From contig JAHVJD010000002.1 in the NCBI GenBank assembly GCA_019801415.1, positions 434,001 to 498,000 of the forward strand: 64,000 nt of DNA, in the 5' to 3' direction. The position numbers were made by a program, and so were the translations under genes. Source of the DNA: Nocardioides marinus (GTDB lineage Bacteria; Pseudomonadota; Alphaproteobacteria; Rhodobacterales; Rhodobacteraceae). Shown here in pieces: positions 1 to 64,000 of the stretch (positions within the stretch are counted from its first letter, which is position 1; every line of letters begins with the position of its first letter). A model generated the notes under the pieces. That model ran no database searches. It saw only the letters and a list, made by a program, of their open reading frames with translations, and was not told where the DNA came from.

Positions 1-192
1 GCGGTCGTCATAGGTGACGACGTTCTGGATCAGCGGGATCTTGAAGGCCAGACCCGGCTCTTCCTTGACCGACTTGATCTGGCCGAACTGCAGCACCAGC
101 GCCTTTTCGCGCTCATCGACGATGAAAATCGACGACAGGCCGGCAATCACCGCAACCACGAGGATCGGCAGAATGAGAGTGGTGTTCCGCAT
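1..192 (-). CDS. hflC: Protease modulator HflC (N-terminal 64 codons, cut by the window edge)
   Basis: HflC is an SPFH/prohibitin-family membrane protein that, with HflK, forms a large complex around the FtsH protease at the inner membrane and restrains its activity. Only the first 64 codons are visible: a hydrophobic membrane anchor (about residues 5-22) followed by the family's start of the SPFH region, including a REKALVLQFGQ stretch and KIPLIQNVVTYD. The start ATG (complement of 190-192) shares its A with the hflK stop codon (TGATG), so the two are translationally coupled. The gene continues beyond position 1. Confidence 0.93.
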   Translation of the reverse strand, partial: MRNTTLILPILVVAVIAGLSSIFIVDEREKALVLQFGQIKSVKEEPGLAFKIPLIQNVVTYDDR

Positions 193-1349
193 CAGTTGCC
201 CTCCTGAGACTTGCGCAGCTCATTCAGCGGCAGATAGGGGACGACCCCCTGGCCCTGACCGCTGCCGGTTTCATCGAGAATGATCTTGTCGACCCGGCCC
301 AGAACCTTTTCCATGGTTTCCAGGTACAGGCGCTTGCGGGTCACTTCCGGCGCTTTCAGGTATTCTTCCAGAACCGCGGTAAAGCGGCTGGCCTCACCCT
401 GGGCCTGGTTCACGACCTGTGCCCGGTAGGCTTCGGCTTCTTCGAGGGTCTGCGCAGCTTCACCACGCGCGCCCGCCAGCTTGCGGTTTGCATAGGCATC
501 CGCCTGCTTCTCCAGACGGTCCCGCTCCTGGCCGGCCGACTGAACTTCGCGGAAGGCGTCTTTCACCGGCTCCGGCGGATCGGCCTGGTCGAAGTTCACA
601 CGGATGATATTCACGCCGCTGTCATAGCTGTCGAGGGTGGTCTGGATCAGCTCGCCCAGACGCTCGGCAATGATGCCGCGGTCCCGGTTCAGGATCGGCG
701 CCAGTTCGGACTGCGCCACGATTTCCCGCATCGCCGATTCCGACACCGCCTGGATGGTCTGCTTGGGGTCACGCAGGTTGAACAGGTATTTCGCCGGATC
801 GTTGATGTTCCAGACAACCTGGAAATCCACGTCGATAATGTTTTCATCCCCGGTCAGCATCAGCCCCGCGTCACCGCCGCGAGACCCCGCCCCGATGTGT
901 TCGGTCTGTTCCACCTGCACCGGGATCACCTCGTAGGTGACCAGCGGCCAGGGCGCGATGTTCAGGCCCGGCTCACCCGTGGCCGAGTATTTGCCAAGGA
1001 ACAGTTCAACCGACTGTTCTTCCGGCTTGACGGTGTAGAAACTGGCAAATCCCCACAGCACCACGGCTGCGGCTGCTGCCAGCCCCAGGGTGCCCTTGGT
1101 GAACAGGGGCGCACCGCCGCCTGCGCCGCCGCCGCGACCACCGCGACCGCCACCGGCACCACCGCGACCGCCCATCAGGACGCGCAGCTGCTCCTGGCCT
1201 TTCTTGACCAGTTCGTCGATCTCGGGAATCTGGGGGTCATCCGGCTTGCGGCCACCGCCGCCGTTGTTCCCACCGTTGTTGCCCCGGTTGCCTCCTCCGC
1301 CACCAGAGGAGCCACCGCCCCCCCATGGGCCACCGCTATTGCCAGCCAT
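192..1349 (-). CDS. hflK: FtsH protease activity modulator HflK
   Basis: Partner of HflC in the HflKC complex that surrounds and modulates the membrane protease FtsH. The 385-residue product has the usual HflK layout: a glycine/asparagine-rich cytoplasmic N-terminus (about residues 1-85, with runs of GGG and NRGNNGGNNGG), one transmembrane helix (about 88-107), then an SPFH domain and an Ala/Glu-rich coiled coil (about 280-330). A GGAGA ribosome site lies just before the ATG. It follows gor on the same strand with a 66 bp gap and is coupled to hflC by a TGATG overlap. Length and order are normal. Confidence 0.96.
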   Translation of the reverse strand: MAGNSGGPWGGGGSSGGGGGNRGNNGGNNGGGGRKPDDPQIPEIDELVKKGQEQLRVLMGGRGGAGGGRGGRGGGAGGGAPLFTKGTLGLAAAAAVVLWGFASFYTVKPEEQSVELFLGKYSATGEPGLNIAPWPLVTYEVIPVQVEQTEHIGAGSRGGDAGLMLTGDENIIDVDFQVVWNINDPAKYLFNLRDPKQTIQAVSESAMREIVAQSELAPILNRDRGIIAERLGELIQTTLDSYDSGVNIIRVNFDQADPPEPVKDAFREVQSAGQERDRLEKQADAYANRKLAGARGEAAQTLEEAEAYRAQVVNQAQGEASRFTAVLEEYLKAPEVTRKRLYLETMEKVLGRVDKIILDETGSGQGQGVVPYLPLNELRKSQEGN

Positions 1350-1415
1350 CTGTCTCCTATCCGTTTACTGCCGCCCGCGGGCGGCATGGGTGTTCATCTG
1401 CTTGCCGAGGCGCCC

Positions 1416-2771
1416 TCAGGTGGTGCGCACCGGCGTTTTCAAGGTTACCAACTCTTCCGACATTGTCGGGTGCACCGCAACAGTGCGGTCGAAATCTTCC
1501 TTGGTCGCGCCCATCTTTACCGCGATTCCGGCCAGCTGGATCATCTCGCCGGCAGCGGGTGCGACGATATGGCAGCCCAGCACCTTGCGGGTTGCCTTGC
1601 TGACCACCAGCTTCATCAACACCTTCTGGGCGCGGCCCGCAAAGCTCTGCTGCATCGGCTTGAAGGAGGTCGAATAGACCTCGATCGGCTCCTGCTTGGC
1701 GGCGTCCTCTTCGCTGAGGCCGATGGTGCCCATTTCCGGCTGGGTGAAGATCGCCGTCGGGATCAGCTCGTGGTCGGGGCTGGTCGGGTTGCCCTTGAAC
1801 ACGGTCTCAACAAAGGCCATGCCTTCGCGGATCGCAACCGGCGTCAGCGCCACGCGGTCGGTCACATCGCCCACCGCATAGACCGAAGGCACCGTGGTCT
1901 GGCTGTACTGGTCGACGACAATCTCGCCGCCCTTGCCACGTTCCACGCCCAGCGCCTCAAGGCCGAGGTTGTCGGCATTGGGCGCGCGGCCGGTGGCATA
2001 CATCACCTGGTCGAACAGATGCTCTTCGCCATTGGTGTCGGTGACGCGGATCTTGTCGCCGTCACGGCGCATCTCGGTGACGTTGACGTTCACCCGCAGA
2101 TCGACGCCCGCCTCGCGCATGCCGTCGGCGATCACGCCGCGGGCCTCTTCGTCAAAGCCGCGCAGGATCTGCTCGCCGCGGTAGAACTGGGTGGTCTTGA
2201 CGCCCAGCCCGTTCAAGATACCGGCGAATTCGCTGGCGATATAGCCGCCGCCGACGATCAGGATGCTTTCCGGCAGCTTTTCAAGGTTGAAGATCTCGTT
2301 CGAGGTGATCGCCAGGTCAGAGCCCGGGAACTCCGGCACTGTGGGCCAGCCGCCGGTCGCGATCAGGATGTGCTTGGCGGTCTTGCGGGTGCCGTCTGCC
2401 AGCTCCACCGTGTGGGCGTCGGCCAGCCTGGCGCGGCTATCAAAGCTCTCGACGCCGCTGTTTTTCAGCAGGTTGCGATAGATGCCTTCCAGCCGGTCCA
2501 GCTCCGCGTGCAGCTTGCCCTTGAAGGCGTCCCAGTCAAAAGCGCCCGGCTTGATGTCCCAGCCGTAGGCCTGCGCGTCCTCGACCATGCCGGAATATTC
2601 CGAAGCAAAAACCATCAGCTTCTTCGGCACGCAGCCGCGGATCACGCAGGTGCCGCCATAGCGGTCTTCCTCGGCCAGCGCCACCTTGACGCCTTCCTGT
2701 GCTGCGACGCGGGCCGCGCGCACCCCGCCGGAACCGCCACCGATGACAAACAGATCGTAATCAAAGCTCAT
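1416..2771 (-). CDS. gor: Glutathione-disulfide reductase
   Basis: NADPH- and FAD-dependent flavoprotein that regenerates reduced glutathione in the cytoplasm. The start was placed at MSFDYDLFVIGGGSGG because the FAD-binding Rossmann motif (GGGSGG, residues 11-16) should begin near the N-terminus; an open extension upstream has no homologous character. The redox-active disulfide is visible as GGTCVIRGCVPKK (Cys42 and Cys47). A second dinucleotide motif (GGGYIASEFA) binds NADPH, and the C-terminal HPTMSEE supplies the catalytic His-Glu pair of the partner subunit. The protein has 451 residues, the normal length. It sits between rpiA and hflK on the same strand. Confidence 0.95.
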   Translation of the reverse strand: MSFDYDLFVIGGGSGGVRAARVAAQEGVKVALAEEDRYGGTCVIRGCVPKKLMVFASEYSGMVEDAQAYGWDIKPGAFDWDAFKGKLHAELDRLEGIYRNLLKNSGVESFDSRARLADAHTVELADGTRKTAKHILIATGGWPTVPEFPGSDLAITSNEIFNLEKLPESILIVGGGYIASEFAGILNGLGVKTTQFYRGEQILRGFDEEARGVIADGMREAGVDLRVNVNVTEMRRDGDKIRVTDTNGEEHLFDQVMYATGRAPNADNLGLEALGVERGKGGEIVVDQYSQTTVPSVYAVGDVTDRVALTPVAIREGMAFVETVFKGNPTSPDHELIPTAIFTQPEMGTIGLSEEDAAKQEPIEVYSTSFKPMQQSFAGRAQKVLMKLVVSKATRKVLGCHIVAPAAGEMIQLAGIAVKMGATKEDFDRTVAVHPTMSEELVTLKTPVRTT

Positions 2772-3042
2772 GAAGTTCTGCCCTTTGCAAGTCCTGTGCA
2801 GGTGTATCCCATAACGGACCACCAAACGCCATATGCCCAAGTGGGCGTTATTGCGCCGCATTCAACCTTTTGGCGCGGATTTGCACGGGGTTGTGAGGCG
2901 AAAGCCCTCGCCGCGCCGAGAGCCGCGGCCGCCCGAGCGCGAAACCGAAGTCCGCGCCAGTCCCTGCCCTCGGGCGCGGACAGGCGCGGGCAGGCACGGC
3001 CGGGCCTGCCGACCGGGCGACGCCGTCCCAACAAGGCACATC

Positions 3043-3831
3043 CTACTCCGCGAGATCGGTGAACAGGTTGTCCTCCTCGGCGAACTCCAGCCGGTCCTTC
3101 TCTACCGTGCCCTCGTTGATGTCGCGCACCTCGACGTGGCCGTCGCCATAGCCGATCACCACCGTGTCGCAGATGTCGATGAACAGCCCGTTCTCGATCA
3201 CCCCGGGGATCTGGTTCAGCACCAGCGCCAGCTGGCGCGGATGGCCGATCCGCTTGAGATGCAGATCGAGGATATAATTGCCCTCGTCGGTCACGAAGGG
3301 CGCGTCGCCGTTCATCCGCAGGGTCGTCATCCGCCCCATCACGTCCATCGACACCAGCGTCTCCTCGATCAGCGCCTGGCTGCTCTGCCAGCCGAACGGC
3401 AGCACCTCCACCGGCAGCGGAAACGCCCCCAGCCGCTGCACCGACTTGCTGGCATCCGCGATCACCACCATCTGGTCCGAGGCGGTGGCGACGATCTTCT
3501 CCTGCAGATGCGCGCCGCCGCCGCCCTTGATCAGGTTCAGGTCGGCGTCGAACTCGTCGGCGCCGTCGATGGTGATGTCCAGCCACTTGGCCTCATCCAG
3601 CGACACCACGTCGATGCCCACGTCCCGCGCCAGCGCCGCGGTCCGGCTGGAAGTCGGCACCGCGGTGATCCGCAGCCCCTCCTCGCGCACCATCTCGCCC
3701 AGGCAGCGCACCAGCCAGGCGGCGGTGGACCCGGTCCCCAGCCCGACCCGCATGCCGTCATCGACCATCGCCGCCGCCCGCTTGGCCGCTACGAATTTCG
3801 CCTTGTCGATCGGTGACAGTTCTCCGCCCAT
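3043..3831 (-). CDS. rpiA: Ribose-5-phosphate isomerase A
   Basis: Interconverts ribose 5-phosphate and ribulose 5-phosphate in the pentose phosphate pathway. Diagnostic motifs are GLGTGSTA near residue 30 (phosphate binding), TIDGADEFD (catalytic Asp) and IKGGGGAHLQEKIVA (catalytic Glu/Lys region). The start at MGGELSPIDKAKF gives 262 residues, the family length; the frame is open further upstream but that part is not protein-like. It is first of a minus-strand series rpiA, gor, hflK, hflC, separated from gor by 271 bp of GC-rich sequence with a small hairpin (2989-3010). It is divergent from the glutathione S-transferase gene across 254 bp. Confidence 0.95.
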   Translation of the reverse strand: MGGELSPIDKAKFVAAKRAAAMVDDGMRVGLGTGSTAAWLVRCLGEMVREEGLRITAVPTSSRTAALARDVGIDVVSLDEAKWLDITIDGADEFDADLNLIKGGGGAHLQEKIVATASDQMVVIADASKSVQRLGAFPLPVEVLPFGWQSSQALIEETLVSMDVMGRMTTLRMNGDAPFVTDEGNYILDLHLKRIGHPRQLALVLNQIPGVIENGLFIDICDTVVIGYGDGHVEVRDINEGTVEKDRLEFAEEDNLFTDLAE

Positions 3832-3990
3832 CGGCCTTGCTCCCCGGCTGTTTTCCTCGGCCGCGTTATACCGGCTTTGCCCGCAACAGGCGAGAGCCCG
3901 CATGCGCGAGGCGGATCGTTTCCGTCCCGCCGCCCCCCCTGCAGGCAACCACTGGCACTGGCCGGACAGACGATGTATCAGGAAAGGCGG

Positions 3991-4006
3991 GTTTCCGATC
4001 GGAAAC
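3991..4006. promoter_or_regulatory. 16 bp perfect palindrome between divergent rpiA and GST genes
   Basis: GTTTCCGATCGGAAAC is a perfect inverted repeat in the 254 bp divergent intergenic region. Flanking GGCG and GCC extend the symmetry after a one-base interruption. Its length and lack of a loop look like a dimeric regulator's operator rather than an RNA hairpin. Which protein binds it is unknown, and no regulator gene is adjacent. Confidence 0.45.
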
Positions 4007-4085
4007 GCCGGAAATGAACACACGCGCGCTCCTTTTGCGGCCTAATGCTGAACCAGGAGCAAGCCCAACGACCGGCCCGACACGC

Positions 4086-4793
4086 ATGACCGCCACCTAT
4101 CGCCTGCACTATGCCCCCGACAACGCCTCGCTGGTGATCCGGCTGGTGCTGGAGGAAATGGGCCAGCCCTATGACACGGTGCTGGTGGACCGCCGCGCGC
4201 GGGCACAGGACAGCGCCGCCTACCGGGCGCTGAACCCCGGCGGGCTGATTCCGGTGCTGGAAACCCCGGACGGGCCGCTGTTCGAGACCGCCGCGATCCT
4301 CTTGTGGCTGGCCGACCGCCACGGCGTCATGGCGCCCTCCGCCGCCAGCCCCGCGCGCGCCGCCTTCCTGAAATGGCTGTTCTTCGCCTCCAACACGCTG
4401 CACGCCGATCTGCGCATGCTGTTCTATCCCGACAAGTATATCGGGGCCGAGCCCGCCCACCAGGCCCAGCTGCAGGCCACCTTGCGCCAGCGCCTGCACC
4501 AGCATCTGACCAGCCTGGAGCGCGCCGCGGCCGACCGCCCCGCCTGGCTTGGCGCGCTGCAACCCTCGGTCCTGGATTACTACCTGGCCTGCCAGCTGCG
4601 CTGGATGGCGCTCTATCCGGTTGACAGTGATCGCAGCTGGTTCGATCCTGCCGCCTATCCCATGTTGCAACGGCTTTGCTCCGGGCTGGAAAGCCGCCCT
4701 GCCGTTGTCGCCGCGCAAGAGGCCGAAGGTCTCGGGGCGCACCCGTTCACAAATCCCGTTCATGCCAATCCCCCAGAAGGATCAGCCACCTGA
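4086..4793 (+). CDS. Glutathione S-transferase family protein
   Basis: Predicted cytosolic glutathione transferase of 235 residues with the canonical two-domain build: an N-terminal thioredoxin-like domain (about residues 1-78, with NPGGLIPVLETPDGPLFETAAIL carrying the cis-Pro and the Glu-Thr glutathione-binding pair) and an all-helical C-terminal domain. The start at MTATYRLHYAPDNAS was chosen because the fold begins there; an in-frame ATG at 4014 would add 24 unstructured residues. Its stop overlaps the sdaA start (TGATG), so the two are almost certainly co-translated. The substrate cannot be told from sequence. Confidence 0.9.
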   Translation: MTATYRLHYAPDNASLVIRLVLEEMGQPYDTVLVDRRARAQDSAAYRALNPGGLIPVLETPDGPLFETAAILLWLADRHGVMAPSAASPARAAFLKWLFFASNTLHADLRMLFYPDKYIGAEPAHQAQLQATLRQRLHQHLTSLERAAADRPAWLGALQPSVLDYYLACQLRWMALYPVDSDRSWFDPAAYPMLQRLCSGLESRPAVVAAQEAEGLGAHPFTNPVHANPPEGSAT

Positions 4794-6166
4794 TGTTCCT
4801 CTCCGTCTTCGACATGTTCAAGGTCGGCATCGGCCCCTCGTCCTCGCATACCATGGGCCCGATGGTGGCCGCCGCGCGCTTTCTCGACATGATGCGCGCC
4901 TCGCCGTTCGAATTCCACGGCCTGCGCGCCTCGCTGCACGGCTCGCTCGCCTTTACCGGCGTCGGCCACGCCACCGACCGCGCCACCATCCTCGGCCTCG
5001 GCGGCTTCACCCCCGAGGATTACGACGACGAAAAGGCCGAAGCCTTCCTTGCCGAGCTGGCCAAGACCCACCAGATGCAGCCCGAGGGGCTGGGGCCGCT
5101 GCGTTTCGACCCCAAGGCGGACATGATCTTTGATTACGACCAGGCTCTGCCCGGCCACGCCAACGGCATGATCCTGATGGCCACCGACGCCCAGGGCGAC
5201 GTGATCCTGCGGCAGGTGTTCTATTCCATCGGCGGCGGCTTCGTGGTCACCGAGGAGGAACTGGCAGCCGGCAAGGCCACCGATGAGGGCGCACCGGTCC
5301 CCTACCCGTTCAAGACCGCCGCCGAGATGCTGGAGATGGCCAAGGCCAGCGGCAAGTCCATCGCCGAGATGAAGCGCGCCAACGAGATCGCCCGCGGCTG
5401 CCCGGAAAGCCTGTCCAAGGGCACCGCCCGCATCTGGCAGGTGATGAACGACTGCATCAACCGCGGCCTGTCGCGTGACGGCATCCTGCCCGGCGGGCTC
5501 AACGTGCGCCGCCGCGCCAAGGGCATCTACGAGGCGCTGCTGGCCGAGCGCGGCATGAACCAGCCCGCACCGCACACCATCAACGACTGGATGAGCGTCT
5601 ACGCCATGGCGGTGAACGAGGAAAACGCCGCCGGCGGCCAGGTTGTCACCGCGCCGACCAACGGTGCCGCGGGCACGCTGCCGGCCGTGATCCGCTACTA
5701 CCTCGATCACGTGCCGGGCGCCTCGGAAAGCCATGTCGAGGACTTTCTGCTGACCGCCGCCGCCATCGCGGGCCTCGTGAAATACAACGCGTCGATCTCC
5801 GGCGCCGAGGCCGGTTGCCAGGCCGAGGTCGGCTCGGCCGCCGCCATGTCCGCCGCAGGTCTCTGCGCGGTGATGGGCGGCACCCCGGAACAGGTTGAAA
5901 ACGCAGCCGAAATCGCGCTGGAGCATCACCTCGGCATGACCTGCGATCCGGTCAAGGGGCTGGTGCAGGTGCCCTGCATCGAGCGCAACGGCCTGGCCGC
6001 GATCAAGGCCGTCTCGGCCGCCTCCCTCGCCCTGCGCGGCGATGGCCAGCATTTCGTGCCGCTGGATTCGGTGATCGAGACCATGCGCCAGACCGGCGAG
6101 GACATGCACGAGAAATACAAGGAAACCTCGCTCGGCGGCCTCGCCGTGAATGTGCCGAACTGCTGA
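4793..6166 (+). CDS. sdaA: L-serine ammonia-lyase (single-chain, iron-sulfur type)
   Basis: Deaminates L-serine to pyruvate and ammonia using a [4Fe-4S] cluster. The 457-residue chain has the N-terminal beta domain starting [23 protein letters not shown] (SSSHT binds substrate) and the C-terminal catalytic alpha domain. Likely cluster ligands are the Cys of [11 protein letters not shown] and the two Cys in [17 protein letters not shown], eleven residues apart as in characterised enzymes. The start at 4793 overlaps the GST stop. Downstream (6249-6278) two short hairpins, one with a GAAA loop, occur without a T-run. The association with a GST is seen here but its meaning is unclear. Confidence 0.94.
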
Positions 6167-6451
6167 CGCCGGGCGCACCGACCGCACGCCCCCAAGGCGC
6201 GCGTCGAGCCATCCCTGCGCAACACAAGGCCCGTGCCTGACCTTGGGAGGGCGCGAAAGCGCCGTCCCTGGGGGACGGTCAGGCGCGGGGTGTGCGGCTA
6301 GCGCCCCACGCCCCAGATGGGGTCCTGCCTGCCGCGCAGCTTGCTTTGCGCGGGTCAGCGCAGCCCCCTGCGTCCGCAAAGGCCACGCGCTTTCGGCCTG
6401 CGCCCTCAACCTTCCCTTGCATCCCCCGGCAGGCGGGCCTAGCGTCGCGCC

Positions 6452-7378
6452 ATGACACAGGACCGCCCCCTCCTCGGCATCGCCCTGATGCTGGGTTTCT
6501 GCGTGACCATCCCGGTCTGCGACGCCATCGCCAAGCTGCTTGGCGACCATATTCCCGTGGGGCAGATCGTCTTCGCCCGCTTTGCGTTTCAGGCGGCCCT
6601 GCTGCTGCCGCTGGCACTTCTGCTGGGCAACTCCCTGCGGCTGCCACGCCATGTGCTGCCCTACCTGCTGCTGCGCACGCTGTTGCAGATGGGCGGGGTC
6701 GCGGCGATGTTCACCGCGTTTCGCTTTCTGCCGCTGGCGGATGCGGTGGCGATTGCCTTCGTGATGCCCTTCATCATGCTGCTGCTCGGCAAATTCGTGC
6801 TCGGCGAGGAGGTCGGGCTGCGGCGCCTGGGGGCCTGCGTCGTCGGCTTCACCGGCACCCTCCTGGTGATCCAGCCCAGCTTTGCCGCGGTTGGCCTGCA
6901 CGCGCTGTGGCCGGTGCTGGTCGCGCTGATCTTTGCCCTGTTCATGCTGGTCACCCGCAAGATCGCCAAACACACCGAGCCGGTGTCACTGCAGGCGATC
7001 TCCGGCCTGCTGGCAACCGTGCTGATGCTGCCGCTCCTGTGGTATGGCGATGTCACCAGCCTTGCCGGGCTGACCCTGGACATGCCCCCGGCCCACACCT
7101 GGAACCTGCTGATCGCCACCGGGGTCATGGGCACGCTGGCGCATCTCCTGATGACCTGGAGCCTGCGCTATGCCCCCACGTCGACGCTGGCCTCGATGCA
7201 ATACCTGGAAATCCCGGTTGCGGTGTTTGTCGGCTGGTGGATCTTCGGCGACCTGCCCAACGCGCTGGCCTCCCTGGGCATCCTGCTTACCGTCGCCGCC
7301 GGGCTTTACGCGGTGATGCGCGAACACAAGGCCGCGCGCAGCCTGCGCCGGATCACCCCTGCGAGCGATCCCGTCTGA
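6452..7378 (+). CDS. DMT-superfamily (EamA) transporter
   Basis: Inner-membrane permease of the drug/metabolite transporter superfamily, 308 residues, with about ten hydrophobic segments arranged as two EamA repeats (about residues 8-140 and 150-290). Such proteins export or exchange amino acids, nucleosides or other small metabolites; the substrate cannot be predicted. It lies 285 bp after sdaA on the same strand, which could hint at a serine or alanine-family solute, but that is only contextual. Its last 26 bp overlap the convergent thiamine diphosphokinase gene. Confidence 0.88.
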   Translation: MTQDRPLLGIALMLGFCVTIPVCDAIAKLLGDHIPVGQIVFARFAFQAALLLPLALLLGNSLRLPRHVLPYLLLRTLLQMGGVAAMFTAFRFLPLADAVAIAFVMPFIMLLLGKFVLGEEVGLRRLGACVVGFTGTLLVIQPSFAAVGLHALWPVLVALIFALFMLVTRKIAKHTEPVSLQAISGLLATVLMLPLLWYGDVTSLAGLTLDMPPAHTWNLLIATGVMGTLAHLLMTWSLRYAPTSTLASMQYLEIPVAVFVGWWIFGDLPNALASLGILLTVAAGLYAVMREHKAARSLRRITPASDPV

Positions 7379-8027
7379 TCTGCCCCAGCACATCCGCCAA
7401 CAACCGCCGCGGCACGATCACCAGCAACCCCTCGCCCTCAGGCTCCAGCCGGATCGCCCCCAGCGCCCGGTTCGAGGTGCCGATCCGCCCCATCGGCGAC
7501 ATCTCCAGCCCGTCGATCGGCCACTCCAACCCCTCCGAGCGCCCCCGCACCCGCTGCATCGGAAACAGTGACACCACCTCGCCCGCCTCGGTCGGCAAGG
7601 CGACCGGATGGGTCAGGTGAAAGATGACCTCCTGCGCGCCGAGCAGAACGCAGGGCGTGGCATGCCCCTGCACCAGCGTGTTGAAGGCCGCCAGCTGGTG
7701 ATCCACCCGCTTGCCGAGAAACCCCACGGCGATCACCGCCGGAGCCGAGACCGAGCGCAGCGCCTTGTCGAAATCGGTGCTCTCCTGCTCGGCCACCTCG
7801 TGCAGGCAGCCTGGCGGCAGCTGTTCCCGCAACGCTGCGGGCAGGGAATCAAGATCGCCGATCACCGCCTCCGGCATCCGCCCCGCCGCCAGCACCGCCG
7901 CCGCGCCGCCATCCGCCGCCGCCAGTCGCGGTGCCAGCGCCAGCGCCGCCTCCAGCGCCCCCGGCATCACCTCGCCGCCCCCGACGAGGGTAACTGGTTC
8001 CGATGCGTCAACAATTCTCGCTGTCAT
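7353..8027 (-). CDS. Thiamine diphosphokinase
   Basis: Transfers pyrophosphate from ATP to thiamine, giving the cofactor thiamine diphosphate. The 224-residue protein shows the family motifs in order: AAADGGAAAVL, VIGDLDSL (metal-binding Asp), STDFDKAL, GKRVDHQLA and the C-terminal TSNRAL. The start MTARIVDASEP was chosen because the fold begins there. The gene is monocistronic on the minus strand and divergent from the acidic repeat protein at 8135. The 108 bp between them is comparatively AT-rich and probably holds both promoters. Confidence 0.92.
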   Translation of the reverse strand: MTARIVDASEPVTLVGGGEVMPGALEAALALAPRLAAADGGAAAVLAAGRMPEAVIGDLDSLPAALREQLPPGCLHEVAEQESTDFDKALRSVSAPAVIAVGFLGKRVDHQLAAFNTLVQGHATPCVLLGAQEVIFHLTHPVALPTEAGEVVSLFPMQRVRGRSEGLEWPIDGLEMSPMGRIGTSNRALGAIRLEPEGEGLLVIVPRRLLADVLGQIRRDRSQG

Positions 8028-8134
8028 GGGCGGTATTCCTGGCAGTTTTGGAAACAGGTCACAATGTGAACACAAAATGATACGATCTATTGCACGAATT
8101 CGAGCAAAATTGGTCCTTCCAGCCCATATGGTGA

Positions 8135-10102
8135 ATGGAAGCAACTGTGGCGAAGACGAGCGAGCTGATGGTACAAAACAACAAAGTCCTGACCGTCTCC
8201 TATGGAACCTTTTCCTGCACATTGGAAGGGTTCGAGGATTCCTTCGGCACGATGAAGGCCATCGCCGAGTATTTCCGCGACCTGGCCTCCGAAGACCGGT
8301 ACTTTGGTGCCGAGCCGCCGCAGCCGGATGCCGACATGCTCGCCCGCATTGCCCAGCGCGAGATCGCCCGCCAGGTCGAGGCGCGCACCAGCGAGGGTGG
8401 CATTCACCTGCGCGCCGCGGCGCTTTCTGCCGCCCCGGCGGAACCGCCGACGCAAACCGCCCCTCCCGCCGACACCCAGGCGGCCACCACGGCGCAGCCC
8501 TCTCCCGCCGCCTATCTGGCCACCGAACGCCCGGCGCAGACCCTGCCGACGGCACCGCAGGCCGCGCCGCAAGCCGAACCTGCCGCCGCGGCTGAAACCG
8601 CCCCGGAAGCCGCCGTCGTGGCCGAGGAGGTCGAGGACTGGAGCCTGACCGAAGCCGAAGCCGAAGCCGAAGCCGAAGCCGAAGCCGAAGCCGAAGCCGA
8701 AGCCGAAGACACGATCGCCGCTGTGCTCGCCAGTGCAAGCGCCTCCGACGCGCCGCAAGACACCCGCGCCTCGAGCGCCGCCGCCGCACAGGCCGAGCCC
8801 GAGGACACCCCGGCCCCGGACAGCATCGCCGCCAAGCTGCAGCGGATCCGCGCCGTGGTCGCTCGCGCCCCGGAACCGGAAGAGGAGTTCTCCGAGGACG
8901 AGCACGCCGACGACGTGCTGGAAAACGCGGCCGCCGACATCTCCAGCGCGATGCAGGACGGCGACGAGTCCGACGCGCCCGATTTCGACGACGAAAGCGA
9001 CGACGAGATCGCCCGCGCGCTGGACCGGCTCGACATCGAAGCCGAGGCCGACAGTGCAGCGCCGTCCGAGGCAGAGGCCGACGCGGAAGAGGCCACAGAT
9101 ACGGAATCGCAGCCCGCTCCCGCCGCCCCGCCCCGCATGCGCGTCGCCAAGGTAAAGCGCGCCGATTTCGAGAAAGCCGTCGCCGCCGGTCAGCTGGAAG
9201 AAACAGCCGACAGCGACGACGAGCAGGCCGACCACGCCGCGCCCCACACCCCCGCCGAACTCTCCGAGGAGGACGAGGCCGACCTGATGCGGGAACTGGC
9301 CGAGGTCGAAGCGGAGATTCTCGCCGCCGGGCAGGAGCCCGAGGAGGAGACGGCGCCGGACACCCCGGCCGAGACCGCCTTTACCCTTGCGCCGCACGCG
9401 GAAACCCCGCCCGCCGCGCCTGCGCCGGACCTGCCCGACAGCGATGTATCGCGGCTGATGGCCGCCGCGGACCAGCGGCTCGAAGAACCCGAATCAGCCT
9501 CCACGCGGGAGGCCTACAGCCATCTGCGCGCCGCCGCCGCCGCGGCCAAGAACGGCGAGACCGACGGCTCCGGCGATGACGAGGCCCAGCCCTACCGCGA
9601 AGACCTGGCCAGCGTGGTGCGCCCGCGCCGCCCGGAAACCCGCGCCAAGCCCCGCGACGCCGGCGCCGATCGCCCGCGCATCGCGGTAAGCCGCCCGGCA
9701 CCGCTGAAACTCGTGGCCGAGCAGCGCATCGACGAAACCAGCCAGCCACAGCAGCCGGTGCGCCCGCGCCGGGTGTCCGCAGCAATTCTCGAAGAGCCCT
9801 CCCCCGACGCCACCGGCAGCAGCTTTGCCGATTACGCCGAGGAGCGCGGCGCAGTCGAACTGCATGAATTGCTCGAAGCCGCCGCCGCTTATCTCAGCTT
9901 CGTCGAGGGACGAGACCATTTCTCCCGTCCGCAGCTGATGAACAAGGTCCGCAGCAGCGGTGCCGGCGACTTCAACCGCGAGGACGGGCTGCGCAGCTTT
10001 GGCCAGCTCCTGCGCGAAGGCAAGATCGAACGGTCCGGCAACGGCAAGTTCACCGCCTCCGGCGAGATCGGCTTCCAGCCCGGCAAACGCGCCGCGGGCT
10101 GA
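8135..10102 (+). CDS. Conserved Rhodobacteraceae acidic repeat protein of unknown function
   Basis: A 655-residue protein with short conserved ends and a very long, low-complexity, acidic, Ala/Pro-rich middle. The N-terminus (about residues 12-60, KVLTVSYGTFSCTLEGFEDS then AIAEYFRDLASEDRYFGAEPP) and the C-terminus (about the last 90 residues, with YLSFVEGRDHFSRPQLMNKV and a LLREGKIERS stretch) look folded. The C-terminal part resembles a winged-helix-like module. Close relatives are often labelled CheA, but no histidine-kinase motif is present. Residues about 173-192 are an uninterrupted Glu-Ala repeat. An in-frame ATG at 8168 is an alternative start. The gene ends at a strong hairpin terminator. 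No function can be assigned. Confidence 0.88.
   Translation: MEATVAKTSELMVQNNKVLTVSYGTFSCTLEGFEDSFGTMKAIAEYFRDLASEDRYFGAEPPQPDADMLARIAQREIARQVEARTSEGGIHLRAAALSAAPAEPPTQTAPPADTQAATTAQPSPAAYLATERPAQTLPTAPQAAPQAEPAAAAETAPEAAVVAEEVEDWSLTEAEAEAEAEAEAEAEAEAEDTIAAVLASASASDAPQDTRASSAAAAQAEPEDTPAPDSIAAKLQRIRAVVARAPEPEEEFSEDEHADDVLENAAADISSAMQDGDESDAPDFDDESDDEIARALDRLDIEAEADSAAPSEAEADAEEATDTESQPAPAAPPRMRVAKVKRADFEKAVAAGQLEETADSDDEQADHAAPHTPAELSEEDEADLMRELAEVEAEILAAGQEPEEETAPDTPAETAFTLAPHAETPPAAPAPDLPDSDVSRLMAAADQRLEEPESASTREAYSHLRAAAAAAKNGETDGSGDDEAQPYREDLASVVRPRRPETRAKPRDAGADRPRIAVSRPAPLKLVAEQRIDETSQPQQPVRPRRVSAAILEEPSPDATGSSFADYAEERGAVELHELLEAAAAYLSFVEGRDHFSRPQLMNKVRSSGAGDFNREDGLRSFGQLLREGKIERSGNGKFTASGEIGFQPGKRAAG
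8651..8710 (+). repeat. GAAGCC hexanucleotide tandem repeat inside the acidic protein gene
   Basis: Nine perfect copies of GAAGCC (8651-8704) followed by a variant GAAGAC, all in frame and coding for alternating Glu-Ala. Because the unit is six bases, slippage would lengthen or shorten the protein by two residues without breaking the frame. Confidence 0.95.
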
Positions 10103-10120
10103 ACCTCCGAACAAAAACAA

Positions 10121-10149
10121 AAAAAGGCGGCCCCCGGGGCCGCCTTTTT
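10121..10149. terminator. Bidirectional rho-independent terminator
   Basis: GGCGGCCCC/GGGGCCGCC hairpin flanked by A5 on the left and T5 on the right, so it can stop transcription from either side. It ends the acidic-protein gene (plus) and can serve the DUF2842 gene (minus) that converges on it. Confidence 0.9.
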
Positions 10150-10189
10150 CAGTTCAGCACAACGCGCTGCCGCTTCATCTTTCCCCAAA

Positions 10190-10270
10190 ATACTCCGGGG
10201 TGAATTGGCCCGCAGGGCCAAGAGGGGCAGCGCCCCTCTTCCAGGCAAACCTGCGGGGCAACGCCCCTCC
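10190..10270. repeat. Tandem-hairpin intergenic repeat of Rhodobacteraceae type
   Basis: Three consecutive small hairpins: TTGGCCC/GGGCCAA with loop GCA (10205-10221), AAGAGGGGC/GCCCCTCTT with loop AGC (10220-10240), and GGGGC/GCCCC (10255-10267). They are preceded by CTTTCCCCAAAATACTCCGG. I recognise this arrangement from intergenic repeats scattered in Rhodobacter/Roseobacter genomes. Only one copy was noticed in this window. Confidence 0.6.
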
Positions 10271-10272
10271 GC

Positions 10273-10509
10273 TTACTCGCCGTCCGCGTCCGGGTCCGCC
10301 TGTCCGACACCGCGGAAGACAAACTTGAACGGCAGCACCCAGACGATGCCCAGCGCCACATAGACCACCAGTTCCAGCCACAGCGGCGGCCGGTCCAGCC
10401 AGTTCATCACCGTGACCGCGGCCACGATGTAAACCGGCATGCCCACCAGCAGGATCACCAGCGCCCAGCGCCGCCGCGCCTTGTAGCTCAGGCCTTGCTT
10501 CTCTGCCAT
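10273..10509 (-). CDS. DUF2842 small membrane protein
   Basis: A 78-residue inner-membrane protein with two hydrophobic helices (about residues 14-36 and 44-66), a basic N-terminus ([15 protein letters not shown]) and an acidic tail (ADPDADGE). It matches the alphaproteobacterial DUF2842 family, whose function is not known. The start at 10509 shares a base with the purA stop codon (TGATG), so it is the second gene of a purA operon. The repeat element and bidirectional terminator lie just downstream. Confidence 0.82.
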   Translation of the reverse strand: MAEKQGLSYKARRRWALVILLVGMPVYIVAAVTVMNWLDRPPLWLELVVYVALGIVWVLPFKFVFRGVGQADPDADGE

Positions 10510-11822
10510 CAGTCGGCAAACGGGTCGGTCACCAGGATGGTGTCGTCCCGCTCCGGGCTGGTGGAGAGCAGCGCCACCGGGCATTCGATCAGCTCTTCCA
10601 CGCGTTTCACATACTTGATCGCGTTGGCCGGCAGGTCGTTCCAGCTGCGCGCGCCTTCGGTGGATTCGCTCCAGCCCGGCATCTCCTCGTAGATCGGCTT
10701 GCAGCGCGCCTGCTGGTCGGCAGCGGTGGGCAGGTAGTCCAGCCGCTCGCCATCCAGCTCATAGCCGGTGCAGATCTTCAGGGTTTCAAAGCCGTCCAGC
10801 ACGTCCAGCTTGGTCAGGCAGATGCCCTTGATGCCGGAGGTGGCGCAGGTCTGGCGCACCAGCGCGGCATCGAACCAGCCGCAGCGGCGCTGGCGGCCGG
10901 TGGTGGTGCCGAACTCATGGCCGCGGGTGCCCAGACGCTCGCCATCGGCATCGGGCTTGCCCTCGGCGTCCAGCAGCTCGGTCGGGAACGGACCTTCGCC
11001 AACGCGGGTGGTGTAGGCCTTGACGATGCCCAGCACGTAATCGATCGAGCCCGGGCCGATGCCGACGCCGGTCGCGGCCTGACCCGCAATCACGTTGGAC
11101 GAGGTCACAAAGGGATAGGTGCCGAAATCGATGTCCAGCAATGCGCCCTGCGCGCCTTCAAACAGGATCCGCTTGCCCGCCTTGCGCTTCTCGTTCAGCA
11201 CCTTCCAGACCGGCGCCGCGTAGGGCAGGATCTTCGGTGCGATCTCTTTCAGCTGGGCAATCAGCGCATCGCGGTCGATGGCTTCGACGCCCAGGCCCTT
11301 GCGCAGCGGATCATGGTGCTGCAACGCGCGGTCAACGCGGGCGATCAGCGTCGCCTCATCGGCCAGATCCGCGACGCGGATGGCGCGGCGGCCGACCTTG
11401 TCCTCATAGGCCGGACCGATGCCGCGGCCGGTGGTGCCGATCTTGGTGCCCTTGGAGGCCGCTTCCTCGCGCGCGCGGTCCAGCTCGCCGTGCAGCGGCA
11501 GGATCAGCGGGGTGTTTTCCGCGATCATCAGCGTCTCCGGCGTGATCTCCACGCCCTGGGCGCGCACGGTCTCGATCTCTTTCAGCAGGTGCCAGGGGTC
11601 CAGCACCACGCCATTGCCGATGACCGACAGCTTGCCACCGCGCACCACGCCCGAGGGCAGCGCGTGCAGCTTGTAGACCTTTCCGTCAATGACCAGCGTG
11701 TGGCCGGCGTTATGGCCGCCCTGAAAGCGTGCGATCACATCCGCGCGCTCGCTCAGCCAGTCCACGATCTTGCCTTTACCTTCGTCGCCCCACTGGGCGC
11801 CGACTACGACGACATTGGCCAT
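10509..11822 (-). CDS. purA: Adenylosuccinate synthetase
   Basis: Catalyses the GTP-dependent first committed step from IMP to AMP. Motifs are at the expected places: [19 protein letters not shown] at the N-terminus (P-loop and catalytic Asp), GGHNAGHT (catalytic His), and [13 protein letters not shown] with a following TKLDVLDG near the C-terminus. The length of 437 residues is normal. It is coupled to the downstream DUF2842 gene. Upstream lies a long gene-free stretch with strong secondary structure (11823-12449), so part of that could be a long leader, although no known purine riboswitch was recognised. Confidence 0.96.
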
Positions 11823-12449
11823 ATCCGGTCCTTTACAGTCTTTGGTTCAAACCCACGCTCATATAGCGATGCTGCGCAGGCAGGGGAACCGGTTTTTCGC
11901 CGCAGGGGGCAGTGTTTCACCGCAACGCGTGCCGCCCCACGCCAGGAATCAAGCCGCAGGCGCCGGGCGAGCGCCTGCCCGCCCCACCGGGCTGGCGCTT
12001 TGGTACAGGTATCGCTTCACTGCGGCCTAGTACGGATTTTGCTGACATGAACTGCCGGACACGCCCCAATCAGCGCCACCCCGCGGTCAGGCGCTCGCCC
12101 TCATTGTACCGTCTCCAAGCGGGTGTTGCGCCCCCAGCGTACGCCCGCTTCACGCAATCCTCAGACCGACCTGCCAGACTGCCCCTGATCGCGATCCCCC
12201 GCCATGATCCTTGCGCAAGGGTCATGATACGTGGCGCAGGCATCTGTGTGGCTGCCTGCGCATCACCCGGAGACCGGCCCCGATAAAAAGGGGGTCGTTC
12301 AGGAAGTCCTGTCCGAGCCTCCCCCGCGGGGGAGCGTCCATCCTCCACCCGGCGGCGCCGCCCCCTTTATCAGGGTATAGCGCAGAACCAGAGCAACAAC
12401 GCTGATACACCCGCCCGGCGCCCGGCCGCGGCGGCCAGAGCTGCCGGAG
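11823..12449. other. Gene-free 627 bp upstream of purA
   Basis: No convincing coding frame: the open frames here are short, start poorly and resemble no family. The purA-proximal part (11823-12060) presumably holds its promoter. The distal part (12204-12376) contains the group of strong inverted repeats described separately. Nothing else is recognisable. Confidence 0.6.
12204..12376. ncRNA. Candidate structured RNA (strand undetermined)
   Basis: About 170 bp dense in inverted repeats: a near-perfect palindrome at 12204-12225; a 9 bp perfect stem GCGCAGGCA/TGCCTGCGC (12234-12242 with 12253-12261); a long-range stem between 12279-12294 and 12361-12375 (CCC-GATAAA-GGGGG against CCCCC-TTTATC-GGG, with two small bulges); and inside it a 16 bp palindrome at 12319-12334. 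The arrangement, a long closing helix around inner hairpins, suits a folded RNA. No Rfam family was recognised, and GC-rich DNA makes chance hairpins common. Confidence 0.3.
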
Positions 12450-12782
12450 TCACTCCGGCAGATGCACCGGCGCGCCATGCGGCGTGGTCAGATAGGCCTC
12501 CTCCCAGCGCTTGCGCATCTGCTCGGCCTCGGCCGGGGCCACCGCGCCGTCTTCCGCCAGGTAGCTCTCCAGCGTTTCCAGCCAGGCGCGAAAGTAATCC
12601 TCGCCGCCGTCCAGATCGCGGTTCAGCCCGTGCCGCTTCAGGGTGGCCGAGAACCGCTGCACCCAGTCGGCCCAGCTGAACCGCCCGGCCTCGTTCAGAT
12701 GCACCGTCAGGGCAAACACCTGCGCGTGCCAGGGTTCGGCAAAGACCGGCTCCGGCGCGGAAACCTCGGCACAGCTGCTCAT
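12450..12782 (-). CDS. Nitrile hydratase activator / accessory protein (P14K type)
   Basis: A 110-residue protein of the nitrile hydratase accessory family, which in cobalt enzymes delivers the metal-loaded alpha subunit by subunit exchange. It resembles the N-terminal half of the beta subunit: PVFAEPWHAQVFALTVHLNE parallels [20 protein letters not shown] in the neighbouring beta gene, as expected for this family. The start [12 protein letters not shown] was chosen because its ATG overlaps the beta stop by four bases (ATGA). It is last of the three-gene operon and is followed by the gene-free region. Confidence 0.85.
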   Translation of the reverse strand: MSSCAEVSAPEPVFAEPWHAQVFALTVHLNEAGRFSWADWVQRFSATLKRHGLNRDLDGGEDYFRAWLETLESYLAEDGAVAPAEAEQMRKRWEEAYLTTPHGAPVHLPE

Positions 12783-13456
12783 AGCGGCTCCAGATAGCTT
12801 TGCCACAGATCCAGCACCACCTCGTCATCGGGATGTTCGGGGTGCGCCCACAGCTGGCTCGCGGCAAAGCGCACGGCATAGAGCGGCTCTGGCGCCTCGC
12901 CCAGCCCGTGGGCATTGCTGTCGGGTAGCACATGGCTGCCGTGCAGCCGCAGGATCTGGCCGCAGGCGCCGGCCGCGTAACGCGGCAGCCGGGTGTGGCC
13001 GCCCGGCATCAGCACATTCTCGGCAGGTCGCCGCGTGCGCACCGCCTGCCCGGGGGAAAACCGCGGTGCCGGGCCGCCATCGCGTGCCGCCGGGCCGCCC
13101 CTGGCCAGCGCCGCCGCGACGTCTTGTGCCTGCAGCGCCCGCCCGGCCAACGCGTGCAGCTCGGCCGTGCCCTTGCCCTGAAGGTCGGCCTCGCTCAGCA
13201 CGCCGGTTTCCACCAGCAGGTCGGCCAGCGCGGCGATCCATTTCTCGTAATAGGAAAATCGGCTGTAGTCCCCGGGCGACAGCCGCTCGCGCGCGTGACG
13301 CGAGACGTCGATGTTCCACTGGCCCAACGCGCCGCAGGCCAGCGTCACCGCCAGCGCGCGGCCGTGCCAATCCTGCGCAAAAACCGGCGCGTCCGCGGCC
13401 TCTGGCCTTACCGGCCCGTCGCCGAATCGCCCGCCCATGTCATGCACCCGGGTCAT
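12779..13456 (-). CDS. nthB: Nitrile hydratase subunit beta
   Basis: Non-metal subunit of the nitrile hydratase heterodimer, which hydrates nitriles to amides in the cytoplasm. The 225-residue chain begins [16 protein letters not shown], the typical beta N-terminus. The C-terminal SH3-like barrel contains [24 protein letters not shown] and [12 protein letters not shown], all family landmarks. ATGA overlaps on both sides couple it tightly to nthA upstream and the activator gene downstream, which suits co-assembly of a complex. Confidence 0.93.
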
Positions 13457-14079
13457 GGCTGCGCCTGCCCCGGCGCCGCCGGCAGGGCGGTTCCGATCAT
13501 GCTGTCACGGCTGACCAGCGCCGCCAGCGCCGCCTCGTCCAGGCCCTCGGTGCCTTTGGGCCGCATCGGCAGGACCAGATAGCGGACCTCGGCCGTCGAA
13601 TCCCAGACCCGCACTGCGGTTTCCGGCGGCAGCGCCACGCCAAATTCCGCCAACACCTTGCGCGGCTCGCGCACCGCGCGGGCGCGGTAGGCGTCGGATT
13701 TGTACCAGCCGGGCGGGATCCCCAGCAAAGGCCACGGGTAGCAGCTGCACAGGGTGCAGACGATCATGTTGTGGCGCTGGGGCGTGTTCTCCACCACCAC
13801 CATATGCTCCCCCTGCCGCCCGTAATAACCAAGCTCCGCCAGCACCGGGTCGGCATCCGCCAGAAGGGCGGCCTTGAACGCGGGATCGCGCCAGGCCCGC
13901 GCCACCACCCGCGCCCCGTTCTGCGGGCCTATGCGGTTCTGGTAGGTGTCGATGATCTCCTCCAGCGCGGCGGGATCGACCAGGCCTTTTGCGGTCAGAA
14001 TCGTCTCCAGCGCTTTCACCCGCAGGGCGGGGTCCGGGGGCAGATGGGCGTGCGGGTGGTCAGGCAAGTCATGTGGCAT
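13453..14079 (-). CDS. nthA: Nitrile hydratase subunit alpha, cobalt type
   Basis: Metal-carrying catalytic subunit, 208 residues. The metal-claw motif is VCTLCSC (Cys108, Cys111, Cys113). Threonine at the third position is characteristic of non-corrin cobalt enzymes, whereas iron enzymes have serine there. The two flanking cysteines are normally oxidised to sulfinic and sulfenic acids. The start [17 protein letters not shown] leaves a His/Pro-rich N-terminal tail. It is first in the minus-strand operon nthA-nthB-activator. No amidase or nitrile transporter gene is adjacent, so the amide product would be handled by genes elsewhere. Confidence 0.94.
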
Positions 14080-14254
14080 ATGGGCAGACTGCGCCGCCCC
14101 GCGCGCCCTGTCCAGCGCCCTTTGATGATAGGAGAAATCAAGATCCGTGATGCAGCTTGGCCATTGCCGGCATCGCAGGCAAACTGAGCCCTTGCCCCCC
14201 CGGCCAATCTTCCCTATTTACCGCCCGATACTCAGCCAACCGCCGCAGGGACCC

Positions 14255-14617
14255 ATGGAAAACGTTGTTCTCATCATCCATCTTCTTCTGGCTCTCGGCC
14301 TGATTGCCATTGTCCTGCTGCAACGCTCCGAGGGCGGCGGTCTGGGCATGGGCGGCGGTGGCGGCGGGGCGATCTCCGGCCGGGCCGCGGCAACCGCGCT
14401 CAGCAAGCTGACCTGGCTGCTGGCCATTGCCTTTGTCGGCACCTCGATCACCCTGACGGTGCTGGCCGCACAGAAATCCGCGGGTTCCTCGGTCGCTGAC
14501 CGGCTGACCGTTCCGCAGGCCGAAGGCGAGGCTCCGGCAGCTCCGCCTGCTCTGGGCAGCGATCTTCTGCCGCCGAGCGAAGGCGACAACGCACCGCTGG
14601 TGCCAAGCCTGGACTAA
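14255..14617 (+). CDS. secG: Preprotein translocase subunit SecG
   Basis: Small integral membrane subunit of the SecYEG channel that assists protein export. The 120-residue protein has two transmembrane helices (about residues 3-22 and 50-70) separated by the hallmark cytoplasmic loop LLQRSEGGGLGMGGGGGG, then an Ala/Pro-rich tail. The start MENVVLIIHLLLA was chosen because the first helix begins there. It lies upstream of pyrG on the same strand with 172 bp between them and an intervening hairpin. Confidence 0.95.
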   Translation: MENVVLIIHLLLALGLIAIVLLQRSEGGGLGMGGGGGGAISGRAAATALSKLTWLLAIAFVGTSITLTVLAAQKSAGSSVADRLTVPQAEGEAPAAPPALGSDLLPPSEGDNAPLVPSLD

Positions 14618-14640
14618 ACCACTATACCTTGACGGGTTTT

Positions 14641-14687
14641 CGGGAACTGCAACAGCATCTTGCGGTTCCCTTGCGCATGATGCGCGA
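14641..14687. terminator. Hairpins between secG and pyrG
   Basis: GGGAACTGCAA/TTGCGGTTCCC makes an 11 bp stem (one G-T pair). It is followed at once by the perfect short palindrome GCGCATGATGCGC. There is no T-run, so it may attenuate or process the transcript rather than terminate it. A TATATA-like box (about 14693-14700) just after it could be a pyrG promoter element. Confidence 0.4.
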
Positions 14688-14789
14688 ATCCTCTATATAT
14701 GAAGTCCCGTGATGCTGCGGTTTTTCGGATGATTCCGATCACCGCCGGGCAGCTGAAATCTGACTTCTCACGGGGGCAGCCGAACACAT

Positions 14790-16433
14790 ATGGCGCGTTT
14801 TATCTTCATCACTGGCGGTGTTGTTTCATCACTGGGCAAAGGTCTGGCTTCGGCGGCACTGGGGGCGCTTCTGCAGGCTCGCGGCTATTCCGTTCGCCTG
14901 CGCAAGCTGGACCCCTATCTGAACGTCGATCCCGGCACCATGAGCCCGTTCGAGCACGGCGAGGTCTTCGTCACCGACGACGGCGCCGAGACCGACCTCG
15001 ACCTCGGCCACTACGAGCGCTTCACCGGGGTGCCTGCCCGCAAGACCGACTCGATCTCCTCGGGCCGGATCTACACCAACGTGCTGGAGAAGGAGCGCCG
15101 CGGCGACTACCTCGGCAAGACCATCCAGGTCATTCCGCACGTCACCAACGAGATCAAGGACTTCATCTCGATCGGCGAGGATGAGGTCGACTTCATGCTC
15201 TGCGAGATCGGCGGCACCGTCGGCGACATCGAGGGCCTGCCCTTCTTCGAGGCGATCCGCCAGTTCGCCCAGGACAAGCCGCGCGGCCAGTGCATCTTCA
15301 TGCACCTGACGCTGCTGCCCTACATCAAGGCCTCCGGCGAGCTGAAGACCAAGCCGACCCAGCACTCGGTGAAGGAGCTGCGCTCGATCGGCCTTGCCCC
15401 CGACATCCTGGTCTGCCGCTCGGAAGGCCCGATCCCGAAGAAAGAGCGCGAGAAGCTGGCGCTGTTCTGCAACGTCCGCCCCGATTCGGTGATCGCCGCG
15501 CAGGACCTGAAATCGATCTACGAAGCGCCGCTGGCCTACCACCGCGAGGGCATGGACCAGGCCGTTCTGGACGCCTTTGGCATTGCCCCGGCCCCCAAGC
15601 CGAACCTGGCGCGCTGGGAAGATGTGGCTGACCGCATCTACAACCCCGAGGGCGAGGTGAAGGTGGCCATCGTCGGCAAGTACACCCAGCTGGAAGATGC
15701 CTATAAATCCATCGCCGAGGCGCTCACCCATGGCGGCATGTCGAACCGGGTGAAGGTCAAGATCGAATGGGTCGACGCCGAGCTGTTCGACAAGGATGAT
15801 GCGGCGCCCTACCTGCAGGGCTATCACGCGATCCTGGTGCCCGGCGGCTTTGGCGAGCGCGGCACCGAGGGCAAGATCAAGGCGGCGCAATACGCACGCG
15901 AAAACAACGTGCCCTACCTCGGCATCTGCCTTGGCATGCAGATGGCGGTGATCGAAGCCGCCCGCAATGTCGCAGGCATCGCCGAGGCCGGTTCGGAGGA
16001 ATTCGATCACGAGGCCGGCAAGAAGCGGTTCGAGCCGGTGGTCTATCACCTCAAGGAATGGGTGCAGGGCAACCACAAGGTCAGCCGCACCGCCGATGAC
16101 GACAAGGGCGGCACCATGCGCCTGGGCGCCTATGACGCGACGCTGAGCGAAGGCTCGCTGGTGTCGCGCGTCTATGGCAGCACCCATATCGAGGAACGCC
16201 ACCGTCACCGCTACGAGGTGGACATCAAGTACCGCGAGAAGCTGGAAGCCTGCGGGCTGCATTTCTCGGGCATGTCGCCCGACGGCCGCCTGCCGGAGAT
16301 CGTCGAATGGAAGGACCATCCCTGGTTCATCGGCGTGCAGTTCCACCCCGAGCTGAAGTCCAAACCCTTTGCGCCGCACCCGTTGTTCGACGACTTCGTG
16401 CGCGCGGCCAAGGAAGCCTCGCGGCTGGTCTAA
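14790..16433 (+). CDS. pyrG: CTP synthase
   Basis: Glutamine- and ATP-dependent amination of UTP to CTP. The 547-residue chain begins [18 protein letters not shown], the invariant synthetase-domain start with its P-loop, and contains [12 protein letters not shown]. The class I glutamine amidotransferase domain occupies about residues 290-540, with nucleophile Cys in LGICLGMQ and the HPE triad end in [10 protein letters not shown]. Length and start are canonical. A strong terminator follows at 16535. Confidence 0.97.
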
Positions 16434-16534
16434 GTGCTGGCGGGCGGCGGCGCTCCCGCCCGTCGACGGCGCCATCCGGGATGGCGCCTTGCCAGTTGGG
16501 CCCGGCGCCGCTGCGCGGCGCTGGGAGAAACAGG

Positions 16535-16564
16535 AAAAAGGCGGGCCATCGGCCCGCCTTTTTT
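16535..16564 (+). terminator. Rho-independent terminator of pyrG
   Basis: GGCGGGCC/GGCCCGCC hairpin with loop AT, preceded by A5 and followed by six T. The 100 bp before it hold further GC-rich hairpins, such as GGCGCCAT/ATGGCGCC at 16468-16488. Confidence 0.9.
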
Positions 16565-16718
16565 GCATTTTGGTTTTCCGAACCAGGTATCCGATCCATT
16601 CTCCCCACCGGCATCCGTTGCGACGTCCGCTCATGCAGGGGATTGGGCGTGCAGGTCACTTGCGCGCGAGGCCACCTCCGCCCGGTTTGCGACCGGGGCC
16701 CAGCACGCGATGGCGGGC

Positions 16719-17099
16719 TCAGAAGCCGTGCATCCGCTTGGCCCATTGATAGGCCACCACCAGCCCCTTCATGCGCGGCAGCATCACCAGCGAGGCGACC
16801 ACCGTCACCACCGACAGGATCAGCGCCAGCGTCCAGGGATCCGGTCGCAGCTGCACGTAGACAATGTGCAGGACGAAGCCCAGAATATGGCCAACCACCA
16901 GAATGGTCAGATAGGCAGGCCCATCATCCGCGCGCTGGTGATGCAGCTCCTCGCCGCATTCGCTGCAGCCGTCATTCACCTTCAGGTAGCTGTGCAGCAG
17001 CTTCCCCTGCCCGCAGGCGGGACAGCGCAACCGCAGCCCGTTCACAAGCGCAGGCTTCATCGCCCGCACGTCCTGTTCCATCAGATCGGTGCCACTCAT
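16719..17099 (-). CDS. DUF983 domain membrane protein
   Basis: A 126-residue protein of the DUF983 family. Near the N-terminus it has a zinc-ribbon-like pair of CxxC motifs (LRCPACGQG and DGCSECGEE, about residues 25-50), then two transmembrane helices (about 62-84 and 88-110). The function is not established. It is transcribed divergently from a MocR-type regulator, and the shared 143 bp region contains the palindrome at 17144-17155. Confidence 0.85.
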   Translation of the reverse strand: MSGTDLMEQDVRAMKPALVNGLRLRCPACGQGKLLHSYLKVNDGCSECGEELHHQRADDGPAYLTILVVGHILGFVLHIVYVQLRPDPWTLALILSVVTVVASLVMLPRMKGLVVAYQWAKRMHGF

Positions 17100-17143
17100 T
17101 TGCGCGTCTCCTTGGCTTTGCAGCCTGATACCGTGATTCCGTC

Positions 17144-17155
17144 ATTGCATGCAAT
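17144..17155. promoter_or_regulatory. Palindrome ATTGCATGCAAT and TGCA-rich sites, likely MocR operator
   Basis: Perfect 12 bp palindrome in the divergent region between DUF983 and the MocR-family gene. Related sequence recurs downstream (ATATGCAGTC, CTTGCATAG, TTGGCATTG up to about 17200). Repeated sites in an AT-richer patch next to a MocR gene suggest its own operator; this is an inference. Confidence 0.4.
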
Positions 17156-17242
17156 CAATATGCAGTCATTTATCTTGCATAGATTGTCGCAGTTTGGCAT
17201 TGAACCAGTCAATTCCGAAACAAAGTGACCAGCTGACGGGAG

Positions 17243-18649
17243 ATGAGGCAGATGGACGACTGGAGCCCGGAACGGCTGGCAGAGGCGCTGAACGGCGGCA
17301 GACCGCGCTATCTGGAGATAGCCGAGGCGATCGGTGCGGATATCGACGCGGGCGTGCTGTCACCGGGCGACCGCCTGCCGCCACAGCGGCGGGTGGCGCA
17401 GCAGTTGGGGGTGGATTTCTCAACCGTGGCGCGGGGTTACGCCGAAGCGGTGCGGCGCGGCTATATCGAGACCTTCGTCGGCCGCGGCACGTTTGTCAAA
17501 GCCCCGCAGCCGCAGCCCCTGCGCCCCGATCCGCGCCGGGCGCGGGAAGAAGACCCGATGATGAACATGCCCCCCGAGCCGGAGGACCCGGCGCTTGTTG
17601 CCCGGATGCAGGCGGGTCTGGCGCATGTCTCTGCCAACCTGCTGCCCCTGCTGCGCTACCAGTCGGTCACCGGCAGCCCGCAGGACCGCGAGGTGCTGTG
17701 CGACTGGCTGCAAGCCAACGGCCTGCCCTGCGCGCCGGAGCGGCTGGCGCTGACCCCCGGCGCCCATGCGGCGCTGTACGCAATCCTGACGGTGTTGTGC
17801 GAACCCGGCTCGGTGGTGCTGTGCGAGGATGTCACCTACCCGGGCCTGCGGGCGATCGCCGCACAGCTGGGCGTGCAGCTGGTCGGCCTGCCCGGCGACG
17901 GAGACGGGATCGATCCGCAGGCGCTGGAGACCGCGATCCGCAGCCATTGGCCCGCGGCGCTCTATCTCAATCCGACGCTACACAATCCCACCACCCGCAC
18001 CATGCCCCTCACACGCCGCCAGCAAGTGGCCGCGGTGCTGGCCGAGCATGACCTGCCGCTGATCGAGGACGACGCCTACTGCCTGGTGGCGACCCCGCCG
18101 CCAACGCCGATCAGCACGCTGGTGCCGGAGCTGGGCTGGCACATCGCCGGCCTGTCCAAATGCCTGGGCGCGGGGCTGCGACTGGCCTGCACCACGGTGC
18201 CGCAGCAAAGCCAGATGGGCCGGTTCAGCCAGGCCCTGCGGGCCCTGCACGTAATGGTCTCGCCGCTGACACTGGCCCTGCTGACACGGTGGATCGAGGA
18301 CGGCACCGCCACGGAGCTGCAGGCCCACCTGCGCGAGGCCGCGCGCGCACGGCAGGCCCTGGCGGCGGAGATCCTGTCGCCGGGAGCCCCGCAAGGGGTG
18401 GCGACACGGAGCGATCCGCTGGCCTTCAACCTGTGGCTGTCGCTGCCGCCGGGCACCAGCCGCGCCGAGGTGATGGGCCGGATGGCCACGCGCCAGATCG
18501 GCATTCTGCCCAGCGATGCCTTCACCGTCAGCGGCCCGCCCCCCGAGGCGCTGCGGGTCTGCCTTGGCGGGCCGATCCCCCTGCCCGCCCTGCGGGCCGA
18601 CCTGCTGGCCCTGCAGGACGCGCTGAGCCGCAAGGACTGGCTGGGCTGA
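17243..18649 (+). CDS. MocR-type PLP-dependent transcriptional regulator (GntR/aminotransferase fusion)
   Basis: A 468-residue fusion of an N-terminal GntR winged helix (about residues 10-85; LPPQRRVAQQLGVDFSTVAR is the recognition region) and a fold-type I aminotransferase domain (about 110-460). The PLP lysine is in GLSKCLGAGLRL. Such regulators bind PLP as a sensor and control vitamin B6, amino-acid or taurine genes. The ligand is unknown here. It faces the DUF983 gene across the palindrome region. A purine-rich GACGGGAG precedes the ATG; the ATG three codons later is an alternative. Confidence 0.92.
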   Translation: MRQMDDWSPERLAEALNGGRPRYLEIAEAIGADIDAGVLSPGDRLPPQRRVAQQLGVDFSTVARGYAEAVRRGYIETFVGRGTFVKAPQPQPLRPDPRRAREEDPMMNMPPEPEDPALVARMQAGLAHVSANLLPLLRYQSVTGSPQDREVLCDWLQANGLPCAPERLALTPGAHAALYAILTVLCEPGSVVLCEDVTYPGLRAIAAQLGVQLVGLPGDGDGIDPQALETAIRSHWPAALYLNPTLHNPTTRTMPLTRRQQVAAVLAEHDLPLIEDDAYCLVATPPPTPISTLVPELGWHIAGLSKCLGAGLRLACTTVPQQSQMGRFSQALRALHVMVSPLTLALLTRWIEDGTATELQAHLREAARARQALAAEILSPGAPQGVATRSDPLAFNLWLSLPPGTSRAEVMGRMATRQIGILPSDAFTVSGPPPEALRVCLGGPIPLPALRADLLALQDALSRKDWLG

Positions 18650-18809
18650 GCCGCGCGCAGCGGCGCGGGCCGCGCGTGCGCAACGGCGGCGACCCGTCGG
18701 CAAGCGCCCGCAAAAGCTTCACCCGTTAGCGCAATCGACCCGTTGTTTTCGCACCATTTCGCGGTATAGACAGCCCGACGACAGATATTTTCAACAAGAG
18801 TGACGCATC

Positions 18810-19712
18810 ATGGCAAAAGACGCTTCCACCCAGCAGGCTCAATTCGACCGCATTGCCACCGGCAAAGGGTTCATCGCGGCACTGGACCAGTCCGGCGGCT
18901 CCACCCCGAAGGCGCTGAAGCTGTACGGTGTGAACGAAGACGCCTACTCGAACGATGACGAGATGTTTGCCGAGATCCACAAGATGCGCACCCGCATCAT
19001 CACCTCGCCCAGCTTCACCCAGGAGCGCATCCTCGGCGCGATCCTGTTCGAGAAGACCATGGATGGCGACATCGAGGGCAAGCCGACCGCGCAATACCTG
19101 TGGGAAGACTGCGGCGTGGTGCCGTTCCTGAAGGTCGACAAGGGTCTGGCCGACGCCGAAAACGGCGTGCAGATGATGAAGCCGATGCCGGACCTCGACG
19201 CGCTGCTGGCGCGCGCCAACGACAAGGGCATCTTCGGCACCAAGATGCGCTCCGTCATCAAGGAAGCCAATGCCGAGGGCATCAAGGCGGTCGTCGCCCA
19301 GCAGTTCGAAGTGGGCAAGCAGATCGCCGCCGCCGGGCTGGTGCCGATCATCGAGCCGGAAGTCGACATCCACTCGGCCACCAAGGCCGAGGCCGAGGAC
19401 ATCCTGAAGGCAGAGATCGCCGCGCAGCTGGATGCCCTGCCGACAGACACCAAGGTGGCGCTGAAGCTGACCATCCCGACCAAGCCGGGCCTGTATGACG
19501 ATCTGGCCGATCACGCCAATGTGGTGCGGGTCGTGGCCCTGTCGGGCGGCTACAGCACCGACGAGGCCTGCGAGAAGCTGGCGCAGAACCCGAAGATGAT
19601 CGCCTCCTTCAGCCGTGCGCTGACCGAAGGTCTGAACGTGTCGATGACCGATGCCGAATATGATGCGGCGCTGGATGCCAACATCGGCAAGATCTACGCG
19701 GCCTCGCTGTAA
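18810..19712 (+). CDS. Fructose-bisphosphate aldolase, class I
   Basis: Cleaves or condenses fructose 1,6-bisphosphate through a lysine Schiff base (class I, metal independent). The 300-residue protein matches the bacterial class I family: [16 protein letters not shown] near the N-terminus, [11 protein letters not shown], and [15 protein letters not shown] ahead of [12 protein letters not shown]. It stands alone between the MocR gene and a strong terminator. Having a class I aldolase is common in Roseobacters and suits gluconeogenic metabolism. Confidence 0.94.
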
Positions 19713-19741
19713 GCCGCAGCCACGCCAGATTGATTTTGAAG

Positions 19742-19772
19742 GGGCCGCACCATCGGGTGCGGCCCTTTTTTT
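19742..19772 (+). terminator. Terminator of the aldolase gene
   Basis: GGGCCGCACC/GGTGCGGCCC stem with loop ATCG, followed by seven T. Confidence 0.93.
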
Positions 19773-19842
19773 CGTGCCGATTGTTGCGCCTCTGGCCCGG
19801 CGGACCCGTCTTGCGCTGCGTTGGTCGGCGAGCTGGACCGGC

Positions 19843-20064
19843 TCAATCCTCGGGGCGTCGCGCCAGACAGACCGCGAGGATCAGGCCCGCACCGCTGAGG
19901 AACGGCGGCCAGAAGTGACGCAGCCCGGCGGCGCTGAACCAGCTTTCTGATTGCGGCGAGGCGGTCGGGGTCAGGCTGCTGGCCACCTGCTGCCAGAACA
20001 GCACCGAGGCCAGGCATATCATCACGCCGCAGACCGCCAGCAGCCAGCGGGCGGAGCTAGGCAC
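19843..20064 (-). CDS. Putative small two-helix membrane protein
   Basis: A 73-residue reading frame with two hydrophobic segments (about residues 7-28 and 48-66) separated by a polar loop (TASPQSESW). The only upstream start is GTG with no clear ribosome site, so the frame or start could be wrong. The composition is protein-like and membrane-like, and the frame ends in RRPED. No family was recognised. Confidence 0.42.
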   Translation of the reverse strand: MPSSARWLLAVCGVMICLASVLFWQQVASSLTPTASPQSESWFSAAGLRHFWPPFLSGAGLILAVCLARRPED

Positions 20065-20121
20065 ACCGGCCCCGCCACGCTGCCAACCTGCGCGCGGTGC
20101 AAGCGCTGAGGGGCAGCCGGA

Positions 20122-20319
20122 TCACGCCGCCTCGGTCAGGGAGGGGCGCAGGCCGGTGCAGCTGACCCTGTTCTCATTTGCTGCCAAATATTTCTGGGCC
20201 GACTCGCGATCACCAAAGCTCAGCGCCTCGTCGTAGAAATAGGTGATCCGGTCGCCGCTGCGCGACAGCAGCGCGCCACTTTCAAATGCAATGAACCACT
20301 TTTTCCGCACCAGATACAT
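20122..20319 (-). CDS. Small hypothetical protein
   Basis: A 65-residue soluble protein starting MYLVRKKWFIAFESGALLSR. The ATG at 20319 has a good AAGGA ribosome site about nine bases upstream, so it was preferred to a TTG three codons earlier. Features are a basic aromatic N-terminus, RITYFYDEALSFGDRESAQKY in the middle and Cys near the C-terminus. No family was recognised. It is on the same strand as the preceding small membrane protein. Confidence 0.6.
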   Translation of the reverse strand: MYLVRKKWFIAFESGALLSRSGDRITYFYDEALSFGDRESAQKYLAANENRVSCTGLRPSLTEAA

Positions 20320-20705
20320 CAGCCTCAATCCTTCTTTTCACGCCCGATCCTGAGGTCCATGACCGCGGTCGGGTTCGCATTGCCTTGTGACCGGCTCGCC
20401 CCGACGCAAGAGGCGACGGCCTGCCCTGCCGTCTTGACGCCAGACCTAGATCTGGGCGCTTGTTGGCAGAGCTTGGCCAGATTTTGCGCTATTTCCTTGC
20501 CAAAAGGTTAACGAGTTCCCGCACCCCTTGCGCTGCGGCAGCATTCTGCCGGCGGCGGGCGGTTTCCTGCCGGCCTCGGCGGGATGTGGGAAAAACTGGC
20601 AAGAATTTGCATCAAATTGAGGTCATCCGCCTTTTCGCTTGCCAGCCCGAATTGCCGTGCCGCAGCCGCGACTCCACAGGCGGCCGTCAGCGCGGTTGAC
20701 CGGGA
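20320..20705. other. 386 bp without a recognisable gene
   Basis: No convincing frame. The only structure noticed is an imperfect dyad CCAGA-N-CTAG-N-TCTGG at 20440-20455 preceded by a TTGACG-like box (20434-20439), which could belong to a promoter. The rest shows nothing. Confidence 0.5.
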
Positions 20706-21491
20706 TCAGGAAAACCGTGGCGGGCGTTTTTGCAGCTGGGCGGCGACCGCTTCCATCTGGTCTGGCTGCCCGATCAGCGCAAGTTGCTCGCGGCTCTCGG
20801 CGAGCAGCACCTCGGACTGGCTGGCACCGCTTTCGGCAAGGCCGATCAGGCGTTTGGCCGCGCGGATGGCAGAGGGGCTCTGCCCCGCGACCTGTGCCGC
20901 CAGGGCCTGCGCACGCGCCAGCGGGTCGGCAGCCACTTCGGTGACCAGGCCGCAGTCCTGGGCGTCGTCGGCCGCGATCACCTCGGCCGTGTAGGTCAGG
21001 CGGCGCAGCATGTCAGAGCGCAGCAGCCGCGGCAGCAACACCATGCCGCCCATGTCCGGGATCAGCCCCCATTTCATCTCCATCACCGAGAAACGGCTGT
21101 CGGGGTGGGCAATGCGGATGTCGGCCCCGAGCGCGAGCTGCAGCCCGCCTCCGAAACAGGCGCCGTGGATCGCGGCGATCACCGGGACCGGCAGCCGCCG
21201 CCAGACCATGGCCACCTCCTGAAACCGGTTGGCGTCGTGATGGCTGCGCTGCATCACCTCCTGCGTCAGATCGCGCTGCGCGAGGGTTGCGAAACTGGCC
21301 ATGTCGAGCCCGGCGCAGAAGCTCTTGCCCGCCCCCGAGAGCACCACCGCGCGGGCCTCCGTGTCCGCGAGCTGCTGCCCGGCCGCCACGATTTCGTTGA
21401 TCATCGCGTCGTCCAGCGCGTTGTGCTTGTCGGCACGGCTCAGGGTGACATGGGCGACGTGGTCCTTGTGGTCGATGGTGACGCGCGGCAT
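20706..21491 (-). CDS. Crotonase / enoyl-CoA hydratase family protein
   Basis: A 261-residue crotonase-fold enzyme acting on acyl-CoA thioesters. Visible landmarks are RADKHNALDDAM, the first oxyanion-hole segment GKSFCAGLDMASF, and the second, AIHGACFGGGLQLALGADIRIA. The C-terminus PRFS is short. The exact reaction (hydratase, isomerase or other) cannot be read from this. The start MPRVTIDHKDHVAHV was chosen because homologous sequence begins there. It is divergent from the aminotransferase gene at 21611 across 119 bp. Confidence 0.88.
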   Translation of the reverse strand: MPRVTIDHKDHVAHVTLSRADKHNALDDAMINEIVAAGQQLADTEARAVVLSGAGKSFCAGLDMASFATLAQRDLTQEVMQRSHHDANRFQEVAMVWRRLPVPVIAAIHGACFGGGLQLALGADIRIAHPDSRFSVMEMKWGLIPDMGGMVLLPRLLRSDMLRRLTYTAEVIAADDAQDCGLVTEVAADPLARAQALAAQVAGQSPSAIRAAKRLIGLAESGASQSEVLLAESREQLALIGQPDQMEAVAAQLQKRPPRFS

Positions 21492-21610
21492 GGGCGGGGC
21501 TCCGATGTTGCTGATGGCGGCAGCCTGCCCCGGACACGCCACACAGGCCAGCGCAACGTGGCGGCAGCCCGAGGCTTGCCCCGGCCCCGGCCTTGCGGTT
21601 ATCTGCCGCC

Positions 21611-22720
21611 ATGACTGGACCCCGTTATACCCCGCTTGTGCAATCGCTGCCCGCCACCGTGCCCTTTGTCGGCCCTGAAACCCAGGAACGCACGCGCGGC
21701 ACGCCGTTTGCCGCCCGGCTGGGCGCGAATGAGAACATCTTTGGCCCCTCGCCGCGCGCGGTGGAGGCGATGGCGCAGGCCGCGGCCGAGATCTGGAAAT
21801 ACGGCGACGCCGAGAACCACGACCTGCGCCGCGCGCTGGCGGCGGAGCATGGCGTGGCGATGGAGAACATCGTGGTCGGCGAAGGCATCGACGGGCTGCT
21901 GGGCTACCTGGTGCGGCTTCTGGTGGCGCCGGGCGATGCGGTGGTAACGTCTGAGGGCGCCTATCCAACCTTCAACTACCATGTGGCGGGGTTTGGCGGC
22001 GTGCTGCACAAGGTGCCCTACCGCGAGGACCACGAGGACATCGCGGCGCTGTTCGCCCGCGCTGCCGAAGTGGATGCCAAGATCGTCTACCTGGCCAACC
22101 CCGACAATCCGATGGGCAGCTGGCACCGCGGCGCCGATATTGCCGCCGCGCTGGACGGGCTGCCCGAGGGCTGCCTGCTGCTGCTGGACGAGGCCTATGT
22201 GGAATGCGCCCCCGAGGGCACCGCGGCGCCGATCCGCGCGGATGACGCGCGGGTGATCCGCATGCGGACCTTCTCCAAGGCCTATGCGATGGCGGGGGCG
22301 CGGGTCGGCTATGCGCTGGGGCACCCGGACCTGATCGCCGCCTTCCACAAGGTGCGCAACCATTTCGGCATGAACCGCGCCGCGCAGGCCGGGGCGCTGG
22401 CGGCGGTGCAGGACCGCGCGTGGCTGGCGCATGTGGTCGCGCAGATCGACGGCGCGCGACGGCGCCTCGGCGAGATTGCCGCCGCGAACGGGCTGACGGC
22501 GCTGCCATCCGCAACCAATTTCGTTGCCATCGACTGCGGCGCCGACGGGGCCTTTGCCAAGCGGGTGCTGGAGGCGCTGGTGGACCGCGGGGTCTTTGTG
22601 CGGATGCCGCTGGCGGAGCCGCAAAACCGCTGCATCCGTGTCAGCTGCGGACCGGAGGCCGAGATGGCCGCCTTTGCCGAGGCGCTGCCTGCCGCGCTGG
22701 CGGTCGCGCGGGGCGGCTGA
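21611..22720 (+). CDS. PLP-dependent aminotransferase, histidinol-phosphate aminotransferase-like
   Basis: A 369-residue fold-type I class I/II aminotransferase related to HisC. It shows LGANENIFGPSP at the N-terminus (substrate loop), LANPDNPMGSW, LLLDEAYVEC and the PLP lysine in TFSKAYAMAGARVGYALG. It could be a second HisC or an aromatic or other amino-acid transaminase; no other histidine genes are near. The ATG at 21611 is preferred to a TTG six codons upstream. Confidence 0.87.
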   Translation: MTGPRYTPLVQSLPATVPFVGPETQERTRGTPFAARLGANENIFGPSPRAVEAMAQAAAEIWKYGDAENHDLRRALAAEHGVAMENIVVGEGIDGLLGYLVRLLVAPGDAVVTSEGAYPTFNYHVAGFGGVLHKVPYREDHEDIAALFARAAEVDAKIVYLANPDNPMGSWHRGADIAAALDGLPEGCLLLLDEAYVECAPEGTAAPIRADDARVIRMRTFSKAYAMAGARVGYALGHPDLIAAFHKVRNHFGMNRAAQAGALAAVQDRAWLAHVVAQIDGARRRLGEIAAANGLTALPSATNFVAIDCGADGAFAKRVLEALVDRGVFVRMPLAEPQNRCIRVSCGPEAEMAAFAEALPAALAVARGG

Positions 22721-22812
22721 AACCTGCCCAGTCGCCGGTGCTCACGCGATCTTTTACCGGACTTTCCCCGCTTTCGGGCTACCCTTGTCAGGGTATCACC
22801 GGGAGAATTGTC

Positions 22813-23034
22813 ATGCGTGACCCTGACCTGCCGGACGGCATTCCGGACATGTTTGCTGCGACCATTACCTTTGCCGGCATCAACCTGATGTGGATCTTCT
22901 TCGTGCTGTGGGTGCTGTACGGGCTGGTGCCCGTGCTGGTGCTGGCGGTTCTGATCAACCACCTCATCACCAGGCTGGAAATCCGCCTGAACGGGCACAA
23001 GGGGCAACGGGGGCAAAAGGGGCATAACGCCTGA
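22813..23034 (+). CDS. Small membrane protein with repeat-encoded tail
   Basis: A 73-residue protein with an acidic start (MRDPDLPDGIPDM), one long hydrophobic stretch that may form one or two helices (about residues 14-50), and a basic Gly/His/Lys/Gln tail. The tail is coded by four 9 bp repeats (22993-23028). A GGGAGAA ribosome site sits about six bases before the ATG. No family was recognised. It follows the HisC-like gene on the same strand by 92 bp. Confidence 0.65.
   Translation: MRDPDLPDGIPDMFAATITFAGINLMWIFFVLWVLYGLVPVLVLAVLINHLITRLEIRLNGHKGQRGQKGHNA
22993..23028 (+). repeat. Four tandem 9 bp units at the 3' end of the small membrane protein gene
   Basis: Units GGGCACAAG, GGGCAACGG, GGGCAAAAG and GGGCATAAC lie head to tail in frame, coding Gly-His/Gln-Lys/Arg/Asn triplets. 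Confidence 0.8.
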
Positions 23035-23122
23035 CTGCTGCCTGACCAGGGCCTGAAACGGCGCCGGACCCGAGGCCTGATACGGTGCCTGACACGAGTA
23101 CCTAACGAGTACCTGATACGGG
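23030..23122. repeat. Degenerate CCTGA-based tandem repeat downstream
   Basis: About seven imperfect units built on GCCTGAtACGG (for example GCCTGAAACGG, GCCTGATACGG, GCCTGACACGA, ACCTGATACGG) spaced 11-24 bases apart, starting right at the stop codon. It is not a CRISPR: there are no constant spacers and the units are too short. Confidence 0.6.
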
Positions 23123-23177
23123 CGCCCCTGCCCGTCCCACGGCGCGCCGTTGCGAGCCAGGTGCCTCAGCTTGGACC

Positions 23178-24386
23178 TCAGCTTGCCGCGAGCACCGCGG
23201 CCGCGCGCGTCAAGGCGTTCTGGCCGTGGGGGATGTCCAGCGCCTTCAGGCCGACGTCGATGCCGCCCAGCAACCCCATGATCATATGTCCGTTGACATG
23301 GCCCATGTGGCCAAGCCGGAAGAACCCGTGCCACTCGGGGCTGTCCGGTGGCGCCATGCCGAGGCCGATGCCCAGCGTCAGCCCCAGGTTCTGCTCCAGC
23401 CAGGTGCGCAGACGGGTGCCATTTGGGGCCGCCATATGCAGCGCGGTCACCGCGTTCGAGCGCAAGCCCGGATCCGGCACGTTCATCCGCAGCGGACCAT
23501 CCTCGCCCCAGGCCTCGCAGGCGGCCCAGATGGCGCGGGCCAGGTGGGCGTGGCGGGCCCAGACGTTTTCCACCCCTTCGGCATGAATCAGGTCCAGCGC
23601 GGCGCGCAAGCCGTAGAGGTGATGGGTGGGCGCGGTGCCCCCGAAGAACTGGTAGAACATCTCCGGGTTGGCGCGCGGGCTCCAGTCCCAGTAGCGGCTG
23701 ATGCGCGGCAGCGCGGCACGGGCCGCGGCGGCGCGGTCATTGAAGAACACGAAGCTCATCCCCGCGGGCACCATCAGCCCCTTCTGGCAGGCCGCGACCA
23801 TCACGTCGACGCCCCACTCGTCCATCTCGAACCTGTCGCACCCCAAGGAGGCGATGCAGTCGGCCATCAGCAGCGCCGGGTGGCCCGCCGCGTCCAGCAG
23901 GCGGCGCAGCGCCGCCACGTCGTTGCGGATCGAGCTGGAGGTGTCCACATGCACCCCCAGAACCGCCTTGATGCGGTGCGCCCGGTCGGCCTCCAGCACC
24001 TCGGCGATGCGGGCGTGGTCCCAGGGTGCGGCGGTGCCGAAATCGAGGATCTCCACCTCCAGTCCCAGCGCCTCGGCCATTTCCGACCAGCCGATGGCAA
24101 AGCGCCCGGAGGCGGGCACCAGCACCCGGTCGCCCGGCTGCAGGGTGTTGTGCAGCGCCGCTTCCCAGGCACCGTGGCCGTTGGCAATGTAGATCGCGAC
24201 ATGGTGCCGGGTGCGAGCCACCCGGCGCAGGTCGGGGATCAGGGTTTCGGTCATCTCGACCAGCTCACCCGCGTAGATGTTGGGCGAGGCCCGGTGCATC
24301 GCCTGCAGGACCTGGTCCGGCACCACCGAGGGGCCGGGAATGGCCAGGTAGGATCGCCCGGCCGACAGGTTGACGGATGACTTCAT
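23178..24386 (-). CDS. Class V PLP-dependent aminotransferase (alanine/serine-glyoxylate type)
   Basis: A 402-residue class V aminotransferase related to alanine- or serine-glyoxylate aminotransferases. It starts SYLAIPGPSVVPDQVLQAM, has ANGHGAWEAALHN near residue 70 and the PLP lysine in VAACQKGLMVPAG. Unlike plain SGAT enzymes it carries QFFGGTAPTHHLYGLR, typical of the wider pyridoxal-phosphate aminotransferase subgroup common in Rhodobacterales. The substrate is uncertain. It is transcribed alone, divergent from the ABC exporter across about 270 bp. Confidence 0.88.
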   Translation of the reverse strand: MKSSVNLSAGRSYLAIPGPSVVPDQVLQAMHRASPNIYAGELVEMTETLIPDLRRVARTRHHVAIYIANGHGAWEAALHNTLQPGDRVLVPASGRFAIGWSEMAEALGLEVEILDFGTAAPWDHARIAEVLEADRAHRIKAVLGVHVDTSSSIRNDVAALRRLLDAAGHPALLMADCIASLGCDRFEMDEWGVDVMVAACQKGLMVPAGMSFVFFNDRAAAARAALPRISRYWDWSPRANPEMFYQFFGGTAPTHHLYGLRAALDLIHAEGVENVWARHAHLARAIWAACEAWGEDGPLRMNVPDPGLRSNAVTALHMAAPNGTRLRTWLEQNLGLTLGIGLGMAPPDSPEWHGFFRLGHMGHVNGHMIMGLLGGIDVGLKALDIPHGQNALTRAAAVLAAS

Positions 24387-24655
24387 GGCTGCTGCTCCCT
24401 GTGCTGCGGCGGGCGGGCAGCCGGGCCGCAGGTGATTTTGCCCGCCAGAGTAGTCATCCGGATCGCGGGGTCAATCGCCGAGGATGACGCCGCGCCATGC
24501 CCCTGCGCCAACGCGGCCTTTGGGGCCAATGGCTTGCACCACGGCCCTCAGCTGCTTAAATGGCGCAACCCCCGCCGGGACGAACACCATCAGAAGAGGC
24601 CCGAGATGACCCCAACGAACCGCCGGACCTTGCCCCTGCGACGGACCCTGACGCG

Positions 24656-26515
24656 ATGAGCAAGCCGCATAAATCCTCGCGCGAGCTGTTCGGCTGGCTG
24701 TGGCGCGGCTATCTGCGCCATTACATCGGTCTTCTGGGCATCGCGGTGGTCTTCATGTTGATCGAGGGCGCGACAATGGGCGCGCTGGGATACATGATGC
24801 AGCCGATGTTCGACCTTGTCTTCGTCGATGGCAATTCCGACGCGCTGGTCTGGGTCAGCCTGGCGTTTCTGGCGATCTTCACTCTGCGCGGGGTGTCCAG
24901 CGTCACCCAGAAGGTGCTGCTGAGCAAGGTCTCGCAGACCTCTGCCGCGCATCTGCGCAAGGACATGCTGGCGCGGCTGATCCGGCAGGATCCGGCGTTC
25001 CATCAGCAGCACCCGCCGGGGCTGCTCCTGCAGCGGGTGCAAAGCGACGTCGGCGCCATCGGGGCGGTCTGGCAGGCGGTGATCACCGGCGCGGGCCGCG
25101 ACCTGGTCGCGCTGGTGGCGGTGCTGGGCGTGGCGTTCAGCATCGACTGGCGCTGGACCCTGATCCTGCTGATCGGGGTGCCGGTGCTGCTGCTGCCGAT
25201 CGCCACGATCCAGCGCTACGTGCGCAAGAAGGCATCGAAAGCGCGGGATCTGGGGGCGGACCTGGCGACACGGCTGGACGAGATCTTCCACGGCATCGTG
25301 CCGGTAAAGCTGAACCGGCTGGAAGACTACCAGGTGGGGCGTTTCACCGAACGCACCGATGAGTTTGTCAAATCCGAGGTGAAGGCGGCTTTCGGCACCT
25401 CCTCGATCTCCGGGATGACCGACATTATGGCCGGCGTCGGCTTCATGGCGGTGCTGCTGTATGGCGGCAACGAGATCATCGAAGGCGAAAAGACCGTCGG
25501 CCAGTTCATGAGCTTCTTCACCTCGATCGGTCTGTCCTTCGAGCCGATGCGGCGGCTGGCAAATATCTCCGGTGTCTGGCAGAACGCGGCCGCGGCGCTG
25601 GAGCGCATCAAGGAGCTGCTCGACGCACCGATCCTGTTGCAGGAACCCGAACACCCCAAACCGGCCCCCGAGGGGCTGCCCGACATCCGGCTGCAGGGGG
25701 TGGACCTCAGCTATGGCGACGCCCGGATCCTGCGTGGCCTCTCGCTGGAGGCGGAGGCGGGCAAGACCACCGCGCTGGTCGGTGCCTCCGGGGCGGGGAA
25801 ATCGACCATTTTCAACCTGCTGACCCGGATGGTGGACCCGCAGGTCGGCACCGTCACCGTCGGCGGCGTCAACGTGAACGAGTTGAGCACGTCCGATCTG
25901 CGGAGCCTGTTCTCGGTGGTTACGCAGGACGCGATGCTGTTCGACGAGACCCTGCGTGAAAACATCGTCTTGGGGCGCACCGACGTCAGTGACGAGGAGT
26001 TGCAGGCGGCGCTCGAAGCCTCGCATGTGGCGGACTTCCTGCCCAAGCTGGAACATGGGCTGGAGACACGGGTGGGACCGCGCGGTTCGGCCCTGTCGGG
26101 CGGTCAGCGGCAGCGGGTGGTGATTGCCCGGGCCCTGTTGCGCAACACGCCGATCCTGCTGCTGGATGAGGCGACCTCGGCGCTGGACGCGCAGTCGGAG
26201 AAGGTGGTGCAGGCGGCGCTGGACAAGCTGGCGGGCGGGCGTACCACGCTGGTGATCGCGCATCGGCTGTCGACCATCCGCAACGCCGACAAGATCGTGG
26301 TGATGGATCGCGGCCGGGTGGTGGACCAGGGCAGCCACGAGGAGCTGCTGGCGCGCGGCGGCATTTATGCCGACCTCTACCGGCTGCAGTTCCAGGACGG
26401 CAAGGCCGTGGTCGACACCACCGCCATCACGGCGCAGACCGAGCATCTGACCAAAGGCCGCAGCGGTTCGCGCGAGCGCTGGTTCCGCCGCTTTGCCCGC
26501 AAGCTGTTCGGCTGA
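24656..26515 (+). CDS. ABC exporter, fused permease and ATPase (MsbA-like)
   Basis: A 619-residue half-transporter working as a dimer in the inner membrane. The N-terminal six-helix exporter domain spans about residues 20-330. The nucleotide-binding domain shows Walker A GASGAGKSTI, the signature LSGGQRQRV, Walker B ILLLDEATSALD and the H-loop VIAHRLSTI. The family includes lipid A/phospholipid flippases and drug exporters; the cargo is unknown. The start MSKPHKSSRELFG was chosen by homology; an ATG at 24560 would add 32 unstructured residues. A 17-codon frame (24606-24659) ends in an ATGA overlap with this start. Confidence 0.92.
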   Translation: MSKPHKSSRELFGWLWRGYLRHYIGLLGIAVVFMLIEGATMGALGYMMQPMFDLVFVDGNSDALVWVSLAFLAIFTLRGVSSVTQKVLLSKVSQTSAAHLRKDMLARLIRQDPAFHQQHPPGLLLQRVQSDVGAIGAVWQAVITGAGRDLVALVAVLGVAFSIDWRWTLILLIGVPVLLLPIATIQRYVRKKASKARDLGADLATRLDEIFHGIVPVKLNRLEDYQVGRFTERTDEFVKSEVKAAFGTSSISGMTDIMAGVGFMAVLLYGGNEIIEGEKTVGQFMSFFTSIGLSFEPMRRLANISGVWQNAAAALERIKELLDAPILLQEPEHPKPAPEGLPDIRLQGVDLSYGDARILRGLSLEAEAGKTTALVGASGAGKSTIFNLLTRMVDPQVGTVTVGGVNVNELSTSDLRSLFSVVTQDAMLFDETLRENIVLGRTDVSDEELQAALEASHVADFLPKLEHGLETRVGPRGSALSGGQRQRVVIARALLRNTPILLLDEATSALDAQSEKVVQAALDKLAGGRTTLVIAHRLSTIRNADKIVVMDRGRVVDQGSHEELLARGGIYADLYRLQFQDGKAVVDTTAITAQTEHLTKGRSGSRERWFRRFARKLFG

Positions 26516-26581
26516 CGCCCGGCGGTGCATCGGGCCGGTTGCGGGCCGGGCCCTTCCCGCAGGAGGGGCGCGCGGAACGAG

Positions 26582-27262
26582 CTATTTGCTGTAGGACTTT
26601 GCGAGACGCTCGGGCGTGGCGCCGAGGAAATACCGCGCCAGTGTCCACAGGTTGCGCCCGCCGCGCCGCAGCCATCCGGCCCGCTGGTAGCGCACGGCAC
26701 TGGTCAGCGCCGTCGAGGGCAAGGCGGTCAGACCCTTGAGGCGGCGCGCCAGCGCAACGTCCTCCATCAGCGGCTGGTCGGGGTAGCCGCCCGCGGCCAC
26801 ATAGGTATCGCGGCGGATCAGCAGACCCTGGTCGCCATAGGGTAGGCCGAACAGGCGCGAACGCAGGTTGGCCCAGCCCGCCACCAGCGCAGGCATCCCC
26901 CCGGACGCGCGGAAGCGCAGGCGGAAATAAGCGGGCAGCCCCTGCCCTGTCTCCAGATGCTCAGTCACCGCGTCGGCCCAGCCCAGTGCCAGCCGGGTGT
27001 CGGCGTGCAGCACCAACAGCCACTCGCCGCGCGCCACGGCGCAGGCCCGGCGCAGCTGACCGCCGCGCGACGGCGCACCGCTGATCCATTCGGCGCCGGC
27101 AGCCTGGGCAATGGCGCGGGTTTCATCCTGCGAACCGCCATCGGAGATGATCAACTCGCAGATCAGCCCGGCGCTCAGCCCCTCCATCAGGTGCTCGAGG
27201 CAGGCGGGCAGCTCTGCCCCCGCGTTCAGGGTGGGGATCACGATGCTGACCGGCGCGGGCAT
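26582..27262 (-). CDS. TIGR04283-family glycosyltransferase
   Basis: A 226-residue GT2-fold glycosyltransferase. It starts MPAPVSIVIPTLNAGAEL and has LIISDGGSQDETR, SRGGQLRRACAVARGEWLL, VLHADTRL (DxD-like metal site) and GLPYGDQGLLIRRDTY followed by LMEDVALARRL. These match the family annotated as arsenosugar-biosynthesis glycosyltransferase TIGR04283. No arsM methylase or TIGR04282 partner is adjacent, so the arsenosugar link is not supported locally. An AGGAGG ribosome site decides the start. It is convergent with the ABC exporter and divergent from ygfZ. Confidence 0.85.
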   Translation of the reverse strand: MPAPVSIVIPTLNAGAELPACLEHLMEGLSAGLICELIISDGGSQDETRAIAQAAGAEWISGAPSRGGQLRRACAVARGEWLLVLHADTRLALGWADAVTEHLETGQGLPAYFRLRFRASGGMPALVAGWANLRSRLFGLPYGDQGLLIRRDTYVAAGGYPDQPLMEDVALARRLKGLTALPSTALTSAVRYQRAGWLRRGGRNLWTLARYFLGATPERLAKSYSK

Positions 27263-27371
27263 GATCGCCTCCTGTGCGGTTTTGCGGTTTTCTTCCGCCG
27301 CACTTCCTATATCACTGTGCGGCAAAGTTAAACGCCCCGGCCAACGGACCGGTTCCAGCGGAGACACAAGC

Positions 27372-28130
27372 ATGAGCAACCGTCGCATTCTGCGCCTGAG
27401 CGGCGCTGACACACGCAGCTTCCTGCAAGGGCTGGTCACCAGCAACGTGGACCGTCTGAAGGACGGCCTGGTCTATACCGCATTGCTGACCCCGCAGGGC
27501 AAATACCTCGCGGATTTCTTCCTCGCCGCGGATGGCGATTCCGTCCTGCTCGACGTGGAGGCCAGCCTGGCCGAGGGGCTGATGAAACGCCTGACCATGT
27601 ATCGGCTGCGCGCCGACGTGCAGGTGGAGATGACCGATCTGCAAGTGCGGCGCGGCACCGGCCCGGCACCGGAAGGCGCGCTGGCCGACCCCCGCCACCC
27701 GGACATGGGCTGGCGGCTGTATGGCCCCGAAGGCGGCGATGACGGCAGCGACTGGGACGCCATCCGGGTGGCCCACTGCATCCCCGAAAGCGGCATTGAA
27801 CTGGGGCCCGACACCTACATCCTGGAAGCCGGGTTCGAGCGCCTCGGCGGCGTCGATTTCCGCAAGGGGTGCTATGTCGGCCAGGAGGTCACCGCCCGCA
27901 TGAAGCACAAGACCACCCTGCGCAAGGGGCTGAGGGTCGTGGAGGTCGCAGGCGCCGCCCCGGTGGGCACCGAGATCACCGCGAACGGCAAGAGCGTCGG
28001 CACGCTCTACACCCAGTCCGGCGGTCGCGGCATCGCCTATCTCCGTCTTGATCGGGCCACCGGCGACATGCAGGCCGGTGAGGCGCGCGTCACCTGGCAC
28101 CCCGAGGCGGAGGCCAACGACAAGGGCTGA
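27372..28130 (+). CDS. ygfZ: Folate-binding protein YgfZ (iron-sulfur assembly factor)
   Basis: Tetrahydrofolate-dependent helper for repair or assembly of some iron-sulfur enzymes. The 252-residue protein contains the defining motif KGCYVGQEV (essential Cys) and the N-terminal LRLSGADTRSFLQGLVTSNV typical of the GcvT-like fold. The start MSNRRILRLSG was chosen as the first residue before conserved sequence. The region is divergent from the glycosyltransferase gene. Confidence 0.93.
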   Translation: MSNRRILRLSGADTRSFLQGLVTSNVDRLKDGLVYTALLTPQGKYLADFFLAADGDSVLLDVEASLAEGLMKRLTMYRLRADVQVEMTDLQVRRGTGPAPEGALADPRHPDMGWRLYGPEGGDDGSDWDAIRVAHCIPESGIELGPDTYILEAGFERLGGVDFRKGCYVGQEVTARMKHKTTLRKGLRVVEVAGAAPVGTEITANGKSVGTLYTQSGGRGIAYLRLDRATGDMQAGEARVTWHPEAEANDKG

Positions 28131-28224
28131 CGCGCGATCTGCGCGCATGGCTGGCCGTGTTCACCAGCGGTTCACGCGCGCGCCGTAGGGTGCAGGCGAG
28201 TGCTGTATACCCAAAGGACTTCCC

Positions 28225-28770
28225 ATGCGCCTGATCACCGCCGTCGCGCTGACCGCGATACCCGCCTGCCCTGCCCTCGCCACCGACTGGAGCCACAAGG
28301 ACTGGCGCGTTTCCGTCACCGTGCATGAAACGACCGAGGACCGCCACCTCACCTGCCGCGCCAGTACCGGCGGCGACGGCGATCCGGTGCTGGCGCTGTC
28401 GGTCTACTCCGGCGATGTCGGCCCGCCCTACAGCTATCCCATGGCCCAGGTGATCGAACGCGCGCCGCGCGGCTACGGGACCGCGATGCAGCAGGGCCAG
28501 CCGGTCGATTTCCTGTTCGACTTCGATCGCGGCTTTGCCATCACCGCCAGCGCCTCTGCCGGTTTTGACTCCGAAGGGATCGCCACCGCCGAAACCCAGC
28601 TGCGCCCGCAGGACCATCTGCCGATGCTGCAGGCAATGAAGCAGGGCCGCTGGGTGGAGATCTGGGCGGGCAACGACATGCTATACGAGGCATCTCTCAG
28701 CGGCTTTACCGCCGCCTACGGCAAAATGATGGACTCCTGCGGCTTTGACCTCGCGCTGCCGCCAAGGTGA
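28225..28770 (+). CDS. Secreted or periplasmic protein of unknown function
   Basis: A 181-residue protein with a signal peptide (about residues 1-19, cleavage likely after CPALA). The mature part is all-beta in character: DWRVSVTVHETTEDRHLTC, VLALSVYSGDVGPPYSYPM, VDFLFDFDRGF, WVEIWAGNDM and a final Cys in DSCGFDLALPPR. Two Cys in the mature chain could form a disulfide. No family was recognised. It follows ygfZ on the same strand by 94 bp and is convergent with efp. Confidence 0.78.
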   Translation: MRLITAVALTAIPACPALATDWSHKDWRVSVTVHETTEDRHLTCRASTGGDGDPVLALSVYSGDVGPPYSYPMAQVIERAPRGYGTAMQQGQPVDFLFDFDRGFAITASASAGFDSEGIATAETQLRPQDHLPMLQAMKQGRWVEIWAGNDMLYEASLSGFTAAYGKMMDSCGFDLALPPR

Positions 28771-28881
28771 TCCGGCGGGGTCTGCGCAAGAGCTTTCCGA
28801 GCTGATGCGCGCAGGACCGGTCTGAAGGATCCCGGCTGCCAGTCCACAGCCCAAAAGGTCCACAGTCAAAAAGGCCAACAT

Positions 28882-28914
28882 CAAAAAAGCCGCCCCGAGG
28901 GAGGGCGGCTTTCT
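28882..28914 (-). terminator. Terminator of efp
   Basis: AAAGCCGCCC/GGGCGGCTTT hairpin. Read on the minus strand it is followed by a run of T. It lies about 20 bases past the efp stop. Confidence 0.88.
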
Positions 28915-28934
28915 GTTTTCCGGGTCGTCCTGGA

Positions 28935-29498
28935 TCAGGCGCGTTCGGAATATTCCATGGTCTCGGTGTTGACGACGATCATTTCGTCCTGCCCGACGAA
29001 GGGCGGCACCATGACCTTGACGCCGTTGTCCAGAATCGCGGGCTTGAAGGAGTTCGCTGCGGTCTGGCCTTTGACGACCGGCTCGGTCTCGACAACCTTG
29101 CAGGTCACCTTCTGCGGCAGGGTCGCGTTCAGCGCTTCGGATTCGTAGAATTCCACCACGATGGTCATGCCATCCTGCAGGAACGGGCGACGCTCGCCCA
29201 GAAGATCCGCGGGCAGCTCGATCTGCTCGTAGGTTTCGGTGTCCATGAACACCAGCATGCCGTCGGTCTCATAGAGGAACTGCTGGTCTTTCTGCTCGAG
29301 GCGCACGCGCTCGACCTTGTCGGCGGAGCGGAAGCGCTCGTTCAGCTTGGAGCCGTTGCGCAGGTTGCGCATTTCGACCTGGGCAAAGGCGCCGCCCTTG
29401 CCGGGCTTGACGTGATCGACCTTCACCGCTGCCCACAAACCGCCATTATGTTCCAGGACGTTACCAGGACGGATTTCATTGCCGTTGATCTTGGGCAT
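28935..29498 (-). CDS. efp: Elongation factor P
   Basis: tRNA-shaped factor that rescues ribosomes stalled at proline runs. The 187-residue, three-domain protein is canonical. The tip residue that is post-translationally modified is Lys34 in [10 protein letters not shown], the type normally beta-lysylated by EpmA. No epmA or epmB is in this window. The gene is single, ends at a strong terminator and is divergent from the DUF6280 gene. Confidence 0.96.
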
Positions 29499-29717
29499 GG
29501 GAAAATGCCTTTCAGATGGTTGATGATAATTTGCAAGACCCTATATCTGGCAGGCTGATCGCTGGCAAGACAAGGATATGGTGTGTAGAAAGGATGAAAA
29601 AGCTATGCGCAAATTGCATGAATGCTATGCATCTGCGCTCTATCCGAATCGTCACAATTCCGCCATAAGCAGCGCTACGCCGAAAATTGCAATAGCAAGA
29701 ACAACAAGGGATACGAG

Positions 29718-30035
29718 ATGCGAGATTTCGTAGACGGCACCGCTTACAATAACGAGCAAGGCAACCGCGCCCGCAAACTCTTTGCCGCTGTTGTCCTGGC
29801 CGCACTGGATGATGCCATCGCCGACGACAAGAAATATGGTAATGGCCCCGAACAGATCGCCCGCTGGGCGCGCTCGCGCGATGGTCGCGAAGTGCTGTCC
29901 TGCGCCGGTATCGACCCGAACGAGCGGGTTGTGGAAGGTCTGATGGACTTTGTCGGTCGTGGGGTGCGGACCTCGGTCGCGCTGTCGCGCGAGGAAAGCG
30001 AGCGTCGCAACGCCGCCCAAGCAGAAGCCGCCTGA
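29718..30035 (+). CDS. DUF6280 family protein
   Basis: A 105-residue soluble helical protein starting MRDFVDGTAYNNEQGNRARK and containing VVLAALDDAIADDKKYGNG, WARSRDGREVLSCAGIDP and ERVVEGLMDFV. I recognise it as a family conserved in Rhodobacteraceae (DUF6280) with no known role. The start at 29718 is favoured because conserved sequence begins there. It is divergent from efp with about 220 bp of relatively AT-rich sequence between them, and ends at a palindrome and hairpin. Confidence 0.8.
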   Translation: MRDFVDGTAYNNEQGNRARKLFAAVVLAALDDAIADDKKYGNGPEQIARWARSRDGREVLSCAGIDPNERVVEGLMDFVGRGVRTSVALSREESERRNAAQAEAA

Positions 30036-30048
30036 CGGCCCCTGCCTG

Positions 30049-30099
30049 TCTGATAGATCTATCAGATGAAAAACGCGCCCCAGAGATGGGGCGTGTTTT
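30049..30099 (+). terminator. Palindrome plus terminator hairpin after the DUF6280 gene
   Basis: A perfect 18 bp palindrome TCTGATAGATCTATCAGA (30049-30066) comes 14 bases after the stop codon. It is followed by a hairpin CGCGCCCC/GGGGCGTG with A4 before and T4 after (30070-30099), the likely terminator. Confidence 0.75.
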
Positions 30100-30275
30100 C
30101 TTTTGCGCGCCCCCTCCTCCGGCCGCGCGCTTCTGTGCCCCCCGTGACAATCTGACCAGACGGCAACACGTCGTGCCGGGGCCAAACCACGGCGGTTCCG
30201 GCGCACGCCCCATGGACGGCGGCGGCTAAACTGCTATCCATGGCGGCAACAACAGGCGCAACCAGGGAGCAGCGG

Positions 30276-31730
30276 ATGGCGCGTTCAATCATGATCCAGG
30301 GCACCGGCAGCAACGTCGGGAAATCCCTGCTGGTGGCCGGACTGGCGCGGGCCTATGTGCGGCGTGGGTTGCGGGTGGCACCGTTCAAGCCGCAGAACAT
30401 GTCCAACAATGCCGCCGTGACGCCCGAGGGCGGCGAGATCGGTCGCGCCCAGGCGCTGCAGGCGCGGGCGGCCAGACGCGCGCCGCATACCGACATGAAC
30501 CCGGTGTTGCTGAAGCCGGAAACCGACACCGGCGCGCAGGTGATCGTGCAGGGCAAGCGCCGCGGCACCCAGGGCGCCGGGTCGTTCCTGCGTGACAAGT
30601 CCGGCCTGCTGGAGGCGGCGCTGGAAAGCTACCACCGGCTGGCGGCAGACGCCGACCTGGTGCTGATCGAGGGCGCGGGCTCCCCGGCGGAAACGAACCT
30701 GCGCAAGACCGACATTGCCAACATGGGCTTTGCCTGCGCCGCGGAGGTGCCGGTGGTGATCGCCGGCGACATTCACCGCGGCGGGGTGATCGCGCAGATC
30801 GTCGGCACCCATGCGGTGCTGGAGCCGCAGGACCTGGAGCGCGTTGTCGGCTTCCTGGTCAACCGCTTCCGTGGTGACCTCAGCCTGTTTGACGGCGGCC
30901 GCGACGACATTGCCGCGCGCACCGGCTGGCCCTGCCTGGGGGTGGTGCCCTGGTTCTGGGATGCCTGGAAGCTGCCCGCCGAGGACATGATGGATATTGC
31001 CTCGCATCGGGGCGGTGCCTGCAAGGTCGTGGTGCCGCAGCTGGAGCGGATGGCGAATTTCGACGACCTTGACCCGCTGGCCGCCGAGCCCGAGGTCACG
31101 GTCGAGATCGTGCCGCCGGGTCGCGCCCTGCCCGGCGACGCCGACCTGATCATCCTGCCCGGCAGCAAGTCGACCATCGGCGACCTTGGCTACCTGCGCG
31201 GCCAGGGCTGGGACATCGACATCCTGGCCCATTACCGCCGCGGCGGCCATGTGCTGGGCCTGTGCGGTGGCTACCAGATGCTGGGCAAGACGATCGACGA
31301 TCCCGAAGGGGTCGACGGCCGCCCGGGAAAGGTCGAGGGGCTGGGCCTGCTGGATGTTCACACCGTGATGGCCAACGACAAGCGGGTCACACTGACCGAG
31401 GCGGTCACCCGGGACAGCGGGCTGCCGGTCAGCGGCTATGAGATCCACATGGGCCGCACCGAAGGCCCGGATTGCGCGCGCGCCTGGCTGACGATCGGGG
31501 AGCGCCCTGAAGGCGCTGCCTCTGCCGATGGGCGGGTGAAAGGCTCCTACCTGCACGGGCTGTTCTCGTCAGACCGGTTCCGCGCCAGCGTTCTGGAGAG
31601 CTTGGGATACGCCAGCCAGCCGGGATATGACGATGGTGTCGAGGCAACGCTGGATGCGCTTGCCGACCACCTGGAGCGGTACATGGATCTGGATCAGCTG
31701 CTCACCCTGGCGCAGCCGGTGGTGCGCTGA
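30276..31730 (+). CDS. cobQ: Cobyric acid synthase
   Basis: Amidates four carboxyl groups of adenosylcobyrinic a,c-diamide in cobalamin synthesis, using glutamine and ATP. The 484-residue chain has the N-terminal dethiobiotin-synthase-like ATPase domain ([18 protein letters not shown], then [13 protein letters not shown]) and a C-terminal glutamine amidotransferase with nucleophile Cys in [10 protein letters not shown] and His in GSYLHGLF. The start [11 protein letters not shown] has an AGGGAG site upstream. No other cobalamin gene is nearby, so it is an isolated pathway gene here. Confidence 0.95.
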
Positions 31731-31875
31731 GGCCAGGCTGAGCACCCCTGCCCCGCCTGCCTCGCACCTCTGCTGCGCGCGCGCAATCAGGGGAGGTCCG
31801 GTGATGGCGCCAGGGCTGGAACCGCTCTGAGACTGCACCGAATTCCCCTGCCCCGCACATGGGGCAACTCGTGGA

Positions 31876-33138
31876 TCAGAGCAGGTCGTGCGCGGCCAGA
31901 GCGCGATGGATTTCGCGACGCACCAGCTTGCGCACATTGCGGGTGATCCGCTCCCCCAATGCGCCCTGCAGCTCCTCTCGCACGATGCTGGCGACCAGTT
32001 CCCGCAGGCCGTCCTCGTCAAGGTAGGCCTCACCGTTGGCCTCTGCTTCGGCGGCCAGCGCATCCATCGCAGCCTCTGTCACCGCAGATGCGGTCAGGGC
32101 CTCGACCTCATCGCTCTCGGCGCTCTGCGTTGCCGACGCTTCCTCGCGCTCCTCGGCCGATGCCGCGGGTTGCGCCGGTTGCTCCGCCGCCCTGGCGGGC
32201 TGCACCGCTGCGGCCAGTTCCGCCGACTGCGGCGCAACGGACGACAGGGGTTTCTCGCGCACGGGCTCGTCGCGCCATACGATCACATCCGGCCCGATCG
32301 AGGCAAAGGGCCCCTCGGTCTTGCTGTCGGGTTCCCAAACCGGTTCGGGCGCGCCGGCCGCCTGGCCCTGACTGCGCGCCTCCATCTCGGCGATCTTGCG
32401 CACGACGGAGGCGGCACGATGGGCCACGGATTCGGTCTGGGCAGCGCCCGCGGACCGGGCAGCAGTCTCGGGCGCTTCGGCGGTTGCAGCTTCTGGCGCA
32501 GGATCGGCTGCCGTCGGCTGTTCGGCAGCCGCATGTGTGCCGTTGAATTCGGAAACTTCGGACGGATTGGCCGCACACGGCTCTGCCGCGATCCCCTCGC
32601 CTCCGGGGGCCTCCTCGTGCTCGGCGGCATCCGCAGCAGCGGCAAACAAGGTGGCACCCGGACGGCCCCAGGGCGCTTGCGCCTCGCCCGTCTCGGCGGC
32701 GTCGGCCTGTGCGCCGGAGGCGGCGTCAGCCTCCACGCGTTGGGCAGCGGCGACATCCTCGCTCGCGGCGGCCTGATCCGTAGTGGTCTGATCGGGATAG
32801 AGACGTCGGTGATGGAAGGCCAGTGGCGGCTCGGCAGCGAAATCTTCCGGCGCCGGGGCAGATAGGTCCGGGTCCGGGATCTCCGCAAGTGTTGCGGAAG
32901 CGCTTTCTGCGGCGGATCGGGCCGCTGAGACGACCGGGTCAGCCGCGGGCGCGACGCCGTCCTGATCCTGATGATCCTCACTCGTCGCAGGGCCGTCCTG
33001 CACCCGCAGGGCTGGTGTCAGGACAAGCCGCGCCGCGGGATGCGGCGCAGCCTCATCACTGCGGGTATCTTCGCTCACCAGACGGCGGATCGAGGACAGA
33101 ACATCTTCAATCTCGGCGTGGGTAACTGGGTCGGACAT
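31876..33138 (-). CDS. PopZ-like acidic scaffold protein (candidate)
   Basis: A 420-residue protein with PopZ-type architecture: a short conserved N-terminal helix (AEIEDVLSSIRRLVSED, compare the PopZ/DUF2497 EEILASIRRIISED), a long acidic Ala/Pro/Glu-rich disordered linker (about residues 30-370), and a helical C-terminus (LRELVASIVREELQGALGER, then VRKLVRREIHRAL) like the PopZ oligomerisation region. PopZ organises chromosome-pole anchoring in Alphaproteobacteria. The similarity is in motif and layout, so the role is inferred. The start at MSDPVTHAEIEDV was chosen for homology. It follows tolC on the same strand by 76 bp. Confidence 0.72.
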   Translation of the reverse strand: MSDPVTHAEIEDVLSSIRRLVSEDTRSDEAAPHPAARLVLTPALRVQDGPATSEDHQDQDGVAPAADPVVSAARSAAESASATLAEIPDPDLSAPAPEDFAAEPPLAFHHRRLYPDQTTTDQAAASEDVAAAQRVEADAASGAQADAAETGEAQAPWGRPGATLFAAAADAAEHEEAPGGEGIAAEPCAANPSEVSEFNGTHAAAEQPTAADPAPEAATAEAPETAARSAGAAQTESVAHRAASVVRKIAEMEARSQGQAAGAPEPVWEPDSKTEGPFASIGPDVIVWRDEPVREKPLSSVAPQSAELAAAVQPARAAEQPAQPAASAEEREEASATQSAESDEVEALTASAVTEAAMDALAAEAEANGEAYLDEDGLRELVASIVREELQGALGERITRNVRKLVRREIHRALAAHDLL

Positions 33139-33214
33139 TTTTGATAACCACTCTTGCCTCTTACGGTAGAGTGTAGCGACCTTCCCTGTTCCACACAACA
33201 GATAGGATGAATTG

Positions 33215-34621
33215 TCAGTTACGCCCCAAGGCCTTGAGCACCCGGTCCAGATCCTTGCCGCGCTTGCTCAGCGGGACGGGGGCGTCCTTGACCAGGTTGT
33301 AATAGAGCGTGGGATCGTAGACCTCGACCGCGAGGCCGAGGTGTTCCGCGGTCAGCAAACCCTGCGCCTGCAACAGCTGGTAGGCGGCAATGGCCTGGTT
33401 GGCGCGGGCATTGACCTGCTCGGTCTGCGCATCGAGGTAATCCTGCTCGGCCTGCAACACGTCCAGAGTGGTCCGTGCGCCCAGCGTCGCTTCCTCGCGG
33501 ATACCATCAAAGGCGACCTTGGAGGCGCGCACGCGCTCGGCCGAGGAAATCAGGCTGACGCGGGCTGTCTCGACATTGTAATAGGCGGCGCTGACGCTTT
33601 GCTGGACCACCCGCTGCGTGTTGATGAGCAGGCCGCGCTGCGCATCCGCATTGGCAATCGCACGCCGCCGCACGGCCGAGTTGCGCCCGCCCGCGTAGAG
33701 CTCCTGCCCGAGGGTGACACCGATGCTGGAGCTATTGCCGGAACTGTTGCTGCCATGGGTGTCATCGCTGACGCCGACCTGCGCCTGCAGGCTGACCCGC
33801 GGCCCCATGTCGGCGGTGGCGGCGGCCACCTGGTAATCGCGGGCCTTGACCACATGCTGTTGGGACAGCAGGTCCGGGTGGTTGCGAATGGCGACAGCCT
33901 GCGCGCTCTGCAAGGAGGCGACGGTGCGCGGCAACGGCGGCTGCCCTGCGATCACGCCGGGGTCGCGGCCCACGACTTCCCTGTAGGTCGCCTTGGCGGT
34001 CAGCAACACGCCTTCGGCATTGGTGAGATTGGCGCGCGCACCGGCAACCCGGCTTTCGGCAAGCGCCACATCCGTGCGGGTGACCTCGCCGACGTCGAAG
34101 CGGTCGCGCGCGGCCTTCAGCTCCTCGCCCAGCAGGCGCAGGTTGTTACGCCGCAACCGGACATTCTCTTGTGCCTGCAGCACGTCGACATAGGCCTGCA
34201 CCGCGCGCAGCAGCACCGATTGCTCAACGCTGAGCAGGGCCTGGCGGGTGGCCAGAACCGTTTCCTGCGCCGCCAGCTTGTTCAGGCGGCTGGCACCCCC
34301 ATCATAGAGAAGCTGGGTCAGTTGCAGCCCGGTGGACAGGGTATTCTGTGTCCGGTCCTGGCGGAATTCGCTGTAGCTGTTGGTGGCGGAGACGGTCCAT
34401 TCGATCACCGGTCGCAGCCGCGACACCGCAATCGCCACATCCTCGTCGGCGGCCCGCAGCAGGGCCCGGTTCTGCTCCAGCAGGCCACTGGTCTTGTAGG
34501 CGCCAATCAACGCATCGGACAGGTTGTCGGCCGCGGCCTTCAGCGGCATCAGCGCCGTGGCGGCGACCCCGCCGGCAAACACAAAAGCCTTGAATACACT
34601 CGCAGAAAACTTCATTCGCAT
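33215..34621 (-). CDS. tolC: TolC family outer membrane efflux protein
   Basis: Outer-membrane channel for tripartite drug efflux and type I secretion. The 468-residue protein has a signal peptide (cleavage likely after LKAAA), two repeated outer-membrane-efflux domains rich in long helices, and typical landmarks: TGLQLTQLLYDGG and GVTLGQELYAGG before the beta strands, TRTDVALAESR and ARTTLDVLQAEQDY in the helices. MRMKFSAS at 34621 is used; the ATG two codons later is equally possible. It lies downstream of the Pcm-like gene, a common Rhodobacterales order. Confidence 0.94.
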   Translation of the reverse strand: MRMKFSASVFKAFVFAGGVAATALMPLKAAADNLSDALIGAYKTSGLLEQNRALLRAADEDVAIAVSRLRPVIEWTVSATNSYSEFRQDRTQNTLSTGLQLTQLLYDGGASRLNKLAAQETVLATRQALLSVEQSVLLRAVQAYVDVLQAQENVRLRRNNLRLLGEELKAARDRFDVGEVTRTDVALAESRVAGARANLTNAEGVLLTAKATYREVVGRDPGVIAGQPPLPRTVASLQSAQAVAIRNHPDLLSQQHVVKARDYQVAAATADMGPRVSLQAQVGVSDDTHGSNSSGNSSSIGVTLGQELYAGGRNSAVRRRAIANADAQRGLLINTQRVVQQSVSAAYYNVETARVSLISSAERVRASKVAFDGIREEATLGARTTLDVLQAEQDYLDAQTEQVNARANQAIAAYQLLQAQGLLTAEHLGLAVEVYDPTLYYNLVKDAPVPLSKRGKDLDRVLKALGRN

Positions 34622-34763
34622 AGGTTGCCTTGCTCGTTTGCCGCGCCGCCAGTCGCGGTGATTTACCTCTTGAGCAGCGGCCGCCGACAACGATCCGGCG
34701 CCCGGCTCATCCATCTTGGCACACGGCCACCCCCAAGAACCGTGGCGACCATCCGGGGATGGT

Positions 34764-35417
34764 CTAGAGCGCGAATTCCCGCGCCGCCGCAAACCCCGGC
34801 AGGACCGGAGCATTTGCGTTGAATTCAAACCGCCAGGAAATCTGGTCGCCGGATTTGTATCCGATCTTCACTTCTCCCAGCGCGCCGCGCACCAGCAGCG
34901 CCGCGATCCGGCCGCCGTCCTTGAGCTGGTCGAGCAGCGCGGGCGGCAGGTCCTCGACGCCGCCCTGCACGAGGATAACGTCATAGGGGCCATGTTCCGC
35001 CGCCCCTTCGGCCAGCGGCCCGGTGTGCACGATGGCATTGTCGGCCCCGGCATCCGAGAGCAGCGTCTGCGCGTCCGCCGCGAGGTCTTCGTCTTCCTCG
35101 ACGCCGATCACCATCTGGGCGATGCGCGCGGCAACTGCGGTGGAATAGCCCAGCCCACAGGCGACATCGAGCACCAGCTCGTCGTTCTGCAGGTCCACCG
35201 CGTCCAGCATCTTGGCCAGCGTGCGCGGCTCCAGCAGGACGCGACCGCCGCCAAGCGGCACGTTCTGATCGGCGTAGGCAGCTTCGACCTGGGAATCGGG
35301 CACGAACTGCTCGCGGGGAACGTCCAGCATGGCGGCGATGATCGGGTATTTGGTGACATCCGACGGTCGGATCTGGGTATCCACCATCATGCGGCGGCGC
35401 TCAGTGAAATCTGGCAT
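34764..35417 (-). CDS. Protein-L-isoaspartate O-methyltransferase family protein
   Basis: A 217-residue SAM-dependent methyltransferase of the Pcm family, normally repairing isoaspartyl residues in damaged proteins. The SAM-binding motif is VLDVACGLGYSTAVAARIA, and the N-terminal RRMMVDTQIRPSDVTKYPII plus ADQNVPLGGGRVLLEPRTLAKML correspond to the family substrate region. It precedes tolC on the same strand (142 bp gap). Whether this Rhodobacterales subgroup keeps true repair activity is not certain. Confidence 0.88.
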   Translation of the reverse strand: MPDFTERRRMMVDTQIRPSDVTKYPIIAAMLDVPREQFVPDSQVEAAYADQNVPLGGGRVLLEPRTLAKMLDAVDLQNDELVLDVACGLGYSTAVAARIAQMVIGVEEDEDLAADAQTLLSDAGADNAIVHTGPLAEGAAEHGPYDVILVQGGVEDLPPALLDQLKDGGRIAALLVRGALGEVKIGYKSGDQISWRFEFNANAPVLPGFAAAREFAL

Positions 35418-35747
35418 CTGCTAAACTCATGTGTTCAGTCGGTCAGGCTGGTTGTGACATATCCCGCCCGGCACGGCAACGGTGGCGTTGGCGCGAACAA
35501 TTAAAGTCGTGCAGTGCTGCCATGAGGCAACTGCCGATGATGGTGGAGCACTCGCTTCCGGGCCCGGTCAGCCCCTCTGCGAGCCACAGGTCCTGTCGCG
35601 TAGAAGGGATGCCGGATGCCACAACAAAATCTGCCGCACCACGGGCCAGACCGGCAACACGTCACCCCCCTCCTCGCCGCCCCATGCGACCGACGGCGAG
35701 AGGGCCTGCCCTGACGTCTTGCCCACGCCGGGGCTGCCTGAGGGGCG
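35418..35747. other. 330 bp without a recognisable gene
   Basis: Lies between the Pcm-like gene and the TraR/DksA gene, both on the minus strand. It must contain the methyltransferase promoter and perhaps the end of the upstream transcript. No strong hairpin with a T-run and no coding frame of convincing quality were seen. Confidence 0.5.
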
Positions 35748-36086
35748 CTAGGGGGCGCAGGATTTGCAGAACGGCGTGTGCGGGCTTTGCTCCAGAAGAT
35801 CCGCGCCGATCTCGTCGCCGCAAATCTGGCAGAAGCCGTCGGAGCCTTCACGCAGCCGCGCACGCGCCGCTTCGACCTGCCGCAGGTCTTCCGCTCGGAC
35901 CGCGCCGGTCGCGGCAGGTCCCGCCATCGCGACCGGATCCGGCCAGGCCGAGGCCATGGCCAGCCCCTGCCGCGGATGCGGTGCGTCCGGCTGACTGCGG
36001 GCGCTCTCGGCCATGGCGCCGGACACGGCCCCGGACAGCCGCGCGCTCTGCGCCCCAAGCGTTTGTTTCCTCGCAGTAAAATCCAT
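35748..36086 (-). CDS. TraR/DksA-type C4 zinc-finger protein
   Basis: A 112-residue protein whose last third has the DksA/TraR zinc finger, CQIC and CKSC near the C-terminus (GFCQICGDEIG, then TPFCKSCAP), preceded by a helix with EAARARLREGSDG. DksA-family proteins enter the RNA polymerase secondary channel and tune transcription. This one is shorter than DksA, and its N-terminal part is Ala/Pro-rich with no obvious long coiled coil. The start MDFTARKQTLG was chosen to drop a basic extension. Confidence 0.8.
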   Translation of the reverse strand: MDFTARKQTLGAQSARLSGAVSGAMAESARSQPDAPHPRQGLAMASAWPDPVAMAGPAATGAVRAEDLRQVEAARARLREGSDGFCQICGDEIGADLLEQSPHTPFCKSCAP

Positions 36087-36336
36087 AGGCTCAACCTCCG
36101 CCTTCCCTTGCCGCCGGACAGGCCGGGGCCGACCTGGCACCGGCAGCGCCGACCCAAGCCTCTATTGCATTTACAGGATAGCACTCATCCATAGGTTGCA
36201 CAAGTTTCCCCTCTGACCACGGCAAGTGGCGGCGGCTTTTCGCATGCGCCGAAACCGCTGGCCTGAAGAGGGGGTGCTTGTTAGAAACTCTGTCAGATTA
36301 TCAATCCATTACACTCCAAACCAAGGGGCGAGGGAA

Positions 36337-36474
36337 ATGTTCCGAATTATTGTGATAGGGCTGGCCGTCTGGGGGCTGACCGCCTGCGAAACCGCCAAGG
36401 GCGCCGGGCGCGACATCCAGAAAGCCGGGCAAGCGATCAGCGGCGCGGCGCAGGACGTACAGAACACCATGTAA
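36337..36474 (+). CDS. Entericidin-like small lipoprotein
   Basis: A 45-residue lipoprotein: hydrophobic signal ([13 protein letters not shown]), lipobox LTAC with the lipidated Cys, and a short mature helix ([19 protein letters not shown]) typical of the entericidin A/B family of envelope lipoproteins. A strong purine-rich ribosome site (GGGGCGAGGGA) lies directly before the ATG. It stands alone upstream of lepA on the same strand. Confidence 0.85.
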
Positions 36475-36653
36475 GCCCGGGCGGGGCGCCGTCAGGGCAC
36501 CGCCGACACCCGCGAGCCAGCCTTGCGCCCCCGGCGCGCGCCACCGCCCGACCACCGCCCGAGCGGAAGCACGCGCACGCCCGCGCGCGTATTATGCCGC
36601 GCGGCGCACGTGGCGGCTTGACCAAACCCCGAATCCAAATCATATGCCTGAGC

Positions 36654-38453
36654 ATGACTGATCTCGCCAAAATCCGTAATTTCTCCATCGTGGCCCATAT
36701 CGACCACGGGAAATCCACCCTCGCCGACCGGCTCATCCAGGAGACCGGCACGGTGCAGGACCGTGACATGAAGGAGCAGCTGCTCGACTCGATGGATATC
36801 GAGCGCGAGCGCGGGATCACCATCAAGGCCAACACCGTGCGTATCGATTATGTCGCGAATGACGGTGAAACCTATGTGTTGAACCTGATCGACACCCCCG
36901 GCCACGTCGACTTTGCCTATGAGGTCTCCCGCTCCATGCGCGCGGTTGAAGGCTCGCTCCTGGTGGTCGACTCGACGCAAGGGGTCGAAGCGCAGACATT
37001 GGCGAATGTCTATCAGGCGATCGAAGCGGATCACGAGATCGTGCCGGTGCTGAACAAGATCGACCTGCCTGCGTCGGACTGCGACCGGGTGGCGGAGCAG
37101 ATCGAGGATGTGATCGGCATCGACGCGTCGGGCGCGATCCAGGTCTCTGCCAAGACCGGCCAGGGCATCCGCGAGACGCTGGAAGCCATCGTCACGCAGC
37201 TGCCCGCCCCCAAGGGCGAGCGCGACGCGCCGTTGAAAGCAATGCTGGTGGACAGCTGGTACGACGCCTACCTGGGCGTGATCGTTCTGGTCCGCATCAT
37301 GGACGGCGTGCTGAAAAAGGGCATGCGGGTGAAGTTCATGTCGAACAACACCCTGCACCACGTCGACCGCATCGGCGTGTTCCGCCCCGCCATGCAGGTG
37401 GTGGATGAGCTGGGCCCGGGCGAAATCGGCTTCCTCACCGCCTCGATCAAGCAGGTGCGCGACACCCGCGTCGGCGATACCATCACCAACGACCGCAACG
37501 GCTGCGAAAAGGCCCTGCCGGGCTTCAAACCGGCGCAGCCGGTGGTGTTCTGCGGTCTGTTCCCGGTCGATTCCGCCGAGTTCGAAGACCTGCGCGACGC
37601 CATCGACAAGCTGGCGCTGAACGACGCGTCCTTCAGCTTCGAGATGGAAACCTCGGCCGCGCTTGGCTTCGGCTTCCGCTGCGGCTTCCTCGGCCTCTTG
37701 CACCTCGAGGTGATCCGCGACCGGATCGAGCGCGAATACAACATCGAGCTGATCACCACCGCGCCGAGCGTGATCTATCACGTCTACATGAAAGACGGCG
37801 AGATGATCGAGCTGCACAACCCTGCCGACATGCCCGACATGTCCAAGGTCGACCACATGGAGGAGCCGCGCATCAAGGCGACTATCATGGTGCCGGACGA
37901 ATACCTGGGCGACGTGCTGAAACTGTGCCAGGACCGCCGCGGCATCCAGGAAGACCTGACCTATGCCGGCAGCCGCGCCATGGCGGTCTATGACCTGCCG
38001 CTGAACGAGGTGGTGTTCGACTTCTACGACCGGCTGAAATCGGTGACCAAGGGCTATGCCTCCTTTGACTACCAGATGACCGGCTACCGCCAGGACAACT
38101 TGGTGAAGATGTCGATCCTGGTGAACGACGAGCCGGTGGACGCGCTGTCGACCATGGTCCACCGCGACCGCGCCGAGATGCGTGGTCGGGCGATGTGCGA
38201 GAAGCTGAAGGACCTGATCCCGCGCCACATGTTCAAGATCCCGATCCAGGCGGCGATCGGCGGCAAGGTGATCGCCCGCGAGACCCTCTCGGCGCTGCGC
38301 AAGGACGTGACCGCCAAATGCTACGGTGGCGACGCCACCCGGAAGCGGAAGCTGCTGGACAAGCAGAAGGCGGGCAAGAAGAAGATGCGCCAGTTCGGCA
38401 AGGTGGACATCCCGCAGGAGGCGTTTATTTCCGCCCTCAAAATGGACAACTGA
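36654..38453 (+). CDS. lepA: Elongation factor 4 (LepA)
   Basis: Translational GTPase that associates with ribosomes and affects translation fidelity and initiation. The 599-residue protein has GTPase motifs [14 protein letters not shown] (G1), RERGITIKA (G2), DTPGHVDF (G3), NKIDLP (G4), and the LepA-specific C-terminal domain ending in basic [20 protein letters not shown]. The start [20 protein letters not shown] was chosen by homology. It ends at a strong UUCG-loop terminator. Confidence 0.97.
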
Positions 38454-38523
38454 GGTTGACCATTTTCGCGGGACGGCATGGTTCTGCTTTGCGGCGCAAC
38501 GCTACGCCTATAAAAACGCTTGC

Positions 38524-38556
38524 AAAACGGGGCTTCGGCTCCGTTTTCTGTTTTTT
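38524..38556 (+). terminator. Terminator of lepA with TTCG tetraloop
   Basis: AAAACGGGGC/GCTCCGTTTT stem (one G-T pair) closed by the stable TTCG loop, then CTG and six T. The remainder of the 305 bp between lepA and the next gene shows no coding frame. Confidence 0.92.
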
Positions 38557-38758
38557 GCTAGTGCTGCCGCCCCACCCGTTCCACCTTCACAGACCGGCGC
38601 GCGCCCCGCGCGCACGTCCGGCGCATCGCCTGCTCCTCTGGGCTTTAATGCCCCCATGCGCCACTCTCCGCCCATCCACAGGCAGGCCACCACTCCGCTG
38701 CTGAAAACGCAGACATTCCGTGCTATCCTTCCTCCGTTCATCTGGGGAGGATAACACC

Positions 38759-39001
38759 ATGAAACACCTGACTTTGGCCGCCGCGATCACCCTTTTGGCG
38801 TCGCCGCTTCTGGCCGGGCAGTGCCCCGCCGATATTGCCGCCATCGACGCCGCGCTGGCCGCCGGAACAGAGCTGTCGGAGGAAGACCTGGCAAAGGTCC
38901 AGGACTTGCGCGACGAGGGGCAGAGCCTGCATGACAGCGGCGATCATGATGCCTCGGTCGCAACCCTGGCTGAAGCCAAGGGGCTGCTGGGACTCGAATA
39001 G
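38759..39001 (+). CDS. Small secreted protein of unknown function
   Basis: An 80-residue protein with a clear signal peptide (MKHLTLAAAITLLASPLLAG, cleavage after LLA) and a short helical acidic mature part with one Cys near its start (GQCPADIAAIDAAL) and repeated LAKVQDLRDEGQSLHDSGDHD. A GGGGAGG ribosome site precedes the ATG. No family was recognised. It is followed by a terminator at 39027-39053. Confidence 0.75.
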   Translation: MKHLTLAAAITLLASPLLAGQCPADIAAIDAALAAGTELSEEDLAKVQDLRDEGQSLHDSGDHDASVATLAEAKGLLGLE

Positions 39002-39026
39002 GCGCCTTCAGGCATAGACCCGTCAA

Positions 39027-39053
39027 AAACGCCCGGCGGCAAACCGGGCGTTT
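39027..39053 (+). terminator. Terminator-like hairpin
   Basis: AAACGCCCGG/CCGGGCGTTT stem with loop CGGCAAA and flanking A and T runs, about 25 bases after the small secreted protein gene. Confidence 0.82.
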
Positions 39054-39318
39054 CATCTCCGCTCTGCGGCTCCGGCGTTGAGCGGTTCAGGCGCTGCTTT
39101 TATCGCCTGTCGCGGCGGCACGCATCCCGCTGCCGCCCTTGACTTTTGTGCGCCCGGCGGCCACGCCGTCCGTCCATAGTCCGCCGCAGCCCCCGGCCCG
39201 ATCCCGGCGATGCAGCGCCAGCCGCTGCAATTTCCGGAAAAATCCGCTATACTGCCTCCATTCCGCGGCTCACGCGGCCCCTTGCGGGTGACGAACCAAG
39301 CACAGGAGGACAACCGGA

Positions 39319-39501
39319 ATGGACGCAATCAAAGCCAGTGAATACGCCCGTGCGCTCTACTCGGCGCATGGCGACAAGGCCGAGGCCGAGGCCGCACAGA
39401 AGATGCGCCAATGCGCCGAAGCCGGGCGCGATAGCGAAGCCAAAGACTGGAAAGCCGTGCGCCAGGCCGTGCGCGCGATGCGCGGGCCAAACCAGGCCTG
39501 A
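39319..39501 (+). CDS. Small basic helical protein
   Basis: A 60-residue soluble protein, MDAIKASEYARALYSAHGDK followed by an alpha-helical Ala/Glu/Arg-rich chain ending KAVRQAVRAMRGPNQA. It has an excellent ribosome site (AGGAGGACAACCGG) before the ATG and a TATACT box at 39248-39253 about 65 bases upstream, so it is probably expressed. I believe similar proteins occur in other Roseobacters, but no named family was recognised. Confidence 0.72.
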   Translation: MDAIKASEYARALYSAHGDKAEAEAAQKMRQCAEAGRDSEAKDWKAVRQAVRAMRGPNQA

Positions 39502-39668
39502 GGCCAACCAGGAACCGTAACGTCCGGGGTGGCGGGCCGCGCTGTGGCGGAGGCTTGCCGCCCCTCTCTCACCCCAGGTCACCGTGATTGAAACGAAGCC
39601 GCGCTTGCGGCATACTGCCGTGCAATTGCGGGCAGCAAGCCCGCGCCGCATGAACGGGGCACGAGCAG

Positions 39669-39980
39669 ATGAAACACTTCCTGACCGCCGCAGCTTGCGC
39701 TGCATTTCTGGCCGGGCTGATGCCCGTAGAATCGCAGGCTGGCACGATTGAACGCGCCTGTCGCCAATCCGACCGGACCGCCGCCTCGCCGCGGCTGTGC
39801 CGCTGCATTCAGCAGGTCGCCGACCAGAGCCTGACCCGCAGCGAGCAGCGCACCGTCGCCAAATTTTTCGCCGACCCGCACCGGGCGCAGGTGGTGCGCC
39901 AGTCCGACCGTCGCAGCGACGAACGGCTGTGGCTGCGCTACAAGGCTTTTGGTGAAAACGCCGCCCGCAGCTGCGGCTGA
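39669..39980 (+). CDS. Small secreted cysteine-containing protein (often mislabelled arginine transporter)
   Basis: A 103-residue protein with a signal peptide (cleavage likely after ESQAG) and a mature domain with four Cys: RACRQSDRTAASPRLCRC, and a final SCG. The conserved segment QVVRQSDRRSDERLWLRYKAFGE is characteristic of a Rhodobacteraceae family that databases call arginine transporter. At this size, secreted and without membrane helices, it cannot itself be a transporter. Confidence 0.82.
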   Translation: MKHFLTAAACAAFLAGLMPVESQAGTIERACRQSDRTAASPRLCRCIQQVADQSLTRSEQRTVAKFFADPHRAQVVRQSDRRSDERLWLRYKAFGENAARSCG

Positions 39981-40161
39981 GCCTGCGATCACCTCCCCAG
40001 ACCGCCCGGCATGACCGCTGGCGACGCGGGCTGAAGGCTGCCTGCACGGCAGCCGACGCCGCACCCGGCGGCTTTGCGACATTTTGCACCTCAACGCCCG
40101 CCCTCTTGACCGGCATGCTGCAACGCGGAACAAACGGGTCCAAGCGATTTGGAGTGTTTGC

Positions 40162-41127
40162 ATGTTGATGAAGGGCGTGACCCTGCGCGGGCTGGAGGTG
40201 TTCGAAGCACTGGCCAAGACCGGTTCGGTGGCACAGGCCGCCGAGTTGACGGGCCTGAGCCAGCCTGCAGTCAGCCAGCAGATGCGCAATCTGGAAAAGG
40301 CGCTGGACAGCGATCTGATCGACCATGGCCGCCGCCCGATGGTGCTGACGGCCGCCGGACGCAGCTTCCTGACCCGAACCGAGGCGGTGCTGGCCGAACT
40401 GCGGCTGGCCCAGAGCGAGCTGACGGTGATGGATCTCAGCCACCTGCAGGCGCTGTCGATCGGGCTGATCGACGATTTCGACAATGATCTGACACCGCGG
40501 CTGGCCACCATCCTGGCCGACAGCCTGACCGGGTGCAGGCTGAAGATGATCACGGCCTCCAGCCATGACATCGTGCGGGCGCTGGAAGCGCGCGATCTGC
40601 ACATCGCCATTGCTGCGACCTCGGGCAACCTGCACGAAGGCATGGTGGAATATCCGCTGGTGCGCGATCCCTTCATCCTGGTGGTGCCGCGCGGCGTGGT
40701 ACGGGGGAGCGCTGACGCCGCCGCCCAGCTGGAGGGTCTGCCGCTGCTGCGCTACGCGCGCGAGCAGCTGATCTCGCAGCAGATCGAGGCGCTGTTGGCG
40801 CGTCAGGCGCTGACCTTCGAAAACCGGTTCGAGGTGGGCTCCCACCTGGCGCTGATGGCGATGGTGGCGCGGCGCATCGGCTGGGCGATCACGACCCCGC
40901 TGGGCTACATGCGCGCCGGTCGCTTCCACGACCAGATCGACGCGCTGCCATTGCCTTTTGGCGAGATGTCCCGCACCATCTCCCTCTTTACCGCCGCCGA
41001 TTGGTCGGACCGGGTGCCCCGTGACGTGGCCGAGACGGTGCGTCGGCTGGTGCAGAGCCAGATGATCGATCCGGCGGTCCAGCAGCTGCCGTTTCTTGCC
41101 AGCGGGTTTCGGACCATCAGCGCCTAA
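40162..41127 (+). CDS. LysR family transcriptional regulator
   Basis: A 321-residue LysR regulator: N-terminal winged helix-turn-helix (about residues 5-65, FEALAKTGSVAQAAELTGLS then QPAVSQQMRNLEKALDSDLI) and a periplasmic-binding-like effector domain (about 95-300). No divergent target gene is adjacent; the nearest gene converges from the other side. The effector is unknown. The start MLMKGVTLRGLEVFE has GGAG nine bases upstream. Confidence 0.9.
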   Translation: MLMKGVTLRGLEVFEALAKTGSVAQAAELTGLSQPAVSQQMRNLEKALDSDLIDHGRRPMVLTAAGRSFLTRTEAVLAELRLAQSELTVMDLSHLQALSIGLIDDFDNDLTPRLATILADSLTGCRLKMITASSHDIVRALEARDLHIAIAATSGNLHEGMVEYPLVRDPFILVVPRGVVRGSADAAAQLEGLPLLRYAREQLISQQIEALLARQALTFENRFEVGSHLALMAMVARRIGWAITTPLGYMRAGRFHDQIDALPLPFGEMSRTISLFTAADWSDRVPRDVAETVRRLVQSQMIDPAVQQLPFLASGFRTISA

Positions 41128-41139
41128 GGCGCCCTGCCC

Positions 41140-41592
41140 CTAGCGCTGCGCCGTGCCGATCGCCTCCTGCAGCCCCTTGGCCGCAGCCTCGATCAGGTCG
41201 AGGCACCCATCGAAGTCGCGCGTGTAATAGGGGTCCGGCACGTGGTCCATACCGCTCTGCGGCGCGTAATCGGTAAACAGACGCAAGGGCGTCTGGTTCC
41301 CCATGGGGCGCAGGGCTTCGATCTTGTCGATGTTGCCTTGGTCCATCGCGATGAGCAGATCGAAAGCGTCGAAATCCGCCGGGGTCACCTGCCGCGCCCG
41401 CAGATCGCTGATGTCCAGCCCGCGCGCCCGCGCCGCCGCCTGCATCGGCCCATAGGGCGGCTCCCCCACATGCCAGTCCGAGGTGCCCGCGCTGTCGGTT
41501 TGGACCTCGGGACAAAGCGCGCGAAACACGCCTTCGGCCGCCGGGGAGCGACAGATGTTTCCTAGGCAGACAAACAGAATACGGGTAGGCAT
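41140..41592 (-). CDS. Low-molecular-weight protein-tyrosine-phosphatase
   Basis: A 150-residue cytosolic phosphatase with the P-loop C-X5-R-S at the N-terminus (VCLGNICRSPAAEG, Cys9 and Arg15) and the general-acid Asp in DPYYTRDF. The sequence and length fit the family well. It is convergent with LysR and divergent from the sirtuin gene across about 48 bp, so the two could share a promoter region. Its substrate, tyrosine phosphoprotein or other, is not predictable. Confidence 0.92.
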   Translation of the reverse strand: MPTRILFVCLGNICRSPAAEGVFRALCPEVQTDSAGTSDWHVGEPPYGPMQAAARARGLDISDLRARQVTPADFDAFDLLIAMDQGNIDKIEALRPMGNQTPLRLFTDYAPQSGMDHVPDPYYTRDFDGCLDLIEAAAKGLQEAIGTAQR

Positions 41593-41640
41593 GGGGCGGA
41601 TCTCCTGTGGATGGGAGCAGTGATAAGGGGTTCAGGCGCA

Positions 41641-42342
41641 ATGGAAAAGAGCATGCAGAAGATCGTGATCCTGACTGGTGCGGGGGTTTCGGCCGAAAGC
41701 GGGCTGGGAACGTTTCGCGACGAGGGGGGCCTCTGGGCGCAGCACCGGATCGAGGACGTCGCGACACCCGAGGGGTTTGCCCGCGACCCGGCGCTGGTGC
41801 ATGACTTCTACAATGCGCGCCGCGCCCAGGCAGCGGCGGCCGAGCCCAATCCGGCGCACCGCGCGCTGGCGCGGCTGCAGGCGGAGCATTCCGGCGAGGT
41901 GGTGTTGATCACCCAGAATGTCGATGCCCTGCACGAGGCGGGCGGCGCTGACCCGGTGCTGCATATGCACGGCACGCTGGCAGGCGCGCTTTGCGCCGCT
42001 TGCGATCACCGCTGGGCGGCACCGGCGCAGATGCACCCCGGCCAGCCCTGCCCCGCCTGTCGCGCCCCAACGGGCCGCCCTGACGTGGTTTGGTTCGGCG
42101 AGATGCCCTATCACATGGAGGAGATCTACGCGCATCTGGCGGAGGCGGATCTGTTTGCCGCCATCGGCACCTCGGGCGAGGTCTACCCGGCGGCCGCCTT
42201 CGTGGACGAGGCCCAGGCGGCGGGCGCACATACGGTGGAGCTGAACCTCGCCCCCTCTGCCACGACCTCGCGCTTTGCCGAGCGCCGCTATGGTCCCGCC
42301 AGCCAGACCGTGCCAGCCTGGGTGGCGGAGCTGCTCGCCTAG
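41641..42342 (+). CDS. cobB: NAD-dependent protein deacylase, sirtuin class III (CobB-like)
   Basis: Removes acyl groups from lysines using NAD. The 233-residue protein shows TGAGVSAESGLGTFRD (NAD binding), TQNVDALHEAGG, the catalytic His in LHMHGTL and a zinc site of two CxxC pairs (CAAC and CPAC). The Tyr57-x-x-Arg60 pair (FYNARR) is the class III signature linked to desuccinylation and demalonylation. ATG at 41641 is used; the ATG four codons later is possible. A terminator hairpin follows. Confidence 0.93.
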   Translation: MEKSMQKIVILTGAGVSAESGLGTFRDEGGLWAQHRIEDVATPEGFARDPALVHDFYNARRAQAAAAEPNPAHRALARLQAEHSGEVVLITQNVDALHEAGGADPVLHMHGTLAGALCAACDHRWAAPAQMHPGQPCPACRAPTGRPDVVWFGEMPYHMEEIYAHLAEADLFAAIGTSGEVYPAAAFVDEAQAAGAHTVELNLAPSATTSRFAERRYGPASQTVPAWVAELLA

Positions 42343-42355
42343 CGCCAGGCGGCAA

Positions 42356-42380
42356 AAAGCCCGCCGCAAGGGCGGGCTTT
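42356..42380 (+). terminator. Terminator after the sirtuin gene
   Basis: AAAGCCCGCC/GGGCGGGCTTT hairpin with a GCAA-type loop, preceded by A and ending in TTT. It could also act on the convergent PCuAC gene. Confidence 0.75.
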
Positions 42381-42438
42381 GGGCGCGAAGAAGGGCTGCA
42401 GCGCAGCCTGACGCCGCGCCCGCCCTGCCCCCCGTGGA

Positions 42439-42963
42439 TCAGTTGGACTGGCCGGAGTGGTCGTGATCCTTGTCATGGCCGTGATCATGGCCGTCACCGT
42501 GATCGTGGGCATCGGGCTTGCGCTCCAGGTCGACGGGCACCTCGATCTCGATCTCGCCGGCCTGTTCGAACACCAGCGTCAGCTTGACCACATCGCCGTG
42601 GTTCAGCGCGCGGGTCAGCCCCATGAACATCACGTGGTCGCCGCCGCGCTGCAGCCGATGGGTGGCGCCCGCGGGCACGGCCAAGCCGTCCTCGACGTGC
42701 ATCATCTTCATCACCCCGTCACCGCTTTCCTTGTGGGTGTGCAGTTCGACCCGCGCCGCCACATCGGAGCGCACGGCGACCAGGCGGTCATCCTGCGCCG
42801 TGTGGTTGGTGATTTCCAGAAAGGCTGCACCAGCCTTGGCCACGGGCGAGGACACCCGTGCGTATTGGTCGTGCACCATGATCTTGGCAGCGTGGTCAGC
42901 CAGCGCAGAGGTGGCCAGAACAGCGGCAGCGGAGGCCGCAAAGAGTACGGATTTCAGGGACAT
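42439..42963 (-). CDS. Copper chaperone PCu(A)C
   Basis: Periplasmic copper chaperone that delivers copper to cytochrome oxidase (CuA site). The 174-residue protein has a signal peptide (cleavage after SALA), the conserved AGAAFLEITNHTAQDDRLV core with Met/His ligands (VELHTHKE, VMKMMHVED, GGDHVMFMGL), and a strongly His/Asp-rich tail (HDHGDGHDHGHDKDHDHSG) that should bind metal. It follows a DUF2946-type gene on the same strand by 60 bp, a usual pairing. Confidence 0.93.
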   Translation of the reverse strand: MSLKSVLFAASAAAVLATSALADHAAKIMVHDQYARVSSPVAKAGAAFLEITNHTAQDDRLVAVRSDVAARVELHTHKESGDGVMKMMHVEDGLAVPAGATHRLQRGGDHVMFMGLTRALNHGDVVKLTLVFEQAGEIEIEVPVDLERKPDAHDHGDGHDHGHDKDHDHSGQSN

Positions 42964-43023
42964 GGCATGTCTCCTCATAGGTCTGAATTTGGCAATGGTG
43001 TCAGTGGGAAAGCGGCCGCAGCC

Positions 43024-43374
43024 TCAGCCCGCCGCGGGCGGCGCGCGGGCACTCGCGTGCAGCCGCGGGGCCGCGCCCTGCAGAACCGGGGCGTCCATCG
43101 CCACGCCTGTCGCAGCATAGCCGCCGGGCACCGGCAGCGCCGTGGGCGGAACCACCGCATCCAGCACATGCGTCACGCAGTCGGGGCAGTAATGCGGTGC
43201 CGGAACCGGCTGGCCCTCGGCATCGGTGTAGACGACCACCGCCCCCATGCCGGTGCAGATCACCATCGTTCCGGTGGCATCGCGGCCGCCTTGGGCCGCG
43301 GCCGCGCTGTGGGCCGTCAGGGCGACGGCCAGGGCCAGGAACAGGCCGAGATATCTGCGCAATACCGGTGTCAT
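43024..43374 (-). CDS. DUF2946-like secreted protein with CxxC motif
   Basis: A 116-residue secreted or membrane-anchored protein: N-terminal hydrophobic signal (about residues 8-27), then VICTGMGAVVVYTDAEGQP and the HYCPDCVTH motif typical of DUF2946, and an Ala/Pro-rich tail. The CPDC plus neighbouring His could bind copper. It precedes the PCu(A)C gene and probably shares its transcript. The link to copper handling is contextual. Confidence 0.78.
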   Translation of the reverse strand: MTPVLRRYLGLFLALAVALTAHSAAAAQGGRDATGTMVICTGMGAVVVYTDAEGQPVPAPHYCPDCVTHVLDAVVPPTALPVPGGYAATGVAMDAPVLQGAAPRLHASARAPPAAG

Positions 43375-43466
43375 CGCGGCATGATATGCCCGCGCAATAC
43401 CCGGCCCGCAAGGGGGCGCAGGCGGCAGGCGCCGCGCAAAACCGCCGCAGGCCGCAGCAACGCAAA

Positions 43467-43496
43467 CACCGCGCGAAGGTTGCCCTTCGCGCGGTT
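43467..43496 (-). terminator. Hairpin downstream of rpmB
   Basis: ACCGCGCGAAGG/CCTTCGCGCGGT 12 bp stem with a TTGC-type loop, about 40 bases past the L28 stop. On the minus strand it is followed by TGTTTGCG, a weak T-run. Confidence 0.7.
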
Positions 43497-43534
43497 CTGC
43501 AATTCCGTGATCCGCGCGGGATCAGCGCCAGTGA

Positions 43535-43825
43535 TCAGGCCGCGGCGGCCTGTGCCTTGGCGATCTCTTTTTTCACTTTCAGCGCGTTTGCCGACAGCTC
43601 TTCGTCCTTGGCTTTGGCCAGGAAGGCGTCCAGACCACCGCGGTGGTCAACGGAGCGCAGAGCAGCTGCGGAGATGCGCAGCTTGATGCCACGGCCCAGA
43701 ACTTCGGACTGCAGGGTCACGTCGTTCAGGTTGGGCAGAAAGCGGCGTTTGGTTTTGTTGTTGGCGTGGCTGACATTGTTGCCAGTCATCGGGCCTTTTC
43801 CGGTCAGTTCGCAACGGCGCGACAT
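43535..43825 (-). CDS. rpmB: 50S ribosomal protein L28
   Basis: Large-subunit ribosomal protein. The 96-residue chain starts [32 protein letters not shown], the textbook alphaproteobacterial L28 opening, and continues with [19 protein letters not shown]. The start was chosen on that homology and removes an upstream 15-residue extension. It is monocistronic with a hairpin downstream. Confidence 0.97.
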
Positions 43826-43974
43826 ATCATCATCCTTCGTTTCTGTAAGCCCGGAGCAGCTCCGGGCCAAATCACAAGGGGCGCGGCCATTGGCTGCGCC
43901 CGAAAACTGGTCCGCTGCTCATACGCTCAACCGGCAACAGCGTCAAGTGATTCAACTCAGCTTTCTTGCCCGGC

Positions 43975-44778
43975 TTATGCCCCGGTTTCCGCTGCCTGTG
44001 CAAGACGCTTCAGCGCGGCATCCGCCGCCGCCGCCAGCTGCGGCCTGCCGTGCTGCCGGGCGATGCGGGCAAGCTTCTGCCAGTAGCTGGGCGAGTGGCG
44101 ACGGCGGCTGCGGTGCATTGCCAGCACGCGGGCGGGCGTCAGCGGCCCCTCGCGCAGGAGCGTTTGCAGATCCCAGAAGCTGCCCCCCTCGCGAATGACC
44201 TGGCTGGCGGGGTGGCCTGCGCAGGACAGGCGGCACAGCTTCAGGTCGGGAAACACCGCCTGGATGAACAGCGCATGGCTGAGGTCCATCTTGCGGAAGG
44301 GGTCGAACAGCACCACCCCCTGCACCCCGTGACGGCCAAAGCGGACGAGATCGCCCAGCTCGGCGTCAAAGCCCGCGGCCTCCTTGCGGCGGCGGTCGTT
44401 GGGAACCGCGCCGGGGGCGATGGTGAACTGTGGCGACACCGCGATCAGCCGCTTGAGGTGCAGCGCCTTGGAGAACCGCAGCGCGCCGTAGCCGCCCATG
44501 GAAAACCCCATCGCCGAGACGTCCTCGAACCCCTTGGTCAGGGCCTTGAGACTGCGCGACAGCGGCTTGGTCTCGGCGTTGATGTACCAGTCGTTGTGCC
44601 GGGGCTGGATGTGCAGATGGGCGTAGCCGTGCCGCGTCATGTTGCGGACCGGGCCGCGGTCTTCGAACTCCCCGGCCACGGCGACGCGCTGGCGGAAGGT
44701 GACGAACAGGCGCTTGCTGCCCGGGTTGAACAGCGAGGCGCGCAGGTGTTCGCCGTCAAAGACGCGGGTTTCCTGCAT
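43975..44778 (-). CDS. Alpha/beta-hydrolase fold protein
   Basis: A 267-residue predicted hydrolase with the nucleophile elbow GFSMGGYGALRF (catalytic Ser) about residue 93 and a plausible Asp in LFDPFRKMD; the final His may lie in the GHPASQVI segment. The C-terminal third is a helical Arg/Ala-rich extension. The substrate is unknown. It begins six bases after the meaB stop on the same strand, so the two are very probably co-transcribed. Confidence 0.8.
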   Translation of the reverse strand: MQETRVFDGEHLRASLFNPGSKRLFVTFRQRVAVAGEFEDRGPVRNMTRHGYAHLHIQPRHNDWYINAETKPLSRSLKALTKGFEDVSAMGFSMGGYGALRFSKALHLKRLIAVSPQFTIAPGAVPNDRRRKEAAGFDAELGDLVRFGRHGVQGVVLFDPFRKMDLSHALFIQAVFPDLKLCRLSCAGHPASQVIREGGSFWDLQTLLREGPLTPARVLAMHRSRRRHSPSYWQKLARIARQHGRPQLAAAADAALKRLAQAAETGA

Positions 44779-44784
44779 GCGCGT

Positions 44785-45762
44785 TCAGCCCTGCAGGTGC
44801 TGCTGCAACATCTGCTGCGCCGCCGCCGCCGGGGTCAGCGCGCCCGTGGCCACCTGCCCGGACAGATCCGCCATTGCCGCCTGCGCCTCTGGGGTGTGCA
44901 GCCGGGCCAGCAGCGCCTGGCGCACCTCCTGGTCGAACCAGTAGCAGGCCTGCGCCTCGCGCCGTTTCTGCCAGTGGCCGTTCTCGCGCCGCCAGTCGAT
45001 CAGCGACTGCATCTCGGTCCAGGCCTGATCAAGTCCGTGCTCCTCGACCGCGGAGACCATCAGCGCCTTGGGAAAGCCCTCGGGGTCCTGCGGGCGTTTG
45101 CGCAGGAGCCGCAGCGCACCGGCGTAATCGGCGCAGGTGCGGCTGGCGACCGGTTTCAGCGCGCCGTCGGCCTTGTTCACCAGGATCAGGTCGGCCATCT
45201 CCATGATGCCGCGCTTCACGCCCTGCAGCTCGTCGCCGCCTGCGGGCGCCAACAGCAGCACGAACAGGTCGGACATCTCCGCCACCACGGTTTCCGACTG
45301 TCCCACCCCGACGGTTTCAATCAGCACCACGTCAAAGCCTGCCGCCTCGCACAGGGCCACCGCCTCGCGCGAGCGGCGGGCGACGCCGCCGAGGTGGCTT
45401 TGGCTGGGGGACGGGCGGATGAAGGCGTTCTTCTCGCGGCTGAGCCGTTCCATCCGGGTCTTGTCACCGAGGATCGAGCCGCCGGACCGGGTCGAGCTGG
45501 GATCAACCGCCAGCACCGCCACCCGCAGCCCCATGCCGATCAGCATCATGCCGAAGCTTTCGATGAAGGTGGATTTGCCCACGCCGGGCGTGCCCGACAG
45601 GCCGATGCGCAGCGCCTGGCGTTTGTGCTCGGCCAGTGCGGACAGCAGCGCGCCTGCCTGCGCGCGGTGGTCTTCGCGGCCGCTTTCCACCAGGGTGATG
45701 GCACGGGCCAGGGCGCGGCGGTCGCCCGCCAGGATCTTGGGTGTCAGCTGTTCGATGTCCAT
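44785..45762 (-). CDS. meaB: Methylmalonyl-CoA mutase-associated GTPase MeaB
   Basis: G-protein chaperone that protects methylmalonyl-CoA mutase and gates delivery of its B12 cofactor. The 325-residue protein has G1 GLSGTPGVGKSTFIES, the DPSSTRSGGSILGDKTRM segment, IETVGVGQSE (G3 region) and VNKADG (G4), and ends with the C-terminal dimerisation helix. The start MDIEQLTPKILAGDRR was chosen by homology. The mutase gene is not in the window. It is divergent from hrpB and followed closely by the alpha/beta hydrolase gene. Confidence 0.93.
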   Translation of the reverse strand: MDIEQLTPKILAGDRRALARAITLVESGREDHRAQAGALLSALAEHKRQALRIGLSGTPGVGKSTFIESFGMMLIGMGLRVAVLAVDPSSTRSGGSILGDKTRMERLSREKNAFIRPSPSQSHLGGVARRSREAVALCEAAGFDVVLIETVGVGQSETVVAEMSDLFVLLLAPAGGDELQGVKRGIMEMADLILVNKADGALKPVASRTCADYAGALRLLRKRPQDPEGFPKALMVSAVEEHGLDQAWTEMQSLIDWRRENGHWQKRREAQACYWFDQEVRQALLARLHTPEAQAAMADLSGQVATGALTPAAAAQQMLQQHLQG

Positions 45763-45934
45763 CTGGGCCTTCCTGTCGTCTTGCCGCGGACCTTGGCGCA
45801 TGGGGGGCGGCAATGTCCAGTGGTTGCGGGGCCTGTTCCGCCCGCGGACGGGAGATGCCCTCCGTGTCTTGTCCGCAAGAACTTTACCGTCGCATGCGCT
45901 AGACCTCCCTCGCCGCTTTGGCGATAAGGCGGAC

Positions 45935-48382
45935 ATGACCAGATTGCCGATCGAAGACGCCCTTCCCGAATTGCTGGACGCGCTGCGCGGGCGCGGCCGG
46001 GCCGTGTTGCAGGCGCCGCCCGGCGCGGGCAAGACCACCCGCGTGCCGCTGGCGATGCTGGAGGCCGGGCTGACGCAGGGGCGCATCGTGATGCTGGAGC
46101 CGCGTCGCCTCGCCGCCCGCGCCGCCGCCGAACGGATGGCTGAGACGCTGGGCGAGAAGCCGGGCGAGACCGTCGGCTACCGGGTGCGCGGCGATGCCAA
46201 GGTGTCGAGATCCACCCGCATCGAGGTGGTGACCGAGGGCATCCTGACCCGGATGCTGCAATCGGACCCGGACCTGCCCGGCGTCGGCGCGGTGATCTTT
46301 GACGAATTCCACGAACGCTCGCTGAACGCGGATCTGGGTCTGGCGCTGTGCCTTGAAGTGGCCGGGGCGCTGCGCGATGACCTGATCCTGGTGGCGATGT
46401 CGGCCACGCTGGACGCAGGCCCGGTGGCGGCGTTGATGGACGCCCCCATGGTGACCTCCGAGGGGCGCAGCTACCCGGTCGAGACCCGCTGGCTGGAGCG
46501 CCCGCTGCCCGCACAAGCACGGCGCGTGGATGCGCTGGTCGATCTTGTCGCACAGGCCGAGCGGGACACCAAATCCACCGGCGGCGGCATTCTGGTGTTC
46601 CTGCCCGGCGAGGGCGAGATCCGCCGCGCCGCGGGGGCGCTGGAGAAGCGGCTGCCGGGCCATTGCCACATCCGGCCGCTGTTCGGCGCCCTGCCCTTTG
46701 CCGAGCAGCGCGCCGCGATCCAGCCCGAAACGAATGGCCGCAAGGTGGTGCTGGCGACCTCGATCGCCGAAACGTCGCTGACCATTCAGGACATCCGGGT
46801 GGTGGTGGACATGGGCCAGGCGCGCCGGGCGCGGTTCGATCCGGGCTCCGGCATGTCGCGGCTGGTGACCGAAAAGGTGACCCGCGCCGAGGCGACCCAG
46901 CGCCAGGGCCGCGCGGGCCGGGTGGCGGAAGGCATCTGCTACCGGCTGTGGACCAAGGGCGAGGAAGGCGCGCTGCTGGGTTTCCCGCCTGCCGAGATCG
47001 AGAGCGCCGACCTGACCGCGCTGGCGCTGGAGCTGGCGCTCTGGGGGGCGGCGCCCGACGATCTGATGTTCCTCACGCCGCCGCCTGCAGGGGCGCTGGC
47101 GGAGGCGCAAACGCTGCTGGCGATGCTGGGCGCGCTGGATGCGCAGGGGCGCATCACCAAGCACGGCAAGGCGCTGGCAGCGCTGCCGCTGCATCCGCGG
47201 CTGGGCCATATGCTGCTGCAGGCCGGGCCGGATGCGGCACCGCTGGCCGCCCTGCTGGGAGAACGCGATCCCTTGCGTGGCGCGCCCTCGGATCTGCTGT
47301 TGCGGCTGAAGGCGCTGAAGGACCCCAAGGGGTTCGAAAGCCGCCATCCCTATCAGCTGAACCGCGCGGTGGTGGAGCGGATCAAGGCCGAGGCGCGGCG
47401 ACTGCGGCCGCAGGCCGGGCGCTCGGAAGCCGGGTTGTCACCGGCCGCGATGGCCGCCCTCGCCTATCCCGACCGCATCGGCCAGCGGCGCAAGGGCGAC
47501 ACCCCGCGCTATGTGCTGTCGGGTGGCAAGGGCGCGGCTCTGGACGGCGGCGACACGCTGGCGGCGGCGCCCTTCATCGTGGCGCTGGACACCGACGGCA
47601 ACCCGCGCGAGGCCCGGATCCGCATGGCGGCGCAGATCACGCTGTCGGAAATACGGGCGCTGTTTGCCGACCAGATCAGCTGGGTCGATGTCTGCGAGTG
47701 GTCGAAACGCGAGCGCAGGGTGGTGGCCCGCCAGCAGGAGCGGCTGGGCGCCCTCGTGCTGGACGACCGGATCTGGAAGGATGTGCCCCCTGAAGCCGTG
47801 GCAAAGGCCATGCTGGACGGGGTGCGCGACCTTGGCCTGCGGCTGACGGGCGCCGCGGCGCGACTGGCGGCCCGGGTGGAGCTGCTGCGCGCAGATGGCC
47901 ATGACCTGCCGGATTTCTCGATCCCCGGACTGACCGAAACGCTGGACGACTGGCTGCTGCCGATGCTCGGCGGGGTGAAATCCGCGGAGGACTGGAAACG
48001 GTTCGATGTGCTGCCCGCGCTGCGCGCCGCGCTCAGCTGGGAGCAGACGCAGCTTTTGGACCGCGAGGCACCGGGCAGTTTCATCACCCCGCTGGGCCAC
48101 AAGGTGCCGATCGATTATGCCGGCGAGGTGCCGGAGGTCTCCCTGCGCCTGCAGGAGCTGTTCGGCGTCACCCGTCACCCCACGGTGGGTGGGGTTGCGC
48201 TGAAGGTCACGCTGCTGTCCCCTGCCCGTCGCCCGATCCAGATCACCCGTGATCTGCCGGGTTTCTGGGCCGGATCCTATGCCGATGTGCGCAAGGACAT
48301 GCGCGCGCAGTACCCCAAGCACCCCTGGCCCGAGGACCCGACGCAAGCGGACCCCACCCTGCGCGCCAAACGGCGGACCTAG
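45935..48382 (+). CDS. hrpB: ATP-dependent helicase HrpB
   Basis: A DEAH-box-type RNA helicase of 815 residues. Landmarks are APPGAGKTTRVPLAML (Walker A), EPRRLAARAAAERMA, IFDEFHERSLNADLG (motif II, DEFH rather than DEAH), MSATLDAG (motif III), TSIAETSLTI and QRQGRAGRV (motif VI), then the HrpB-specific C-terminal domain. Cellular targets are unknown. The start MTRLPIEDALPELLDAL was chosen by homology; the frame is open far upstream, opposite meaB, but that part is a shadow. Confidence 0.94.
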   Translation: MTRLPIEDALPELLDALRGRGRAVLQAPPGAGKTTRVPLAMLEAGLTQGRIVMLEPRRLAARAAAERMAETLGEKPGETVGYRVRGDAKVSRSTRIEVVTEGILTRMLQSDPDLPGVGAVIFDEFHERSLNADLGLALCLEVAGALRDDLILVAMSATLDAGPVAALMDAPMVTSEGRSYPVETRWLERPLPAQARRVDALVDLVAQAERDTKSTGGGILVFLPGEGEIRRAAGALEKRLPGHCHIRPLFGALPFAEQRAAIQPETNGRKVVLATSIAETSLTIQDIRVVVDMGQARRARFDPGSGMSRLVTEKVTRAEATQRQGRAGRVAEGICYRLWTKGEEGALLGFPPAEIESADLTALALELALWGAAPDDLMFLTPPPAGALAEAQTLLAMLGALDAQGRITKHGKALAALPLHPRLGHMLLQAGPDAAPLAALLGERDPLRGAPSDLLLRLKALKDPKGFESRHPYQLNRAVVERIKAEARRLRPQAGRSEAGLSPAAMAALAYPDRIGQRRKGDTPRYVLSGGKGAALDGGDTLAAAPFIVALDTDGNPREARIRMAAQITLSEIRALFADQISWVDVCEWSKRERRVVARQQERLGALVLDDRIWKDVPPEAVAKAMLDGVRDLGLRLTGAAARLAARVELLRADGHDLPDFSIPGLTETLDDWLLPMLGGVKSAEDWKRFDVLPALRAALSWEQTQLLDREAPGSFITPLGHKVPIDYAGEVPEVSLRLQELFGVTRHPTVGGVALKVTLLSPARRPIQITRDLPGFWAGSYADVRKDMRAQYPKHPWPEDPTQADPTLRAKRRT

Positions 48383-48579
48383 CGCCCCGAGACGCTCCGA
48401 GACGCCCCGGGGTCGGTACAACCGCAAGCGCAGCATCAAAACCGCCGCAAGCCCTGGGCGCGGGATGGCTGACGGCGGCGCGCCGCCTGCTGCGTGCTTG
48501 CAAAGCCGCGGGCACCCTCCTACTTTGTCGGCAATCCGAACAAGACACGGGGTAACCCGATCACAAAGGCTGAGCAGAC

Positions 48580-49038
48580 ATGACCCGCACCTTGACCCGC
48601 GCCTGGGAAGAAATCGTGAAACCACTTTTAAGACGGCCGAACCGGCTGCAGGTTGCCGCGCTGTGCTATCGCACCGGCGAGTCCGGCAAGGAAGTGCTCA
48701 TGATCACCAGCCGTGGCACTGGCCGCTGGATCATTCCGAAGGGCTGGCCGATTGATGGCAAGAACGGCCCGGATTCAGCCCTTCAGGAAGCCTGGGAAGA
48801 GGCCGGAGTGCGCAAGGCACGGGTCTCCGAACGCCCGATCGGCGAATACAACTACATGAAACGCCACGACAACGGCACCGACGAGCCGGTGACGACGCTG
48901 ATCTTCGCCGCCGAGGTCGAGGAACTGGAAGACAGCTACCCCGAGGCCGCAGAGCGCAACCGCCAATGGATGAGCCCGCAAGAGGCTGCAACCCTGGTGC
49001 ATGAACCCCAATTGCAGGACGTGCTGCGCAAATTGTAA
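48580..49038 (+). CDS. NUDIX hydrolase
   Basis: A 152-residue Nudix protein of the diphosphoinositol-polyphosphate/diadenosine-polyphosphate-type subgroup, with WIIPKGWPIDGKNGPDSALQ and EAWEEAGV forming the Nudix box. Compared with the consensus G-x5-E-x7-R-E-x2-E-E-x-G, the first Glu is Lys and the Arg is Gln, while the metal-binding Glu cluster (EAWEE) is kept; this is a recurrent variant of the subgroup. The stop codon lies inside the Pho-box-like repeat upstream of the phosphate transporter. Confidence 0.9.
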   Translation: MTRTLTRAWEEIVKPLLRRPNRLQVAALCYRTGESGKEVLMITSRGTGRWIIPKGWPIDGKNGPDSALQEAWEEAGVRKARVSERPIGEYNYMKRHDNGTDEPVTTLIFAAEVEELEDSYPEAAERNRQWMSPQEAATLVHEPQLQDVLRKL

Positions 49039-49050
49039 CATTTTTGTAAC
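49033..49050 (+). promoter_or_regulatory. Pho-box-like direct repeat upstream of the phosphate transporter
   Basis: TTGTAAC-ATTT-TTGTAAC: two identical 7 bp units separated by a 4 bp AT-rich spacer (11 bp period), the layout of PhoB boxes (consensus close to CTGTMAT-N4-CTGTMAT). It lies about 80 bases upstream of the transporter start and overlaps the Nudix stop codon. Confidence 0.6.
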
Positions 49051-49129
49051 AGCTTCATGTCAGGCGCTTGCAACCCGGCAGGTGCCTCGCTAGGCGCGTG
49101 CCGAGACCTCAGAATCAGGAATGTCGAGA

Positions 49130-50611
49130 ATGAGCGATGCACCGCAGCGCAGCCAATGGAAAACCCTGGACAAGGATCTGAACCGGATCTCCCAGGTTGA
49201 GCTGGCGACCAGCTATGTCTCGCGCCCCCTGGTGGCACCGGGGATTGCGCTGGCCTTCATCGTGCTGGCGGGCCTGGGCGCCGGCGTGTTCTTTGGCGGC
49301 TCGGCCATGAGCATGGTGGTGATCGCCGCCGCCGCATTCGGCGCCTATATGGCGATCAACATCGGCGCCAATGACGTGGCCAACAACATGGGCCCCGCGG
49401 TGGGCGCCAATGCGCTGACCATGGGCGGCGCCATCGTCATTGCCGCCATCGCCGAAAGCGCGGGCGCGCTGCTGGCGGGCGGCGACGTGGTCTCGACCAT
49501 TTCCAAGGGCATCATCGATCCGACGGCCGTGGCCAATGAGACGATCTTCATCTGGGCGATGATGGCGGCGCTGATCTCCTCGGCGCTGTGGGTGAACTTG
49601 GCAACCTGGGTCGGGGCTCCGGTCTCGACCACCCATTCGGTGGTCGGCGGTGTCCTTGGCGCGGGTGTCGCGGCGGCGGGCGTGTCGGTGGTGAACTGGC
49701 CGACCATGGCCAAGATCGCCGCCAGCTGGGTGATCTCGCCGGTGTTGGGCGGCGTCATCGCGGCGCTGTTCCTCGCCTTCATCAAGGCCAAGATCATCTA
49801 TCAGGAAGACAAGATCGCCGCCGCGCGCCGCTGGGTGCCGGTGCTGGTCGGCATCATGGCCGGCGCCTTTGCCGCCTATCTGGCGCTGAAGGGGCTGAAG
49901 CGGATCATCAAGATCGACCTGCAGACCGCCCTGCTGATCGGTGCTGCCGCCGGGGCCTTGTCCTACGTGATCACCGCGCCGCTGATCAAACGCCAGTCCG
50001 AGGGCATGGAGAACCGCAACAAGTCGCTGAAAGCGCTGTTCGGCCTGCCGCTGGTGATCTCCGCGGGCCTTCTGTCCTTTGCCCATGGCGCCAATGATGT
50101 CGCCAACGCGGTCGGCCCCCTGGCGGCCATCGTGCATGCCACCGAATTCGGCGATTTCGCCTCCAAGGTGGCGATCCCGACCTGGGTGATGGTGATCGGC
50201 GCCTTCGGCATCTCCTTTGGCCTGTTCCTGTTCGGCCCCAAGCTGATCCGCATGGTCGGCAGCCAGATCACCAAGCTGAACCCGATGCGGGCCTACTGCG
50301 TATCGCTGTCGGCGGCGATCACCGTGATCGTGGCCAGCTGGCTGGGGCTGCCGGTGTCCTCGACCCATATCGCGGTTGGCGCGGTGTTCGGGGTCGGCTT
50401 CTTCCGCGAGTGGCACATGGAGCGCCGCCTGAAGAAATCCGCCGCCAGCCGCCCGCCGGAAAAGCGCATCGCCCCGGAGGAGCGCCGCCGTCGCAAGCTG
50501 GTGCGCCGCAGCCATTTCATGACCATCGTGGCCGCCTGGGTCATCACCGTCCCGGCCGCTGCCCTGCTGTCCGCGTTGATCTACCTGCTGCTGAACACAA
50601 TCACGGGCTAA
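49130..50611 (+). CDS. pit: Inorganic phosphate transporter, PiT family
   Basis: Cation-coupled low-affinity phosphate permease of the inner membrane, 493 residues and about 10-12 helices. Both inverted PiT signature repeats are visible: NIGANDVANNMGPAVGANAL and FAHGANDVANAVGPLAAI, plus STTHSVVGGVLGAG and SSTHIAVGAVFGVG. The start at 49130 (MSDAPQRSQWKTL) is favoured over 49121 because AGGA then sits eight bases upstream instead of abutting the ATG. A Pho-box-like repeat precedes it, suggesting induction under phosphate limitation. Confidence 0.93.
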   Translation: MSDAPQRSQWKTLDKDLNRISQVELATSYVSRPLVAPGIALAFIVLAGLGAGVFFGGSAMSMVVIAAAAFGAYMAINIGANDVANNMGPAVGANALTMGGAIVIAAIAESAGALLAGGDVVSTISKGIIDPTAVANETIFIWAMMAALISSALWVNLATWVGAPVSTTHSVVGGVLGAGVAAAGVSVVNWPTMAKIAASWVISPVLGGVIAALFLAFIKAKIIYQEDKIAAARRWVPVLVGIMAGAFAAYLALKGLKRIIKIDLQTALLIGAAAGALSYVITAPLIKRQSEGMENRNKSLKALFGLPLVISAGLLSFAHGANDVANAVGPLAAIVHATEFGDFASKVAIPTWVMVIGAFGISFGLFLFGPKLIRMVGSQITKLNPMRAYCVSLSAAITVIVASWLGLPVSSTHIAVGAVFGVGFFREWHMERRLKKSAASRPPEKRIAPEERRRRKLVRRSHFMTIVAAWVITVPAAALLSALIYLLLNTITG

Positions 50612-50628
50612 GCCCTACCGACCACACG

Positions 50629-50664
50629 CGCGCGCCATCCGCCCGAAGCGACGGATGGCGCGCG
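50629..50664 (+). terminator. Hairpin after the phosphate transporter gene
   Basis: Perfect 13 bp stem CGCGCGCCATCCG/CGGATGGCGCGCG with a 10-base loop, then GCATTTT. It is a likely terminator with a short T-run. Confidence 0.7.
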
Positions 50665-50780
50665 GCATTTTCCGGGCCACGGCGCCTTGCGCCCCTGCCC
50701 GATCAGCGCGCTGAGCTTGCAGCCTTCCTCGCAGGTTCCTGCCCTGATGTCCCTGTTTCCCCACCGCCTGAAACCAAGAA

Positions 50781-50809
50781 ACCTGCCGCGGATCCCGCGA
50801 CAGGTTCGA
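50781..50809 (-). terminator. Hairpin downstream of metY
   Basis: AACCTG-C-CGCGG/CCGCG-A-CAGGTT stem with one mismatch. Read on the minus strand it is followed by TTTCTTGGTTT. It lies about 90 bases beyond the metY stop. Confidence 0.6.
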
Positions 50810-50897
50810 TGATCTGGGCGAGACACGGCGCCCCGCCCCCGGTACGAGGTCCGACCGCAACAGCACCCGGACCTCGCTGTAAAACGTTTCCGATCGC

Positions 50898-52190
50898 TCA
50901 GCCGCAGGCCTTGGTCAGGGCCTGGTCGAGGTCGCGGATCAGGTCGTCCGCGTCTTCGATACCGATCGAGACACGCACCACGTTCGGCCCGGCTCCAGCG
51001 GCTTCCTGCTGCTCAGGCGTCAACTGCCGGTGGGTGGTCGAGGCGGAGTGAATGATCAGCGACCGGGTGTCACCGAGGTTGGCCACATGGCTGAAGATCT
51101 CCAGCGCATCGACCAGCTTGACGCAGGCCTCGTAGCCGCCCTTGACCGCAAAGGTGAACAGACCGCCGGTGCCCTTGGGGTAGCAGCTCTTGGCGCGCTC
51201 GTGGTAGGGCGACGACGGCAGACCGGCGTAGGTCACGTAATCGACACGGTCGTCCTGCTCCAGCCACTCGGCCACCTTCACCGCGTTCTCGCAGTGGCGC
51301 TGCATGCGCAAGGACAACGTCTCGATCCCCATCAGGGTGTAATGCGCCGCCTGCGGGTTCATCGTCATGCCCAGATCGCGCAGCCCGATGGCGATGCCGT
51401 GGAAGGTGAAGGCCAGCGGGCCGAAGGTCTCGTGGAACTTGAGCCCGTGATAGGCCGGTTCGGGCTGCGACAGCGACGGGAACTTGTCACTCGCGGACCA
51501 GTCGAACTTGCCGGAGTCGACGATGCAGCCGCCGGTCACGGTGCCGTTGCCGGTGAGGTACTTGGTGGTGGAATGCACCACCAGCGTCGCGCCCTGTTCG
51601 ATCGGGCGGCAGAGATAGGGTGTCGCCGAGGTGTTGTCGACGATCAGCGGCAGGCCCGCCGCATCCGCCACATCGGCCAGCGCCCGGATGTCGGTGACAT
51701 AGCCGCCGGGGTTCGCGATGGATTCGCAGAACACCGCGCGGGTGTTTTCGTCGATCGCCGCTTTCACCGCCTCCAGATCGTCGGTGTCGACGAATTTCGC
51801 CGACCAGCCGAAGCGCTTGATGGTCTGGCTGAACTGGGTGACGGTGCCGCCATAAAGCCGGGTCGAGGCGACCACGTTGCAGCCCGGGCTCATCAGTGCG
51901 AACAGCGCCATGATCTGCGCCGCATGGCCAGACGAACAGCAGACCGCCCCGACGCCGCCTTCCAGCGTCGCCAGGCGTTCCTGCAGCACGGCAACCGTGG
52001 GGTTGGTCAGGCGCGAGTAGATGTAGCCGACCTCCTGCAGGTTGAACAAAGCGGCGGCATGTTCCGCGTCGCGGAACACGTATGCGGTGCTTTGATAGAT
52101 CGGCGTCTGCCGCGCACCGGTGGCCGGGTCAGGCTTGGCGCCGGCATGGATTTGCAAGGTGTCAAAACCGTAGCTCGGAGCGTCGGTCAT
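50898..52190 (-). CDS. metY: O-acetylhomoserine aminocarboxypropyltransferase (sulfhydrylase)
   Basis: PLP enzyme making homocysteine (or methionine) directly from O-acetylhomoserine and sulfide (or methanethiol). The 430-residue protein begins GFDTLQIHAGAKPDPATGAR, a MetY hallmark, and has SRLTNPTVAVLQERLATLEGG, LPLIVDNTSATPYLCRP and the PLP lysine in VHSTTKYLTGNGTV. The 255 bp upstream (52191-52445) were searched by eye for a SAM-II-type riboswitch and none was seen. A hairpin follows the gene. Confidence 0.95.
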   Translation of the reverse strand: MTDAPSYGFDTLQIHAGAKPDPATGARQTPIYQSTAYVFRDAEHAAALFNLQEVGYIYSRLTNPTVAVLQERLATLEGGVGAVCCSSGHAAQIMALFALMSPGCNVVASTRLYGGTVTQFSQTIKRFGWSAKFVDTDDLEAVKAAIDENTRAVFCESIANPGGYVTDIRALADVADAAGLPLIVDNTSATPYLCRPIEQGATLVVHSTTKYLTGNGTVTGGCIVDSGKFDWSASDKFPSLSQPEPAYHGLKFHETFGPLAFTFHGIAIGLRDLGMTMNPQAAHYTLMGIETLSLRMQRHCENAVKVAEWLEQDDRVDYVTYAGLPSSPYHERAKSCYPKGTGGLFTFAVKGGYEACVKLVDALEIFSHVANLGDTRSLIIHSASTTHRQLTPEQQEAAGAGPNVVRVSIGIEDADDLIRDLDQALTKACG

Positions 52191-52445
52191 CGTTCAGTCT
52201 CCCTTAGACGTTGTTCTGTCGCGCGCACCTCAGCATGGCCGGGGCCGGAACGCAATCGCGCGAATGTCGCGCCAGAGCGCAAAGCGCCCCCGTCGCCGCA
52301 TGGGCCAGCCCCTCGCCGCCCCACCGCGCGCAGCGCGGTGCCACCCCCAACTGCAAGGCTGCGCCGCAGGCGCTGCTGGCGCAGGCGGGAGCCCCGCCGC
52401 CCCGGTAGCCGCGAAACGCGCGCGCCCGCGGCAGGTCGACCACCC

Positions 52446-53435
52446 CTAGCGCATCCAGAAGCCTTCGGACTTGATCCGGTTGCGGATCGCCTGCTCGCGG
52501 CGCGGCAGGTTGTCCTGATCGAACAGCGCCCGCACCTTCTCGCCCCGGCGCTGGTAGACCATCCGCTTGATCGGCTCGTACTGCTTCAGCACCTTCTTGA
52601 GGCGGTTGGGAGCGGTGATTTCGTGCAGCAGCGCCACCACCCGGTCGCTTTCCCGCGCATACAGCAGCGGGAACAATCTGTAGTGGCAGCTGACCTCCCC
52701 ATCCAGATACCCCGCAGGCAGCGCGTCCCGTCCGCCCCCCAATTCGTGGATGACCAGCGGCAGCACGATCTGGTCCAGCCAGGGGTCAAGGCTTTGGCCA
52801 ATCAACTCAGCCGGGGGATCATCCCGCACCGATTGTGCGTAGCGCAGGAACCGCTCGCCAAAGGCCCGCGGACAGGCCCCATAAAAGTATCCCGCGTTGA
52901 AATAGAGGTAGCGCTTCCAGAACTCGTCCGGCTGGCTGAGATCAAGACTGCTCGCGAAATCGAGCCCGAAGCGATCATAGAGCGAGCGCCAGATGCCATC
53001 GTACCCCGGACCATACAGCGTCGGTTTCGGCCAGCTGCCCTCGACCCGCAAGGACGCCGACGGACGCGAGAAATCAAAAGGCACGTCCGCCAATTCGCCG
53101 GTGATGAGCGTATCGGTGTCGAAGAACACAAAAGGCTCGCCTTCTGGCATCACCTGCAGGGCTTCGATCTTGTTGCCATAGGGATAGGCGCTGCCGAACA
53201 CTTGGCTGTCGAACGGGACCATGCGCGCGCCCAGCTCCTCCAACGCGGCAAGCACGTCCGGGTTGCGGATGCGCGGATCCCTCTGCCACAGTGGGCCGGG
53301 CTGAGGCACCGCAACAAAGAGCTGACCGGAGAAGCCCGGCGCACAGTGCCGCAAGGACGCCGCAAACAGCACCGCCTCGTACTGCAACCGGCCCGCCTGG
53401 CCGACAATCAGGATGTTGAAGGGGGCATCTGCCAT
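52446..53435 (-). CDS. DxD-containing hypothetical protein, glycosyltransferase-like
   Basis: A 329-residue cytosolic protein. It starts FNILIVGQAGRLQYEAVLFA (Rossmann-like beta strand) and contains YPYGNKIEALQVMPEGEPFV immediately before FFDTDTLITGEL, which looks like the nucleotide-sugar site and DxD metal motif of GT-A glycosyltransferases. Later segments are RYLYFNAGYFYGACP and a basic C-terminus (RRREQAIRNR region). No sugar genes are adjacent. The function is inferred only from this motif pattern. Confidence 0.7.
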   Translation of the reverse strand: MADAPFNILIVGQAGRLQYEAVLFAASLRHCAPGFSGQLFVAVPQPGPLWQRDPRIRNPDVLAALEELGARMVPFDSQVFGSAYPYGNKIEALQVMPEGEPFVFFDTDTLITGELADVPFDFSRPSASLRVEGSWPKPTLYGPGYDGIWRSLYDRFGLDFASSLDLSQPDEFWKRYLYFNAGYFYGACPRAFGERFLRYAQSVRDDPPAELIGQSLDPWLDQIVLPLVIHELGGGRDALPAGYLDGEVSCHYRLFPLLYARESDRVVALLHEITAPNRLKKVLKQYEPIKRMVYQRRGEKVRALFDQDNLPRREQAIRNRIKSEGFWMR

Positions 53436-53573
53436 GGTTTTCCCCGTGTTCCGTCCCGCCCGCACGGGTAGTTTTGCTTGGTGAAACAGCTAAGCGCCAA
53501 AGCCGGTCCATGCAACCGTCGCGCTTGAAAATCGGGCGCGCGGCAGAGTTTAGCGCATTGCAGGAGACAGACC

Positions 53574-54083
53574 ATGCTTGACGTGATCCTGGCCATTCTG
53601 GCCGCCACCGCGCAGACCGGCGAACCGGCCGCTGCCGTGCACGCACCCGGCGGAGCAGCTGTGGCCCAGGCGCCTGCTGCACTGTCGTCCCCGCCACCGG
53701 CCCTGATTGCCGAGCCACAGGACGCCACCGGCCGCTTCACCACCGCGCTGGAAGTGAGGCCGATCCTGGCCGCCACCCGGAGCAACTGGATCCATGTGCG
53801 GGAGTTTCAGGGGCAGGATCTGCTCTATGTCACCCATCTGTGGTCCTGGCGCTGCGGCCTTGCGCAGATCCGGCTGAGCGTCAACGGAGGAGAGCCGGAA
53901 GTCTGGCCTCTGCCCGCCTGCCACCTGGACGAAGGTTTTCCCAACATGATCAAGGCCGAGGACGGCATGCCGTATCGCGAGTACCCGCTCGGAAGCGTAC
54001 AGGCGGTGACGGTCGAACTCACCTACGATGACCTTGGCACGGAAACGCTCAACTTCGGACGGGACGGGCAACCCCGCCCCTGA
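53574..54083 (+). CDS. Putative secreted protein of unknown function
   Basis: A 169-residue protein with a hydrophobic N-terminus (MLDVILAILAATAQTG), an Ala/Pro-rich linker (about residues 20-50) and a compact C-terminal domain: NWIHVREFQGQDLLYVTHLW, WRCGLAQIRLSVNGGEP, PLPACHLDEGFP and MPYREYPLGSVQAVTVEL. The two Cys may form a disulfide. No family was recognised, though the C-terminal domain looks conserved. It is the last core-type gene before the tRNA-Thr locus. Confidence 0.75.
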   Translation: MLDVILAILAATAQTGEPAAAVHAPGGAAVAQAPAALSSPPPALIAEPQDATGRFTTALEVRPILAATRSNWIHVREFQGQDLLYVTHLWSWRCGLAQIRLSVNGGEPEVWPLPACHLDEGFPNMIKAEDGMPYREYPLGSVQAVTVELTYDDLGTETLNFGRDGQPRP

Positions 54084-54315
54084 CGGCTCTGACGCCCCCG
54101 GCCGGGCAAAGCCCTTCGCAGAAAACGAGATGTGAAACGCGTCAGTATCATCCTCGCGACCTGCCCGGACGGAGGCGAAAATGTTTCTGCGCATGCGCAC
54201 GTTAGCGGCTTGACGGTACCGACGCGGTCTAGTACCAGTCCCGCACGCGATCCGCAGATCACCCTGGCAGTTTTGCCTTCCCGGGTGCGTCGGTTTGGAG
54301 CGCGGCGTGAAGAGT

Positions 54316-54391
54316 GCCCCTATAGCTCAGCTGGTAGAGCAACTGATTTGTAATCAGTAGGTCCGCGGTTCGAGTCCGTGTGGGGGCACCA
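54316..54391 (+). tRNA. tRNA-Thr (anticodon UGU)
   Basis: A complete cloverleaf with encoded CCA. Acceptor arms GCCCCTA (54316-54322) and TGGGGGC (54381-54387) pair over 7 bp (one G-T). The D arm is AGCTCAGCTGGTAGAGC, the anticodon stem ACTGA/TCAGT with loop TTTGTAA gives anticodon TGT (Thr, ACA codons), and the T arm contains GGTTCGAGTCC. It is followed 65 bases later by an integrase remnant, so its 3' end is a likely attachment site. Confidence 0.97.
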
Positions 54392-54456
54392 TCAAATCTC
54401 CTAAAGCATTGTTTTGCATCGGCTTCTGCATTGGGCAAGGCGAGGCGTAGAACAAA

Positions 54457-54690
54457 TTGGAGACCATTTCGCGCAGCTATGTCTTCCTGAAGGAAGGCAT
54501 CTACTATTTCATTCGCCGAGTTCCGGCGGACCTCCGTCAGCATTATTCGTCGGGCAAAATCTTTTACTCGTTGCGGACCAGATCCCGTGGTGTAGCCTTG
54601 TCGAGGGCGAACAGAGCGGCATGCAAGTTGGACGAATACCCTAGCCTCAAGGAGCTGGCACGCGGAGCGGTTTCGGTAGTGGCTGCCTGA
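54457..54690 (+). pseudogene. Tyrosine-recombinase (phage-type integrase) N-terminal remnant
   Basis: About 77 codons resembling the N-terminal region of DUF6538-type phage integrases: SYVFLKEGIYYFIRRVPADL followed by RQHYSSGKIFYSLRTRSR and RANRAACKLDEY. After that the similarity stops and a stop codon follows, so the SAM-like core-binding and catalytic (R-H-R-Y) domains are missing. The only start is TTG. Its place next to a tRNA 3' end is the classic position of an island integrase. Presumably it was deleted after integration. Confidence 0.65.
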
Positions 54691-54856
54691 CAGTCAGCGC
54701 ACTACCGGCCAAAAGGCCAAGCCGCCACGGACCAGCCTTCCGCGGCCTGCCCGGGACCCGTCAGGGTCCGCAGGCAGCGCCGAAGAGCCCCGATCCCGGT
54801 TGCAGGCGGGACCATGACAGCCAGACCTGCGGACCGGTGGCTGAGTGGTTGCGGCC

Positions 54857-56305
54857 TCAGATACTCAGGCAGCAGTATTTCAGTTCGAGGTAATCCTCGA
54901 TCCCGTATTTCGAGCCTTCCCGGCCCAGACCGGACAGCTTGACGCCGCCGAACGGCGCCACTTCGGTGGAGATCAAGCCCGTGTTGACACCCACCATTCC
55001 GTACTCAAGCCCCTCCATCATCTTGTAGATGCGGCTCAAGTCGCGGCTGTACAGATAGGACGCGAGGCCAAACTCGGTGTCGTTGGCCGCGGCCAGGACC
55101 TCATCCACCTCCGAGAACCGGAAGACGGGAGCCAGCGGGCCGAAGGTTTCCTCGCGGGCCACCGCCATCTCCTGGGTCACCCCGGTGATCACCGTGGGCT
55201 GAAAGAACGTCCCGCCCAACGCATGTTGCCTGCCTCCGGTCGCGACCTGCCCGCCTTTGGCGACGGCATCGCTGATGTGCTCGTTCACTTTGCTCACAGC
55301 GGACGCGCTGATCAGCGGCCCGATGGCGGTTCCTTCGGCGAAACCGTCGCCAACCGGCAGAGCCTTCACCGCGGCACAGAGTTTTTCCACGAAGGCGTCG
55401 TGGACAGCATCCTGCACGTAGATCCGGTTGGTGCACACGCAGGTCTGGCCGGCATTGCGAAACTTAGAGATCAGCGCGCCTTCGACCGCGGCATCCAGAT
55501 CGGCGTCGTCGAACACGATGAAGGGGGCGTTGCCGCCCAGCTCCAGAGACAGCTTCTTGATCTGCGCGGCCCCCTGGCGCATCAGGATGCTGCCGACGTT
55601 GGTAGACCCGGTGAAACTGATCTTCTGCATCGCCGGGTTTTCGCAGAACTCCAGGCCGATCCCCTTGCTGTCGGTTGACGGCAGCACCGAGAAGACGCCC
55701 GCGGGAAGTCCCGCTTCCTCGCCCAGCCGGGCTATGGCCAGGGCCGACAGCGGCGTTTCGCTGGCGGGGCGCACCACCATGGCACACCCGGCCGCCAGTG
55801 CCGGACCTGCCTTGCGCGTGATCATCGCGTTGGGGAAGTTCCAGGGCGTGATGGCCCCGACCACACCGACCGGCTGCTTCATCACCAGGATCCGCTTGTC
55901 CCGCTGATGGCCGGGAATGGTGTCGCCATAGATCCGCTTGGCCTCCTCCGCGAACCATTCGATGAAGCTGGCGCCATACATGATCTCGCCTTTGGCTTCG
56001 GCCAGCGGCTTGCCCATCTCGGCGGTGAGGATGGCGGCCAGATCATCGGCATGGGCGACCATGAGATCGAACCACCGGCGCAGAACCGCGGCGCGCTCCT
56101 TGCCGGTCCACTTGGCCCAGTCCCGCTGGGCAACACTGGCAGCCGCGATGGCGGCCCTGGCGTCGTCGACGGTGCAATCGGCCACATTGGCCAGCACCGC
56201 GCCGGTCGAGGGGTTGAGCACCTGGAACCGACTGTCGCGGGCCAGCCATTCGCCGTTCACATAGGCATCCTGCAACAGCAGATCGGGACGGGAGAGAGAG
56301 AGCAC
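54857..56305 (-). CDS. gabD: NAD(P)-dependent succinate-semialdehyde dehydrogenase
   Basis: Oxidises succinic semialdehyde to succinate. The 482-residue aldehyde dehydrogenase has WNFPNAMITRKAGPALAAGC, the general-base Glu in LELGGNAPFIVFDDADLDAA and the catalytic Cys in NAGQTCVCTNRIY, the GabD subtype. The start is GTG at 56305 (MLSLSRPDLLLQDAYVNGEW), with AGGAG eight bases upstream; no ATG is suitable. It is last in the minus-strand catabolic operon and corresponds to the final step (TgnE) of trigonelline degradation. Confidence 0.93.
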   Translation of the reverse strand: MLSLSRPDLLLQDAYVNGEWLARDSRFQVLNPSTGAVLANVADCTVDDARAAIAAASVAQRDWAKWTGKERAAVLRRWFDLMVAHADDLAAILTAEMGKPLAEAKGEIMYGASFIEWFAEEAKRIYGDTIPGHQRDKRILVMKQPVGVVGAITPWNFPNAMITRKAGPALAAGCAMVVRPASETPLSALAIARLGEEAGLPAGVFSVLPSTDSKGIGLEFCENPAMQKISFTGSTNVGSILMRQGAAQIKKLSLELGGNAPFIVFDDADLDAAVEGALISKFRNAGQTCVCTNRIYVQDAVHDAFVEKLCAAVKALPVGDGFAEGTAIGPLISASAVSKVNEHISDAVAKGGQVATGGRQHALGGTFFQPTVITGVTQEMAVAREETFGPLAPVFRFSEVDEVLAAANDTEFGLASYLYSRDLSRIYKMMEGLEYGMVGVNTGLISTEVAPFGGVKLSGLGREGSKYGIEDYLELKYCCLSI

Positions 56306-56376
56306 TTGCAAAACTCCTGTGCGGTAGAATTGGGGGCGAGCTGTCCCGCCCCCTGTTTGACGTTGGCTTGCGCCGA

Positions 56377-58047
56377 TCAGGCGTGCAGATCCTGGTTGAG
56401 GGAAGTGCCATCCGGAGCCTGCTCCGGGCTGCTCGTCACGGCGGCCGGATCTTCCATCAGCGACTTGATCACGCCCCAGGCCATCATCACCACCAGCACC
56501 GAGATCGGCAGGGCGGCCGCAATCGCTGCGGTCTGCAGCGCCGACAGCCCGCCGGCCAGCAGCAGCACGGCGGCAACCAGCCCCTGGGCCGCGCCCCAGA
56601 CCACACGGTGCAGTTTGGGAGGATGCGCATTGCCCATCGACAGGATGGTGGTCACCACCAGGGTGCCGGAATCGGAGCTGGTGATGAACCAGGTGGCAAG
56701 CAGGAAGGTGGTGAGGGCAGAGATGACCCAAGCCAGCGTCCCGCCATCTGCCAGCAGGTCGATGGTGCCGAACAGGGTACCGCCCAGGTTCCAGCTGTTG
56801 ACCATATCCACCAAGCCCGCGGTTCCGACGCCGCCTTCGGCATTGAGTTCAAGGAACAACGCGCTGCCGCCGAACACCGAGATCCAGATGAAGGCCATCG
56901 AGGTTGGAACCAGCATGGCGCCGAACATGAACTCGCGGATGGTCCGGCCCTTGGAGATGCGGGCGATGAACATGCCGACGAAGGGCGCCCAGCTCAGCCA
57001 CCAGCCCCAGTAGAAGATGGTCCAGCCCCCCTGCCAGGCGACGTCGCCCGGCGTGGAAGCGGTCCAGAACCCCATCGACAGGAACTGGGTCAGGTAGTCC
57101 CCGGTTGCATTGAGCAGGAAGCCAGCCAGCCATTGGGTGGGGCCTGCGAAGACAAAGAAGAGGATGAGGGCGATGGTCAGCACGACATTCCATTCCGACA
57201 GGATCTTGATACCCCTGCCAATGCCGGAGACCGCCGACAGCGTCGCAATGACCGAGATGATGACGATCAGCGCGACCTGGGTGCCCACGCCCGGATCGAT
57301 CCCGAACAGCACGTTCATGCCATGCGCCATCTGGGTCACTCCAAGCCCCATCGAGGTGGCGATGCCGAACACCGTGCCAAAGACTGCCAGCAGATCGACG
57401 GCGTGACCGGCCGGACCATAGATCCGCTGGCCAAGGACCGGATACAGCGCCGAGCGGAAGGTCAGCGGCAGCTTTTTACGAAAGGCAAAATAGCCGAGGG
57501 CCAGACCGGTCAGCGTATAGATCGCCCACCCATGCAGCCCCCAGTGAAAGTTGGTCACCCGCACGGCGTCTGCCGCGCGCTGCACATCCATCTCGGTGTG
57601 GCCCGCCGCATCCGCGAAGGGGTTGTTGGGATACCCCCACCCCGCCGAATTGTCGAAGTAGAACAACGGCTCGGCAACGCCAAAGAACATGATGCCGATC
57701 GACACCGATGCGGAAAACAGCATGGCGAACCAGGAAAAACGGCTGAACTCCGGCTTGCTGTCGTCATCGCCGAGGCGGATGGACCCGAACCGGCTGAACA
57801 TCAGGAACAGGCAGGCAGCCAGGATGACGATCACGGTGCTGATGTAATACCAGCTCAGCGCGCCTTCGATCCAGGCGCGAATGCCGCCATAGATGCGGCC
57901 TGCATAATCCACGTTCAGGATCGTGAACACGACAAAGGCAGCCACCATCGCCTTGGACGCGATGCTCATGCCGTTGTGAAGCCCTTTGAAAACCCCTTTG
58001 TCGGAGACCAGCTGGCCTCCCTCTCCTATTTTGTCGTCGCTCGCCAT
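56377..58047 (-). CDS. BCCT family betaine/carnitine/choline transporter
   Basis: A 556-residue inner-membrane transporter with about 12 helices. It has the BCCT signature in the aromatic stretch WGWWLSWAPFVGMFIARISKGRTIREF and GVAEPLFYFDN, TNFHWGLHGWAIY earlier, and a short charged N-terminus (MASDDKIGEGGQ). BCCT carriers take up quaternary-ammonium zwitterions such as glycine betaine, carnitine or proline betaine. Embedded in this enzyme cluster, a pyridinium betaine such as trigonelline is a reasonable substrate. It lies between the two dehydrogenase genes. Confidence 0.93.
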   Translation of the reverse strand: MASDDKIGEGGQLVSDKGVFKGLHNGMSIASKAMVAAFVVFTILNVDYAGRIYGGIRAWIEGALSWYYISTVIVILAACLFLMFSRFGSIRLGDDDSKPEFSRFSWFAMLFSASVSIGIMFFGVAEPLFYFDNSAGWGYPNNPFADAAGHTEMDVQRAADAVRVTNFHWGLHGWAIYTLTGLALGYFAFRKKLPLTFRSALYPVLGQRIYGPAGHAVDLLAVFGTVFGIATSMGLGVTQMAHGMNVLFGIDPGVGTQVALIVIISVIATLSAVSGIGRGIKILSEWNVVLTIALILFFVFAGPTQWLAGFLLNATGDYLTQFLSMGFWTASTPGDVAWQGGWTIFYWGWWLSWAPFVGMFIARISKGRTIREFMFGAMLVPTSMAFIWISVFGGSALFLELNAEGGVGTAGLVDMVNSWNLGGTLFGTIDLLADGGTLAWVISALTTFLLATWFITSSDSGTLVVTTILSMGNAHPPKLHRVVWGAAQGLVAAVLLLAGGLSALQTAAIAAALPISVLVVMMAWGVIKSLMEDPAAVTSSPEQAPDGTSLNQDLHA

Positions 58048-58136
58048 GGTTTCCTCCCTTTGACAATGACTGGGTGACCGGAGGCGCGACAGGCGCCTCC
58101 GGCAAGCAATTTTCTTCTGTTGGGATCAGTCCCGCC

Positions 58137-59600
58137 TTACCGCATCACGAAAGGGTCCGGGATGGGATCGTCGCTGGTGCGCAGCCAGACCGCCTTCAGC
58201 TTGGTGTAATCCAGCACCGCCTGAAGCCCGCCCTCGCGGCCGTGGCCGGACAGGCCGTGACCGCCGAAGGGCGCAATCGGGCTTACCGCGCGATAGGTGT
58301 TGACCCAGACGATGCCCGCCCGGATCTTGCGGATCATCCGATGTGCGCGGGTCAGGTTCTGGGTGAACACGCCCGAGGCGAGGCCAAACGCGGTGTTGTT
58401 TGCGATCTCCACGGCCTCTGCCTCGGTCTCGAAGTCAACCACCGAGAGGACCGGGCCGAAAAACTCGTTCGACAGGCACGGCGCAGTCGGCGCATCGGAG
58501 CAATCCAGCACGGTGGGCGGAAAGAAGTAGCCCTGCCCCTCCGGCACAATGCCGCCCGTGACCAGCCTCGCGCCCGCCTGAAGCGAGGCCTCAATCAGCC
58601 GCACCGCGTGATCGCGCTGCCTCAACGTGCACAAAGGCCCCACCTCGGTGTTCATGTCCTGCGGCATGCCGATCACCACGGCCTCGGCCTTCTCCTTCAG
58701 CCGCTTGAGAAATTCCGCCTTAATCCCTTTCTGGATCACCAGCCGGGATCCCGCGACGCAGCTTTGCCCGGTCGCGGCAAAGATGCCCGAGACCTGGGCA
58801 TTCACGGCGCTTTCGAGATCGGCGTCGTCGAACACGATGAAGGGGGACTTGCCCCCGAGTTCCAACGAGGTGGACGCAAGGTTCTCGGCGGAGTTGCGCA
58901 CGATATGGCGCGCTGTCTCCGGCCCGCCGGTGAAGGCAACATGGGCGACCGATGCATGGCTGGTCAGCGCGGCACCGGCCTGCGGCCCGCCGGTGATGAC
59001 GTTCAGCACACCGGGCGGAAAGCCCGCCTGGTCAAAGATCCGGGCGAATTCCAGCATTGGTGCCGGGGCTTCCTCGGAGGCTTTCAGAACCACCGTACAG
59101 CCTGCTGCCAGTGCCGGGGCGATCTTTACCGCGGACAGGAACAGCTGCGAGTTCCAGGGCACGATCGCGGCCACCACGCCCACCGGTTCACGGCGCAGCC
59201 AGACCTCCATGTCCGGCTTGTCGATCGGCAGATGGGCGCCCTCGATCTTGTCGGCGAGGCCCGCGTAATAGCGATAGTATTCCGCCACATAGGCAATCTG
59301 CGCCGAGGTCTCGCGGATGATCTTCCCGGTATCACGGGTTTCCAGTTCCGCCAACCGCGGAGCGTTCTCCGCCACCAGGTCCGCCAGGCGCATCAGGAGC
59401 TTGCCGCGCTGGGTCGCCGTCATCTCGGCCCAGTCAGGGGAGAAGAACGCAGCCTCCGCCGCCGTTACCGCCCGGTCCACATCCGCCTCGGAGGCCGCGG
59501 GCATCTTTGCCCAGGGCGCGCCCGTGGCGGGGTCGCGACTGTCGAAGGTGGTGTCGGCATCCTCAAATGCGCCACCGATATACTGCTGGAAGGTCTGCAT
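58137..59600 (-). CDS. Aldehyde dehydrogenase family protein (TgnC-like candidate)
   Basis: A 487-residue NAD(P)-dependent aldehyde dehydrogenase. Landmarks are VPWNSQLFLSAVKIAPALAA, general-base Glu in LELGGKSPFIVFDDADLESA, catalytic Cys in ATGQSCVAGSRLVI and the C-terminal PFGGHGLSGHGREGG. It is distinct from the GabD copy in the same cluster. In trigonelline degradation the second dehydrogenase (TgnC) oxidises the ring-cleavage lactol/aldehyde product to a substituted succinate; this gene is the positional and family match. The start MQTFQQYIGGAFED is standard. Confidence 0.9.
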   Translation of the reverse strand: MQTFQQYIGGAFEDADTTFDSRDPATGAPWAKMPAASEADVDRAVTAAEAAFFSPDWAEMTATQRGKLLMRLADLVAENAPRLAELETRDTGKIIRETSAQIAYVAEYYRYYAGLADKIEGAHLPIDKPDMEVWLRREPVGVVAAIVPWNSQLFLSAVKIAPALAAGCTVVLKASEEAPAPMLEFARIFDQAGFPPGVLNVITGGPQAGAALTSHASVAHVAFTGGPETARHIVRNSAENLASTSLELGGKSPFIVFDDADLESAVNAQVSGIFAATGQSCVAGSRLVIQKGIKAEFLKRLKEKAEAVVIGMPQDMNTEVGPLCTLRQRDHAVRLIEASLQAGARLVTGGIVPEGQGYFFPPTVLDCSDAPTAPCLSNEFFGPVLSVVDFETEAEAVEIANNTAFGLASGVFTQNLTRAHRMIRKIRAGIVWVNTYRAVSPIAPFGGHGLSGHGREGGLQAVLDYTKLKAVWLRTSDDPIPDPFVMR

Positions 59601-59612
59601 TCTCAGGCTCCC

Positions 59613-60650
59613 TTACTGAAACGCGGGCATCACGTGCGCAATGAAACGCTCGAGCGAGGCCTTCTTACGCTCGAAACTCATGCTGCTGTCGATCCAGAAC
59701 GCATATTCATCGTATCCGAGCGACTCGTATGTCTTCAGCCGTTCGATCACAGCTGCCGGTTCCCCGATCACCAGGTCCCGCTCCATCGCCTCGGGTGAGT
59801 AGAACGGATGCGCGGCGATTTCCTCGTCCGACAAGGGGGCGATGAGACCCTGCGAGATGTCCCGCTTGTTCATGAACCACGCGCCGAAGTAGTTGTAGAA
59901 GCGGTTCAGCTCCTCCGCGCCGCGTTTCACATCCGCGGCGCTGTCCGCGACATAGGTGTGCTGCAGCAGCATGATCTTGGGCCGCGGCACGTCGTTGTGC
60001 TTTTCACAGGCCGCGTTGAACTTGCTCATCAGGTCGGCGATTTCCTCGTCGCCCTTCCACAGCGGGGTCACCTGAACGTTGCAGCCATTAGCCACCGCGA
60101 ATTCATGGCTGTTCGGATCGCGGGCCGCGACCCAGATCGGCGGGCCGCCGTCCTGCAACGGCTTGGGCGAGGACGTGGTCTTGGGGAAGGAGTGGAACTC
60201 CCCTTCCTGCGCGTAATCGCCCTGCCACAGCCCCTGCAGTGCCGGGATCAGCTCCCGCATCCGCAGGCCCGCCTCCCAGGCGTCCATCCCGGGCATCATG
60301 CGCTCGTATTCAAAGGAATACGCGCCACGCGCGATACCCAGATCCAGGCGGCCGTCGGTGATGATGTCGGTCATCGCCGCCTCGCCCGCCAGCCGGATCG
60401 GATGCCAGAAGGGCGCAATCACCGTGCCCGTGCCGAGGCGGACATTCTTGGTGTGTCGCGCCGCATCGACGAGGTTCAGGAACGGGTTGGGCGCAATCGT
60501 GAAATTCATCCCATGGTGTTCGCCGGTCCACACCGCGTGCATGCCGCCGTCATCGGCGATTTTGCAAAGCTGGATGAACTCGTCGTAGAGCTGTTTCTGA
60601 TCCTGATCCGCAGAAATCCGCTCCATATGCGCAAAGAGAGAAAATTTCAT
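59613..60650 (-). CDS. LLM-class flavin-dependent monooxygenase (TgnB-like oxygenase component candidate)
   Basis: A 345-residue bacterial-luciferase-fold monooxygenase using reduced flavin supplied by a partner. It shows MKFSLFAHMERISADQDQKQ, AVWTGEHHGMNFTIAPNPF, VRLGTGTVIAPFWHPIRLAGE and GRLDLGIARGAYSFEYERM. Its ATG overlaps the flavin-reductase stop by four bases (ATGA), so oxygenase and reductase are made together, as in two-component systems. The predicted role, oxygenative opening of an N-methylpyridinium ring, comes from cluster context. Confidence 0.9.
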   Translation of the reverse strand: MKFSLFAHMERISADQDQKQLYDEFIQLCKIADDGGMHAVWTGEHHGMNFTIAPNPFLNLVDAARHTKNVRLGTGTVIAPFWHPIRLAGEAAMTDIITDGRLDLGIARGAYSFEYERMMPGMDAWEAGLRMRELIPALQGLWQGDYAQEGEFHSFPKTTSSPKPLQDGGPPIWVAARDPNSHEFAVANGCNVQVTPLWKGDEEIADLMSKFNAACEKHNDVPRPKIMLLQHTYVADSAADVKRGAEELNRFYNYFGAWFMNKRDISQGLIAPLSDEEIAAHPFYSPEAMERDLVIGEPAAVIERLKTYESLGYDEYAFWIDSSMSFERKKASLERFIAHVMPAFQ

Positions 60651-61573
60651 GCCCGCGTGCTCCCTGTCCCCACGGGGCGCACTTGCCCGGTGGTCTGGTT
60701 TCCATAATACACCCCGAAATTGCCGATCCGGCTTTCGTTGGCGAACCGCTCCAGCATGGTGCAGACCGCCGCATCCGCGATGTCCATCAGCGTGGTCTGG
60801 CTGAGCTGGGTAAAGGTGCCCTTGGCCGGGGTGCCCCCGGCAGACTGGCACAGAAACGAAATATGCTGATGTTCTCGCGCTTCGTCTTCGAACACCGAGT
60901 AGATGAACCCCGGCTCCGCTTCGACACCGGTTTCGGCAATCAGCCGGGCCAAGGCCGCGGAGGCTCCCTCCTTGCCGACCCGCGTTTCCGGCAGCGTCAG
61001 CTTGCCAAGGTCATTGCCCATCAGCAGCACCTTGCCCTCATGCTCGATGAGGGCTGAGACAATCAGCTTGGCACCCTGTGTCAGAGCCTCGGCTTCGGCC
61101 GCCGCCGTCACGTAGGCGCCGCGGGCATAGCCCAATCCCGGCGCGGGCGAAGTCTCGAAGGCCTCCACCTGCCCGATCAGGATCAAATGGTCGCCCGCTT
61201 CCACACGTTTGTGCATGGAACAGTCGAACCAGGCTGAAACGCCATCGAATACTGGGCTGCCTTGCGGGCCTTTCTGCCATTGAACGACCGAGAAACGATC
61301 CTCGACCGGCCTTGCAAAAGTGTTGGAGACGTCCTTCTGGTCCTCCGCCAGCACGTTCACGGCAAAGCCGTCGGCCTGCTCGAACGCGGCATAGTTCCTG
61401 GAGGAATTGGCGAGGCACACCAACACCAGTGGCGGCTCCAGCGACACGGAGGTGAAGGAGTTGGCGGTGAAACCGATCGGATTTCCGTCGGGATCATGCG
61501 TTGTCACAACTGTAACGCCGGTCATGAAGGTGCCAAAGGCATTGCGCAGCGCGCGTGGATCGATGTTGCTCAT
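60647..61573 (-). CDS. Flavin reductase fused to a degenerate Nudix-like domain (TgnA-like candidate)
   Basis: A 308-residue protein. Residues about 1-165 form a flavin-reductase-like (split-barrel FMN-binding) domain: FGTFMTGVTVVTTHDPDGNP, IGFTANSFTSVSLEPPLVLV, NYAAFEQADGFAVNVL. Residues about 170-295 look like a Nudix fold (KLIVSALIEHEGKVLL, LPETRVGKEGASAAL, ARLIAETGVEAE), but the catalytic REx2EE core is mostly lost (ARLIAE), so it is more likely regulatory or structural. It is coupled to the LLM gene by ATGA and to the upstream hydrolase gene by another 4 bp overlap. Confidence 0.88.
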   Translation of the reverse strand: MSNIDPRALRNAFGTFMTGVTVVTTHDPDGNPIGFTANSFTSVSLEPPLVLVCLANSSRNYAAFEQADGFAVNVLAEDQKDVSNTFARPVEDRFSVVQWQKGPQGSPVFDGVSAWFDCSMHKRVEAGDHLILIGQVEAFETSPAPGLGYARGAYVTAAAEAEALTQGAKLIVSALIEHEGKVLLMGNDLGKLTLPETRVGKEGASAALARLIAETGVEAEPGFIYSVFEDEAREHQHISFLCQSAGGTPAKGTFTQLSQTTLMDIADAAVCTMLERFANESRIGNFGVYYGNQTTGQVRPVGTGSTRA

Positions 61574-62373
61574 GACAGCTCCTCCTCTGTGTTGAGCCAG
61601 GTCCGCAGGGCGGCGTTCACTTCCTCCGGTGCGGTCAGGTTCACCATGTGGCGGTGGCCTTCGATGACCACTGCCCGCCCGTGGGGCGCAGCATCCGCCA
61701 TGGCCCGCGCCATTTCCGGCGTCGAGTTCGGGTCACCATCACCGGTCAGCGCCAGGAGCGGGCAGCGGATGTCGGAAAACCCGTCCGCATAGGTGCTGTC
61801 ACCGCGCGCAAAGGCGGTATAGGCCGCAGCATAGCCCGCGAGGTTCACCCCCGACAGCCATTCAGCCACCTGCTCCCGGGCAGCCAGGTCGGTCTTGCCT
61901 TCTCCGAACCATCTGGCCAAGGGCGTCTCGAGGTCGAAGCCACCAGCACGGATCAGGGCTGCGCGGGCCTCGACGGCCTCGCGCGCCGCGGGATCCCGGC
62001 GGAAGACCCCGTTCAACAACGCCACGCGAGAGACGTGCGCGGGATGGCAGACGGTATATCCACCGGCGATGAGCGCCCCCATGGAATGGCCCGCCAGCGA
62101 CACGGGCCCCAGATCCAGCTCCGTGAGCACGGCATGAAGCCAGGCCACGTAGTCCGGCAGCTCCGCGCCGTCCGGCAGCAGCCCGCTGCCGCCGTGTCCG
62201 GGCAGATCCAGCGCAATCACCCGATGGGTCTGCGACAGCTGCTCGATCTGCGGCGCCCAGGCCGCAGACTGCATGCCGACACCGTGAAGCAGCACCACAG
62301 GCGCCCCGTCACCGGCCGATTGGCAGGTGACCGGACCAAAGGGATCAGACAGCTGCAGGGTTGTCGACGTCAT
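61570..62373 (-). CDS. Alpha/beta-fold hydrolase (TgnD-like candidate)
   Basis: A 267-residue serine hydrolase: oxyanion motif VVLLHGVGMQSAAW, nucleophile elbow LAGHSMGALIAGG, acid Asp in LALTGDGDPNSTP and His in IEGHRHMVN. In trigonelline catabolism a hydrolase of this fold (TgnD) cleaves the N-methylformamido-methylene succinate to succinic semialdehyde, formate, methylamine and CO2. The gene overlaps the flavin reductase by 4 bp and the DUF1185 gene by 29 bp. The start MTSTTLQLSDPFG was chosen by fold. Confidence 0.88.
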   Translation of the reverse strand: MTSTTLQLSDPFGPVTCQSAGDGAPVVLLHGVGMQSAAWAPQIEQLSQTHRVIALDLPGHGGSGLLPDGAELPDYVAWLHAVLTELDLGPVSLAGHSMGALIAGGYTVCHPAHVSRVALLNGVFRRDPAAREAVEARAALIRAGGFDLETPLARWFGEGKTDLAAREQVAEWLSGVNLAGYAAAYTAFARGDSTYADGFSDIRCPLLALTGDGDPNSTPEMARAMADAAPHGRAVVIEGHRHMVNLTAPEEVNAALRTWLNTEEELS

Positions 62374-62947
62374 GGCCCAGCTCCTTGAGGTCCTGATAGC
62401 GATCGCCGATGCGGTGATGCGGCCGCCCACCAATGGAAGCCCCCAGCGCGATCACGATCTCGTCCGGCCCGGGCGCATCCGCCACGGACAGCTGGATGGT
62501 CAGGTAATGACTGCGCCGCCCGCCGTCGTTCTTGTCCATCAACGGGATTTGCAAGGAAGCGTTGGCCGGGCCACGGGTGTTGGTGAAGGCAAGATAGGAC
62601 TTCGCCCCCACCGCCTCGCGGAAGTGGTTGCCAAAGCGCAGCGTGTGGATCAGGGCGGAGGCGTGCTCGACCTCGCCGTTGACGCCGACGATGGCAGATT
62701 TGCCGTAGCCTTCGACCTTGTCACCGCCACCTGCGGCCTCAAGGATCATCGCCGTCAGCTTCTCTCCCAGCCCGGGTGCGCAGTCATGGATTGCCGGGCG
62801 CAGGTCTTCGACAAACCCCTGCCCCGCCCAGGGGTTTTTGATCACCGCCACCGCGGCAATCATCTTTAGCGGCGTCTCTGCAGCTTTACCGCCCTCGATC
62901 AGGGTCTCTTCAACATGCAGCAACGTTTTGCGGATTTCGGCGGGCAT
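62345..62947 (-). CDS. Amino acid synthesis (DUF1185) family protein
   Basis: A 200-residue protein of the DUF1185 family, called amino acid synthesis protein without proven activity. Conserved-looking parts are MIAAVAVIKNPWAGQGFVED, GKSAIVGVNGEVEHASALIH, TLRFGNHFREAVGAKSYLAF and a C-terminal SIGGRPHHRIGDRY. It is first in the minus-strand operon, directly under the operator-like palindrome. Its step is unassigned: the core trigonelline scheme does not obviously need it, so it may act on an isomer or intermediate. Confidence 0.85.
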   Translation of the reverse strand: MPAEIRKTLLHVEETLIEGGKAAETPLKMIAAVAVIKNPWAGQGFVEDLRPAIHDCAPGLGEKLTAMILEAAGGGDKVEGYGKSAIVGVNGEVEHASALIHTLRFGNHFREAVGAKSYLAFTNTRGPANASLQIPLMDKNDGGRRSHYLTIQLSVADAPGPDEIVIALGASIGGRPHHRIGDRYQDLKELGHDVDNPAAV

Positions 62948-62983
62948 GGCTGAGCCTTTCCTATCTGATTCCAGTTGCCGTCA

Positions 62984-62997
62984 TATGGTATACCATA
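62984..62997. promoter_or_regulatory. Perfect 14 bp palindrome, probable GntR/FCD operator
   Basis: TATGGTATACCATA lies in the 107 bp between the divergent DUF1185 and GntR genes. GntR/FadR-subfamily operators are short palindromes with a GT-N(3-4)-AC core like GGTATACC. Its place suits control of both transcripts by the adjacent regulator. Confidence 0.65.
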
Positions 62998-63054
62998 GGA
63001 CTGCATGTCAACAGACACTTGCCTGAGACCACGGCTGTTGGTATCGACACAGGC

Positions 63055-63744
63055 ATGAGCAAACCCGCCCCCCAGCCCGTAATGACCCGGATCGACCAAC
63101 CTCAGACGCTGCGCTGCATCGTGCAGGAGCGAATGCGCGAGGCGATCATTTCTGGCCAATTCGCCCCCGGCGAACGACTGGTCGAACGCGCGCTCTGCGA
63201 CCAACTGGGCGTCAGCCGAACGGTGGTCCGCGAGACCATCCGCTACCTTGAGGCCGAGGGGCTGGTTGAAATCCTGACGGGCAAAGGGCCGATCGTCGCG
63301 CAGCTCAGCTGGGAGGACGCACGGCAGATCTATGATATCCGTCAGATGCTTGAGACCGCCGCCGCCACCGCCTGCGCCGAAAACATGACACCGCGGCTGG
63401 CAGAAGAACTGAAAGAGGCATTGACGGTGCTGAAAGACGCGGTAGCGGTGGGTGCCCCCGGCCCAATGTTGCGCGCCTCTACCGACTTCTATCGCATCAT
63501 CTTCGAGGGGGCTGGCCATCACGTCGCTTGGGAAATCGCCCAGCGCCTGAACGGTCGCATCAGCCGCCTGCGGGCGGTCACACTGTCGACCGCCGACCGG
63601 CCGAAACCCGGCCCCTCCCACATGGAAGAAATCTGCGAAGCCATCACCTCGGGCAACACGGAAGCTGCCAAAAAGGCCGTCCACGACCATCTGACGGAAA
63701 CAGCCGCCGTTGCCAAACGGGTTCTCACCCAAGAGAAAGCCTGA
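63055..63744 (+). CDS. GntR family transcriptional regulator with FCD effector domain
   Basis: A 229-residue regulator: N-terminal winged helix (about residues 15-85, GERLVERALCDQLGVSRTVV then RETIRYLEAEGLVEI) and a C-terminal all-helical FCD ligand-binding domain with conserved metal/ligand positions (IYDIRQMLE, HHVAWEIAQRLN, HMEEICEAI). It is divergent from the catabolic operon across the palindrome and is presumably its repressor, released by a pathway compound. The ATG at 63055 is used; a TTG at 63019 and an ATG at 63118 in other contexts are less likely starts. Confidence 0.9.
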   Translation: MSKPAPQPVMTRIDQPQTLRCIVQERMREAIISGQFAPGERLVERALCDQLGVSRTVVRETIRYLEAEGLVEILTGKGPIVAQLSWEDARQIYDIRQMLETAAATACAENMTPRLAEELKEALTVLKDAVAVGAPGPMLRASTDFYRIIFEGAGHHVAWEIAQRLNGRISRLRAVTLSTADRPKPGPSHMEEICEAITSGNTEAAKKAVHDHLTETAAVAKRVLTQEKA

Positions 63745-63751
63745 AAAGCCA

Positions 63752-64000
63752 ATGCCCAAAGCCTACTGGATTGCCAATGTGACAGTCACTGACCCCGAGC
63801 GTTACCGGGGGTACCAGGCAATTGCCCCGGCGGCGTTTGCTGAATTCGGCGCGCGCTTCCTGGCAAGAGGTGAAGCGGACACCCTTGAAGGTCGCGCATG
63901 GCAGCGCAGAGTTGTCATCGAATTCGACAGTTTGGACCGCGCCCGCGCCTGCTACGACTCCGCGGCGTACCGGGCCGCGCGCGCCGAGCGTGCCGGTGCC
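63752..64000 (+). CDS. DUF1330 domain protein (partial, runs off the window)
   Basis: The first 83 codons of a small alpha-beta-barrel-type protein: MPKAYWIANVTVTDPERYRG, YQAIAPAAFAEFGARFLARG, RRVVIEFDSLDRARACYDS. These match the DUF1330 family, ferredoxin-like dimers of unknown function often found in catabolic operons. It begins seven bases after the GntR stop on the same strand, so it is probably co-transcribed with the regulator. Only the C-terminal end is missing. Confidence 0.88.
   Translation, partial: MPKAYWIANVTVTDPERYRGYQAIAPAAFAEFGARFLARGEADTLEGRAWQRRVVIEFDSLDRARACYDSAAYRAARAERAGA

Follow-up and report, generated by a model that had tools for sequence, protein, structure and literature searches.

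A probable trigonelline catabolic operon with a near-universal TgnF gene, a conserved upstream palindrome and a tgn-linked BCCT carrier

Introduction

The closest described relative of the locus presented here is the trigonelline (N-methylnicotinate) pathway TgnA-F of Acinetobacter baylyi, reportedly laid out, with its chemistry, by Perchat et al. (PNAS, 2018). A looser parallel is the Rut pyrimidine pathway, in which the LLM oxygenase RutA is paired with the reductase RutF; there, as proposed for our locus, a reduced-flavin LLM enzyme opens an N-heterocycle and hydrolytic steps follow. The trigonelline pathway itself is already known and is cited in PMC8269262 and PMC7913881. According to the latter, TgnE-dependent oxidation in A. 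baylyi is stimulated by TgnF, a homologue of the DUF1185 protein of that paper, from which we take the name TgnF for the PF06684 protein. To this we add that TgnF is near-universal among the loci, that a site upstream of it is conserved, and that a tgn-linked BCCT carrier stands in the permease slot.

Results

A cluster with the gene order of A. baylyi tgn

The cluster occupies positions 54857-62947 of the window (the whole 64,000-nt stretch that was analysed) on the minus strand, and its transcription order is TgnF, TgnD, TgnA, TgnB, TgnC, a BCCT carrier and a GabD-type dehydrogenase in the TgnE role, while the genes for a GntR regulator and a DUF1330 protein diverge from it on the plus strand:

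54857..56305, minus, GabD-type succinate-semialdehyde dehydrogenase, TgnE role; start GTG 56305 or TTG 56311
56377..58047, minus, BCCT-family carrier (PF02028), candidate trigonelline importer
58137..59600, minus, aldehyde dehydrogenase (PF00171), TgnC orthologue
59613..60650, minus, LLM flavin-dependent oxygenase (PF00296), TgnB orthologue, 345 aa
60647..61573, minus, flavin reductase with C-terminal extension (PF01613), TgnA orthologue, 308 aa
61570..62373, minus, alpha/beta hydrolase, TgnD orthologue; start taken as ATG 62373, with TTG 62433 further upstream
62345..62947, minus, PF06684 (AA_synth, DUF1185) protein, TgnF orthologue; PF06684 at 236 bits
62985..62996, tgnF-gntR intergenic, palindrome ATGGTATACCAT, candidate operator
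63019..63744, plus, GntR/FCD regulator (PF00392 and PF07729); start TTG 63019, ATG 63055 or ATG 63082
63752..64000, plus, DUF1330 small protein (PF07045); ATG 63752, end 39 bases past the window

Family profiles recovered as open frames all the families named in the initial annotation (GabD-type enzyme, BCCT carrier, second aldehyde dehydrogenase, LLM enzyme, flavin reductase, hydrolase and GntR), and the divergent arrangement that it described is borne out by the regulator gene lying on the strand opposite to the tgn genes; its gene list had overlooked tgnF (62345-62947) and the DUF1330 gene. The overlap that it saw between the LLM and reductase genes amounts to four bases, with the reductase ending at 60647 and the LLM ATG at 60650, and tgnF also overlaps tgnD.

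Aligned with the A. baylyi type strain DSM 14961 (not ADP1), all six proteins found a match at 49-74% identity (F, D, A, B, C and E at 68, 55, 49, 74, 70 and 56%, respectively), and the F-D-A-B-C order, within which the reductase (49%) and the hydrolase (55%) are least conserved, is common to both genomes. The A. baylyi locus resembles the window in its six orthologues (TgnE being a putative one), its F-D-A-B-C core and its divergent GntR and DUF1330 genes, but has an NCS1 permease (PF02133) where the window has a BCCT carrier. The names tgnA, tgnB and tgnC derive from the annotation of Acinetobacter sp. PK01, in which GntR and DUF1330 are likewise divergent; identity to these counterparts was 50% for the reductase (over 295 of 308 residues), 74% for the LLM enzyme, the same as to A. 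baylyi TgnB, and 70% for TgnC, again as in A. baylyi. A large sarcosine-oxidase-like gene, which adjoins the cluster in both A. baylyi and PK01, drew no match in a 19-kb stretch spanning the cluster of the window. When the A. baylyi hydrolase, which we label TgnD from its position, was used as a query against the source genome, the window gene matched at 56% and the next best at no more than 29%.

This gene set is more than a chance association: relatives of the LLM enzyme occur in 23 of 398 genomes sampled from the phylum (E ≤ 1e-30, the source genome counted in), and the order recurs in Gammaproteobacteria and Betaproteobacteria. Gene identity, order and phylogeny, together with the conservation of the upstream palindrome, are direct observations. 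They support the earlier proposal of trigonelline degradation, the window having orthologues of tgnA to tgnD in a common gene order, and we put the probability that the cluster is a trigonelline catabolic operon at roughly 0.92. The accompanying claim of one gene per step stands for TgnA to TgnD; it had left out the sixth pathway gene, tgnF, and is looser for TgnE (see below).

Recurrence of the operon in other genomes

Neighbour loci were read with protein queries, de novo gene calls on G+C-rich loci having given many false frames; a gene was scored as present at >35% identity (F, GntR and DUF1330) or >45% (carriers), with at least 40% of the query covered. Counts are given for the 97 of 106 loci whose LLM identity was at least 60%, the window locus included and nine loci under 60% excluded. 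Eighty of the 106 loci are the top 80 among 559 relatives of an Acinetobacter TgnB, so members of Acinetobacter and Burkholderiaceae predominate and the rows do not count as independent. On this basis, F-D-A-B-C was read on one strand in 81 of the 97 loci. In one set of 38 loci, three (L213-L215) were tgn-like; the other 35 were a selection classed by queries from plasmid records and the window, and unlike contexts were left unclassed.

Four Pseudovibrio loci (L118, L119, L120 and L138) have the gene content of the window, with a BCCT carrier (77-78%) followed by a GabD-type gene (72-73%), but also carry a CMD-family gene, to which the 19 kb fetched around the window cluster held no match. On pSymA of Sinorhizobium meliloti R28, a PF06684 protein, hydrolase, flavin reductase, LLM enzyme and aldehyde dehydrogenase are annotated in this order, as in the window, along with a GntR gene; downstream, a NIPSNAP gene and an ABC transporter replace BCCT and GabD.

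The BCCT carrier in the permease slot

Position and clade make the BCCT protein a candidate trigonelline importer. It could instead import carnitine or glycine betaine and be a mere neighbour, as might be suspected from its sister group, which comprises the carrier of a Leisingera carnitine operon (63%) and another BCCT of the source genome (58%), and from its rarity, since only five of the 97 loci (the window and the four Pseudovibrio loci) carry a BCCT. The surroundings of its close relatives speak against this. Each Pseudovibrio copy sits between tgnC and the GabD gene, immediately following the former, and a relative of 73% identity likewise directly follows tgnC on a Thioclava plasmid. 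In the BCCT tree, the window carrier falls with these tgn-linked proteins in a clade (support 97/98) apart from the carnitine-operon carrier. Moreover, 48 of the 97 loci have an NCS1 permease in the slot after tgnC, and no locus has both carriers. We therefore regard a carnitine or glycine betaine carrier as rather unlikely, and retain trigonelline as the candidate substrate.

The oxygenase and its substrate

Sister clades of the LLM enzyme (37-53% identity), which may act on other pyridines, have similar gene sets. The substrate therefore cannot be read from the architecture by itself, and the operon might mainly open another N-methylpyridinium or pyridine acid, such as homarine or nicotinate. 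The window enzyme lies outside these sister clades: it is nested with A. baylyi TgnB (74%) in a 20-row clade (support 100/99; of three LLM paralogues offered from the source genome, L140 and L143 did not enter the tree). For homarine in particular, PMC8269262 argues on steric grounds that TgnA/TgnB are unlikely to act on it, and reports that Ruegeria pomeroyi grew less effectively on homarine than on trigonelline. The suggestion of homarine as a substrate was accordingly dropped as unsupported, and a main substrate other than trigonelline appears very improbable. No characterised homarine gene set was named among the literature matches listed.

That the pair is an unrelated two-component monooxygenase, whether of the alkanesulfonate or RutA type, a grouping which the initial annotation had named as part of what would refute its proposal, or of the dimethylsulfone type, has nothing in its favour beyond LLM superfamily membership and a negligible probability, as the protein touches 25 NCBIfam families with all scores under cut-offs (SfnG, 45 bits against 383) and both tree and gene order group it with TgnB. 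The window also differs from Rut systems in its reductase (98 bits against a RutF cut-off of 255), in its hydrolase (72 against a RutD cut-off of 239) and in the absence of the RutA family from the NCBIfam matches of the LLM enzyme. The reductase matches PDB 3rh7 over residues 4-303 (E 7e-92).

TgnF and the PF06684 family

The window TgnF is 68% identical to that of A. baylyi and is the sole PF06684 match in the source genome. tgnF was present in 96 of the 97 loci, the lone exception being a contig that starts 1.8 kb before tgnB. Pfam assigns the protein nothing but PF06684, a family (AA_synth) named for amino acid synthesis. Foldseek ranked the Rid protein 9bk9 42nd, with E 0.09 and TM scores of 0.37 (query) and 0.51 (target), which is a weak fold link.

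The boldest reading that we leave open, offered tentatively and with considerable doubt, is that PF06684 proteins form a pyridine-catabolism family acting on the intermediate freed by ring-opening hydrolases, either by enamine deamination or by decarboxylation of a 2-formyl dicarboxylate via an invariant lysine. It would cover a step common to two pathways, from formylsuccinate to succinate semialdehyde for trigonelline and from formylglutarate to glutarate semialdehyde for nicotinate. Such a catalytic role, if true, would explain the stimulation of TgnE reported for A. baylyi.

A candidate operator for the divergent regulator

GntR was present in 85 of the 97 loci, the window copy being 51% identical to that of A. 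baylyi, and DUF1330 in 69. The motif TGGTATACCA, derived from the window, whose own row therefore matches by construction, was found upstream of tgnF with at most one mismatch in 102 of 108 rows; motif shuffles preserved base composition only. The outliers were a Thioclava row with two mismatches and five rows with four, and these five all lacked a GntR match in the fetched stretch. Several of the 12 loci (of 97) without a GntR match nevertheless retain the site. The 12-base palindrome ATGGTATACCAT at 62985-62996 has a single exact copy in the 3.89 Mb genome, and its position makes it a candidate operator of GntR.

TgnE and the use of the products

The GabD-type dehydrogenase scored 705 bits against the succinate-semialdehyde dehydrogenase model TIGR01780, above cut-off. 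Family and position make it a putative TgnE, though not a unique one, as the A. baylyi dehydrogenase query matched a second GabD of the source genome almost equally (55%, against 56% for the best match, the window gene). For formate, a dehydrogenase above its curated cut-off is present. For TIGR03105, which covers gamma-glutamylmethylamide synthetase, the best match in the source genome reached 230 bits, short of the cut-off at 470, and the small subunit of methylamine dehydrogenase (PF02975) had no match there, the control being also empty; the use of methylamine nitrogen is therefore no more than a possibility.

Discussion

The BCCT carrier, judging from its position and clade, would import trigonelline. 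By analogy with the A. baylyi pathway, TgnA would give reduced flavin to TgnB, which would cleave the ring between C5 and C6. The aldehyde so formed, reportedly isolated as a hydroxylactone, would be oxidised by TgnC. Hydrolysis of the N-formyl enamide by TgnD would yield succinate semialdehyde along with formate, methylamine and carbon dioxide, and the GabD-type enzyme, with help from TgnF, would turn the semialdehyde into succinate. The GntR regulator may occupy the gntR-tgnF palindrome until the substrate or a pathway intermediate releases it.

The bacterium is probably marine, and the trait had been thought to suit a Roseobacter on the ground that trigonelline and homarine are marine solutes. 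This ecological argument is weakened by the scarcity of trigonelline in sea particles, put at 1 to 300 pM against 0.6 to 67 nM for homarine in the transect samples of PMC8269262.

The tgn operon lets Roseobacter-type genomes be scored for the use of pyridinium betaines, and the palindrome and the interchangeable carriers provide handles for finding its regulon and importer. Judging from the context of TgnF, the misnamed PF06684 family seems to belong to pyridine breakdown, with two parallel pathways available for assays.

Identity of the probable trigonelline cluster

The initial annotation had proposed a trigonelline degradation cluster, and all of its listed frames and families were recovered with open frames and family profiles. 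From the first gene transcribed to the last, followed by the two divergent genes, the cluster comprises:

62345-62947, minus: PF06684 protein (TgnF)
ends 61570, minus: alpha/beta hydrolase (TgnD)
60647-61573, minus: flavin reductase (TgnA)
59613-60650, minus: LLM protein (TgnB)
58137-59600, minus: aldehyde dehydrogenase (TgnC)
56377-58047, minus: BCCT carrier
ends 54857, minus: GabD-type dehydrogenase (TgnE role)
63019-63744, plus, divergent: GntR/FCD regulator
beyond the GntR gene, plus, divergent: DUF1330 gene

The minus-strand neighbours overlap or are spaced by at most about 90 bases. The gaps before and after the BCCT gene contain no terminator-like site. On a plasmid of Acinetobacter sp. 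PK01 the core genes stand in the same order, and their annotation includes tgnA, tgnB and tgnC. A named-genome scan with PK01 TgnB (best 80 of 559 relatives kept) included the A. baylyi type strain DSM 14961 (L064). Identities between the window and L064 were 68% (TgnF), 55% (TgnD), 49% (TgnA), 74% (TgnB), 70% (TgnC), 56% (TgnE), 51% (GntR) and 50% (DUF1330). In the LLM tree, a 20-row clade (100/99) unites the window protein with A. baylyi TgnB; sister clades (37-53%) and the one paralogue taken in from the window's 3.89-Mb genome, which has four LLM matches in all, fall outside. Queried with the A. baylyi hydrolase, this genome gave the window gene at 56% and all others at 29% or less. The A. 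baylyi GabD query placed the window gene on top at 56% and a second GabD at 55%; because the two match almost equally, the TgnE assignment leans on position too. Four Pseudovibrio loci carry a dehydrogenase 72-73% identical to the window GabD behind a matching BCCT carrier. The identification is correct but ordinary, since the pathway is already published (Perchat 2018, cited in PMC8269262 and PMC7913881), with the cluster reported to be widespread. The genome also encodes a formate dehydrogenase; on the methylamine side, its best match to TIGR03105, the gamma-glutamylmethylamide synthetase family, scored 230 bits against a cut-off of 470.

Window TgnA matches PDB 3rh7, deposited as a hypothetical oxidoreductase, over nearly its full length, which suggests that 3rh7 may be the structure of a TgnA orthologue. 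In Acinetobacter, a sarcosine-oxidase-like block (L064 1222-5738, L033 244-5401) that may serve in methylamine use lies next to the tgn cluster; for the large gene of this block, the 19 kb around the window cluster gave no match.

Distribution and related clusters

Counting the window's genome, 23 of 398 sampled genomes of the phylum have an LLM relative at E <= 1e-30 and 59 have PF06684. All 23 carry both; going by listed coordinates, the two genes are within about 6 kb of each other in 20, and in the other three (G058, G286, G310) the distance is 14-18 kb. Of the fetched loci, 97 reach an LLM identity of 60% or more. Among these, the one-strand order F-D-A-B-C was read in 81 and tgnF was found in 96, the exception being L131, whose sequence starts 1.8 kb before tgnB. 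The remaining 16 include 11 short of one core frame under the filters (ten F-D-B-C or F-A-B-C, plus L131). Other orders were read in Caballeronia L094, L095, L098 and L099 owing to second copies, and L100, with stray second copies, was likewise not read as F-D-A-B-C. In L094 and L099, the two printed, the second copies form a second tgn-type cluster, back to back on the opposite strand; the LLM proteins there share 61% and 75% identity with the window's.

A sister cluster in Agrobacterium fabrum (L231), Mesorhizobium (L232), Shinella (L233), L055 and L056 holds reductase, aldehyde dehydrogenase, LLM (40-42%), hydrolase and PF06684 genes in a different order; in Agrobacterium it adjoins a glycine betaine-type ABC transporter, and its substrate is possibly another pyridinium betaine. 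In loci of another class (L050-L054, L213-L215), the LLM proteins form a clade at 48-53% and the other tgn-type genes are variously arranged; the carrier is an NCS1 permease in L051-L054 and BCCT in L050, and L213-L215 have the TGGTATACCA motif before PF06684.

Carrier and candidate regulator

The window and four Pseudovibrio loci, five of the 97 in all, have a BCCT gene, always directly after tgnC. An NCS1 permease (PF02133 in A. baylyi) occurs in 49, directly after tgnC in 48; 43 loci have neither and none of the 97 has both. The window BCCT groups with tgn-adjacent carriers of Pseudovibrio and Thioclava (97/98), sister to a carrier within a Leisingera carnitine operon and another BCCT of the window's genome. 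It is probably a carnitine-type carrier recruited for trigonelline.

The 71-base tgnF-gntR gap contains TATGGTATACCATA. Within 320 bases upstream of tgnF, the core TGGTATACCA is exact in 75 of 108 rows and has at most one mismatch in 102; composition shuffles gave 0 and 20 of 2160. The 12-base palindrome has its sole exact genome copy in this gap and one more place at one mismatch. The five rows without the site also have no GntR match within the fetched stretch. Together these features suggest that the GntR protein, encoded divergently, regulates the tgn genes, presumably by binding at this site.

The TgnF family

According to PMC7913881, TgnF is a homologue of the DUF1185 protein HcdD, and in A. 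baylyi it boosts the TgnE-dependent oxidation of succinate semialdehyde; no comparable stimulation was detectable for HcdD. Two DUF1185 structures are described as hexamers with a chorismate-mutase-like fold, and amino acid metabolism was proposed for the family from gene neighbours (PMC2954203).

Among 35 non-tgn PF06684 loci, 18 (L193-L196, L199-L207, L209, L222, L223, L225, L226; sometimes with two PF06684 genes in tandem) adjoin matches to UPF0280 and to an annotated 6-hydroxynicotinate reductase, a name from the source record for a protein without Pfam or NCBIfam match. This suggests that PF06684 may have a role in nicotinate breakdown at these loci. Three others adjoin MhpA-like hydroxylase and acetolactate synthase genes, and 14 are outside both groups. 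Because of the MhpA/acetolactate synthase neighbours, and because HcdD is part of a coumarin pathway, a nitrogen-specific role fits poorly.

Across 51 PF06684 sequences from all contexts, N38, G42, K83, G88, E94, H95, R110, P135, P159, E163 and R179 are invariant; from our reading of the alignment, H95 and R179 appear to correspond to His93 and Arg176, which PMC2954203 names as residues of the cavity. At E <= 0.001, the AlphaFold model of TgnF (mean pLDDT 94) matched the two structures of the family and no others. The trigonelline and nicotinate pathways have an enamine or 2-formyl dicarboxylate intermediate in common, and we therefore propose, tentatively and at a probability of roughly one in four, that PF06684 proteins may catalyse a step common to trigonelline and nicotinate breakdown.
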